Below, one piece after another: positions 1-45,226 of a DNA stretch of 45,226 bases (its first letter is position 1; each line of letters begins with the position of its first letter). The notes beneath the pieces were generated by a model. That model was not told where the DNA came from and made no database searches. It saw only the letters and a list, made by a program, of their open reading frames with translations. Source of the DNA: Erysipelotrichaceae bacterium (GTDB taxonomy: Bacteria; Bacillota_I; Bacilli_A; Erysipelotrichales; Erysipelotrichaceae); contig WSYG01000008.1 of assembly GCA_009773735.1 (NCBI GenBank), positions 1 to 45,226 of the forward strand. The letters are read 5' to 3'. Made by a program: the position numbers and the translations under genes.

Positions 1-67
1 TTTTAAACATCTCTTCACCCATAATATACACCTGGATGACATTTTTTTCAAAAGTTAAGATGTCCAT
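1..67 (-). CDS. possible 5' end of a leftward gene running off the window
   Basis: An open leftward frame reaches the left edge. It can start at position 67 (MDILTFEKNV...) or at an internal ATG at position 22, which has an AGGTG-like ribosome binding site six bases upstream. Only 7 to 22 residues are inside the window, so the product cannot be named. The reality of the frame rests on the start signal alone and is weak. Confidence 0.2.
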   Translation of the reverse strand, partial: MDILTFEKNVIQVYIMGEEMFK

Positions 68-111
68 GATTAACTCTTAATTTCAATATACGAAATGACT
101 ATACAAAGTGT

Positions 112-247
112 TAATGGCAGGGAAGAATTGGAAGGCTATTGCGGATATAGAGGGGTTAGAAGGCTTGGTTAAACCAGGGAAAGTAAAAAATCCAATCTCA
201 TCATCCGCTCCATTGAGCCATCCTGCCCTTATTTATAAGGGCTTTTT
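112..247 (+). ncRNA. candidate structured small RNA, unknown family
   Basis: A stand-alone transcription unit can be drawn here. A promoter-like TTAATT-17-TATACA ends at 105 and predicts a start near 112. A U-tract terminator closes the unit at 247. Between them are nested pairings: GGCAGG (116-121) with CCTGCC (222-227), GGCT (134-137) with AGCC (216-219), and GCGGAT (141-146) with ATCCGC (203-208). There is also a small TGGT/ACCA hairpin near 166-176. A crossing helix, ATTGG (127-131) with CCAAT (192-196), would form a pseudoknot. I do not recognise SRP RNA, 6S RNA, tmRNA, RNase P RNA or a common riboswitch, and no rightward gene follows. A leaderless small ORF starting at 114 is the alternative reading. 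Confidence 0.45.
226..247 (+). terminator. intrinsic terminator of the candidate small RNA
   Basis: A 6-bp stem CCCTTA/TAAGGG with a 4-base loop is followed by CTTTTT. The first two C residues are also used in the closing helix of the candidate RNA, so the two structures compete slightly. Confidence 0.7.
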
Positions 248-383
248 ACAAAAATATCAAATGTTTAACAGAATTTTTGAAAGTACCATTTGTAACTAAT
301 AATTCATGACAGACGGTATATATTCATTCATTTTCGGAATCATAGTATTTTGCCTTTGAGGCATTAGATGTCCAAAGGTTTCG

Positions 384-620
384 TTAATCTAATAATTTGT
401 CATCCTTTTTTAAAACATCCAAGACTGATTTCTGTTTGGGTGAGTACTTCAAAGGCTCATGATCAAAATGAGCCATCGTTTCAAAACGGGTTTCTTTGTA
501 GGTCGAATTGGGTTTAAGCATCTTAAGCAAACATGCTTTGATAACAGGCCAGGCACTGCTTAAGATGTCGGTAGCAACTTTTTCGTTCAGTGCCAGCATT
601 TCCTCATTCAGGATCGGCAA
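384..620 (-). CDS. small protein of unknown function, coupled to the upstream small gene
   Basis: This 78-residue product has no family I recognise. It is mostly charged and helical, rich in Lys and Leu, with no membrane segment or signal peptide, and is probably a cytosolic soluble protein. The frame starts with TTG five bases after the stop of the preceding leftward gene. No convincing ribosome binding site of its own is visible, so expression by translational coupling is likely. An ATG seven codons later is possible, but its GAGGAA is too close to serve as a binding site. The pairing with the upstream gene is the main reason to consider it real. Confidence 0.5.
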   Translation of the reverse strand: MPILNEEMLALNEKVATDILSSAWPVIKACLLKMLKPNSTYKETRFETMAHFDHEPLKYSPKQKSVLDVLKKDDKLLD

Positions 621-625
621 AAGAA

Positions 626-844
626 CTACGATTTTAGGATGTCTTCAAGGTGATTTTGTTTGATCGGTTTTTCAAGGATTTGTGTAAACAACTGACCTTC
701 TACCACCATCGCGATACAGGCTTGATTGTGGAAATTGACCTTAACGCGGGTCCCTCTTAAAATGGTTTCATGATAATGATGGTTGAAAGGGGTATTCAGT
801 TTAATCGTTTTGTGTTCAATGTAGACTCCAGCAAGTATACGCAT
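626..844 (-). CDS. small protein of unknown function, first gene of a two-gene unit
   Basis: This 72-residue product has a basic, beta-rich look (MRILAGVYIEHKTIKLN at the N-terminus, ILRGTRVKV in the middle) and no membrane segment. I do not recognise the family. An extended -10 box lies only three bases upstream of the ATG, so the transcript would begin within the first codons as drawn. The true start may therefore be a little further in, or the mRNA may be effectively leaderless. The stop is followed five bases later by the start of the next small gene, which points to a bicistronic unit. It lies downstream of the galE terminator and so is separate from the galactose operon. Confidence 0.5.
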   Translation of the reverse strand: MRILAGVYIEHKTIKLNTPFNHHYHETILRGTRVKVNFHNQACIAMVVEGQLFTQILEKPIKQNHLEDILKS

Positions 845-846
845 AC

Positions 847-855
847 ATTATAACA
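847..855 (-). promoter_or_regulatory. extended -10 promoter for the two small leftward genes
   Basis: Read leftward the sequence is TGTTATAAT, a perfect extended -10. No good -35 box is seen. The predicted start point falls at about 840, inside the annotated reading frame. Confidence 0.5.
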
Positions 856-888
856 AACCCAAAAACCTTGATGAAAAAGTCGAAGAAA

Positions 889-911
889 AAGGTCTCTTTG
901 AATGAGACCTT
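889..911 (-). terminator. terminator after galE
   Basis: An 8-bp stem, AAGGTCTC/GAGACCTT, is followed on the leftward strand by TTTTTCTTCG. It closes the galactose operon 19 bases after the galE stop. Confidence 0.85.
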
Positions 912-929
912 GAAGAAAGTTTGGTAAGT

Positions 930-1919
930 TTAATCCAAAAACCCATCCGGATGACTTTGCTGAAATGCCCAAGCACTTTGAATAATCGTCTCTAAGCGGT
1001 TGTATTGAGGATTCCAACCCAGTTCACGAATGGCTTTGTCTGAAGACGCCAACAAGATGGACGGATCACCACTGCGTCGAGCCACCACTTGGGTTTCAAT
1101 CGGACACTGCGTTACTTTACGGGCTGTCTCTATGACTTCCTTGACGGAAAAGCCTTCACCGTTACCCAAATTATAGGTCGCTGACTGATGAGTCTTAAGT
1201 AGATTCAAAAGGGCTAAAACATGAGCTTGAGCCAAGTCCATCACGTGGATATAATCACGAATACAGGTTCCATCTGGTGTCGCATAATCATCCCCATAGA
1301 TTTTGATGGCCGGGGCTTTTTTTAAAGCCACTTTCAGAATCAATGGAATCAGATGGGTCTCAGGCTGATGGTCTTCTCCGATCAAGCCACTAGGATGAGC
1401 ACCGGCAACATTGAAGTAACGTAATATCACGGATTTGATCCCATAAGCCACATCCGACCATTTCAGCAATTTCTCAACAACCAATTTAGATTCCCCATAA
1501 GGACTGGTTGGAAAAGTCGGATCGCTTTCTAAGATGGGGATTGAAACTGGTTCCCCATAGGTCGCAGCGGTTGAGGAAAAGATCAACGATTTGATTTCAA
1601 ACTGACGCATGACGTCAAGTAAAGTCAGTGCCCCGACCACATTGTTTTGGTAGTATTTGATGGGTTCAAACACACTTTCTCCCACCAAAGAATCTGCCGC
1701 AAAATGGATCACGGCTTGAATGGCGTGTTGACTAAAGACGGATTCTAAAAAAATGCGATCGCGCACGTCTCCTTGATAAAAAGGGACAGTCTCATCGACA
1801 CTGGATCGATGTCCGTTACTGAGGTTATCGATGACAATGGCATCCAATCCATTTTCTTGTAAACATTTGACCATATGACTACCGATATACCCGGCACCAC
1901 CACTGACACAAATTACCAC
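930..1919 (-). CDS. galE: UDP-glucose 4-epimerase
   Basis: GalE interconverts UDP-galactose and UDP-glucose in the cytosol with tightly bound NAD, as part of the Leloir pathway. The 329-residue product has the extended SDR Rossmann motif GGAGYIG at residues 7-13. The catalytic SST is near 115-117 and the YGESK motif has Tyr141 and Lys145. Its length fits the family. I chose the GTG start because AAGGAGG lies just upstream and the dinucleotide-binding motif follows after the usual few residues. An upstream ATG in frame would add 43 residues that overlap the preceding gene and look non-coding. The gene follows the aldo/keto reductase by 13 bases and ends the operon. Confidence 0.96.
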   Translation of the reverse strand: MVICVSGGAGYIGSHMVKCLQENGLDAIVIDNLSNGHRSSVDETVPFYQGDVRDRIFLESVFSQHAIQAVIHFAADSLVGESVFEPIKYYQNNVVGALTLLDVMRQFEIKSLIFSSTAATYGEPVSIPILESDPTFPTSPYGESKLVVEKLLKWSDVAYGIKSVILRYFNVAGAHPSGLIGEDHQPETHLIPLILKVALKKAPAIKIYGDDYATPDGTCIRDYIHVMDLAQAHVLALLNLLKTHQSATYNLGNGEGFSVKEVIETARKVTQCPIETQVVARRSGDPSILLASSDKAIRELGWNPQYNRLETIIQSAWAFQQSHPDGFLD

Positions 1920-1932
1920 GGTTCCTCCTTGG

Positions 1933-2829
1933 TTAGCGCAGGACTTGTTGACCTGACGCCAAATAAATCTCATACCATTCTTCCAAACTGAGCTTAATCG
2001 ATAGACCGGCGATGGCATTTTTAAGCCGAGAGATCTTTTGACTGCCACTGATGACCAGTCCTTTAACTGGATGCATCAAGAGCCACGCATAGACAATGGT
2101 GTCTAGGTCAACGTGATGGGTTGAAGCAATCCTGGTCAATACAGTTCTCAAAGCAACTATGGACGGTTCTTCAGATGTAAAGATTGATCCCCCAGCCAAA
2201 GGCGACCAAAACATGGGATGAACCTTCTCTGCTTGAAGCAAATCCATCATCCCTGAGTTAAAGTGTTCAAATTCCAACGGGGAGACTTCGATTTGATTGG
2301 TCACCAACGCTTGATTGCTTACCTTGTGGAAGGCACTGAATTTAACAGGATCATAATTACAGACTCCGTAGGTTTTGATTTTGCCTTCAGCTTTAAGCTG
2401 CTTAAATGCTCGATCAGCCTCATGATGATCAAAAAAAGGATCTTCACGATGGATCAGATACACATCGATATGACTTGTGTTGAGTTTTTTTAAACTTTCG
2501 TTACACGAGAATATGATTTTGTCGTAACTGGTCTCATAGTGTTTAAATGTATACGGACGATCCGGATGTAGTTTATTGATGCCCGTCTTGGTGATGATTT
2601 GGATCTTGGATCGTAAAGATGGATCCAGTTTCAAGACTTCACCCAACTGAGTTTCTGCGGTGTAGTTGCCGTAGATTTCAGCCGTATCAAAGGTTGTCAC
2701 ACCCAACTCTATGGCTTGAACCATAAAGTCATGGAGTTCTTGGGGAGTCCAGTTCCAACTGTGCAAACGCCAAAAACCTTGAATGATACGGGATACGGTT
2801 ACTTCAGAAGATAGGGTGATGGTTTCCAT
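1933..2829 (-). CDS. aldo/keto reductase, YdhF-like
   Basis: This is a 298-residue NAD(P)H-dependent aldo/keto reductase with the TIM-barrel family tetrad: Asp48 and Tyr53 in DTAEIYGNY, Lys81 in ITKTG, and His127 in YLIHRED. The string around His127 resembles E. coli YdhF. The physiological substrate is not evident. The position between mglC and galE suggests reduction of a sugar or sugar-derived aldehyde, but that is inference from context. The start is the ATG with AAGGA eight bases upstream. A strong hairpin separates it from mglC, so its expression may be lower than that of the transporter. Confidence 0.9.
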   Translation of the reverse strand: METITLSSEVTVSRIIQGFWRLHSWNWTPQELHDFMVQAIELGVTTFDTAEIYGNYTAETQLGEVLKLDPSLRSKIQIITKTGINKLHPDRPYTFKHYETSYDKIIFSCNESLKKLNTSHIDVYLIHREDPFFDHHEADRAFKQLKAEGKIKTYGVCNYDPVKFSAFHKVSNQALVTNQIEVSPLEFEHFNSGMMDLLQAEKVHPMFWSPLAGGSIFTSEEPSIVALRTVLTRIASTHHVDLDTIVYAWLLMHPVKGLVISGSQKISRLKNAIAGLSIKLSLEEWYEIYLASGQQVLR

Positions 2830-2841
2830 AGAGTCCTTATG

Positions 2842-2870
2842 AAGACAAGTGTGGGTCGCACACTTGTCTT
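2842..2870 (-). terminator. intercistronic hairpin after mglC
   Basis: A perfect 12-bp stem, AAGACAAGTGTG/CACACTTGTCTT, has a five-base loop and sits between the mglC stop and the reductase ribosome binding site. No U-tract follows on the leftward strand, so partial termination or mRNA 3'-end protection is likelier than full termination. Its core, CAAGTGTG/CACACTTG, recurs in the hairpin between mglB and mglA. Confidence 0.6.
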
Positions 2871-2875
2871 TTGGT

Positions 2876-3877
2876 TTATTTTTTAGCCAGATATTTACGA
2901 ATATCGATGGCAACTGCGATGACAATGACGGTCCCAATGGCCACATATTGTAGATCCGAAGGAACTCTTAAGAATTGCAGGCTGGTCTTAAGCATTTCGA
3001 AAACCAAAACCCCTGAGACGATGCCTTGAATTTTACCGACTCCACCTGCTGTGGAAACACCACCGATCGTACAGGCTGCGATGGCTTCTAGTTCATAGCC
3101 GATACCATAATTGGCTGTCGCCCCGCCGCTTTTAGCCGCAAGTAGGAAGCCGGCCAAGCCGTAAAACAAACCGGCCAGGATATAAACTCTGATCTTCGTC
3201 CATTTGAGGTTAACCCCAGCGACTTCAGCTGCGGATTCATTGCCACCGATCGCATAGATGTATTTACCAAATTTGGTCATATTAAGCAAAAACCACATTA
3301 TAGCAATCATCACCACAGCAATCAGAATCAAGATAGGGACGTTTAAGGCTCTTCCGGTCGCCAAATAGGTATAGCTGTCTTTTAAACCGCCAATCGGCTG
3401 TGATTTGGTATAGATCAACGATAATCCGTATAAAATACTTTGCATCCCCAAGGTAGCAATAAACGGAGGCACATGGAGATAAGAGATGACCAGCCCATTG
3501 ACCAAACCGATGAAACCGGTAATCAAAACTGCCAGAAGCAAGATGCCGACAACAGGCATATCACCCAGTTGAGGAAAGAATTTGGCGGCGTAATCAGGAC
3601 GCTGTAAGAGGGTCCCACCGATGACGGCCCCAACCCCAACGATACGCCCCGCCGACAAGTCGGTCCCGCGAGTGATCAGCGCACCGCTGACACCCAGCGC
3701 GATGATGATACGGATGGAAGAGTTCATCAAGATGTTGGTGAGATTGTTGGATGAAAGAAAGAGCGGCTTGGCGATGGAAACCATCACCAGGATGCTCAAC
3801 AGGATAAGATACATGGCATTATCGACCATGGTATTCTTTAAGTTTTCGCGTTGGAATTGAACCATAAATTTTTTCAT
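2876..3877 (-). CDS. mglC: galactose/methyl-galactoside ABC transporter permease
   Basis: MglC is the membrane channel of the Mgl high-affinity galactose/glucose importer. The 333-residue product is almost entirely hydrophobic with about nine to ten membrane segments. It has the sugar-permease signature region GYELEAIAACTIGGVS in the C-terminal half, as in the BPD_transp_2 (RbsC/MglC/XylH) family. Its length matches MglC. The start is supported by GGAG seven bases upstream. It follows mglA by 11 bases in the order mglB-mglA-mglC, which is the order in enteric bacteria. Substrate assignment comes mainly from the adjacent MglB-type binding proteins and gal genes. Confidence 0.93.
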   Translation of the reverse strand: MKKFMVQFQRENLKNTMVDNAMYLILLSILVMVSIAKPLFLSSNNLTNILMNSSIRIIIALGVSGALITRGTDLSAGRIVGVGAVIGGTLLQRPDYAAKFFPQLGDMPVVGILLLAVLITGFIGLVNGLVISYLHVPPFIATLGMQSILYGLSLIYTKSQPIGGLKDSYTYLATGRALNVPILILIAVVMIAIMWFLLNMTKFGKYIYAIGGNESAAEVAGVNLKWTKIRVYILAGLFYGLAGFLLAAKSGGATANYGIGYELEAIAACTIGGVSTAGGVGKIQGIVSGVLVFEMLKTSLQFLRVPSDLQYVAIGTVIVIAVAIDIRKYLAKK

Positions 3878-3888
3878 GCGTGTGCTCC

Positions 3889-5406
3889 TTACATGTAGGC
3901 CGTGGCTAGGGCCATGATCTTTTCTTGATCTGCGTCACCACGATCGAGTATACCGCTGAGTCTGCCTTCACACATGACTATGATGCGATCGCTGACCCCT
4001 AAGAGTTCAGACATCTCAGAACTGATCATGATGATGGTTTTGCCTTGTTTGGCTAAATCCAACATAATGCTGTAGATTTCGTATTTGGCCCCGACGTCAA
4101 TGCCTCGGGTCGGTTCATCCAGAATGAAGATGTCTGGGTCGACAGCCAACCATCGTGAGATGATGACTTTCTGTTGATTCCCCCCCGATAAGGATTGAAT
4201 CTTGGTTTTAGTACTGGGGGTCTTGATGCTAAGTTTTTTAATGTTGGCTTCAGCCAACTGATTAAGTTTTTTGTTGTTTAAGATAAGATGAAATTCAACG
4301 AAATCATCCAAAGAAGCCACAGCGACATTGTCTCTGACCGACAAAACGCCGAAGATGCCATTTCCACGGCGATCTTCGGTCACCAAGGCAATCCCGTGCT
4401 TAACTGCGTCACGCGGTTGATGGATGGATATCTTTTTACCGTGAAGCAGGATTTCCCCATGGGCAACTGAACGAAGACCGAAGATTCCTTCAACCAATTC
4501 AGTACGTTGGGCACCAACCAAACCGCCAATCCCAAGGATTTCTCCCTTTCTAACACTGAAGGATACATTCTTGAAGGATTTTGGATTGGTGGAAGTCAGA
4601 TCTTTGACTTCAAAGGAAACAGTACTTGGAACATTATTTTTAGGTGGATACAAGTTGACCAGTTCTCGTCCAACCATATTTCGGATGATTTTTTCCATCG
4701 TTAATTCTCTAGACAACCAAGTTCCAATGTATTTGCCGTCACGCATGATGGTGACTTCATCAGAAATCTTGAGAATTTCTTCCATTTTATGAGAGATATA
4801 AATGATGGATACGCCCAAGTTTTTGAGGGCATGGATGATTTCAAACAAATGACTGACTTCTGCTTGAGTCAAGGAAGAGGTCGGTTCATCCATAATGATG
4901 ATCTTGGCTTCATAAGAGATGGCTTTGGCGATTTCGATGGATTGAATTTGCGATACAGAGAGTTCTTTGAGCAAGGTGCTCGGATCTAAATTCAGGGAGA
5001 CTCTCTTAAGCAGTTCTTCGGATCGCTTGGTCATCGTCTTGTGATCGATGATACTGAATAGGCCCAGTATTTTTTTGGTCGGATAGCGTCCGACCCAAAG
5101 GTTTTCATTGATGTCTCGATAAGGAATGGGTTGCAGTTCCTGATGGATCATGGATATACCGGCTTTAAGGGCATCTTCCGGATTGTGGAAGTGGACGGGC
5201 TTGCCGTCAAACAAAATTTCCCCTTCATCCAAGGAATAGATCCCAAACAGACATTTCATTAAGGTCGACTTACCAGCCCCGTTTTCACCCATTAAGGCGT
5301 GAACGGTTCCGCGTCGTACATGAAATGAAACATCATCCAAGGCTTTTACCCCTGGAAAACTCTTGCTGATATGATTCATGGCTAAGATGATATCGAGATG
5401 TTGCAT
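3889..5406 (-). CDS. mglA: galactose/methyl-galactoside ABC transporter ATP-binding protein
   Basis: This is a 505-residue protein with two ABC ATPase domains, as in MglA/RbsA/XylG. The first Walker A is GENGAGKST at 40-48, with the signature-like LSVSQIQ and a Walker B IIIMDEPTSSLT. The second half has LSGGNQQKV and the Walker B IFILDEPTRGID. The second domain lacks a canonical Walker A (GGLVGAQRTEL), which is normal for this family. It works at the inner face of the membrane with MglC. The start has GAGG four bases upstream. A 14-bp hairpin precedes it in the mRNA and may set a lower level than mglB. Confidence 0.95.
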   Translation of the reverse strand: MQHLDIILAMNHISKSFPGVKALDDVSFHVRRGTVHALMGENGAGKSTLMKCLFGIYSLDEGEILFDGKPVHFHNPEDALKAGISMIHQELQPIPYRDINENLWVGRYPTKKILGLFSIIDHKTMTKRSEELLKRVSLNLDPSTLLKELSVSQIQSIEIAKAISYEAKIIIMDEPTSSLTQAEVSHLFEIIHALKNLGVSIIYISHKMEEILKISDEVTIMRDGKYIGTWLSRELTMEKIIRNMVGRELVNLYPPKNNVPSTVSFEVKDLTSTNPKSFKNVSFSVRKGEILGIGGLVGAQRTELVEGIFGLRSVAHGEILLHGKKISIHQPRDAVKHGIALVTEDRRGNGIFGVLSVRDNVAVASLDDFVEFHLILNNKKLNQLAEANIKKLSIKTPSTKTKIQSLSGGNQQKVIISRWLAVDPDIFILDEPTRGIDVGAKYEIYSIMLDLAKQGKTIIMISSEMSELLGVSDRIIVMCEGRLSGILDRGDADQEKIMALATAYM

Positions 5407-5428
5407 AGGTCCTCTTTCTAATGAGATA

Positions 5429-5462
5429 GAAAATCAAGTGTGTTTTACCACACTTGATTTTC
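5429..5462 (-). other. mglB-mglA intercistronic hairpin
   Basis: A perfect 14-bp stem, GAAAATCAAGTGTG/CACACTTGATTTTC, has a six-base loop and lies 17 bases after the mglB stop. No U-tract follows. Such a structure between a binding-protein gene and its ATPase gene commonly stabilises the upstream mRNA, so that the binding protein is made in excess. That role is inferred here. Confidence 0.7.
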
Positions 5463-5478
5463 ACATTCAAACTGTCAA

Positions 5479-6456
5479 TTATTGGAAATCTTTGTAGTTT
5501 GCTGGAGTAACCTTAACATAAGGTACCCAGTATTCTTTTACTAAGACTTCGCCAGCCAACAAAGCCAAAGCCTTGTCAACTGAAGTCTGCGCTTGACCTT
5601 CACTGTCATTCAAGACAGTACCAGCCAAATCGCCTAAGCCGATGGCATCCAGAGCAGGCGCAGTAGCGTCAACACCGATAACCGGAACGACCATGTTGGC
5701 AGCTTTTAAAGCTTGAATAGCGCCTAAAGCCATGTCATCATTGTTTCCAAAGACAACTTCAATCTTAGCGCCGAATTGAGCAATCGCAGAAGCCATTTGA
5801 GTCTGGCCTTCGTCACGATTCCAGTTAGCACGTTCTTCAAACAGTTTTTCAACAACGATACCAGCATCCGTCAATTTCTTGATGGAGTATTCAGTACGCA
5901 AAGCAGCATCTTGGTGAATGGCTTGACCCATCAACATGACGTATTGCAGTTTGCCGTCTTTATTTGTGTCTAATTTGCCGGCATCCCAGAGATCCTTAGC
6001 GATTTCGCCTTGGTAGGTCCCTGAATCTTCAGCTTTAGCGCCTACATACGTAATCTTATCCCACAACTTCATATCATCGGTCGTCGGTTGACGATTGATG
6101 AAGACGGTAGGGATCTTGGCTGCTTTAACTTTGGCAATGATGGCACCAGCGGCAGTTAAGTCAACGAGATTGATGATCAGAACATCATAGTTCTGAGAGA
6201 TAAAATTATCGATTTGTTCGCTCTGAGTTGCTTGATCATTCTTACCATCGGTAATGGTGATTTCATATTTGGTGTCAGCAGTTTCTTTTGACTTCAAATA
6301 AGCTTCCATTTCGGTACGATAATTGGTCATGAAGGTGTCATCGAATTTGTAGATGGCGATCCCGACTTTGACCGGTCCTTTAGGCTTGGCAGTACATCCT
6401 GCGAAGCTGGCCAGAACCAAGGCAGTCACTGCTAATGAGAGTAAAAACTTTTTCAT
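5479..6456 (-). CDS. mglB: galactose/glucose-binding lipoprotein
   Basis: This substrate-binding lipoprotein of the Mgl importer has 325 residues. The signal peptide ends in ASFAGC with the lipid-bearing Cys21, so it is membrane-anchored, as expected without an outer membrane. It shows landmarks of the enteric galactose-binding protein: a calcium loop DTNKDGKLQ, the INLVD strand, HQDAALRTEY, the GNNDDMALGA hinge segment, and GVDATAPALD near the C-terminus. The start is supported by GGAGGAATA. It has its own promoter with a cre-like element, so it can be transcribed apart from the upstream sensor genes. Confidence 0.95.
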   Translation of the reverse strand: MKKFLLSLAVTALVLASFAGCTAKPKGPVKVGIAIYKFDDTFMTNYRTEMEAYLKSKETADTKYEITITDGKNDQATQSEQIDNFISQNYDVLIINLVDLTAAGAIIAKVKAAKIPTVFINRQPTTDDMKLWDKITYVGAKAEDSGTYQGEIAKDLWDAGKLDTNKDGKLQYVMLMGQAIHQDAALRTEYSIKKLTDAGIVVEKLFEERANWNRDEGQTQMASAIAQFGAKIEVVFGNNDDMALGAIQALKAANMVVPVIGVDATAPALDAIGLGDLAGTVLNDSEGQAQTSVDKALALLAGEVLVKEYWVPYVKVTPANYKDFQ

Positions 6457-6485
6457 TATTCCTCCTGTGTTGGTTAGACAGTTCT

Positions 6486-6491
6486 ATTATA
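6486..6491 (-). promoter_or_regulatory. -10 box of the mglB promoter
   Basis: Read leftward, TATAAT lies 30 bases before the mglB start and predicts a leader of about 24 bases with GGAGGAATA. No good -35 box is present at 16-18 bases, which suggests activator dependence, possibly on the adjacent response regulator. Confidence 0.65.
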
Positions 6492-6495
6492 GAAA

Positions 6496-6510
6496 AGTAA
6501 GCCCTTTCAA
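6496..6510 (-). promoter_or_regulatory. cre-like site in the mglB promoter
   Basis: Read leftward, TTGAAAGGGCTTACT matches the CcpA cre consensus WTGNAANCGNWNNCW with one mismatch (G for C at the central CG). It occupies the promoter spacer next to the -10 box, where CcpA binding would block RNA polymerase. Confidence 0.55.
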
Positions 6511-6535
6511 ACCATGGAATAAACGATACAATTTT

Positions 6536-6559
6536 TGTGAATTTCACCACAAATTCACA
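6536..6559. other. hairpin after the sensor-lipoprotein gene
   Basis: A 9-bp perfect stem, TGTGAATTT/AAATTCACA, with a six-base loop starts three bases after the stop of the second binding-protein gene and precedes the mglB promoter. The downstream tract is A-rich rather than U-rich on the leftward strand. It may therefore be an operator or an mRNA-stabilising hairpin instead of a strong terminator. Confidence 0.5.
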
Positions 6560-6562
6560 TTT

Positions 6563-7570
6563 CTACTCATCCAGTGTCATTTTTTGATAATTGACCCAGA
6601 CATATTTTCCGCTTTTGATCTCATATGGAAAATCTTCCAAGCTGCGCTTCTCTAAAAGCCACTTGGTCAGTTCGATGATGATTAGAGCCATGTTTTGAGA
6701 ATCATTCTTGACAGTACCGTATAAGTAACCTGCTTTGATCGATTCGATCGCAGTGCTGATCCCATCGATTCCCACCACCGGGAACCAAGGTTCATTCACC
6801 CGATCGATGATGCCGTTTTGATTCGAATCCTTAAAGAAGCCTTTTTCACTTAAGCGTTCTATGGCTCCTAAAGCCATCGCGTCATTGTTGGAAATCAAAA
6901 GCTCCATGGCTTCTCCGTTTTTTTCCAGTAAGCCATCCATCAGACTGTAGGCAATCTCACGATCCCAATTAGCAATCACGATGTCTAGGACTTGTATTTT
7001 ATAGCCTGCTTGGTTTAGCTCTTGAATGACAAATTTCGTTCTGGCTTCTGCATCCTGATGACCTTGTTCACCCTTAAGGATGACGGTTTGGATAATGCCG
7101 TCTTGGTTTTTATCGAGTTGGTTGAGATTTTTTGGATCGTTATCGAAAAGATCCATGATGACACTGGCTTGCAACTCCGCTGATTGGGTCGCATCAGCGC
7201 CTACATAATAAGCTTTATCATAACTGTAGAGATCGGACTCCAAGGGTTCTCGATTAAAAAAGATCAAGGTCGTATCGTTTTGTCTGGCCTTTTCGATGAT
7301 CGCATACACACTGAGTCGATCGACCGGATTAATAATCAACAAAGTGTGTTTATCCTTAAAGACTTGGTCAATCTGTTCATTTTGAATGATCTGAGAGTTT
7401 TGGCTTTCATAGGTTTTGATCAGGAAGTCTTCCCCCACAGCTTGATGAATCTTGATTTCGAACTCACTGATGTAGGCATCATTGCCATCATAAATAAACA
7501 GGGGCACAGTCTTAGGACCAGCACTGCAAGCACTTAGAAACAATACAAAGACAATTAAAGTGCGTTTCAT
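6563..7570 (-). CDS. second galactose-binding-type lipoprotein, probable sensor partner
   Basis: This is a 335-residue paralogue of the neighbouring MglB. It has a lipoprotein signal (LSAC, Cys15), a calcium-loop-like DKNQDGIIQ, HQDAEARTKF, the NNDAMALGA segment and GVDGIS near the end. Its ATG overlaps the stop of the sensor kinase gene (ATGA), and it is followed by mglB's own promoter, so it belongs to the regulatory operon rather than the transport operon. I infer that it presents galactose or glucose to the kinase's outer domain. A simple role as a second transporter receptor is the alternative. The insert SNQNGIIDRVNEP before the hinge region is absent from mglB. Confidence 0.88.
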   Translation of the reverse strand: MKRTLIVFVLFLSACSAGPKTVPLFIYDGNDAYISEFEIKIHQAVGEDFLIKTYESQNSQIIQNEQIDQVFKDKHTLLIINPVDRLSVYAIIEKARQNDTTLIFFNREPLESDLYSYDKAYYVGADATQSAELQASVIMDLFDNDPKNLNQLDKNQDGIIQTVILKGEQGHQDAEARTKFVIQELNQAGYKIQVLDIVIANWDREIAYSLMDGLLEKNGEAMELLISNNDAMALGAIERLSEKGFFKDSNQNGIIDRVNEPWFPVVGIDGISTAIESIKAGYLYGTVKNDSQNMALIIIELTKWLLEKRSLEDFPYEIKSGKYVWVNYQKMTLDE

Positions 7571-9297
7571 AGGGATTCCTCTTTGCCGATGGGCATTTTC
7601 ATGATGACCTTAGTGTATTCATCCAATTCACTTTCTAAAATCAGATCGGCATCATTGCCAAAAGACAGTTTCAAGCGCTGATAGACATTCTTAAGACCCA
7701 TACTGTTGGTTTTTTGATCGGAGGCAATCATGGTATGGATTTCATTAATGCGTTCTTTGGAGATCCCATAGCCTTCATTAAAGATCTCAATGTACAAAAA
7801 TCCATCTAAGGCATAGCCCTTAATCAAAATGGTTGAGAAGGCTTCATCAGGATGAATCCCATGTAGAATCGCATTTTCAACCAAAGGTTGAAGGGATAGT
7901 TTAATGACTTTGTGATGCATGACTTCGTCATCGATCTCAAAATCAAAGACGAAGGTATTTTGATAGCGGATCTGTTGAATCAAGAGATAATTACGGACAT
8001 GCTCAATCTCATCTTTGAGCTCAACCAAATTCATTTCATTGGAAATGCTCATCCTAAAGAATTTAGACAAGGCGATGATGGCAGCTTCGACATCCTTATT
8101 ACGATTGTTTTCGCTTAAAGAAACAATGGAATCCAATGTGTTGTATAGGAAGTGTGGGTTGATTTGATTCTGTAAGGCAATAAACTGGGTTTTGCGTTTT
8201 TCATTTTGTTCAGTGAAGACCTTCACCATAAGTTCTTTGATGCGATTGCTCATGGTGTTGAACGCTTCGGCCAAATGGACTACTTCTTTTTGACCTTCCA
8301 CATGGATCCTGGAATCAAAATCCCCATGTTCGATCAAGGTGATGTGATTTTTAAGCGTATTCATTGGAATGGTGATGCGACGAGTAAAATAAGATGAGGT
8401 GATGGCTGTGGTGATCAAGGTCAAGATGAAGATCAAAATTAAACGAATCAAGATGTCAGTTTTGGTGTTGGTGATTTCGTTGACGTTGATAAAAGTGGCA
8501 ATTTTCCATCGGGTATCTTTGATTGTATTAACGTTGACATACATGTTTAAGTTATCCCATTTGACCAGTCTTCCCCCCAATACGATGTCACTGATGATGT
8601 TGGCGGAGCTACAATTACTGGTAAGGCACAGGGGGTCTGAAGAGTAGATGATCTTGTCATTTTGAGACATGATGACAATGTGACCCTTATTGCCCAGATT
8701 GGTTTGTTGAGCCAGGATCTTAAAATTGCTGGTATCGATGTCGATCATAAGGACACCGGTAGCAACCTTGTCATTCTCACTGTATTGAACGCTTTTCGAG
8801 ACGGTAAAGACATCTTTCTTGCCTTCAATGAAGAAGTTTTCCGTATGTAGTCCACTAAAATGGTGGATGTCTGAAGCCAAGATGGCTTCTTTGAACCAAG
8901 AGACATCGACGATATCAGGGGCTATTTCAACCTCAACGCTTGAGGCAATAAGCCTTCCATCTTGGGAAATCAAAGCCACATTAAGGATGTTTGATTCAAT
9001 GTTGGTGGTGACCAAAAACAGCTGAGACAACTCATCGACCTTATTGTCGGCGGTCGATTCAACAATATATTTTTGTAGAGTATTGGAGATCCCAATCACA
9101 TTAGAAAGGTAGTTCTCATAATTCATGATGACTTGTTTGTTGATTTCTTTGGAGGTCGTTTCAATCAAAGTATCTGTTCTGCTAAAAATGAGCTGATTGG
9201 AAAGTACGGTCGATAAGGTTAAAAATGCCGCAAAAATGATGATCGTGACCAAGAAGATCGATTGACCCAAAGATAGTTCATTCAGTTTTTTGATCAT
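7567..9297 (-). CDS. YesM-type sensor histidine kinase
   Basis: This is a 576-residue membrane sensor kinase. Membrane segments at about 14-35 and 283-301 flank a roughly 250-residue extracytoplasmic region of dCache type. HAMP follows at about 305-355, then the His_kinase domain with the phospho-acceptor His382 in INPHFLYNT. The N box is PLVENAILHG (Asn475) and the C-terminus is an HATPase. The start is the ATG with AAGGAG seven bases upstream, inside the last 20 bases of the response regulator gene. A longer frame would add 37 residues that read as shadow of that gene. With the regulator and the binding lipoprotein it probably senses galactose or glucose outside the cell. Confidence 0.93.
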   Translation of the reverse strand: MIKKLNELSLGQSIFLVTIIIFAAFLTLSTVLSNQLIFSRTDTLIETTSKEINKQVIMNYENYLSNVIGISNTLQKYIVESTADNKVDELSQLFLVTTNIESNILNVALISQDGRLIASSVEVEIAPDIVDVSWFKEAILASDIHHFSGLHTENFFIEGKKDVFTVSKSVQYSENDKVATGVLMIDIDTSNFKILAQQTNLGNKGHIVIMSQNDKIIYSSDPLCLTSNCSSANIISDIVLGGRLVKWDNLNMYVNVNTIKDTRWKIATFINVNEITNTKTDILIRLILIFILTLITTAITSSYFTRRITIPMNTLKNHITLIEHGDFDSRIHVEGQKEVVHLAEAFNTMSNRIKELMVKVFTEQNEKRKTQFIALQNQINPHFLYNTLDSIVSLSENNRNKDVEAAIIALSKFFRMSISNEMNLVELKDEIEHVRNYLLIQQIRYQNTFVFDFEIDDEVMHHKVIKLSLQPLVENAILHGIHPDEAFSTILIKGYALDGFLYIEIFNEGYGISKERINEIHTMIASDQKTNSMGLKNVYQRLKLSFGNDADLILESELDEYTKVIMKMPIGKEESL

Positions 9298-10867
9298 GGC
9301 GATACTCCTTAGGAGACAGTCCTGTGTATTTCTTAAAACTGTAACTGAAATAATAGATGTCACTATAACCGACCTGGTTGGCAATCTCATAGATCTTCCC
9401 ATTACCAAATTTTAGGAGTTCTTTGGCTTTTTCCATGCGCGTCTTGACCAAATACTTATTGAAGGTCGTATCGAGGATCTTTTTAAACAAGGTTGAAAGA
9501 TACGAGATACTGATGCCTAAATCGTCACAAACATAGTCCATGGTAATGTCCGGATTGGCATAATTGGTATCCAAAAACAACAAAGCTTCTTCTAAAACTT
9601 GATTGGCTGAGGTCTTTGATTTATGCAGGTTGATTTCTCGACAATCAAACACCAGTTTTTTTAAGAAACTGAAAATATCTTGAAGTTGATTGAAATCCGA
9701 AAGTTTATCAAAGAAACTTCCTTTCAACAAGTCATCCAAATCAACATTGAGGCTGTTGGCGAATTCTATAAAGATATGAGCCAGATTAATCACATAAGTT
9801 TGTTTGTTGAGTAGATAATCTTCCCGCATGTCTTTGTTTTTAAGCAGGTTTTGAAACAAGTCATCGACTTCCTTGACGGATCCAAATTTGATCACATAGG
9901 CGATCTCATCGATTTCACTTTTTGATAGTTTCAGGTCGATTTTCTTTTTGGTGGTGATGTCTTTGTAGTAGATGATGGTTCCGATGTTGAGGTAATTGCT
10001 GTAAGACAAGGCTTTCTTTGCTTGTAGGACTTTGCTGGCGATGAGTTTAAAATCATCGAAAGTTTCAGAGACTCCTATTTGAGCCCGTATGTTGGAATAC
10101 TGTTTTTTAGTCAAAACGACTTCATAGAGACGGGTCTGCAGATCTTTGATGTCTAGAATCATCTGATGGATGATGAACACCAAACCAAAACCGCTGTTGA
10201 TGTAGTAAAGATCTTTGTATTCCGAAAACTTTTTCTTTAAGAGATTCAACAAGAAGATCCTAAGGTATTCGATTTCTAAGAAATCAGCTGAGGCATCGAT
10301 TTCGATGATGCCTACGGTAAAATAACCCACGCTCAAGTCAATGTCAAAAATCTTAAAGCGTTGCAGATCTTGTTCATTGATGTTTGAAAAATGAAGCAGA
10401 CTGTTGAATTGATTTTCAATCAAAGCTGGTAAATTGGCTTGATACACTTCATCCAGTCTTTCTTTATTAAACAAGGACTGATATTCTTCATCCATTCTTA
10501 TTTTTAGTTTAGAGAGAAAATGGGTGACTTCTTCTTCGGTAATGGGTTTAGAGAGATAACTAACGACATTGAGCTCGATGGCTTCTTTGGCATAAGCAAA
10601 TTCATCATAGCCTGAAATAAAAGCCACCTTGGTTTTAGGGTGTTCTTTGTTGATGATCCGGGCTAACTGTATCCCATCGACATAGGGCATCCTAATGTCT
10701 GTGATGACAACATCGGGCTTGAGTCTTTCAATCAGATCGATGGCGTCATAGCCATTGGCTGCTTGACCGATGACTTCAAAACCAGTGCTTGGATGTATTT
10801 TTGAGATGATTCTCTTTCTGACTTCATCTTCATCATCCACCAGAAGGATCGTATAGTCTTTCTTCAT
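9278..10867 (-). CDS. YesN-type response regulator with AraC DNA-binding domain
   Basis: This 529-residue regulator begins with a receiver domain: acidic pair near 11-12, phospho-acceptor Asp57 in VVITDIRMPYVDG, and conserved Lys in LSKPIT. A long middle region of about 300 residues follows, and it ends with an AraC/XylS double helix-turn-helix at about 425-525 (IYEIANQVGYSDIYYFSYSF). Such proteins act with YesM-type kinases as activators of sugar-uptake genes. The likely targets here are the mgl operon and the divergent galK, since both promoters lack a good -35 box. GGGGAAG precedes the ATG. A perfect cre match overlaps the predicted transcription start. Confidence 0.93.
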   Translation of the reverse strand: MKKDYTILLVDDEDEVRKRIISKIHPSTGFEVIGQAANGYDAIDLIERLKPDVVITDIRMPYVDGIQLARIINKEHPKTKVAFISGYDEFAYAKEAIELNVVSYLSKPITEEEVTHFLSKLKIRMDEEYQSLFNKERLDEVYQANLPALIENQFNSLLHFSNINEQDLQRFKIFDIDLSVGYFTVGIIEIDASADFLEIEYLRIFLLNLLKKKFSEYKDLYYINSGFGLVFIIHQMILDIKDLQTRLYEVVLTKKQYSNIRAQIGVSETFDDFKLIASKVLQAKKALSYSNYLNIGTIIYYKDITTKKKIDLKLSKSEIDEIAYVIKFGSVKEVDDLFQNLLKNKDMREDYLLNKQTYVINLAHIFIEFANSLNVDLDDLLKGSFFDKLSDFNQLQDIFSFLKKLVFDCREINLHKSKTSANQVLEEALLFLDTNYANPDITMDYVCDDLGISISYLSTLFKKILDTTFNKYLVKTRMEKAKELLKFGNGKIYEIANQVGYSDIYYFSYSFKKYTGLSPKEYRHDQKTE

Positions 10868-10890
10868 TCACTTCCCCTTTAATCATGCCT

Positions 10891-10905
10891 TGCAAGCGAT
10901 TTCAA
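10891..10905 (-). promoter_or_regulatory. cre (CcpA) site at the two-component operon
   Basis: Read leftward, TTGAAATCGCTTGCA matches the cre consensus WTGNAANCGNWNNCW at every fixed position. It covers the predicted start of transcription, just downstream of the -10 box, a position that gives repression by CcpA in Bacillota. Glucose would thus lower the galactose sensor operon. Confidence 0.75.
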
Positions 10906-10910
10906 ATACT

Positions 10911-10916
10911 ATTATA
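10911..10916 (-). promoter_or_regulatory. -10 box of the two-component operon
   Basis: Read leftward, TATAAT predicts a start near 10904 and a leader of about 37 bases. The -35 region is poor. Confidence 0.55.
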
Positions 10917-10950
10917 GTCTATTTGTTCTTTTTTAGGCATCTTGAAAGCA

Positions 10951-10978
10951 AGACAAGAAGATTTTATATCTTTTGTCT
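10951..10978. promoter_or_regulatory. imperfect inverted repeat between the regulator and galK
   Basis: AGACAAGAAGAT and ATCTTTTGTCT face each other across five bases, with one unpaired base. The repeat lies in the divergent control region upstream of galK's -10 box (TATACT) and upstream of the regulator's promoter. It is a candidate operator for the AraC-type response regulator or for a gal repressor. Confidence 0.45.
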
Positions 10979-11045
10979 CACTTTTCCCAAATAATTGAAT
11001 GAATGCATTGGGTATACTGAAGAGTATTAAGAACTAGGAGATCCC

Positions 11046-12320
11046 ATGAACACGACCTCATTTTCGTCTTTGATTCAAAGCATTGCTTTTGAAGAGACCT
11101 TAAACAACTTATACGGCTCAGATCAGTTTGAGTTTCAAAAAACGCGATATGCCGACTTAGCCCAACGTTTTAATGAATCGTTTCCAAACCATGATCATTG
11201 TGATGTGTTTAGTGCTTCCGGACGTATCGAAATCGGCGGTAATCACACCGATCATCAATTGGGTCGTGTCTTAGCCATGGCTGTTGATTTGGATACGGTG
11301 GCTTTTGTCTCTCCCAACCAAGACAACATCATCCGCTTGATTTCTAAGAACTATTCGATTGACCCGATAGACTTGTCGGATCTCAGTATTCATCCTTCAG
11401 AGTATTATACGACGATGGGCATTTTGCGTGGATTGGCCTATTATTTCAAAGCACTCAACGGATCAGTTGGTGGGTTTGATGCTGTAGTCGAAAGTCGGGT
11501 CCTGTCGGGTTCCGGTATGTCTTCTTCAGCTTCCATCGAAGTGCTGATCGCCAAGATCTTGGACAGTTACTATGGAGCAGGCACACTGGATGTAAGCGAC
11601 TATGCGATCATGGCTCAAAAAGCTGAAAACAATTACTTCAATAAACCGTGTGGTTTGATGGATCAGATGGTCATCGCCCATGGTGGTTTTTGTGCCATTG
11701 ACTTTTATGATATGAATAATCCGATAGTAACGAAGGTGGATTCCCATGGTTTGTTTGAACCGATGGATCTGTGCTTGGTTCAATGCGGCGGCTCTCATGC
11801 GGATCTTTCACAAGATTATGCGGAGATTTTTGAAGATTGTCGTGCCTTGTCTCATTATTTCAATCAAGAGGTTCTTTCTAGAGTTAAGAGTGTTGACTTT
11901 TATGCCCAGTTGCCTAGTCTTCATACCACATTTGATACCCGTGTTCTTTTAAGAGCACACCACTTTTTCCAAGAAAACGATCGTGTCTTGGATTTGATGA
12001 GTGCCCTCAACACCAGTGATCGTCCTGCCTTTTTGAATCACATCCTTGCGTCAGGTCGCTCTTCTCATTTATACCTTCAAAACGTTATGAACAGACACGA
12101 ATCCAAACAGGGTTTAGCCTTGGCTTTGATGATGGCCGAACACGACTTGAACCAACAAGGAGCTTTCCGGGTTCATGGGGGTGGTTTTGCGGGAACCATC
12201 TTGATGTTTGTGCCTAAAAAATTAACGGCACTCTTAAAAGTCAACTTCAATGCGGTCTTTGGGGAGGATAGTTTCATTCAAGTCCGTCTAAGAGAAGCAG
12301 GGGTCATCCAAGTCTTTTGA
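11046..12320 (+). CDS. galK: galactokinase
   Basis: GalK phosphorylates galactose at C1 with ATP, the first step of the Leloir pathway. The 424-residue GHMP kinase has the galactokinase signature GRIEIGGNHTDHQ at about residues 58-70, the ATP-binding GHMP motif SGSGMSSSASIE, and the C-terminal RVHGGGFAGT motif. The form IGGNHTDH in place of IGEHTDY is typical of the longer galactokinases of Bacillota. The start has TAGGAG close upstream. It is transcribed away from the sensor and transport genes from a promoter with TATACT but no clear -35, so activation by the neighbouring regulator is plausible. No galT lies in the window. Confidence 0.95.
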   Translation: MNTTSFSSLIQSIAFEETLNNLYGSDQFEFQKTRYADLAQRFNESFPNHDHCDVFSASGRIEIGGNHTDHQLGRVLAMAVDLDTVAFVSPNQDNIIRLISKNYSIDPIDLSDLSIHPSEYYTTMGILRGLAYYFKALNGSVGGFDAVVESRVLSGSGMSSSASIEVLIAKILDSYYGAGTLDVSDYAIMAQKAENNYFNKPCGLMDQMVIAHGGFCAIDFYDMNNPIVTKVDSHGLFEPMDLCLVQCGGSHADLSQDYAEIFEDCRALSHYFNQEVLSRVKSVDFYAQLPSLHTTFDTRVLLRAHHFFQENDRVLDLMSALNTSDRPAFLNHILASGRSSHLYLQNVMNRHESKQGLALALMMAEHDLNQQGAFRVHGGGFAGTILMFVPKKLTALLKVNFNAVFGEDSFIQVRLREAGVIQVF

Positions 12321-12342
12321 GATCAACACTACTAAAAGTGCG

Positions 12343-12351
12343 TGCTATAAT
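12343..12351 (+). promoter_or_regulatory. extended -10 promoter of a 27-codon ORF
   Basis: TGCTATAAT is a perfect extended -10, with a partial -35 (TCAACA) at 17 bases. It starts right after galK and directs a transcript over the short ORF at 12380. Confidence 0.55.
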
Positions 12352-12379
12352 TAAAACAACACAGTTTGGGGGATTGATC

Positions 12380-12463
12380 ATGACAGAAATTGACCAATCC
12401 GAACTAAAGTGTATTGAGAAAAGCAAAGTCGTTTTGCAAAATGTCATAATGGTAGAGCAGTAA
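12380..12463 (+). CDS. 27-residue ORF with strong expression signals, unknown
   Basis: The product is short and acidic (it starts MTEIDQSELKCIEK) and belongs to no family I know. Its signals are good for so small a frame: an extended -10 promoter upstream, GGGGGA seven bases before the ATG, and a clean TAA stop. It could be a true small protein or the surviving 5' end of a gene whose remainder has been lost, since about 65 non-coding bases follow before the shared terminator. Confidence 0.35.
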   Translation: MTEIDQSELKCIEKSKVVLQNVIMVEQ

Positions 12464-12530
12464 CATATATTGAACACTCTGAATATAGATTGACTCTACA
12501 AAATAAGGAATATTCCAAGTTCGCAAACGT

Positions 12531-12556
12531 AAAAGTCAGCATTTTTGCTGACTTTT
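12531..12556. terminator. bidirectional terminator between galK side and the Fe-S gene
   Basis: A perfect 10-bp stem, AAAAGTCAGC/GCTGACTTTT, has a six-base T-rich loop. It has T-runs on the right and A-runs on the left, so it can end transcripts from both sides. Confidence 0.85.
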
Positions 12557-12557
12557 C

Positions 12558-13817
12558 TTATAGTTTTTCGATCATTCGTGCCAGATATTTCGAGCGGATC
12601 TGTTGGTTGGCCAACAATTGTTTGGCAGGTGGCATACTAAGGATGGCATTGACGACACCGGCCATTAGTCGATGAGAGGCCAGGGAACTATTATCAAACA
12701 TCAAATCACCCAACATACCTTTATCAATCGCCATCAAAACGACGCGATGCGCACCGTTGACCGGAGTGATCATCCTTGACTTCTTTTCAACCAATGACAG
12801 AGCTTCAAAGGCACAATTGCGCACACAAACTCCACAACCCAGACACATGTCTTCATCCAAGGTCAGTACCCGATCCACAAAACTCAGTGCATCCATCGGA
12901 CATATGTCGACACATGCCTGACAAGAGGTGCATTGGTCAACATGGACGTTGGGCAGAAAGTTGGTGGTGGCGATGGTCGCACTGGTACCAAATTTCTTGG
13001 CCGCAAGCAACGCTTCACAACAACATCCGCAGCAATTGCATATAAACGAAACATGGTTCATCGAATTCTCACCGATTTGAACGAGGTTGTGTGAGTAAGC
13101 CATGTCCAACAGATCCAGACATTCCTTCTTTTCTACTCTTCGCGCATATCCGGCTCGTATCAAGGAATCAGCCACATTACCGAAGGTCATGCATATTTCT
13201 TTTGGAGCATCACAGTCTTTTCCGACGTGTTCCATTTTATGACGGCAGTAACAAACGCCGATCCCAATGTGTTCAGATGAATTGATGACGTGCGTTGCCC
13301 GCTGATAATCCATGATTTCCAAAATATTGTCATCTGACTTACTGACTTCTATCGCTTCTTCATTGACGAAAGCCCTGACAATTTTGGTGTCGGAACCAAA
13401 AAACAAATCACGCACGAAATCTTCTTCGACGTTCATATACTGATAGAGCAATTGTCCAAGGCTGTGCTGATCGATATCCTCACGCACCCGCATCATCGAA
13501 AACTCGATCCAGCCTGCCATGGGTGGCGGTAAAATATAATAGCGCACACCATTCTTTTCCCAATCCAGCAAAATCGCTCGGGAAGCCAGTCCATCCAGTA
13601 ATGTTTCACATTCTTCCACTGGCTTCTTCGCCCGTTTTGAGGCGATATCAGCGGTAAATGCCTGTACGGGCAATAGTGAGACAAACTGTGCTTCTTCTTC
13701 ACTAAAAAGCACACTTAGTAGCTTAAATAGTGTCTCACTGGGTGGTGCACCCTGTGGGAAGCGGTTGAGCCGTGCAACGAGGTTTTCGTAATGATTACGT
13801 GATGTGATATGTCCCAT
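12558..13817 (-). CDS. 4Fe-4S dicluster protein with extra cysteine motifs, unknown role
   Basis: This is a 419-residue cytosolic protein. Roughly the first 100 residues look like a winged-helix region. The middle has CYCRHKMEHVGKDC followed by an ICMTFG strand, then CNCCGCCC. Two ferredoxin-type [4Fe-4S] motifs follow, CTSCQACVDICP and CLGCGVCVRNC, at about 300-345. The C-terminal 70 residues are helical. The ferredoxin motifs imply electron transfer, and the extra cysteine groups could hold another cluster or metal. I know similar proteins only as 4Fe-4S-binding proteins without a set role. GAGGAACTT precedes the ATG. Its codons look more GC-rich than those of the flanking genes, so acquisition by transfer is possible. 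Confidence 0.8.
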   Translation of the reverse strand: MGHITSRNHYENLVARLNRFPQGAPPSETLFKLLSVLFSEEEAQFVSLLPVQAFTADIASKRAKKPVEECETLLDGLASRAILLDWEKNGVRYYILPPPMAGWIEFSMMRVREDIDQHSLGQLLYQYMNVEEDFVRDLFFGSDTKIVRAFVNEEAIEVSKSDDNILEIMDYQRATHVINSSEHIGIGVCYCRHKMEHVGKDCDAPKEICMTFGNVADSLIRAGYARRVEKKECLDLLDMAYSHNLVQIGENSMNHVSFICNCCGCCCEALLAAKKFGTSATIATTNFLPNVHVDQCTSCQACVDICPMDALSFVDRVLTLDEDMCLGCGVCVRNCAFEALSLVEKKSRMITPVNGAHRVVLMAIDKGMLGDLMFDNSSLASHRLMAGVVNAILSMPPAKQLLANQQIRSKYLARMIEKL

Positions 13818-13860
13818 AAGTTCCTCACAAAATATAGTTATCTTCTACAAATATTAGCAC

Positions 13861-13897
13861 AAAAAAGTAGATCATTTTAACTATGATCTACTTTTTT
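13861..13897 (-). terminator. terminator after the zinc-ribbon membrane protein gene
   Basis: A perfect 15-bp stem, AAAAAAGTAGATCAT/ATGATCTACTTTTTT, has a seven-base loop and lies 15 bases after the stop codon. A T-run ends the stem on the leftward strand. It can also work rightward. Confidence 0.85.
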
Positions 13898-13912
13898 GTT
13901 ATCAATGATCGT

Positions 13913-14476
13913 TTAGTGAGGAAGTTTTGATCCGCATTTGAAACAGAAATTAGAAGTGGTATCGTTCTTAGCGCCGCACTTTGGACAAAAGAGGGTATTG
14001 CTTTCAACTTTAGGAGCATGTGGATCAAGCGTAGGCAATGTTTCTTTCGTCACGATTGGCTTTAAATTGATCTTAACAGCAGCCTTACCTTTTGACTGAG
14101 CGCTTTTAAGATACAATACATAAACGCCCAATAGAATGCCAAGGATATAAGAATAGAATCCAAAGGAAAGATTAGCACCATAATCTGTAGCACGCATCAA
14201 ATCTAAAAGATTGATCCCAACCAAGAATCCGCCGACGGACACCCCTCCAGTCAATACATAGAGTGCTATCGGATCATTAACGAATATACTGACGCCGACA
14301 CCGACGCCTGCTAAAACAAACAGGAAACCGTAATTCTTGGTATCCAACCAAGTGGCGGAAGTACCATTCATTGTAATACCCGGAATAAAGCATCCAACAA
14401 TCATCAGTAATGCCGCAATTAGGATAAGTCTTTTAATAGGGTTATTCCAAATCTTTTCAAAAAAATTGTTTTCCAT
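13913..14476 (-). CDS. membrane protein with C-terminal zinc ribbon
   Basis: This 187-residue protein has four predicted membrane segments, near residues 16-32, 48-65, 70-90 and 105-122. A linker and a C-terminal zinc ribbon CPKCGAKNDTTSNFCFKCG follow, which probably lies in the cytosol. I do not recognise a functional family; many Bacillota carry such DUF-level zinc-ribbon membrane proteins. The start has AGGAG-like AAGGAGAAT upstream. It follows another zinc-ribbon gene by about 60 bases on the same strand, and the two may share a transcript and a role. The strong terminator just after it closes the unit. Confidence 0.75.
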   Translation of the reverse strand: MENNFFEKIWNNPIKRLILIAALLMIVGCFIPGITMNGTSATWLDTKNYGFLFVLAGVGVGVSIFVNDPIALYVLTGGVSVGGFLVGINLLDLMRATDYGANLSFGFYSYILGILLGVYVLYLKSAQSKGKAAVKINLKPIVTKETLPTLDPHAPKVESNTLFCPKCGAKNDTTSNFCFKCGSKLPH

Positions 14477-14539
14477 TTAGATTCTCCTTTTTAAGTATTT
14501 GTAATCAATGATATGGATACAAATTACTGAACCATTTAG

Positions 14540-14974
14540 CTATTTTTTAATGGTTTCAGGGGTAACCAAGTAGAGGTCCAATCTTCCAGTCACCCTATTC
14601 CATTCGGGTTGAATCATGGTTATTTCACCCATTTTTATATCGTATGAGATTTTTTTATGTAAAAAAGCAAATGGTCGAGTCAAGTAGAGTACACAATCTT
14701 TAGTAATATCGTAGACAAACGGAATCGGACTAGATTTTTGAATACTTCCGATTTCTCCTACTTTGTCGTCATCGATGTAAACTTTTAACATAGTTTCCAC
14801 TGCCCAAACCCCAGGGTAACCGTACAAGATAAGTTTACTTTCGGTTTCTACGGAATCCTTTTCTGTCAAAGGAAAAGTAACGGACTTAGCTTGAACACTA
14901 CTGCCACAGTTTGGACAAAAAGATGCATTCTCAGGAAATTCTTTACCGCATACTGAACATTGAATCAATACCAT
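14540..14974 (-). CDS. small protein with N-terminal zinc ribbon
   Basis: This 144-residue protein opens with the zinc ribbon CSVCGKEFPENASFCPNCG at residues 7-25. A beta-rich domain of about 100 residues follows, with no membrane segment or signal. The second domain (LYGYPGVWAVETMLKVYID) resembles small domains that follow zinc ribbons in uncharacterised Bacillota proteins, but I cannot name it. AGGAAAG lies seven bases before the ATG. The neighbouring zinc-ribbon membrane protein is downstream on the same strand, which suggests joint function. Confidence 0.7.
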   Translation of the reverse strand: MVLIQCSVCGKEFPENASFCPNCGSSVQAKSVTFPLTEKDSVETESKLILYGYPGVWAVETMLKVYIDDDKVGEIGSIQKSSPIPFVYDITKDCVLYLTRPFAFLHKKISYDIKMGEITMIQPEWNRVTGRLDLYLVTPETIKK

Positions 14975-15019
14975 CGATCTTTCCTACTGTTAATTCGATT
15001 TAACTACTTTTTATCAGAA

Positions 15020-15112
15020 TTTACAATGATTTTAGATACTATTATAACGATATCTGTAAATAACAACAAAGGAGAAACCCAAATGGTTGCTCTTCTTGTG
15101 GATAAAGTCTGA
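15020..15112 (+). other. promoter, ribosome binding site and 9-codon ORF
   Basis: TTTACA, 17 bases and TATAAC make a good promoter. About 20 bases after its predicted start point comes AAAGGAG and an ATG at 15083, which opens only nine codons (MVALLVDKV) before TGA. No gene follows on this strand, and the remaining bases to 15230 show nothing coding. This looks like either the 5' end of a decayed gene or a leader peptide left without its operon. Confidence 0.4.
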
Positions 15113-15232
15113 AGTAATTTATTTGGTGTTTTTTATATCACGTCTTAACTTTCATTGAAGATTTATGTTTTTCTTATAACACTTAAAAGGAATCAAGCGA
15201 AACACTCGCATATGTTTCTTAAATCAAAATAA

Positions 15233-15257
15233 AAATGCTTCTTGTTGAGAAGCATTT
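15233..15257 (-). terminator. terminator after the DUF4230 gene
   Basis: A 10-bp perfect stem, AAATGCTTCT/AGAAGCATTT, has a five-base loop. On the leftward strand it is followed by TTATTTTG, and it lies 17 bases after the stop. Confidence 0.8.
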
Positions 15258-15273
15258 CGAATACATGTTTTGT

Positions 15274-15882
15274 TTATTCTTTAAAGTTGATGATGACTTC
15301 ATCATACCCAATCAATCCAAGGAAGTTTCCAAGTACAAGCTTCGCATTCTCTTCAGCTTTTTCTAGTATTCCGTTATCCAAAGCTTGTTGGTTTAAGCGA
15401 AGCAAGAACTCATTTAATGTATTTAGTGTATCTTCACTGGTCACTGGATTGAAGAATCCGTCTTTTTCCGAATAAGCCCTATATTCTATAATCTCTTTCG
15501 AAGTGATTTTTGCTTTATCCAACGTTAGGGTTATTTTCTTGCCCACGATCTGAATGTCAACTTCAGTTAAGGAAGCAAGATCGATTCCGGATTGTACTTT
15601 AGCCTTCACCATAAAGATGAATGATTTCTGAGTAAACGGGATTTCAAAGTCATTGATGGTTAAGGCTTCACGATAGTCCAATATTTCGTTGAAGTACATT
15701 TCAACCGTATCCATCTGTGAAATTTGTTTGATTCTCTCAAGTACAGCAGAAGCATTGATTTCGGACTTGCGGACGACTTGGAAATTTCTCGCGAATGTAA
15801 AAGCGAATATTCCAACGAATACCACGAATGCGGTGAGAATCAAAAACCAAAATGTACGAAACAATTGTATTATTTTCTTCAT
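15274..15882 (-). CDS. membrane-anchored DUF4230 protein
   Basis: This 202-residue protein has one N-terminal membrane segment at about residues 11-30 (FWFLILTAFVVFVGIFAFTF) and a large domain that would face outward. The body has the alternating strand and helix pattern and the KVQSGIDLASL region that I associate with DUF4230, a widespread family of unknown function in Bacillota. It ends in two amphipathic helices. AGGACACC precedes the ATG. It stands alone with its own terminator. Assignment to DUF4230 is by memory of the family pattern, not by search. Confidence 0.7.
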   Translation of the reverse strand: MKKIIQLFRTFWFLILTAFVVFVGIFAFTFARNFQVVRKSEINASAVLERIKQISQMDTVEMYFNEILDYREALTINDFEIPFTQKSFIFMVKAKVQSGIDLASLTEVDIQIVGKKITLTLDKAKITSKEIIEYRAYSEKDGFFNPVTSEDTLNTLNEFLLRLNQQALDNGILEKAEENAKLVLGNFLGLIGYDEVIINFKE

Positions 15883-16031
15883 GAGGGTGTCCTGCCTTAT
15901 GTTTATTATATCATAGGCCGCCTAATTCACTTTTTTGATACGATAAGCAGCGTGTTTAAAAGTAGGATTTGTTGATAAATTGTAATTCCAATGATGGAGT
16001 TAAAGATATGAATTTTAGTTTGATTTTGATT

Positions 16032-16973
16032 TTATAAACCAGCTTGCTTCAGAATTGTTTTAAGCATCTTGGCTGATTTACGCAATTGTTCTTGCTCACT
16101 AGATGAGAGAGGAACCGGAATGATTCGTTCAATGCCTTGACGTCCTACGACACAAGGAATTGCCATATAGATATCGTTTATGCCTTCCTCACCTGTAAAG
16201 TAGCCACTGACCGTTAGAATCGATTGTTCATCATCCAACAAGGCTTCAGAAATCCTTCTCACAGCCAAAGCAACTGCATAGTTGGTGTAGCCTTTGCGGT
16301 TAATGATTTCATAAGCAGCATTTTTGACATCTTCATGGACCTTATTCTTAAAATCGATGTCGCATTTTTTACCGATCGTGTCACAATATTCATCTATGCT
16401 CATGCCTGCAATTTTAGTCAAGCTCCAAGTAGCAATTTCGGAATCGCCATGTTCTCCAATGATATTGGCATGGATATTTCGGGCATCAACTTTGAAGTGT
16501 TTTGAAAGAATGGATTTGAACCGCGAGGTATCCAAAACCGTTCCAGATCCGATTACGCGATTGGCGGGGAATCCAGAATATTTGTAAGTGATATAAGTTA
16601 GGATGTCGACCGGATTTGAAACGACGAGCAGGATCGCATCAGGGCTGTATTGAGCGAGTTTTGGAACGATGTCTTTAAAAATTGGTATGTTCTTATTAAG
16701 AATATCAAGTCGGGTTTCTCTGGGTTTCTGTCCAATACCTGCAGTGATGATGATCAAATCAGAATCTTTCGTATCCTCAATGGTACCCGCAGTGATGGAA
16801 ACTGTTTTTACGAAAGCTGCTCCATGCGAGAGATCCATGGCTTCTGCTTCGGCTTTGTCCCGATTGACATCCACTAAAACGATATCACTGGCCAGTCCGG
16901 CATCAATGATGGCAAATGCTGAGGTTGAACCGACGAATCCAGCTCCTATGATAGAAATCTTGTTTGTTTTCAT
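16032..16973 (-). CDS. ldh: L-lactate dehydrogenase
   Basis: LDH reduces pyruvate to L-lactate with NADH and re-oxidises NADH during fermentation. The 313-residue protein has the Rossmann motif GAGFVGS at 10-16. Substrate-binding residues are Gln82 and Arg88 in [10 protein letters not shown], Arg151, and the catalytic His175 in IIGEHGDSE. Gln82 instead of Arg favours lactate over malate dehydrogenase. I chose the ATG with TAGGAG seven bases upstream; a longer frame would add 59 residues across the promoter. A TTGTAA-17-TATGAT promoter gives a 12-base leader. It stands alone and its stop lies 11 bases outside an AT-rich gap. Confidence 0.95.
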
Positions 16974-16991
16974 GATTATACTCCTAAGCCC

Positions 16992-17020
16992 ATCATAGAA
17001 TTCCCTTGAACTGATTACAA
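16992..17020 (-). promoter_or_regulatory. ldh promoter
   Basis: Read leftward, TTGTAA, a 17-base spacer and TATGAT predict a start near 16985, leaving a short leader with TAGGAG. Confidence 0.7.
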
Positions 17021-17025
17021 ACAGA

Positions 17026-17042
17026 ATGACTGATCTAGTCAT
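17026..17042. promoter_or_regulatory. palindrome upstream of ldh
   Basis: ATGACT and AGTCAT are perfect inverted repeats with five bases between, just beyond the ldh -35 box and about 160 bases before the divergent gene. This is a candidate activator or repressor site. It does not match the Rex consensus. Confidence 0.4.
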
Positions 17043-17205
17043 ATTTGATATTAACGCAAATGGCTTTATGATCGAACTATTTAGCGAGAAACTCGAGAAA
17101 GTATTGAACTTGGTATACTTTTTTACAGTGGATTGAATGGTATTTTTCAAATAGGGATACTTGGGTTAACCAAAAATTATTTATTGGCTTTATGTTATAG
17201 TATGG

Positions 17206-17655
17206 ATGAATACAGAAATCGAGGTTGAAGATTATCCTATGGAAATCAAAGAAGAAATGAAAGATCAGAAGTATACAGAAGCTTTCTCAGAAGCAAAATT
17301 GTTTGAAAAGATTGTTAAGTTTGCGAAAGTTGCTGGGATTAAAGTTGTTTATCTTGCTTTGCTGCTTTACTACACGCTAAAAAGAGCCACAACTCCTAAA
17401 TGGGCCAAGTCGGTTATTATTGGGGCATTAGGTTATTTCATCTTCCCAATAGATTTCATCCCTGATTTTGTTCCCATTGTTGGTTTTTCTGATGATATAA
17501 CAGCGTTATTATCGGCAGTTGTTGCGGTTGCCATATTTGTAGATGAGCTTACAAAGCAAAAAGCCAAAGCAAAACTTCATGAATGGTTTGGATTTTATGA
17601 AGAAGCTAAACTTGAGCCCATTGATAATAAAATCGACATTCAGAACAAGGCTTAG
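17206..17655 (+). CDS. DUF1232 (YkvA-like) membrane protein
   Basis: This 149-residue protein has an N-terminal charged helical region and the DUF1232 core, WAKSVIIGALGYFIFPIDF followed by IPDFVPIVGFSDD. There are two to three short membrane segments, near 45-60, 65-82 and 92-112. YkvA-like proteins have no settled biochemical role. The ATG chosen lies five bases after an extended -10 box (TGTTATAGT at 17193-17201), so the mRNA would be nearly leaderless. An alternative ATG at 17239 has only a distant GAGG. The gene is divergent from ldh. Confidence 0.8.
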   Translation: MNTEIEVEDYPMEIKEEMKDQKYTEAFSEAKLFEKIVKFAKVAGIKVVYLALLLYYTLKRATTPKWAKSVIIGALGYFIFPIDFIPDFVPIVGFSDDITALLSAVVAVAIFVDELTKQKAKAKLHEWFGFYEEAKLEPIDNKIDIQNKA

Positions 17656-17915
17656 AAAAAAACCAAATTATAAGTAGATGGTTTATTACACGTTTCAGCG
17701 AGCAGTCTATCATCTGAGCACAGAAGAATTGAAACTAATCAATACGCTATTTACAATAAAGCATTCGTTTGTTTTATGTTTAATAATGGTTTATGAAAAA
17801 GATAATCGAATATCTGATTTTAACTTGTTGTAACAATGATCAACTTAGGCATGATTTAGAGTTTTATATCGATTCACAACCAATCAAGAATTAATCTCAT
17901 TATTATATTGCGCAG

Positions 17916-17930
17916 ATGTAAGCGCTATGA
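17916..17930 (+). promoter_or_regulatory. cre-like site before glpK
   Basis: ATGTAAGCGCTATGA matches the cre consensus WTGNAANCGNWNNCW except for one base near the right end. CcpA control of glycerol kinase is common in Bacillota, so the position is sensible. Confidence 0.6.
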
Positions 17931-17953
17931 TAAACTTGAATTAAAGTTAATAA

Positions 17954-19530
<1,577 letters not shown>

Positions 19531-19531
<1 letters not shown>

Positions 19532-19557
19532 ACAAAACACCAAACGGTGTTTTGTTT
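19531..19557. terminator. bidirectional terminator between glpK and the flavoprotein gene
   Basis: A perfect 11-bp stem, AACAAAACACC/GGTGTTTTGTT, has a four-base loop, and A- and T-runs let it serve both convergent genes. It begins in the glpK stop codon. Confidence 0.85.
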
Positions 19558-19577
19558 CTATGTATTAAAGAATTAAT

Positions 19578-21002
19578 CTATTGCCTATCACTTGTTTCAA
19601 GTACTTTTTTTCCTGCAATGCGTCCCATAACCAAACATTCAGTGACTGAACAACTCCCCAAGCGATTGGCACCATGTGTCAATCCGGTGACTTCACCAGC
19701 AGCATACAAACCTTGTATGATTTGGCCATGGTCATCTAACACATGAGTATCACCATCGATCACCAATCCACCAAGAGAATAATGTGTTTTTGGGTTGATT
19801 CTCATGGAGTAAAAAGGAGCAGTCTCAAGAGGACTCATCCAACTTTCAATTGTTTTCTCATAAGTAATGTCATGCTTATCTAGAACCATTTGATTATAAT
19901 CATTGATGGTGTTTTGTAGGTTATCTAGTGGAATCTCATAGTGCTTTGAAAGATGATCCAATGATGGGTGAGATTTAATTACACCTTTTTTTAATGCTAT
20001 GTTAAGATCCCAGGCTGCTTTTTCAACTGCTTGAGCATCTGCGATTCCAATGACATTAATTGTTTCCAGGATTTTGTTGGTCACAATTTTTCGGTTATCA
20101 AGTTCATTCACAAATCTCTTTCCGGTTTTTGTGTCGATCAGAATGCCATAGGAAGATACGATATAATCTCCAAATAAGCCACCATTCCCATACCCAGTTT
20201 CATCATTGGTAGACCATGGCATCCACTGGATTTGATCTAAATTTATGGTTGCGGCAGAAATATCCATACAAGCTTCAAGCACTTCAGCACTGGTTGTTTT
20301 CTTATTGGTGGTTTGAGAAGTGGTGGTGTGATTAGGATTATGTTTATTTATGAAGTTTGCATCTGCCGCAAAACCGCCTGTTGCGACAATGATACCTTGC
20401 GACGCCATCAACTGCTGTGTAATCTTATTATGTTTAGAATCAAGACTATAATTTGTATCGACCATAATCCCAATAACATGATCCTTATCATTTTTTATAA
20501 ATGATTCAACACTGATTCCTGTATAGATTTTTATACCTAGAGCTTCACATTTTTCTTTCATTTTCAAAATCATTGTTGATCCTGAAAGGGGATGTGGCGT
20601 ATAACAACGTGGTACAGAATGACCACCAAAGATATCTACCCGAGGTAAATAATTCACGTTAAGCTCTTCTTTTGACCACATATAAGCTTCTAGTGCATGA
20701 TCACAAACTATTCTAGTTATCGAAGGATCATTGAGACCCTCAGCTGATATCATTATGTCTTCAAACATCTTATCTGCAGAATCAATTATTCCAGAAAGAT
20801 GTTGTTCTGGTGTATCTGGTGCTGCAATACCACCATCACTGATGATTGAATTTCCACCAATGGCTTTCATCTTCTCTAGGACAATGACATTTCCACCATT
20901 TATTTTGCATTCAATGGCAGCTGCTAAACCAGCAAACCCTGAGCCTATGACGATAACATCATTTTTGGTAGGAATAATTGTTTCTGTAAGTTCATGTTTC
21001 AT
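19578..21002 (-). CDS. FAD-dependent fumarate-reductase-like flavoprotein
   Basis: This 474-residue protein is in the FAD-binding-2 family (soluble fumarate reductase, flavocytochrome c flavin domain, urocanate reductase). It has the FAD motif GSGFAGLAAA at about 21-30, a glycine-rich ATGGFAAD strand, and the C-terminal substrate and FAD region THYSLGG plus GANRLGSCS. These hold the His and Arg that bind the carboxylates in this family. The second His expected in fumarate reductases (IQ-x-HPT region) appears replaced in IQWMPW, so the acceptor may be another enoate. There is no secretion signal, haem site or FMN domain, so it is probably cytosolic. AAGG precedes the ATG. It faces away from the fumarase genes. 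Confidence 0.85.
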   Translation of the reverse strand: MKHELTETIIPTKNDVIVIGSGFAGLAAAIECKINGGNVIVLEKMKAIGGNSIISDGGIAAPDTPEQHLSGIIDSADKMFEDIMISAEGLNDPSITRIVCDHALEAYMWSKEELNVNYLPRVDIFGGHSVPRCYTPHPLSGSTMILKMKEKCEALGIKIYTGISVESFIKNDKDHVIGIMVDTNYSLDSKHNKITQQLMASQGIIVATGGFAADANFINKHNPNHTTTSQTTNKKTTSAEVLEACMDISAATINLDQIQWMPWSTNDETGYGNGGLFGDYIVSSYGILIDTKTGKRFVNELDNRKIVTNKILETINVIGIADAQAVEKAAWDLNIALKKGVIKSHPSLDHLSKHYEIPLDNLQNTINDYNQMVLDKHDITYEKTIESWMSPLETAPFYSMRINPKTHYSLGGLVIDGDTHVLDDHGQIIQGLYAAGEVTGLTHGANRLGSCSVTECLVMGRIAGKKVLETSDRQ

Positions 21003-21103
21003 AGTGAAGCCTTCTAATTTCTTAACTCAATTCTAACATGCCTGGAAGCAGCTTTTTAGGATAGAGATGAATAATCATAAAGATGATTGTGTTAATGCAG
21101 TAA

Positions 21104-21307
21104 AAGAGAATAGATTTAAAAGAACGAGCACTCTTAGAGTACTCGTGTTGTAAGATCCAAGGTGTTCGATTAAGTCTAACCATATTAACGGGTTTGATTT
21201 TAGATGTTCATCAAACGGTTGGTTTAGCTGTACTTCTTGGGTCATTGTCAAAGAATAAACCTTCCAAGTTAGGATACGCTATAAAAAGATGTGATGACAG
21301 AGTATAA
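21104..21307 (+). pseudogene. 67-codon open frame without a start, possible gene remnant
   Basis: The 356-base gap between the flavoprotein and fumarase genes has one open frame with no usable start. It codes for a hydrophobic stretch (LTILTGLILD, TVGLAVLLGSL) and a basic tail ending at TAA. It reads like the last part of a membrane protein that lost its 5' end. An imperfect ACGAG/CTCGT hairpin lies in it at 21124-21146. The rest of the gap has a TATAAT at 21303-21308 that can serve the fumarase operon. Confidence 0.25.
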
Positions 21308-21358
21308 TTAAATAAGATGCCTTACACTTCACAAAGTCTAGATTTAAAGGAGAACTCT

Positions 21359-22204
21359 ATGAGAACCATACATGTCAATTTAATCACTGAAACTGTTAAA
21401 GAACTTTGTTTAAAAGCGAATTTTGACATTGGAGATTCCATGTTGAAAGTGTTGGAAGAACGTTTGGGAGATGAAAGTTCACCACTAGGAAAAACTGTTC
21501 TAAAACAAATGATCAATAATGATAAGCTTGCGAAACTTGAAGGTATTGCGATTTGTCAAGATACAGGGATGACTGTCGTCTTTATTGAAGTCGGACAGGA
21601 AGTATCGCTGGTTGGTGGTGATTTCAATGATGCCATTCATCAAGGTGTTCGATTGGCATATAAGGATGGCTTCTTACGTAAATCGGTAGTAGACGATCCG
21701 CTTTTTGATCGAATCAACACCAAAGACAATACCCCAGCCGTCATTCATACCACCATCACAAAAGGGGATCAGATTAAAATTGAAGTGATGCCTAAAGGAT
21801 TTGGCAGTGAAAATATGAGTACGCTTAAAATGTTTCCACCATCTGCTGGATTGAGCGGTGTCAAGAAATTTATTTTGGATACGGTTGAGAAAGCAGGTCC
21901 TAATGCATGTCCACCGATCATTGTTGGGGTTGGTATTGGTGGTACTTTTGAACAAGCCGCTTTGATTTCTAAGAGAGCTCTACTTCGTGGTGTTGGTCAA
22001 AGTAATCCACATCCTAAATATGCTCAACTTGAAATAGAACTGATCCAAGATATCAATCGCTTAGGAATAGGTCCAGCAGGCTTAGGAGGCTCTACAACCG
22101 CTATTTCTGTCAATATTGAACATTATCCAACCCATATCGCATCGATTCCAGTCGCCATCAACATCTGTTGTCATGTCTCTAGACATGCATCAGCGATTAT
22201 TTGA
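21359..22204 (+). CDS. class I fumarase/mesaconase, alpha subunit
   Basis: This 281-residue alpha subunit of a two-subunit Fe-S hydro-lyase (fumarase, also the tartrate dehydratase type) carries the cluster cysteines in IAICQDTGM, in GPNACPPIIVGVGIGGTFE, and in the C-terminal CCHVSRH. The enzyme hydrates fumarate to malate. Class I fumarases are also known to hydrate mesaconate to citramalate, which is relevant because a mesaconate-forming operon lies 3 kb downstream. The start is the ATG with AAAGGAG six bases upstream; an upstream in-frame ATG has no binding site. The beta subunit follows nine bases after the stop. Confidence 0.92.
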   Translation: MRTIHVNLITETVKELCLKANFDIGDSMLKVLEERLGDESSPLGKTVLKQMINNDKLAKLEGIAICQDTGMTVVFIEVGQEVSLVGGDFNDAIHQGVRLAYKDGFLRKSVVDDPLFDRINTKDNTPAVIHTTITKGDQIKIEVMPKGFGSENMSTLKMFPPSAGLSGVKKFILDTVEKAGPNACPPIIVGVGIGGTFEQAALISKRALLRGVGQSNPHPKYAQLEIELIQDINRLGIGPAGLGGSTTAISVNIEHYPTHIASIPVAINICCHVSRHASAII

Positions 22205-22213
22205 GGTAAGTAA

Positions 22214-22771
22214 ATGATGAAAGAAAAACATATTCGATTACCGCTTAATGAAGAAACGATCTTGTCTTTAAAAGCAGGCGACACAGTGTTTTTAAGTGGA
22301 ACCATGATTACAGGAAGAGATGCGGCTCATAATCGTTTGTTTGATTGTTTGAGTCGTGGAGAAACGTGTCCAATAGAACTTAAAGGCGAGGTTATTTATT
22401 ATGTTGGACCAGCTCCAGCAAAACCTGGTCATGCGGTAGGATCAGCTGGTCCTACTTCGAGTTATCGTATGGATGCGTATGCACCAGTATTATTGGATTA
22501 TGGATTAAAAGGCATGATTGGAAAAGGAGATCGAAGCCCTGAAGTCATTGATGCCATCATTCGAAACAAAGCCATCTATTTTGTTGCGATTGGAGGTTTA
22601 GGGGCAACGATTTCTAAGAGTATCTTGAAATCGGAAACTTTATGTTATGAAGATCTTGGAACTGAAGCCATTCAACGCTTTTGGGTAAAGGATTTTCCAG
22701 CCATAGTCGTTATTGATGCTTTTGGGAACAATCTTTATCATCAAGAACAAGCCAAATATAAATCAATCTAG
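22214..22771 (+). CDS. class I fumarase/mesaconase, beta subunit
   Basis: This is the 185-residue beta subunit, matching the C-terminal domain of single-chain class I fumarases. It has the swivelling-domain motifs GTMITGRDAAHNR at about 30-42, the YYVGPAPAKPGHAVGSAGPT substrate region at about 68-87, MIGKGDRS, and VAIGGLGA. The length fits Bacillota beta subunits. GAGGTAAGTA precedes tandem ATG codons. The pair is followed 19 bases later by malic enzyme, giving fumarate to malate to pyruvate in one unit. Tartrate dehydratase is a possible alternative substrate class and sequence motifs alone do not exclude it. Confidence 0.92.
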   Translation: MMKEKHIRLPLNEETILSLKAGDTVFLSGTMITGRDAAHNRLFDCLSRGETCPIELKGEVIYYVGPAPAKPGHAVGSAGPTSSYRMDAYAPVLLDYGLKGMIGKGDRSPEVIDAIIRNKAIYFVAIGGLGATISKSILKSETLCYEDLGTEAIQRFWVKDFPAIVVIDAFGNNLYHQEQAKYKSI

Positions 22772-22790
22772 TATATAAACAGGAGGAACA

Positions 22791-23969
22791 ATGTCTAACA
22801 TCTATGAAAAATCATTGCTTGCACATGCCCAGTGGAAAGGCAAGCTCAGTATCAAATTGAAGTGTGACATCACCAATAAAGATGAATTGAGTTTAGCGTA
22901 TACGCCTGGGGTCGCAGAACCATGTCGCGCCATTGCTCGAAATCCAGAGGATGTGTATAAATATACATCAAAAGGCAACATGGTCGCTGTAATCACCGAT
23001 GGGACAGCAGTATTGGGTTTAGGTGATATTGGTCCAAAAGCTTCGTTACCCGTCATGGAAGGGAAATGTGCCCTGTTTAAAGCCTTTGCAGATATTGATG
23101 CCATACCGATTGCCCTAGATACAAAAGATCCTAAAGAAATCATAGCCATCTGTAAAGCTTTGGCACCTGCTTTTGGAGGTTTTAACCTCGAAGATATATC
23201 AGCCCCAAGATGTGTTGAGATTGAACGAGCACTTAAGCAAGAGCTGGATATCCCTGTCTTTCATGATGATCAACATGGAACTGCAATTGTGGTTGCAGCT
23301 GGTCTCATCAATGCGTTAAAGTTGGTCCACAAAGAATTCAAAGATATTAAAGTGGTCGTTAGCGGAGCTGGTGCAGCTGGTAGTTCAGTTATGTTTATGC
23401 TTCAGAATTTAGGCGTAAAAAACATTTATGGTTTCTCAAAAGAAGGTGTTGTTCGTCGCAGTAATCTTTCAGCTGATTTTTTAACCAAGGAATTGGCAGA
23501 ATTTACCAATCCTCGCGATGAAAATGTGACTTTAGCTCAAGCATTAGTAAACGCGGATGTATTCATTGGGGTATCCGCTCCTCGTTTGGTAACTTCAGAC
23601 ATGATCAAAACCATGGGTAAGGATCCTATTGTATTTGCATTGGCTAATCCTGAACCAGAAATTACAGTTGATGAAGCAAAGGCTGGTGGTGCTTATATCA
23701 TTGGAACTGGTCGATCAGACATGCCCAATCAAGTCAACAATGTCTTAGTATTCCCTGGATTGTTCAGAGGCGCACTGGATGCGAAAGCCACTCAAATCAC
23801 AGAACCGATGAAACTGGCTGCTGCTTATGCACTGGCATCTTTGATCAGTGAAGAAGAGCTTCGCGTTGATTATATAATTCCTTCTGTTTTTGATCCACGC
23901 GTATCTAAAACAATTGCCCTAGAAGTCCTGAAAGTCGCACAAGAAACAGGGATGGTTAGGGTCGCTTAA
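22791..23969 (+). CDS. malic enzyme, NAD(P)-dependent
   Basis: This enzyme oxidatively decarboxylates malate to pyruvate and CO2. The 392-residue short bacterial form has the SLAYTPGVAEPC motif with the catalytic Tyr, ITDGTAVLGLGDIGP, the metal-binding NLEDISAP, HDDQHGTAIV, and a Rossmann fold with VSGAGAAGSS. There is no C-terminal phosphotransacetylase-like domain. AGGAGGAACA gives a strong ribosome binding site. It completes a three-gene unit with the two fumarase subunits. No obvious terminator follows directly; the next transcription signal is a promoter about 25 bases after the stop. Confidence 0.94.
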   Translation: MSNIYEKSLLAHAQWKGKLSIKLKCDITNKDELSLAYTPGVAEPCRAIARNPEDVYKYTSKGNMVAVITDGTAVLGLGDIGPKASLPVMEGKCALFKAFADIDAIPIALDTKDPKEIIAICKALAPAFGGFNLEDISAPRCVEIERALKQELDIPVFHDDQHGTAIVVAAGLINALKLVHKEFKDIKVVVSGAGAAGSSVMFMLQNLGVKNIYGFSKEGVVRRSNLSADFLTKELAEFTNPRDENVTLAQALVNADVFIGVSAPRLVTSDMIKTMGKDPIVFALANPEPEITVDEAKAGGAYIIGTGRSDMPNQVNNVLVFPGLFRGALDAKATQITEPMKLAAAYALASLISEEELRVDYIIPSVFDPRVSKTIALEVLKVAQETGMVRVA

Positions 23970-23991
23970 GCGTGATTCTAAACTTATGAAA

Positions 23992-24020
23992 TTGTTTCTT
24001 ATGAATAGAAGTGATACACT
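23992..24020 (+). promoter_or_regulatory. promoter of the methylaspartate operon
   Basis: TTGTTT, a 17-base spacer and TACACT with an upstream TG predict a start near 24027. A leader of about 118 bases follows. Confidence 0.55.
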
Positions 24021-24088
24021 TAAATTGACCAAGGAGACCATTATAACCATAATGCGTACTTACTTAAAGCAACATTCTTATCCAGTAA

Positions 24089-24113
24089 AACAAGAAGAAC
24101 ATTCTTGTTTTTT
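24089..24113 (+). terminator. leader terminator before the methylaspartate operon
   Basis: An 8-bp perfect stem, AACAAGAA/TTCTTGTT, has a five-base loop and is followed by TTTTTCG. It lies inside the leader, before the first ribosome binding site of the operon. Transcription of the whole operon would therefore have to pass it, which suggests attenuation. A 23-codon frame starts at 24053 and runs through it, with AAGGAG rather far upstream. Confidence 0.55.
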
Positions 24114-24144
24114 CGTTATCTAAACCACATAAGGAGACTAATCC

Positions 24145-25065
24145 ATGAGCCCAAGTATTGAACAATTGAGATATGCGACCTTCTATGCCCCTAGAGGTAG
24201 TCAACGTATGCAGAATCTGGGAAATCAAATTTCTCAGGTGTATTTATTGCCTTCGGATAAGTTGATTGGGATCATCGGCGATGCGGGAAGCGGTAAATCG
24301 CTTTTGATCAAAGGTATGTTTCCCGGTCTTGAATTGACCAATGATGATGATGGGATCAACACTCGTCCTGCGCCTTTGATGCGTGACTATACAAAACATA
24401 AGTTTATTTCTCATACCTATCATATCGATTTAAGATTTGAGCTTGCTTTTTCGCAAGCTTTCGAATTGATCGATGCCATAAAAGCAGCTCTACATGAAAA
24501 AAGACGGGTTATCGTTGAACACTTTGACTCTGTGTATGAACAATTGGGTATTAACGCAGATATCTTGATTGGGATCGGCGAAGAAGTTATTGTTGCTCGA
24601 CCTAATTTATTTGGACCTGAACCAGGAGACATCAAAAAAACAGTGTATAAATCCTTGCTTTTAAGACGCATGGCGCATAGTGCAGAAGATCTTTTAGTCC
24701 ACATATTAGAAAATGATTATCAAGTGGTTTGTGATGGTCATGGAGATGTCAAACACGGATTTATATTGTCTTTCAATAAAAAACCGAGGGTATCATTAGC
24801 TGTCCTTGAAAAAAAAGTTAAAGCGCTCATTCAGCAAGATTTGATCATCAGTTATTTGGATCCAACCCACATCAAGATTGGAAAAGAAATCATTCAATAC
24901 TGTACAGGTCCTAGAACTCATGTGAATTCCACCAAACAAATCGAAAACTTTCGTCTGTTGGAAGATTATGTCTTTGATCCACAGAAACAGTGTTATGAAC
25001 TGGTAGGAATGGTTTCATCTGATGCGATTCAAGATATACATAAAATCAATCACTTTGGTGATTAA
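24145..25065 (+). CDS. P-loop NTPase fused to an alanyl-tRNA-synthetase second-additional-domain-like region
   Basis: This 306-residue protein is the first gene of the glutamate mutase operon. Residues 1-150 hold a Walker A loop GDAGSGKS at 45-52 and helical segments with VEHFDSVYEQ. Residues 165-300 resemble the alanyl-tRNA synthetase editing (SAD) fold: AHSAEDLLVH with His178 and His186, and CTGPRTHVN with Cys253 and His259, where the synthetase has its CxxxH zinc pair. The canonical second His of HxxxH is Asp182. I recall such proteins near glutamate mutase genes in clostridia but know of no demonstrated role. A cofactor-loading or chaperone role is inference only. AAGGAG precedes the ATG. 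Confidence 0.75.
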   Translation: MSPSIEQLRYATFYAPRGSQRMQNLGNQISQVYLLPSDKLIGIIGDAGSGKSLLIKGMFPGLELTNDDDGINTRPAPLMRDYTKHKFISHTYHIDLRFELAFSQAFELIDAIKAALHEKRRVIVEHFDSVYEQLGINADILIGIGEEVIVARPNLFGPEPGDIKKTVYKSLLLRRMAHSAEDLLVHILENDYQVVCDGHGDVKHGFILSFNKKPRVSLAVLEKKVKALIQQDLIISYLDPTHIKIGKEIIQYCTGPRTHVNSTKQIENFRLLEDYVFDPQKQCYELVGMVSSDAIQDIHKINHFGD

Positions 25066-25074
25066 GGAGTAATT

Positions 25075-25491
25075 ATGGAAAAAAGTACTGTTGTGATCGG
25101 TGTCATTGGAGCCGATGTCCATGCTGTAGGCAATCGTATCATTGAATTTGCCCTTGATCATGCAGGATTCAATGTGGTCAACTTAGGAGTCATGGTTTCA
25201 CAAAAAGAATTTGTTGATGCTGCGATCGAAACCAATGCCAAAGCCATTTTTGTATCAAGTTTATATGGACAAGGTGAGCTGGATTGTCGTGGTTTTGGTG
25301 ATTATTGTAAAGAAGCAGGATTAAATAATGTCTTGTTATATGTTGGAGGAAATCTGGTCATCGGTAAGTCTGATTTTGAACCGGTTAAAGAAAAGTATAT
25401 CACTATGGGTTTTGATCGCGTTTATCCGCCAGGCAGCGACATCAATCAAGGCATAGAAGATTTAAAACACGATTTGGAGATCATGGATTAA
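25075..25491 (+). CDS. glmS: glutamate mutase sigma (S) subunit, B12-binding
   Basis: This is the small, cobalamin-binding component of glutamate mutase (methylaspartate mutase), which rearranges L-glutamate to L-threo-3-methylaspartate with adenosylcobalamin. The 138-residue protein has the cobalamin motif DVHAVG (Asp14, His16, Gly19), which supplies the lower-axial His. The conserved VSSLYGQGE and [10 protein letters not shown] strands follow, as in clostridial MutS/GlmS. The length matches the family (about 137). AAGGAG gives a good start. The gene is followed directly, without any gap, by glmL. The symbol here is the mutase component, not glucosamine-6-phosphate synthase. Confidence 0.96.
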
Positions 25492-26847
25492 ATGCCGACG
25501 TATCTTCTTTTCGATGTGGGTTCTACATACACAAAAGGTTGTATCGTAGATACTCAAAAGGACGAAATCTTGGCCATCGCCAATGACTTAACGACAGCCT
25601 CGATTGATATCGCCATCGGAATTGAAAATGTTAAACGTAAAATGGCACCTGTTTTAAGTAAGATTTCTATCGATCAAACGCTTGTTTGTAGTTCAGCCAA
25701 AGGCGGTTTAAAAATGATCGCAGTTGGTTTGGTTCCTGATTTGACCTTAAAGGCTGCGACTTTAGCATGTTATAGCGCAGGAGCCAAAGTTATAGGTTCA
25801 TATTCCTTTGAACTCAATCAAAGTGAACTCAAAGAGATAGAAAATGCTCAGTGTGATATTTTGCTGTTGAGTGGTGGAACAGATGGTGGAAATTATGAAG
25901 TTGTGATTCATAATGCTAAGATGATCGCATCTTTGGCACCGAAATTCCCAGTGATTTATGCAGGTAATAAATCTTGTCAAGATGAAATCGTTTCACTATT
26001 TCGAAAAGCCAACGTTGATTGTGTGTGTTGTGAAAATGTTATGCCGACGTATGGGATCCTTCAAGTCGATCAATGTCGTGAATTGATTAGAGAACTGTTT
26101 CTAAGAACCATTGTTAAGGCAAAAGGTTTATCTGAATTAAGTTCAATCATCGATGATATTGTTTTACCAACCCCCATGAGTGTTATGGAAGCTCTAAAAC
26201 TACTTTCTAAAGGCACATCTACTGAAATAGGAATAGGGGATTTGATGGCCATTGATATTGGTGGCGCAACGACTGATGTCTACAGTATGAATGCTCATTT
26301 CGTACTTAAGGACAATATCGGATACAAAGGTTTAAGAGAACCACTGGATAAACGTAGTGTTGAAGGTGATTTAGGCGTACGATTCAGTGCGCATAATGTT
26401 GCTGATCTAAAAAAAGATGAACCTGAATATGATCATGGAATGAGAGACTATCTTCAACAGATCCAAGACAATATTCATTGTGATATTGATCCAGATAAAG
26501 ATTCCGTTCTCGCAGCTTGGTGTACAAATATTGCCACTCAAAGACATGCTGGTAGGCTTGAAACCTCTTATTCACCGATGGGAGTCGGTTACTATCAATC
26601 AGGTAAGGATCTTCGAGATGTATCCGTTATGGTTGGGATTGGTGGACCACTTCTGCATTCAAAAGATCCATTATCGATTTTAGAGATGACTTTGTCTGAT
26701 CCAAATCATCCTGAGATCTTATTACCAGATAAATTGGAATATTATCTTGATTCTAACTATGTGGTCAGTTGTTTAGGTTTGTTGGCTTCACGCCATCCAG
26801 ATACTGTGGTTCGCTTACTAAAAAGAAACATGGAGAAAATCATATGA
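25492..26847 (+). CDS. glmL: glutamate mutase accessory protein GlmL (MutL)
   Basis: This 451-residue member of the ASKHA ATPase superfamily lies between the two mutase subunits, as in Clostridium. It shows the phosphate-1 motif LLFDVGSTYTKG at the N-terminus, LLLSGGTDGGN near 125-135, and a second phosphate loop MAIDIGGATTDVYS at about 252-265. GlmL is thought to reactivate or protect the mutase by exchanging damaged cobalamin, by analogy with other B12-enzyme reactivases. The start codon abuts the glmS stop and the stop overlaps the glmE start (ATGA), so translation is tightly coupled. Confidence 0.94.
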   Translation: MPTYLLFDVGSTYTKGCIVDTQKDEILAIANDLTTASIDIAIGIENVKRKMAPVLSKISIDQTLVCSSAKGGLKMIAVGLVPDLTLKAATLACYSAGAKVIGSYSFELNQSELKEIENAQCDILLLSGGTDGGNYEVVIHNAKMIASLAPKFPVIYAGNKSCQDEIVSLFRKANVDCVCCENVMPTYGILQVDQCRELIRELFLRTIVKAKGLSELSSIIDDIVLPTPMSVMEALKLLSKGTSTEIGIGDLMAIDIGGATTDVYSMNAHFVLKDNIGYKGLREPLDKRSVEGDLGVRFSAHNVADLKKDEPEYDHGMRDYLQQIQDNIHCDIDPDKDSVLAAWCTNIATQRHAGRLETSYSPMGVGYYQSGKDLRDVSVMVGIGGPLLHSKDPLSILEMTLSDPNHPEILLPDKLEYYLDSNYVVSCLGLLASRHPDTVVRLLKRNMEKII

Positions 26848-28289
26848 TCAATCAAAAGATGCCCTTAGTTGAATTCTTGGCCTTACGTCAGGAAGTTCTA
26901 AATCAATGGATCACTGGCAAAGAAGTAAATCTTGAAGAAGCTGTGGCGTATCAAAAAACCATCAAAGCAGATAAAAGATTCAGTGCTAAATTAAAGCAAG
27001 CAGCTTTAGATAAGGTTACTTTAGTTCAGCCTAGAGCTGGGGTCGCTTTACCTAATGATCTTAAGAAACTGCTTAAAACACTTCAAGATGAAGGTGGAGC
27101 TGATCTTTTACCGACAACCATAGACAGTTATACACGTCATAATCGCTACATAGAAGCTCAAACAGGAATCGATGAAAGCATACGGATTGGTAAATCTTTA
27201 TTGAATGGTTTTCCTGCTGTCAATCATGGGGTAAGTGTTTGTCGCGATGTCGTGGAATATTTGGATGTACCTGTTCAAGTACGTCATGGAACACCAGATG
27301 CTCGATTATTGGCTGAAATTACTTTGGCTGGTGGTTTTACATCATTTGAAGGTGGAGGGATTTCCTATAATATCCCTTACGGTAAAAACAATTCCCTTGA
27401 AAAAACGATTACGGATTGGCAATATGTCGATCGTTTGGTTGGATATTACGAAGAACGTGGAATCACAATCAATCGTGAACCTTTTGGTCCTTTGACTGGA
27501 ACTTTGGTTCCTCCTTGTATTTCGCATTCAGTGGCAATCTTAGAATCTTTATTGGCGGCTCAACAAGGCTGTAAATGCATTACTGTTGGATATGGACAAT
27601 GTGGTAATCAGATTCAAGACATTGCTGCTATTAAGACTTTAGAAAAATTATCTAAGATGTATTTAAATCGTTTTGGATATAAAGATGTGCGCATCACAAC
27701 GGTCTTTCATCAATGGATGGGTGGTTTTCCGCAAGACGAAGCTAAAGCATACGCAGTCATCGCTTGGGGTGCTGCAACAGCCGTTCTATCAGGTGCCACA
27801 AAAGTCATCGTTAAATCTCCTCATGAAGCTTTTGGAGTACCCACTGCCGAAGCCAATTCAAACGGATTGAAGGCTACCAAACAATTGACGGCGATGCTCA
27901 AAGATCAAGTCGCAATTGAGAGTCCTATGATCGTTGAAGAAATGAACATCATTGAAGCTGAGACTAATTGTATTATAGAAGCGGTCTTGAAGCTTGGAAA
28001 CAATGACTTTGGATTAAGCGCATTGCGTGGTTTTGAAGCAGGTTTGATCGATGTCCCATTTGCGCCAGCACAGTGTAATGCCAACAAAGCATTACCGGCA
28101 AGAGACAATAATGGGGCAGTAAGATTCTTAGATTTCGGAAATTTACCTTTTGATGAAACACTTAAAGCCTTTCATCGCCAGAAGTTAAAAGAACGGGCTG
28201 AAACAGAGCGTCGTGATGTCAGTTTCCAAATGGTCATCGACGATATATATGCAGTCAGTAAAGGACAATTGGTCGGACGACCAAGATAG
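26844..28289 (+). CDS. glmE: glutamate mutase epsilon (E) subunit
   Basis: This is the catalytic TIM-barrel component of methylaspartate mutase, which binds glutamate and pairs with GlmS around adenosylcobalamin. At 481 residues it has the length of clostridial MutE. Visible family segments are LPTTIDSYTRHNRY, HGTPDARLLAEI with the substrate-binding Arg, EGGGISYNIPYGK, and TVGYGQCGNQIQD. The start is the ATG that overlaps the glmL stop, with GGAGAAAAT upstream; a longer frame would add 25 residues inside glmL. It is followed within eight bases by mal. Confidence 0.96.
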   Translation: MINQKMPLVEFLALRQEVLNQWITGKEVNLEEAVAYQKTIKADKRFSAKLKQAALDKVTLVQPRAGVALPNDLKKLLKTLQDEGGADLLPTTIDSYTRHNRYIEAQTGIDESIRIGKSLLNGFPAVNHGVSVCRDVVEYLDVPVQVRHGTPDARLLAEITLAGGFTSFEGGGISYNIPYGKNNSLEKTITDWQYVDRLVGYYEERGITINREPFGPLTGTLVPPCISHSVAILESLLAAQQGCKCITVGYGQCGNQIQDIAAIKTLEKLSKMYLNRFGYKDVRITTVFHQWMGGFPQDEAKAYAVIAWGAATAVLSGATKVIVKSPHEAFGVPTAEANSNGLKATKQLTAMLKDQVAIESPMIVEEMNIIEAETNCIIEAVLKLGNNDFGLSALRGFEAGLIDVPFAPAQCNANKALPARDNNGAVRFLDFGNLPFDETLKAFHRQKLKERAETERRDVSFQMVIDDIYAVSKGQLVGRPR

Positions 28290-28296
28290 GGAAACC

Positions 28297-29562
28297 ATGA
28301 AAATCATTGATGTAGTCACAAGCCAAGGCAGAACAGGTTTCTTCTTTGACGATCAAAAAGCGATCAAACAAGGCGCGAAATCAGAAGGTAGCTTTTATGT
28401 AGGCGATCCACTCACTCCAGGGTTTACTCGGATTCGTCAGGCTGGAGAATCTTTAACGATCATGTTGGTTCTTGAAGATGGACAAGTCGCTTTTGGAGAT
28501 TGTTGTGCAGTTCAATACAGCGGATGTGGAGGAAGAGATCCACTCTTCTTAGCTCAAGAATTTGAACTGATCATTCATCAAGAACTTAAACCATTATTAA
28601 TGGGTAGGGAACTTGATTCTTTTAAGACTTTAGCTCATGAGTTTGATAACTTTCATCACGAAGGTAAACGGATTCATACAGCACTTCGATATGGAATCAC
28701 TCAAGCTTTATTAGATGGTGTCGCAAAAGCCCATCATACCCAAATGGCCAACATCGTTGCTTTAGAATATGGAACTCAAGTGAGTGACCAATTGATTCCA
28801 ATCTTTAGTCAAAGCGGAGACAATCGCTATGACAATGTCGATAAAATGATCATCAAAGGATCACCTGTCATGCCTCATGCGCTCATCAACAATGTTGCTG
28901 CTAAGTTAGGTTATCAAGGTGAAAAACTATTGGAATATGTCAAATGGCTACGTCAACGGGTCGATACGTTTAAGAGTAATGATGATTATATGCCTGTCTT
29001 TCATATCGATGTCTATGGAACTTTTGGGATCATCTTTAAAACAGATTATGAAGCCATGGCCGATTATATGAAATCATTGCGTGAAGCCAGTGGTCCATAT
29101 CATTTACGCATTGAAGGACCGGTTGATTTCGATGATCGCGAATTGACCATGCTGGGACTAAAAGCCATTACTGAAGTGCTAGATCGACGTCATATCGATG
29201 TTGAGATCGTTGCGGATGAATGGTGCAATACACTAGAAGACATCATCTATTTTGCCGATAACAAAGCTGGTCATATGGTACAAATCAAAACTCCAGATTT
29301 AGGTGGGATCCAAAATACGATTGAAGCCGTACTTTATTGTAATAAAAAAGGCATTGGTGCTTATCAAGGCGGTACTTGTAATGAAACAGATATTAGTGCT
29401 AAGACCTGTGTCCATGTCGCAATGGCGACTCATCCTGTTCAGATCTTGGCTAAACCGGGGATGGGCGTCGATGAAGGATATATGATCGTATACAATGAAA
29501 TGCAAAGGATAATCGCATTGAATAAAGCGATGAAAGGCAGGACAAATCATGAAATGCGTTAA
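28297..29562 (+). CDS. mal: methylaspartate ammonia-lyase
   Basis: MAL removes ammonia from 3-methylaspartate to give mesaconate, using an enolase-superfamily fold and Mg2+. The 421-residue protein carries the family residues at the classical numbering: His194 in VMPHALIN, metal ligands Asp238 (FHIDVYG), Glu273 (RIEGPVD) and Asp307 (VADEWCN), Gln329 and the catalytic Lys331 (VQIKTPDLGG). AGGGAAACC precedes the chosen ATG; a longer frame would begin inside glmE. The last 14 bases overlap the AtuA-like gene, so the two are coupled. Confidence 0.97.
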   Translation: MKIIDVVTSQGRTGFFFDDQKAIKQGAKSEGSFYVGDPLTPGFTRIRQAGESLTIMLVLEDGQVAFGDCCAVQYSGCGGRDPLFLAQEFELIIHQELKPLLMGRELDSFKTLAHEFDNFHHEGKRIHTALRYGITQALLDGVAKAHHTQMANIVALEYGTQVSDQLIPIFSQSGDNRYDNVDKMIIKGSPVMPHALINNVAAKLGYQGEKLLEYVKWLRQRVDTFKSNDDYMPVFHIDVYGTFGIIFKTDYEAMADYMKSLREASGPYHLRIEGPVDFDDRELTMLGLKAITEVLDRRHIDVEIVADEWCNTLEDIIYFADNKAGHMVQIKTPDLGGIQNTIEAVLYCNKKGIGAYQGGTCNETDISAKTCVHVAMATHPVQILAKPGMGVDEGYMIVYNEMQRIIALNKAMKGRTNHEMR

Positions 29563-30901
29563 AGTTCTTTCTACGACAGCGATCCTTGGTTATGGTTTCC
29601 CAATGTCTAGTTTTGAAGAAGGCATGAAATTAAAACCAGATTGTATCGCTGTGGATGCTGGTTCTACCGATCCAGGACCTTATTACTTAGGTGCAGGCGT
29701 CTCATTCACCGATTATTTCGCTGTCAAACGTGACTTGGCCATCATGATCGAAGCTGGGATTGAACATAATATCCCTGTTTTGGTAGGTAGTGCCGGAGGA
29801 AGTGGCGCCAAACCTCATCTGGATTGGCAACTTCAAATCGTTTACGAAATCGCTAAAGAACATAATCTGCACTTTAAAATGGCTGTCATCGAAGCAGATT
29901 TCGATAAAGAATTTGTCTTAAAAGCATTTGAAGAAGGTAAGGTTAAACCTCTTCATCCAGCCCCAGAATGTACGCGTGAGGACATTCTGGAATCGACCCG
30001 CATCGTTGGTCAAATGGGGGTAGAACCTTTCATCAAAGCCCTTAATGATGGCGCTCAGGTCATCATCGCAGGTCGTTCTTATGATCCTAATATGTTTGCA
30101 GCGCTTCCAATCATTCGTGGTTTTGATCAAGGTTTAGCACTACATATGGGAAAAATCTTAGAATGTGCTGCGATCGCATCAACCCCAGGCAGTGGCAGTG
30201 ATTGTATGTTTGGAACCATCTACGAAGATCGCTTTGTCTTAGAAACCTTAAATCCGGCTCGTAAATGCACGACCTTAAGTGTCAGTGCCCATACTTTATA
30301 CGAAAAAACAAATCCATATATCTTACCTGGACCTGGTGGAACCATCGATCTTCATCAAACAACTTTTACGCAACTCAATGAAAATCAAGTTGAAGTCAGA
30401 GGCAGTAAGTTCATCTTATCCAATCCCTATACCATCAAACTAGAGGCTGCCAAATGTGTTGGATTTAGAACTGTCAGTATCGCGGGAGTACGCGATCCAA
30501 TCTTCATTAGAGAAATCGATTCAATTTTAGAAGGGGTCACCAAAAGAGTTAAAGATAACTTTAAGAATCTGGATAATTATCACCTTAACTTCAAGATCTA
30601 TGGTAAAAACGGAGTCATGGGTGATCTAGAACCTGTTAAAGAAATCACATCTCATGAATTGTGTATCGTCATCGATGCGGTTGCGAAAACACAAGATGTC
30701 GCAAACACCATCTGTAGTTTTGCCCGCAGTACGATGCTTCATTATGGCTATGATGGACGTATCGCAACGGCTGGTAATCTTGCCTTTCCATATTCCCCAA
30801 GTGATTTTAAAGTAGGTGCTGTGTATAACTTCAGTTTGTATCATTTGATTGAAATCACCGATCCGGTTGGCATATTCAAACAGACCATGGTCAATGTGTA
30901 A
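29549..30901 (+). CDS. AtuA-like (DUF1446) protein of the methylaspartate operon
   Basis: This 450-residue cytosolic protein is in the acyclic terpene utilisation AtuA/DUF1446 family. It shows the N-terminal KVLSTTAILGYGFP, DAGSTDPGPYYLG, LVGSAGGSGAKPH, and the later IIAGRSYDPNMFAALP and STPGSGSDCMFG segments. The reaction of the family is not known to me; conserved Asp, His and Cys residues suggest an enzyme acting on a small acid or its CoA ester. It overlaps the end of mal and precedes a DUF4387 gene, the usual partner of AtuA. In this operon it may handle mesaconate or citramalate, but this is inference. Confidence 0.88.
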   Translation: MKCVKVLSTTAILGYGFPMSSFEEGMKLKPDCIAVDAGSTDPGPYYLGAGVSFTDYFAVKRDLAIMIEAGIEHNIPVLVGSAGGSGAKPHLDWQLQIVYEIAKEHNLHFKMAVIEADFDKEFVLKAFEEGKVKPLHPAPECTREDILESTRIVGQMGVEPFIKALNDGAQVIIAGRSYDPNMFAALPIIRGFDQGLALHMGKILECAAIASTPGSGSDCMFGTIYEDRFVLETLNPARKCTTLSVSAHTLYEKTNPYILPGPGGTIDLHQTTFTQLNENQVEVRGSKFILSNPYTIKLEAAKCVGFRTVSIAGVRDPIFIREIDSILEGVTKRVKDNFKNLDNYHLNFKIYGKNGVMGDLEPVKEITSHELCIVIDAVAKTQDVANTICSFARSTMLHYGYDGRIATAGNLAFPYSPSDFKVGAVYNFSLYHLIEITDPVGIFKQTMVNV

Positions 30902-30911
30902 GGAGCCACTT

Positions 30912-31229
30912 ATGAAACATAAACTGATCGATATCGCAAAAGTCATTCGTTCTAAGAATTCAGGACCTTATGAGATTACGTTTGACATTATCCTAAAAGA
31001 CAAAGAAACATTTAACGCCTTGGTTGAACATAAATGCATCAATGCTGAACTCATCGCTTCTTTGTATAAAATCAAAGTAGAAGATGTCATCACCATCGTT
31101 GAGTTTGTTCCTGCTAATGCCATCAAAGCCACCATCATCAGACCGATGTGCAGTGGAGATATCCGTGAAACCGATGTCTACGGTGCTCAACAACACGCCC
31201 CATTACTTGATCTTGAATTTGACTACTAG
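30912..31229 (+). CDS. DUF4387 protein, partner of AtuA
   Basis: This 105-residue small cytosolic protein matches my memory of DUF4387. It begins with LIDIAKVIRSKNSGPYEITFD and has the middle IKVEDVITIVEFVPANAIK. The end is RPMCSGDIRETDVYGAQQHAP. It is compact and alpha/beta, with no cysteine cluster or signal. It is encoded next to AtuA/DUF1446 genes elsewhere and probably forms a complex with that protein. The start is the ATG with AAGGAG seven bases upstream; a longer frame would run back into the AtuA-like gene. It is the last gene of the operon, closed by a terminator. Confidence 0.85.
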   Translation: MKHKLIDIAKVIRSKNSGPYEITFDIILKDKETFNALVEHKCINAELIASLYKIKVEDVITIVEFVPANAIKATIIRPMCSGDIRETDVYGAQQHAPLLDLEFDY

Positions 31230-31237
31230 ACTTAAAA

Positions 31238-31263
31238 GCACTTCAGAAGAAGTGCCTTTTTAT
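31238..31263 (+). terminator. terminator of the methylaspartate operon
   Basis: GCACTTC/GAAGTGC stem with a four-base loop, flanked by AAAA on the left and CTTTTTAT on the right. It begins nine bases after the DUF4387 stop. The converging nuclease gene ends just beyond it. Confidence 0.88.
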
Positions 31264-31266
31264 GGG

Positions 31267-31788
31267 TTAATTGTTTTTCCAAATGCCTATTTTTTCTTTT
31301 TTGATCAGATCTTGAAGTTGATAGAGTTGACTGGAATAAAGATTGGGCTGCTTAACATATTTGACTTCCGCATAACCTTGTTCAATCAATTTGGCTTGAA
31401 GCAGTTTACCATCGACCCAGATCCAGGCCAATAAGCGATCATATTGATCACGATCATCCTCATAAGGATCCATTTGGAGGATGATTGTTTTTGCTTTGGT
31501 CAATAAGTTACAGGTATAATCACTGGCTTGATTGCCATAAGGCTCAGGATTTGGATGATCATCATTGGCAATTTCAGGCGCATCGATCGACAAGAATCGT
31601 ACTTTTTCATCATTCCCAGCCAATAAGAAATGAGCTGTATCACCATCTGTACATTTTAAAAGAAGGGCTTTACTTTGATCAGAAGCAGAAGTGATCTTGA
31701 TGGAATCTGCATCGAAACTAGGTTTATTGCTGACTTTACATGCACTTAAGCTCATGATCAATACGATAATCAACCATTGTTTTCTCAT
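31267..31788 (-). CDS. thermonuclease-like (SNase) lipoprotein
   Basis: This is a 173-residue lipoprotein with signal LSAC (Cys17) and a staphylococcal-nuclease domain, so it probably degrades DNA or RNA at the outer face of the membrane. The core shows CTDGDTAHF, the active-site Arg and Glu in VRFLSIDAPE, and the second active-site Arg in QYDRLLAWIW. YAEVKYV and a C-terminal helix complete the fold. The start is the ATG with AAAGGAA; an in-frame ATG seven codons earlier lacks a site. It might scavenge nucleotides. It is convergent with the methylaspartate operon. Confidence 0.88.
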   Translation of the reverse strand: MRKQWLIIVLIMSLSACKVSNKPSFDADSIKITSASDQSKALLLKCTDGDTAHFLLAGNDEKVRFLSIDAPEIANDDHPNPEPYGNQASDYTCNLLTKAKTIILQMDPYEDDRDQYDRLLAWIWVDGKLLQAKLIEQGYAEVKYVKQPNLYSSQLYQLQDLIKKEKIGIWKNN

Positions 31789-31869
31789 GTTTTTTCCTTT
31801 CAAGTTCAAATCTTGTTTTCATTGTATCATCTTGAATAAGCGGTCGTCTAAATAATAAGGTTTGGTTTC

Positions 31870-31898
31870 TTGTATTATGAAACTTGCTGACCTATAAT
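31870..31898 (+). promoter_or_regulatory. promoter of the HerA/DUF853 gene
   Basis: TTGTAT, a 17-base spacer and a perfect TATAAT predict a start near 31905, about 20 bases before the GTG start codon. Confidence 0.75.
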
Positions 31899-31925
31899 AT
31901 GAGAAATGAGATATGGAGGAAGTTC

Positions 31926-33452
31926 GTGGATCAATCAACACAATTTTTAGTCGGAAGAGGTGAGAAGGATATCCTGTTTAACTTAAAGATGGCCAATCGT
32001 CATGGTTTGATTGCTGGTGCTACCGGCACTGGTAAAACAATTACCTTAAAAGTATTGGCTGAACATTTCAGTACTCAAGGCGTTCCTGTTTTCTTATCAG
32101 ATGTCAAAGGTGATCTTGCTTCTTTGGCTCAACCAGGCATCATGAATCCTAAACTTCAAGAAAGGATCGATAAATTAGGGCTTGCCCCATTTGAATTTGG
32201 TAGTTATCCAGTTCGTTTATGGGACGTTTTTGGGGAGTTGGGACATCCTTTACGCACCAGCATCTCTGAGATTGGACCTTTGCTCTTAAGTCGTATATTG
32301 GGCTTAAATGAGGTTCAGGCAGGGGTTTTGACCATAATATTTAGAATTGCTGATGATATGGGTTTACTTTTGATCGATTTGAAAGATATTCGTAGTTTGG
32401 TTCAATATGTTGGAGATAATGCCAATAACTTTACCACTGAATATGGGAATCTTGCTAAACCCTCTGTGGGATCGATTCAACGTGCTTTATTGACTCTAGA
32501 AGATCAAGGTGGAGATCAGTTCTTTGCTGAACCTGCGTTTGATATCAATGACTTGATGAAAGTCGATCCTTATGGAAAAGGCATCATCAATGTCTTGGCT
32601 TCTGAAAAGTTAATGATGGCTCCTGCTTTGTATTCAACCTTCTTATTGTGGTTGCTTTCTGAACTGTTTGAAGAATTACCTGAAGTCGGAGATCTTGATA
32701 AACCGAAGATGGTATTTTTCTTTGATGAAGCACACTTGCTGTTTACAGATGCCCCAAAAGCATTACTGGATAAAATTGAACTCGTAGTTAGATTGATCAG
32801 ATCTAAAGGCGTTGGTGTTTACTTTGTAACGCAAAATCCAATCGATATCCCAGATAAAGTATTGAATCAATTGGGCAATCGTGTACAACATGCCTTGCGC
32901 TCATTTACTCCGCGCGAAAACAAAGCCATCAATGCAATGGCAGAAACATTCAGACAAAACCCAAGCATCGATATCCCTAGTGTCATCACTGAACTTAAAA
33001 CAGGGGAAGCTTTGGTTTCCATGTTGGATCTAGAAGGAAGACCTGGCATCGTTGAAAGAGCTATGATTTGTCCTCCACATAGCATCATCGGAACCATTAC
33101 TCCTGAAAAACGTCAAGAACTGATCACAAATTCACCGTTCTATTACAAATACAATCAAATCATCGATAAAGAATCTGCCTATGAAATGTTGAAAGCTAAA
33201 ATGAATGTTCAGCAAGAACAAAAGAACTTGGTCGAAGAAGCTAAACTTCAAGAACAGCAAGTTAAAGAACAAAATAAAGAAGCTGTACGTTTACGTAAAG
33301 AACAAGAAAGACTTGATAAAGAAAAAGCCAGAGCTGCTAAGAAAAATGTCACTGTTGTCGAGAAAATGACGAAGTCTTTTATGGGTACGATGAGTTCATC
33401 GATTGGACGTGAAATTGCCCGCGGAATCTTTGGATCATTGTTAAGAAGATAA
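31926..33452 (+). CDS. HerA-FtsK-type ATPase, DUF853 (YjgR-like)
   Basis: This 508-residue ATPase belongs to the helicase HerA/DUF853 family. Walker A GATGTGKTITL is near residues 29-39, Walker B MVFFFDEAHLLF is near 260-271, and the sensor region GVYFVTQNP follows. A Lys/Glu/Gln-rich coiled coil at about 430-480 precedes a short C-terminal tail with a conserved-looking RGIFGSLLRR. It is a hexameric DNA or protein translocase by family; no substrate is known. I chose GTG because GGAGGAAG lies just upstream and the promoter fits; upstream codons lie in the promoter. It is monocistronic with its own terminator. Confidence 0.9.
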   Translation: MDQSTQFLVGRGEKDILFNLKMANRHGLIAGATGTGKTITLKVLAEHFSTQGVPVFLSDVKGDLASLAQPGIMNPKLQERIDKLGLAPFEFGSYPVRLWDVFGELGHPLRTSISEIGPLLLSRILGLNEVQAGVLTIIFRIADDMGLLLIDLKDIRSLVQYVGDNANNFTTEYGNLAKPSVGSIQRALLTLEDQGGDQFFAEPAFDINDLMKVDPYGKGIINVLASEKLMMAPALYSTFLLWLLSELFEELPEVGDLDKPKMVFFFDEAHLLFTDAPKALLDKIELVVRLIRSKGVGVYFVTQNPIDIPDKVLNQLGNRVQHALRSFTPRENKAINAMAETFRQNPSIDIPSVITELKTGEALVSMLDLEGRPGIVERAMICPPHSIIGTITPEKRQELITNSPFYYKYNQIIDKESAYEMLKAKMNVQQEQKNLVEEAKLQEQQVKEQNKEAVRLRKEQERLDKEKARAAKKNVTVVEKMTKSFMGTMSSSIGREIARGIFGSLLRR

Positions 33453-33459
33453 AGACAAT

Positions 33460-33485
33460 AAAGCAGATTACGGATAATCTGCTTT
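33460..33485 (+). terminator. terminator after the HerA/DUF853 gene
   Basis: An 11-bp stem, AAAGCAGATTA/TAATCTGCTTT, has a four-base loop and ends in TTTTTATA. Confidence 0.88.
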
Positions 33486-33515
33486 TTATAAATGAACTGT
33501 AAACAAGGAGAATTT

Positions 33516-34361
33516 ATGACAAAATCAACTAAGTATCAGGATTTGATCAGAAACAGAATATCATGCAGAACCTATGACTCAATGCCTATTTCTCTTGAAT
33601 CCATCGCAAAAATGGAAGAAAAGATCGCTGAATTAAACCAAGAAGCCAAGACAGAAGTAAGATTTGCCATAGTTTCTAGTTTAAGCGATGACAGAAACGC
33701 AAAAGCGAAACTTGGAACGTATGGAGTCATGTCAGGAGCACACACTTTTATTGAGGCGATCCAAGATATTGAAACAGGAGATCCACTGGAATTGGGTTAC
33801 TTATTTGAAAAAGCAGTTTTATTTGCAACCGAACTTGGATTAAGTACCTGTTGGTTAGGCGGAACATTTAATCGTGGAAATTTTGAGAAGAGTCTTACTT
33901 TGACCAATAATGAAACCATACCCATTGTTTCACCAATTGGTTATGCTAAAGATAAAAGAAGTTTACTTGATTCAACCATGCGATTTGGAGCTGGATCTAA
34001 CCATAGAAAGCCATGGAATGAATTGTTCTTTGAGAATGATTCAAAAACACCTTTAACCAAAGAAAATGCTGGAAAATATGAAGTAGCTTTAGAAATGGTT
34101 AGATTGGGTCCTTCTGCAAGCAATAAACAGCCTTGGCGATTAATGAAAACAGGCGATGATTTCCATTTCTTTATTCAGAGAAATCAAGGATATGGTGATA
34201 TGATACGCTATGATCTGCAACTTAATGATTTGGGCATCGCAAAATGTCATTTTGAATTGACGTTACAAGAAAGTGGAATACAAGGAACTTGGTTCACACT
34301 TGATCCGCAACCAAAAATAGAAGGATGGGTTTATGGTTGTACCTATAAATGTCGTGTGTGA
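33516..34361 (+). CDS. nitroreductase family protein
   Basis: This 281-residue flavin reductase-like protein has the FMN-binding N-terminal Arg cluster RNRISCRTYDSMPIS, a middle GLSTCWLGGTFNRG, and the second-half GPSASNKQPWRL that contacts the flavin. The layout, with two partly duplicated halves, fits the putative TM nitroreductase group rather than the short NfsB type. The natural substrate is unknown. The start is the ATG with AAGGAG five bases upstream; an earlier in-frame ATG lies by the preceding terminator. A GCTTTGC/GCAAAGC hairpin follows ten bases after the stop. Confidence 0.85.
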   Translation: MTKSTKYQDLIRNRISCRTYDSMPISLESIAKMEEKIAELNQEAKTEVRFAIVSSLSDDRNAKAKLGTYGVMSGAHTFIEAIQDIETGDPLELGYLFEKAVLFATELGLSTCWLGGTFNRGNFEKSLTLTNNETIPIVSPIGYAKDKRSLLDSTMRFGAGSNHRKPWNELFFENDSKTPLTKENAGKYEVALEMVRLGPSASNKQPWRLMKTGDDFHFFIQRNQGYGDMIRYDLQLNDLGIAKCHFELTLQESGIQGTWFTLDPQPKIEGWVYGCTYKCRV

Positions 34362-34370
34362 TCATGTTTC

Positions 34371-34407
34371 GCTTTGCAAGTTTTGAAGCAAAGCAATGTT
34401 GTATAAT
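34371..34407 (+). promoter_or_regulatory. hairpin and -10 box before the DegV gene
   Basis: GCTTTGC and GCAAAGC (34371-34377, 34388-34394) pair across ten bases without a T-run. A perfect TATAAT at 34402-34407 follows and gives a start near 34414. The hairpin covers the -35 position, so it may be an operator rather than a terminator. Confidence 0.45.
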
Positions 34408-34433
34408 GGTAAATAAGAAAAAAAGAGGAGCAT

Positions 34434-35288
34434 ATGAGTAAAATAGCCGTCATAACAGATTCTGGAAGTGGACTGAGTCAACAAGAAGCCAAAGAAAAAG
34501 GGATCTATTTGGTACCATTGCTTGTTTTGATTGATGGGAAATCCTATCATGATGGACTCGATATCAGTACTCAAGATGTATATCAAGCGTTAAGCGATAA
34601 AAAATACCCAAAAACTTCAACTCCACTTTACATGAGCATTGAAGATTTAATGCGGACCATCAAAGCTGATGGCTGTGATACTGTTATTGCGACCCCATTA
34701 TCTGCCGGTTTATCCAGCACCCATCAATCGATATTTTTAGCAGGTGAAGAGGTTGGCCTTGAAGTTGTATTCGTCGATGTTTTTTCAACCTGCATGATTC
34801 AAAAGCATGTATCACTTTTAGCCAAAACTTTGATCAACGAGGGTAAACAAAAAGACGAAATTGTGGATACCCTTAATCGAGTCATCAAAGGAGCCAATAC
34901 TTTGATTTTACCCAATGACTTGGATCATTTGAAAGTAGGAGGTCGTTTAACTCCCTTGGCCGCATCTTTAGCAGAGATGTTTAAGATCAGACCGATTTTA
35001 CAACTCAATGCTTCAACCAAAGGTAAGATCGATGTTTTCGCGAAAGTAAGAACTGAAAGAAGAGCTCTAGAAGAAGCCATTGATACCCTACATTCAACAT
35101 TTAGAGGTAAATCTTGCTCCATATATATCATTCATTCGCATGCTGCTCCCCGAACAGAGGTAACCAAGGCAATGCTGATTGCTAAGGGATATGAGCCTTC
35201 AAGGATCTATGTCAATGATATAGCTGCTGTTATTGCTTCGCATACTGGTCTTGATTGTTTAGGAATCCAATTCATCGAAAATCACTAA
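34434..35288 (+). CDS. DegV family fatty-acid-binding protein
   Basis: This 284-residue DegV-domain protein begins MSKIAVITDSGSGLS with the family's N-terminal strand. It has STPLYMSIED with the conserved serines, ATPLSAGLSST, and a KVGGRLTP motif before the C-terminal domain. DegV/FakB proteins bind a fatty acid and present it to the kinase FakA for phosphorylation in Bacillota. Which DegV paralogue this is cannot be told, and no fakA is in the window. AGAGGAG gives a good start. It is probably monocistronic. Confidence 0.92.
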   Translation: MSKIAVITDSGSGLSQQEAKEKGIYLVPLLVLIDGKSYHDGLDISTQDVYQALSDKKYPKTSTPLYMSIEDLMRTIKADGCDTVIATPLSAGLSSTHQSIFLAGEEVGLEVVFVDVFSTCMIQKHVSLLAKTLINEGKQKDEIVDTLNRVIKGANTLILPNDLDHLKVGGRLTPLAASLAEMFKIRPILQLNASTKGKIDVFAKVRTERRALEEAIDTLHSTFRGKSCSIYIIHSHAAPRTEVTKAMLIAKGYEPSRIYVNDIAAVIASHTGLDCLGIQFIENH

Positions 35289-35472
35289 GTTTTAGCAAGT
35301 TTTATCATTTGAAGGTTAAATATGGTACTTATCTTATGGATTATGAAAATTTTAATCATCTTGTGAATCGATTTTTGGATATTAACGTTTTTTTAATATA
35401 AAATGAAGTTAACGAAGAAACATGACAAGGTCATTCTTGCACATTCAACCAAAGCAGAGGAGGCGTGTTTCT

Positions 35473-36606
35473 ATGTATGTCAGTAAAGCGAGAAAACGCA
35501 ATATATTGATTTCTATTGTGGTTTTAATTTGTGTTTCTGCTGCTGCTGCATTTATGTTGCTACAAAAACCGAAAATCGGATTGGTTCAGGTTGTAGGAAG
35601 CGGTTATACAGGGACAGAATTATCTGTAAGTGTCTTACCTTTAGAATCTACCGTAAGTTATCAATGGTCCGTTTCTACTTTACCTGATGCCAACTTTGTC
35701 GATGTATCTGGGGCTACTTCCAGAACTTTAATGTTAAGCAACGATGATGTGGGCAAGTATTTTAAAGTCATCGTAAAGGGAATAGAAGAATATGCGGGGA
35801 TGAGCGAAACAACAGCTTTTGGCCCGATTAAAGGAATCAGTGTTACTTGGCCAACCACGACTCCCATTACGTATGGTCAAGCCTTATCATCATCAACTCT
35901 AGGTGAAGGGATAGCACTAATCAATGGTGTCTATGTTCCTGGAGCATTTGCTTTTGAAAATGCTAGTCTAGTTCCTGTAAAAGCAGGGTTCACCAAAGCC
36001 AATGTTATTTTTACTCCAAATGACCTGGTGACCTATAAACCCATCACAGCATCGATCGACGTAACTGTCAACAAAGCATTATTAACTGTCAAAATTACCA
36101 ACAAAGCAGTGACTTATGGCGACTTCATCAGTGCCTATGATTATGAAATCACCGGATTCTTGATGAGTGATACCATCAGTGTCGTCAGTGGAACACCAAG
36201 CATCACCAGTGTATATTCAGCGGGACTATCAGTCAGTTATAATCCAGTTCAAATCATTGGTGAAGTTGGGACTTTAGTTGCAGATAATTATGATTTCACA
36301 TTTGTGTTTGGAGAAATCACGATCGCAAAGAAAACCTTGACGATTGCTGGAATATCAGGCAGAGACAAAATCTATGATGGAACAACCATAGCTACTATCC
36401 TAGGAAAAGCCAGATTATCAGGAATTTTTGTTGGAGATGATGTTTCAATCGGAGGCAGACCTACCTTTAACTTCGTACAAAGAACAACAGGCACAAACAT
36501 CAAGATCATTGTCAAAGGTTACACGCTTAAAGGTACCAAGGCTGGAAACTATACTTTGATCCAACCTACTTTATATGCAGACATCAAACCTTACGTCGCA
36601 CCTTAA
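35473..36606 (+). CDS. surface-anchored protein with Ig-like and MBG/YDG-type repeats
   Basis: This 377-residue protein has one N-terminal membrane segment (about 10-30) after a basic start, so most of it lies outside the cell. An Ig-like domain follows (SYQWSVSTLPDANF, then DVGKYFKVIVKG), then an MBG-like domain with the YGDFISAYDYEITGF motif. A YDG-type domain comes next (GRDKIYDGTTIATILGKARL ... GNYTL). It is probably an adhesin or wall-associated filament. There is no LPXTG sorting signal and no C-terminal anchor. The start is the ATG with AGAGGAGG ten bases upstream. It has its own promoter (TTGGAT-16-TATAAA) and terminator. Confidence 0.78.
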   Translation: MYVSKARKRNILISIVVLICVSAAAAFMLLQKPKIGLVQVVGSGYTGTELSVSVLPLESTVSYQWSVSTLPDANFVDVSGATSRTLMLSNDDVGKYFKVIVKGIEEYAGMSETTAFGPIKGISVTWPTTTPITYGQALSSSTLGEGIALINGVYVPGAFAFENASLVPVKAGFTKANVIFTPNDLVTYKPITASIDVTVNKALLTVKITNKAVTYGDFISAYDYEITGFLMSDTISVVSGTPSITSVYSAGLSVSYNPVQIIGEVGTLVADNYDFTFVFGEITIAKKTLTIAGISGRDKIYDGTTIATILGKARLSGIFVGDDVSIGGRPTFNFVQRTTGTNIKIIVKGYTLKGTKAGNYTLIQPTLYADIKPYVAP

Positions 36607-36617
36607 TTCAAACCAAA

Positions 36618-36641
36618 GAGCACCTTAAACGGTGCTCGTTT
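36618..36641 (+). terminator. terminator after the surface protein gene
   Basis: GAGCACC/GGTGCTC stem with a six-base loop, followed by GTTTTAT. Confidence 0.82.
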
Positions 36642-36732
36642 TATAAAATAAAGGTAATAAATCACTTTAACAACCTCCATGTCTTCTGTTTATGCAGTAT
36701 ATAATCATACCCAAAGATGAAATGCATCGGGT

Positions 36733-36761
36733 TTGTTTCGGGACATAATAACCGATATAAT
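36733..36761 (+). promoter_or_regulatory. promoter of the small membrane gene
   Basis: TTGTTT, a 17-base spacer and a perfect TATAAT. The predicted start near 36768 gives a leader of about 12 bases with TAGGAG. Confidence 0.75.
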
Positions 36762-36779
36762 GATTTTTAGGAGCATAAT

Positions 36780-36989
36780 ATGAAGTGTAATCAAATCCTA
36801 GTGATCAGTACCTGTTTAGCCTCACTTTATATTGGGTTTTCACTCTATGTTTTTATAGCTTTAAGGACTCAGAATAATGGCGGAGATGCTGGCGGACTAA
36901 TCGCAGCAATCTTCAATATTTTCTTGATTCCAAGCATCATACTATTTAGCATAGGGATGATCTTTGGTAGCTTGCATACAACGAAATAA
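36780..36989 (+). CDS. small membrane protein, or 5' half of a split gene
   Basis: This 69-residue protein has two membrane segments at about 5-28 and 38-64. I know no family. It has a good promoter and GGAG, so it is expressed. The reading frame ends at TAA in GAAATAA. The next frame (+1) continues with a third hydrophobic segment in the same style. Removing one A from the AAA run at 36984-36986 would fuse the two into one roughly 125-residue, three- to four-segment membrane protein. It may therefore be a frameshifted gene, a programmed frameshift, or two coupled small genes. Confidence 0.55.
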   Translation: MKCNQILVISTCLASLYIGFSLYVFIALRTQNNGGDAGGLIAAIFNIFLIPSIILFSIGMIFGSLHTTK

Positions 36990-36996
36990 TTGCTGG

Positions 36997-37158
36997 TTGA
37001 CTTTGACATCCTTGATTTTGCATCTATTTGGTGCCATGATTGCATTACAGTTTGGTTTGTTTATGATTCCTTGTTTATTGCTCAATCTGGACGCATTCAT
37101 TCAACAAGTTTTACGTTTCAAAAAAGATAAACAAGCTTCACTAGAATTGATTCCTTGA
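36997..37158 (+). pseudogene. 3' half of the split membrane gene
   Basis: An open frame continues in the +1 frame after the stop of the small membrane gene. It has only TTG codons as starts and no ribosome binding site. It codes for a hydrophobic stretch (LILHLFGAMIALQFGLFMIP) and a basic tail, FKKDKQ. As a free-standing gene it would depend on coupling. As a continuation of the upstream gene it would complete the protein after a one-base change. The gene for 6-phosphogluconate dehydrogenase starts 30 bases later with its own strong binding site. Confidence 0.4.
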
Positions 37159-37188
37159 TTCATCGTTAACCCTTAGGAGGATGTAAAG

Positions 37189-38592
37189 ATGCAGAAATTT
37201 GATGTTGCTGTGATAGGTGTGGCTGTTATGGGCAAAAATCTTGCTCTTAATATACTAGATCATGGATTTTCTGTGTTGATTTATAATCGAACAACCGAAG
37301 TTGCTGTGAATGTAGTTAAAGAGAATCCTGGATTAGGACTTGCCTTGAGTTTGGAAGAATTGATCGATAAACTTGAGAAACCACGTAAAATTATCATCAT
37401 GGTCAAAGCTGGATCTCCAGTTGATGCTGTACTTAACCAATTGACTCTTTTATTGGATCAGAATGATATTGTGGTCGATGCTGGAAATTCCTACTATCTA
37501 GATACAATCCGAAGAGAAAAAGAATATGCAGAAAAAGGTTTTCACTTTATGGGAATGGGTGTATCTGGTGGTGAAGAAGGGGCTCGCAGAGGCCCTGCCA
37601 TCATGCCTTCTGGACATATTTATGCCTATACTGCCATTGAACCTATTTTAACAGCCATATCTGCTAAAGTGGATGGGGAAGCTTGTAGTTCTTATATTGG
37701 AGAGAATGGTTCAGGGCATTATGTTAAAATGGTTCACAACGGCATTGAATATGGTGATATGGAACTGATTGCAGAATCTTACCAGATCCTAAGAGATCTA
37801 GGCCACCACAATAACGCAGAACTTTCTGCCATATTTAGTGGATACAATAGCCGTGCTTTAGATTCGTATTTGATTGAAATCACAGCCAATATCCTTAAAA
37901 CAAAAGATGATTTAGGTGATTCGGATCTGATCGATATGATCTTAGATACAGCAGGTCAAAAAGGAACTGGATTATGGACTTCAAAAGAAGCACTTGATTT
38001 AGGGGTTGATATTTCTGTCATCACTTCAGCAGTTTTTGCGAGACTTATTTCTACGGATCGTAAAATCAGAATAAGTGCTGAAAACATCTTACCTTCATCA
38101 ATCATAAAAGCACCAATACCAGCGTACCTTGATGCGTTGGTAGAAAAATCACTCTATGCAGCTAAGGTTATATCCTATGCTCAAGGTTTTGATTTACTTA
38201 AGAAAGCTGCACAAACAAACAACTGGAATTTGAATTATGAAGCCATTGCTAAACTATTTAGAGGAGGATGCATCATTCGTGCTAAATTCTTGAATCAGAT
38301 TGCCAGTGCTTTTAAGGATCCGAAACTAACCAATTTATTACTAGATCCTTATTTTACTCAAATCATGAATGACTCATTGATCGCATTAAGAGAAGTCGTT
38401 GCATTATCGATTTATTATGGTATCCCAACGCCTTCATATACCGCTGCATTAAGCTATTATGATGCGTTTAGAAGCACTTCTTTATCGACCAATATGATAC
38501 AGGCTCAACGCGATTACTTTGGGGCACACACTTACCAAAGGATCGACAGAGATGGATTCTTTCATTTTGAAACGTGGGGAGATCATGAGTAA
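37189..38592 (+). CDS. gnd: 6-phosphogluconate dehydrogenase, decarboxylating
   Basis: Gnd oxidises 6-phosphogluconate to ribulose 5-phosphate and CO2, making NADPH in the pentose phosphate pathway. The 467-residue protein has the cofactor motif GVAVMGKNLALN near the N-terminus, GVSGGEEGARRGPAIMPSG at about 128-146, and the active-site Lys in GSGHYVKMVHNGIEYGDM. The C-terminal helical domain ends with YFGAHTYQRIDRDG. The length is that of the Bacillus-type enzyme. AGGAGGATG precedes the ATG. The stop overlaps the zwf start by eight bases, so both NADPH-forming steps are made together. Confidence 0.97.
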   Translation: MQKFDVAVIGVAVMGKNLALNILDHGFSVLIYNRTTEVAVNVVKENPGLGLALSLEELIDKLEKPRKIIIMVKAGSPVDAVLNQLTLLLDQNDIVVDAGNSYYLDTIRREKEYAEKGFHFMGMGVSGGEEGARRGPAIMPSGHIYAYTAIEPILTAISAKVDGEACSSYIGENGSGHYVKMVHNGIEYGDMELIAESYQILRDLGHHNNAELSAIFSGYNSRALDSYLIEITANILKTKDDLGDSDLIDMILDTAGQKGTGLWTSKEALDLGVDISVITSAVFARLISTDRKIRISAENILPSSIIKAPIPAYLDALVEKSLYAAKVISYAQGFDLLKKAAQTNNWNLNYEAIAKLFRGGCIIRAKFLNQIASAFKDPKLTNLLLDPYFTQIMNDSLIALREVVALSIYYGIPTPSYTAALSYYDAFRSTSLSTNMIQAQRDYFGAHTYQRIDRDGFFHFETWGDHE

Positions 38593-40027
38593 AGCGCTGA
38601 CGTTTACGATCTTTGGGTCAACAGGAGATCTGACTTATCGAAAATTATTACCTGCGTTGTATCAACTTGAAGCACGCAATCTTTTACCTGATAATTTAAC
38701 AATTAATTGTGTTGGAAGAAAACCTTATACTCGGGAAAGCTATTTGGAAGTCGCAAAACCGTGGTTGATCAAAGGCTCACGTTTTCCTTTCAATGAGGAA
38801 GTGTATGCGAGATTTTCAAAACACCTTCAATACATCGTATTGTCTTTGACTGATGAAGTTCATTATGAACGTTTGGGCAAAAGTGACAAAAAAGGGGATT
38901 ACTTGTATTACTTTGCAGTTGCCCCTGAATTCTTTGAACCAATCGCTAACCACTTAAAAACAAGTGGCATTCTTGACCAAGGTCAACATCGAATCATCTT
39001 AGAGAAACCTTTTGGGATCGATGAAGATCATGCTCGTAAGTTAAATACATTACTGGATACTATTTTTGGTGAAGACAATATTTATCGTATCGATCATTAT
39101 CTTGGAAAAGAAATGATTCAAAATATACTTACGATCCGTTTCGCAAACCGAATGTTTGAAGGGATATGGAACAAAGATTATATTCAAGAAATACAGATCA
39201 CGGCTGCTGAAACCATTGGGATCGAAAATCGCGGGGCTTATTATGAAACCACAGGTGCTATCCAAGACATGGTACAAAATCATTTGCTTCAGCTTTTGTC
39301 TTATGTCTTGATGGATAAACCCAGTGACTTTTCACCTAAATCTATTCATGCCAAACAAGGTGAAATTCTAAGCCGTATTAAAACAGAAGAACTTGTTTTA
39401 GGTCAATATGATCAAAATGGTGCATTGGTCGCATATCGAGATGAAGCAAAGGTTGCACATGATTCATCCACAGAGACCTATGTTGCATTGACCTTAAGTG
39501 TCGATGATGAACGTTTTAAAGGTGTGCCAATCTTTTTACGAACCGGAAAACGACTAGATCAACGTGCCACCTACATCACTGTTAAATTCAAACCAGTAGA
39601 AGGGACACTATTTAAAGATCTGTCTCCTCAGCAAGAAATGTTGATCATTAAGATCCAACCTGATGAAGGTATCTATTTCCGCTTCAATGCGAAGAAACCT
39701 GGAATATCTCATCAAATCTCGCAAGTCATGATGAATTTCTGTCAAAGCTGTATTTATGAGAACCGAATCAATACCCCTGAAGCCTATGAAAGATTACTCA
39801 ATGATGCGTTTAATCAAGATAAGACTTTGTTTACCAGTTGGGAAATGGTTGATTTGACCTGGTCCTTTGCGAGTGAACTTGAACGCTTTAAGACTGAACA
39901 TAAAGTAAATCTACAATACTATCCAGCTGAATCTCAAGGACCACACTTATCAAGTGCCATGCTTAATACCTATGATTCACAGTGGATTCCTGCTGATATT
40001 ACCGAAGAAGCCTCCTCATTAGCATGA
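38585..40027 (+). CDS. zwf: glucose-6-phosphate 1-dehydrogenase
   Basis: Zwf oxidises glucose 6-phosphate to 6-phosphogluconolactone, the entry to the oxidative pentose phosphate path. The 480-residue protein shows the nucleotide-binding FGSTGDLTYRKLLPALY at about 8-24, the EKPFG motif, and the active-site RIDHYLGKE at about 175-183. FLRTGKRL lies in the C-terminal half. GSTGDL where many enzymes have GATGDL is a minor variant. The ATG overlaps the end of gnd and GGGGAG precedes it; an in-frame earlier ATG is deep in gnd. No pgl is seen. A hairpin terminator overlaps the last codons. Confidence 0.97.
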   Translation: MSKALTFTIFGSTGDLTYRKLLPALYQLEARNLLPDNLTINCVGRKPYTRESYLEVAKPWLIKGSRFPFNEEVYARFSKHLQYIVLSLTDEVHYERLGKSDKKGDYLYYFAVAPEFFEPIANHLKTSGILDQGQHRIILEKPFGIDEDHARKLNTLLDTIFGEDNIYRIDHYLGKEMIQNILTIRFANRMFEGIWNKDYIQEIQITAAETIGIENRGAYYETTGAIQDMVQNHLLQLLSYVLMDKPSDFSPKSIHAKQGEILSRIKTEELVLGQYDQNGALVAYRDEAKVAHDSSTETYVALTLSVDDERFKGVPIFLRTGKRLDQRATYITVKFKPVEGTLFKDLSPQQEMLIIKIQPDEGIYFRFNAKKPGISHQISQVMMNFCQSCIYENRINTPEAYERLLNDAFNQDKTLFTSWEMVDLTWSFASELERFKTEHKVNLQYYPAESQGPHLSSAMLNTYDSQWIPADITEEASSLA

Positions 40028-40045
40028 GCAGAGGCTTTTATTTTT
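40008..40045 (+). terminator. terminator overlapping the zwf 3' end
   Basis: AAGCCTC/GAGGCTT extended inside by CTCAT/ATGAG with a two-base bulge, followed by TTATTTTT. It starts within the last codons of zwf. Confidence 0.8.
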
Positions 40046-40059
40046 GTTAGAATAGGTGT

Positions 40060-40941
40060 ATGAAAAGAAAATTAGGTTTAGCATTATCAGGTGGTGGTAT
40101 CAAAGCATATGGCGAAGTGGGTGTCTATCAAGTTTTTGAAGAAAACGAGATTGTTTTTGACGGATTTGCGGGAACCAGTATGGGTTCAATCATTGCTTGT
40201 TTTTTGGCTTGCCAATTAAATGCAGCTGAAGTCCGAGAACATATGCTTGATTTAGAAGCAAATATCATTAAGAATAAACTCTTTAAACCAAGTAATTTTG
40301 AACTATTGCCTTTGGTCCTTAAACAAACCGATGGTTTTATTAAAAGTAACTTGTTTGAATCTTTGCTTAAAACCCATTTTGATGCCTTGGGATATCAATT
40401 TATCAGTCAAATTCCTGAATTATTTGTCTGTGTTGCTACAGATTTAATGAGCGGTAAAGCTGTAATCTTTACCAATGATCCCAAATCCTTTGCGAAAAGT
40501 AAAGAATACATCGTCATTAGTGATATTGAAATCGTCAGAGCACTGACTGCATCATGTTCATTTCCCCTAGTATTCAATACAACGAAGATCATGGACATGC
40601 AACTTGTCGATGGGGGAATCATGATGAATATTCCAGTTGTTCCATTAAAAATCATGGGATTTGAAAAAGTAGTTTCAGTCTGTATGCAAGATATGACTGA
40701 ATTCAAAGAATCAACTTCCATGCGTGATATTGCATCAAGGATCATCGATATCGGTATGCATGAAACAGAAAACTGGATGGTTGCTGCATCAGACCTCCAC
40801 ATAACCATCAAAACTAAAAACATTGGCGTCTTTTCCATGGGTAAAGGCACCTTGATGATTGAGAAGGGTTATAAAACTGCCATTAAAATGTTTGATCAAA
40901 TCAATAAAATCAAGATCCAGAAGCGAAGATTCTGGCTTTAA
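40060..40941 (+). CDS. patatin-like phospholipase
   Basis: This 293-residue patatin-domain hydrolase has the oxyanion-hole stretch LALSGGGIKAYGEVG at 7-21, the nucleophile Ser40 in GTSMGS, and the Asp of the dyad in VDGGIMMNIPV near 188-198. It would deacylate lipids and is probably cytosolic or peripheral on the membrane; no signal is seen. An extended -10 box (TGTTAGAAT) is placed so that transcription would begin at the A of the ATG, which suggests a leaderless mRNA; only a weak AGG is upstream. Its last 32 bases overlap the end of the convergent mutY. Confidence 0.9.
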   Translation: MKRKLGLALSGGGIKAYGEVGVYQVFEENEIVFDGFAGTSMGSIIACFLACQLNAAEVREHMLDLEANIIKNKLFKPSNFELLPLVLKQTDGFIKSNLFESLLKTHFDALGYQFISQIPELFVCVATDLMSGKAVIFTNDPKSFAKSKEYIVISDIEIVRALTASCSFPLVFNTTKIMDMQLVDGGIMMNIPVVPLKIMGFEKVVSVCMQDMTEFKESTSMRDIASRIIDIGMHETENWMVAASDLHITIKTKNIGVFSMGKGTLMIEKGYKTAIKMFDQINKIKIQKRRFWL

Positions 40942-41902
40942 ATTTATCGTAAGAAACACGATGAGCTGTAATTAAAGGCAAAGCTTCTATTTCAGATGGA
41001 CTAAACCACATCAGACTCGCATCGTTTTTAAATTCAACAAGATAAAAATCTAGTTCCCAAATCAAATGGGTAAAAACATGATGTTGATGACCTAAGTAGA
41101 TGGCGTCTTCTGGAATCTCTGTTATTTCTAAAAAGCGCCAGTAACCTTTCATAAGTTGATCAGAACTATCCTTTGTCAACGCAAGCTTTTGATCGTTTGA
41201 TCGTGCGAAAAGGATTTTTTTATGAAGGACAGGTTTTATTTTTGATGCTTTTTTGATTGGATAATTAAGAATCGAATTTGTTTCAAACGCACTACAGTGT
41301 TTTTGGATTGGGCAGTGGTTACAATCTGGATTTTTTGGGGTACAAACCAAAGCTCCAAGTTCCATCATGGCTTGGGTAAATACAGATGGGATTGCTTCTA
41401 TCATCCAAGCTTCCATTTCCTTGGTGACGATATTTTGAAAGTTTTTGGATCCTTGTTCATCCTGGATCGCAAATAAGCGAGACACAACACGATTGACATT
41501 CCCATCGATCGCAACACTTTTGGTCTCAAAACAAATGGAGGCTAAGGCTGCGGCAGTATAAGGACCAATTCCTGGTAATGTTTTGATGTCATCAAGTTCT
41601 TTAGGAAAGATATAATCATTCATTTTAATCATCTGAATGGCTTTATAGATATTACGGACTCTAGAATAGTAACCCAATCCTTCCCACAGCTTTAGAAGAT
41701 CGTTTTCAGAGGCTTCAGAAAGCTTTTGAAGGGTAGGATACTTAGTCATCCATCGCTCATAAAAAGGAATCATGGTGTCAATCTGAGTCTGTTGAGCCAT
41801 AATTTCCGAGATCCATACTCGATAAGGATCTTTGTTGGCTCTAAAGGGTAGAAGTCGCTGATTCTGTATAAACCAAGACTCTAAAAGTGAAGGAATGGTC
41901 AT
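40910..41902 (-). CDS. mutY: A/G-specific adenine DNA glycosylase
   Basis: MutY removes adenine mispaired with 8-oxoguanine. The 330-residue protein has the helix-hairpin-helix glycosylase core with catalytic Glu33 in ISEIMAQQTQ, LPGIGPYTAAAL near 109-120, and catalytic Asp133 in AIDGNVNRVV. The [4Fe-4S] cysteines are Cys187, 194, 197 and 203, in the usual 6-2-5 spacing. The C-terminal Nudix-like recognition domain is short and ends in a 70-residue stretch with HHVFTHLIWEL. No ribosome binding site is present. TATAAT lies so that the transcript would start on the ATG, implying a leaderless mRNA. Confidence 0.93.
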   Translation of the reverse strand: MTIPSLLESWFIQNQRLLPFRANKDPYRVWISEIMAQQTQIDTMIPFYERWMTKYPTLQKLSEASENDLLKLWEGLGYYSRVRNIYKAIQMIKMNDYIFPKELDDIKTLPGIGPYTAAALASICFETKSVAIDGNVNRVVSRLFAIQDEQGSKNFQNIVTKEMEAWMIEAIPSVFTQAMMELGALVCTPKNPDCNHCPIQKHCSAFETNSILNYPIKKASKIKPVLHKKILFARSNDQKLALTKDSSDQLMKGYWRFLEITEIPEDAIYLGHQHHVFTHLIWELDFYLVEFKNDASLMWFSPSEIEALPLITAHRVSYDKFKARIFASGS

Positions 41903-41918
41903 GGATTCATTATAGGAT

Positions 41919-41948
41919 AATTAAAAGCGATTTTCATCGCTTTTAATT
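41919..41948. promoter_or_regulatory. 12-bp hairpin between mutY and typA
   Basis: AATTAAAAGCGA and TCGCTTTTAATT form a perfect stem across TTTTCA. It covers the -35 position of the mutY promoter. No gene ends here, as the flanking genes diverge, so an operator is as likely as a terminator. Confidence 0.5.
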
Positions 41949-41998
41949 GAATAGATTCCTGCTTCATAAAATTGGAGGGAATGAAGAACAGATTACAT

Positions 41999-42027
41999 TT
42001 GAAGCGGTTCGGCTTCACCTATATTAT
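41999..42027 (+). promoter_or_regulatory. upstream promoter of typA with an embedded palindrome
   Basis: TTGAAG, a 17-base spacer and TATTAT make a fair promoter. TGAAGC/GCTTCA with six bases between (42000-42017) overlaps the -35 and the spacer, as an operator would. A leader of about 105 bases follows, rich in short GTGAAA-type repeats. Confidence 0.5.
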
Positions 42028-42103
42028 AAGTGAACAAATGAAAACTTATATGAAAATAAAGTGAAAGGTGAAAACCATTCATATGTAATAAAGTTCAATA
42101 AGG

Positions 42104-42112
42104 TGTTATAAT
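42104..42112 (+). promoter_or_regulatory. downstream promoter of typA
   Basis: TGTTATAAT is a perfect extended -10, and TGTAAT lies at 17 bases. It predicts a start near 42119, 20 bases before the ATG, with AGG in the leader. Confidence 0.65.
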
Positions 42113-42138
42113 AAAGTGTATTTTGAAAGCAGGTCCTT

Positions 42139-45096
<2,958 letters not shown>

Positions 45097-45097
<1 letters not shown>

Positions 45098-45226
45098 TGA
45101 AAACATCTGATTTTAACTTTGAGTTACCTGAAGAACTCATCGCCCAACATCCTTTAGCAGATCGCTCAGCATCACGCCTGATGGTTTTAAATCGCCAAAA
45201 AAGAACGATCAAACATGAAGTCTTTA
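45097..45226 (+). CDS. queA: S-adenosylmethionine:tRNA ribosyltransferase-isomerase, 5' part
   Basis: QueA transfers the ribosyl part of S-adenosylmethionine to preQ1-modified tRNA to make epoxyqueuosine. Only the first 43 codons are inside the window. They show the family start [19 protein letters not shown] and the next conserved stretch [12 protein letters not shown]. The ATG overlaps the tgt stop and has AAAGG upstream. The usual order in many bacteria is queA then tgt; here it is reversed behind typA. Confidence 0.95.

Follow-up and report, generated by a model that had tools for sequence, protein, structure and literature searches.

Domains of the SAD type are known from tRNA proofreading. 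To our knowledge, those characterised to date, in AlaRS, ThrRS and AlaX, are aminoacyl-tRNA deacylases. Proteins that serve B12-dependent mutases have been described separately: the P-loop protein MMAA serves the B12 mutase methylmalonyl-CoA mutase (PMC10356863), and MutL/GlmL has been described as a reactivation chaperone (PMC4682846). Here we describe a 306-residue protein, named SADP (for P-loop/SAD protein) in this work, which is encoded in a 45,226-nucleotide stretch of Erysipelotrichaceae DNA (hereafter the window; Table 1). SADP is a well-conserved, previously undescribed protein made of two parts. Its domain combination is unnamed in the libraries and literature searched, a description of it was not found in the literature search, and both of its distant homologues carry the annotation "hypothetical". 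The genome of the window encodes its own AlaRS, ThrRS and TsaE, and SADP is therefore not a replacement for any of them.

SADP within methylaspartate-pathway clusters

The operon has the order SADP-glmS-glmL-glmE-mal-AtuA-DUF4387, with 9 bp between the SADP stop codon and the start of glmS. An earlier note, made from the window sequence, had proposed SADP as the first gene of a glutamate mutase operon. This placement is plausible, since SADP is parted from the malic-enzyme gene by a hairpin with a trailing T run, possibly a weak terminator or attenuator; the promoter scan lends it nothing, the site at 24025-24053 upstream of SADP scoring no better than chance. An Rfam scan of 19000-32000 returned no families, and hence no cobalamin riboswitch.

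Upstream of SADP, the malic-enzyme gene is found in every member of the window's genus. The two-subunit hydratase encoded further upstream is, by context, the mesaconase of the methylaspartate pathway; the fumarase pairs with which it was compared include neighbours of glm genes, and such two-subunit pairs occur in glutamate-fermentation clusters (PMC4682846).

Two further observations concern the surroundings of the operon. A flavocytochrome-c-type reductase gene (19578-21002, minus strand; TIGR01813, above cut-off) adjoins the glutamate operon, and a homologue is also close to the glm genes in the second SADP-containing genus, g34. Furthermore, the AtuA-DUF4387 pair comes after mal in glm clusters that have no nearby citramalate-lyase genes, namely those of the window's genus, Prevotella, E. 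coli and Salmonella (29549-31229 in the window; L153, L179, L181 and L182), and in Neorhizobium it lies beside a class I fumarase without a glutamate mutase. The pair could supply the step, so far missing, that handles citramalate or mesaconate; what becomes of citramalate in E. coli O157:H7 has been described as unclear (PMC4682846).

Table 1. Features of the SADP locus, in window coordinates
Feature	Position	Strand	Basis
Two-subunit class I fumarase-type hydratase	21317..22771	+	47-75% identity to fumarase pairs of other glm loci
Malic enzyme	22791..23969	+	NF009501 match
Hairpin then T run, between malic-enzyme gene and SADP	24087..24113	+	fold -8.8 kcal/mol, z -3.58
Ribosome-binding-site-like AAGGAG	24131..24136	+	sequence; 8 bp 5' of SADP ATG
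SADP	24145..25065	+	open reading frame; ATG at 24145, stop codon ends at 25065
Walker A GDAGSGKS, residues 45-52	24277..24300	+	invariant in 8/8 close members
TNDDD, residues 65-69, acidic, 3' of Walker A	24337..24351	+	invariant in alignments A1 and A5
HxDxR, residues 93-97	24421..24435	+	invariant; aligns with TsaE HxDxY(R) (hhalign)
EHF, residues 125-127	24517..24525	+	invariant
SAD-like domain, about residues 166-290	24640..25014	+	Pfam tRNA_SAD below cut-off in 8/8; hhalign; fold re-alignment
First SAD motif AHSAEDLLVH, residues 177-186 (H178, D182)	24673..24702	+	alignments
Second SAD motif CTGPRTHV, residues 253-260 (C253, R257, H259)	24901..24924	+	alignments and hhalign
glmS, methylaspartate (glutamate) mutase subunit S, B12-binding	25075..25491	+	TIGR01501 above cut-off
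glmL, mutase accessory protein	25492..26847	+	NF040745 above cut-off; PF13941
glmE, methylaspartate mutase subunit E	26844..28289	+	TIGR01503 above cut-off
mal, methylaspartate ammonia-lyase	28303..29562	+	TIGR01502 above cut-off
AtuA-family protein	29549..30901	+	PF07287, E 2.6e-21, passes Pfam cut-off
DUF4387 protein	30909..31229	+	PF14330, E 3.4e-39, passes Pfam cut-off

Orthologues with 63-84% identity are present in seven further Erysipelotrichaceae genomes, which gives, with the window, eight close members in two genera (g1 and g34); alignment-based searches across the order, phylum and class returned no SADP beyond these two genera. A translated search of a plasmid collection yielded two full-length homologues, WP_025436946.1 of Peptoclostridium acidaminophilum (51% identical) and WP_004367803.1 of Prevotella nigrescens (44% identical). 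No relatives were found in viral contigs (tblastn) or in phages, and there was no PHROG match. Purifying selection acts strongly on both halves of SADP (dN/dS 0.01-0.05 in non-saturated pairs).

Several weaker candidates were set aside. Among the weak matches in Erysipelotrichaceae outside the two genera, ABC transporters made up most of those that were translated, the others being a TsaE and AlaX-like proteins. A 314-residue hypothetical protein encoded 5' of glmS in an E. coli record has neither a Walker A nor a SAD motif and is not a relative, and a PADLOC mad8 match of SADP (E 0.0096) is a match to the Walker A.

The association with glutamate mutase proposed in the earlier note is real, but the partner is the entire pathway cluster and not the mutase alone. 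SADP lies directly 5' of glmS in each of the eight Erysipelotrichaceae loci. In Prevotella the order is glmS-glmL-glmE-mal-AtuA-DUF4387-SADP-fumA-fumB, in which fumA-fumB is the mesaconase. In Peptoclostridium it is citC-SADP-citX, beside a glmS-glmL-glmE-mal block and citramalate-lyase genes; here, SADP has the same direction as citC and citX, not as glmS, and citX overlaps the SADP stop. The note had taken a conserved partner set unrelated to glutamate mutase as grounds for abandoning its proposal; instead, all 10 SADP homologues found are located in methylaspartate-pathway clusters, and this confirmed linkage reaches into a second phylum. The eight SADP genomes all fall within the 17 of 146 Erysipelotrichaceae genomes that have glmE (hypergeometric 6e-9), and both plasmid-collection records fall within the 30 of 72,556 that have a glmE-like gene (1.7e-7), values that are indicative, since related genomes are not independent.

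Conversely, most methylaspartate-pathway clusters have no SADP. It is absent from the glmS-glmL-glmE operons of nine family genomes, from the glm operons of two other genera in the family, from roughly 25 more genomes in the rest of the class, and from E. coli, Salmonella and Gemmobacter records. SADP is an optional extra of the methylaspartate pathway, whose exact neighbours vary. A single clade of SADP-positive operons was ruled out. Those of the Erysipelotrichaceae form one clade, and their sister operons (g8/g36) do not contain the gene, so that gain and loss cannot be distinguished.

The two halves of SADP

The N-terminal half has the Walker A loop that the earlier note had claimed, as an exact GDAGSGKS. 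AGSGKS is present in all aligned members and G[DE]AGSGKS overall, in agreement with the P-loop pattern [AG]xxxxGK[ST]. The TNDDD stretch may occupy the position of the DxD of kinases, and EHF is likely the end of a Walker B-like strand. Elsewhere in this half, IKGMFPGLELTNDDD, HxDxR, EHF, GEE and RPxxFGP show strong conservation, and no P-loop family was clearly matched. Pfam TsaE matches residues 20-134 (E 4.7e-5) and is also matched in all eight close members, with the SADP scores missing both TsaE cut-offs (PF02367, 23.8 vs 26.6 bits; TIGR00150, 26.0 vs 60.1 bits) and the match fading with distance: of the two remote members, one gives E 0.14 and the other no match. With the Walker A included, hhalign gave 96% for TsaE and 97.7% for ABC transporters; without it (residues 54-160), TsaE fell to 0.3-2.4%, and thymidylate-kinase-like proteins were the best of the P-loop families tested, at only 10-27%. 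A TsaE identity for this half is thus unproven.

The assignment of the C-terminal half to the SAD domains is well supported by sequence comparison. Pfam tRNA_SAD (PF07973) matches the window SADP below its cut-off (16.6 bits vs a gathering threshold of 24), and such below-cut-off matches recur in all eight close members (best E 2.2e-4) and in Peptoclostridium. In hhalign with a 7-row alignment, in which P-loop and operon control families stayed below 2.5%, residues 165-247 reached 93% against AlaX-type proteins, and residues 235-306 reached 95% against the ThrRS SAD and 89% against the AlaRS SAD. The clearest stretch is CTGPRTHVNSTKQIENFRLL of SADP against CRGP--HVENTKVIKNFKLL of ThrRS, whose motif is the closest. 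The likeness to the SAD fold, which the earlier note had wished to see compared, thus appears by profile and also, weakly, by structure modelling. An AlphaFold model of the full-length protein from two sequences (pLDDT 32) was set aside; for the SAD half alone, a weak model from two sequences (pLDDT 53) re-aligned by VIA-align with the AlaRS editing domain 3wqy (Z 7.4) among the top entries and with the AlaX chains 3kew (Z 6.8) and 1v4p (Z 6.6), tied with rows of soluble guanylate cyclase. Foldseek gave no matches to this SAD-only model at E <= 0.001, an AlaX match having E 1.4. The editing fold of alanyl-tRNA synthetase that had been proposed therefore holds as SAD likeness, but the nearest motif is that of ThrRS and the second motif is C-x5-H.

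The two motifs described in the earlier note, including the replacement of one expected histidine by aspartate (D182), were found as claimed. The metal site of SADP reads H178xxxD182 and C253-x5-H259, vs the canonical HxxxH and CxxxH (C-x3-H). All aligned members retain H178, C253, G255, P256 and R257, and in the Prevotella member D182 is replaced by Glu and H259 by Gln, by which two of the four metal-site residues are lost. The HxxxH/CxxxH tetrad that defines zinc-dependent aminoacyl-tRNA deacylases is absent, at least family-wide. This altered tetrad, together with the Prevotella substitutions, makes it doubtful that SADP is a canonical zinc-deacylase, although the changed site may be compatible with binding of an aminoacyl-type ligand.

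Possible roles of SADP

The statement that our data support best is that SADP is a dedicated ATP-binding accessory of the methylaspartate pathway whose SAD domain has an amino-acid-like ligand. From the observed domain make-up, conservation and pathway linkage we infer the turnover of ATP, the ligand and the partner as follows. The N-terminal P-loop domain would bind and perhaps turn over ATP, and the SAD domain, with its changed metal site (HxxxD...C-x5-H), most likely still holds an amino-acid-like ligand, candidates being glutamate, 3-methylaspartate and acyl or aminoacyl adducts of these. In the mechanism we favour, the P-loop domain would bind or turn over ATP in step with ligand binding by the SAD domain, and this cycle may support or reactivate the glutamate mutase system (GlmS/GlmE with GlmL).

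Service to the glutamate mutase system is, tentatively, the single most likely role. We rank it first because of the position of SADP in Erysipelotrichaceae and by analogy with the P-loop chaperones of other B12 mutases. It is favoured by the invariant Walker A and motifs of the P-loop half, the SAD likeness from independent stretches and from the fold, the adjacency to glmS in 8/8 Erysipelotrichaceae loci, the co-occurrence with glmE and the purifying selection on both halves. Against it stand the position of the Peptoclostridium gene, which sides with citC/citX, that of the Prevotella gene, 3' of DUF4387, and the many glmS-glmL-glmE operons that have no SADP. The chemistry proposed in the earlier note should be viewed with caution, because one member has lost metal-site residues and the position of the gene varies.

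After mutase service, the order of likelihood places a kinase-type enzyme and then trans-editing of methylaspartyl-tRNA. It is conceivable, if somewhat unlikely, that SADP is a small-molecule kinase- or ligase-like enzyme, with the SAD half holding a metabolite or cofactor for phosphorylation by the P-loop half. Following the Walker A, the invariant TNDDDxxNxR is reminiscent of the DxD region in P-loop kinases, thymidylate-kinase-like proteins come out on top, weakly (10-27%), once the Walker A is left out, and SADP can be likened to TGS-SAD-uridine-kinase-like fusions, SAD-like and kinase fusions being present in the class (L163, L162). However, the scores are far below those of a kinase-family assignment, the domain order is opposite to that of the TGS-SAD-kinase proteins, with no SAD-SAD match in hhalign, and no phosphorylated intermediate is known in the methylaspartate pathway. 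A trans-editing factor, which would deacylate tRNA mischarged with a pathway amino acid, e.g. 3-methylaspartate on tRNA-Asp or tRNA-Asn, and so protect translation, appears unlikely. The deacylase activity of the characterised SAD domains (AlaRS, ThrRS, AlaX), the ThrRS-like nearest motif and the pathway link in separate lineages with varying neighbours, which suits a clean-up role, speak in its favour, and the invariant R257, adjacent to the metal motif, could hold the carboxylate of a side chain. On the other hand, the tetrad is incomplete, with D182 for His in most members and Glu and Gln in Prevotella, a recognisable tRNA-binding domain was not found in SADP, editing domains are not known to require a P-loop, and methylaspartate mischarging was not found in the literature searched. 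The idea is further weakened by the combination of the Prevotella metal-site loss with the many methylaspartate-pathway clusters that have no SADP. The version in which the P-loop assists SADP in clearing tRNAs that carry 3-methylaspartate, which the neighbouring mutase produces, seems more improbable still.

A switch of the TsaE type, in which SADP would act on GlmL as TsaE acts on TsaD, GlmL being, like TsaD, a putative member of the actin-like ATPase group, is a rather remote proposal. TsaE reactivates TsaD2B2 through ATP hydrolysis (PMC11648230), the Pfam TsaE match (E 4.7e-5) extends to 8/8 close members and HxDxR is common to both, but the match is gone in the distant members, hhalign retains only 0.3-2.4% when the Walker A is removed, and ABC transporters score equally high when it is present. 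Least probable of all is that SADP works with CitC and CitX in the biogenesis or control of citramalate lyase, e.g. by deacylating or regulating the lyase. The citC-SADP-citX arrangement of Peptoclostridium, with citX overlapping the SADP stop, and the finding of citC in both g34 genomes would agree with it. Yet the window genome (99% complete) and G073 (96%) have SADP without CitC, and family genomes with citramalate-lyase genes beside glmS do not have SADP; a general function as citramalate-lyase factor is therefore rejected.

SADP represents a family in which a SAD domain is joined to an ATP-binding domain and which is seen only beside the B12-dependent glutamate pathway. This may mean that a proofreading fold has been recruited to metabolism or mutase upkeep or, alternatively, that a catabolic operon keeps its own product from corrupting the genetic code. 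If trans-editing were true, the non-protein amino acid made by a catabolic operon would be countered by a translational proofreading function encoded in that same operon. With a single gene, a single operon and a known substrate set, SADP is a cheap and well-defined target.

Comparison with known systems

Like the N2 editing domain of ThrRS (PF07973), SADP has CxGP...HVxxTxxIxNFxLL and a helix with HS-A-[HE], and its second SAD half aligns at 95%. It differs from that domain in having Asp for the second His and two residues inserted in CxxxH, and in being fused to a P-loop domain without a TGS domain or a synthetase core. The AlaX-type/DHHA1 editing proteins resemble SADP in the first SAD half (93%), and 3kew, 1v4p and 3wqy are among the best fold re-alignments; in AlaX, unlike in SADP, the HxxxH/CxxxH site is complete and the domain in front is a beta-barrel rather than a P-loop domain. 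TsaE (YjeE) shares with SADP a P-loop and the HxDxR/HxDxY region, and the close members match it weakly in Pfam and NCBIfam; in contrast, SADP scores below both curated cut-offs, its match is non-specific without the Walker A, and the genome has its own TsaE.

The TGS-SAD-uridine-kinase-like fusion (L163 in G289, 547 aa) also combines a P-loop domain with a ThrRS-related part; it differs from SADP in the opposite domain order and its size of about 550 aa, and only the Walker A aligned in hhalign. In L163 and L162, a ThrRS-related N-terminal part is followed by a uridine-kinase-like C-terminal part, and the editing motifs are apparently lost. These two proteins would be a further case in which a kinase has recruited a ThrRS-like module.
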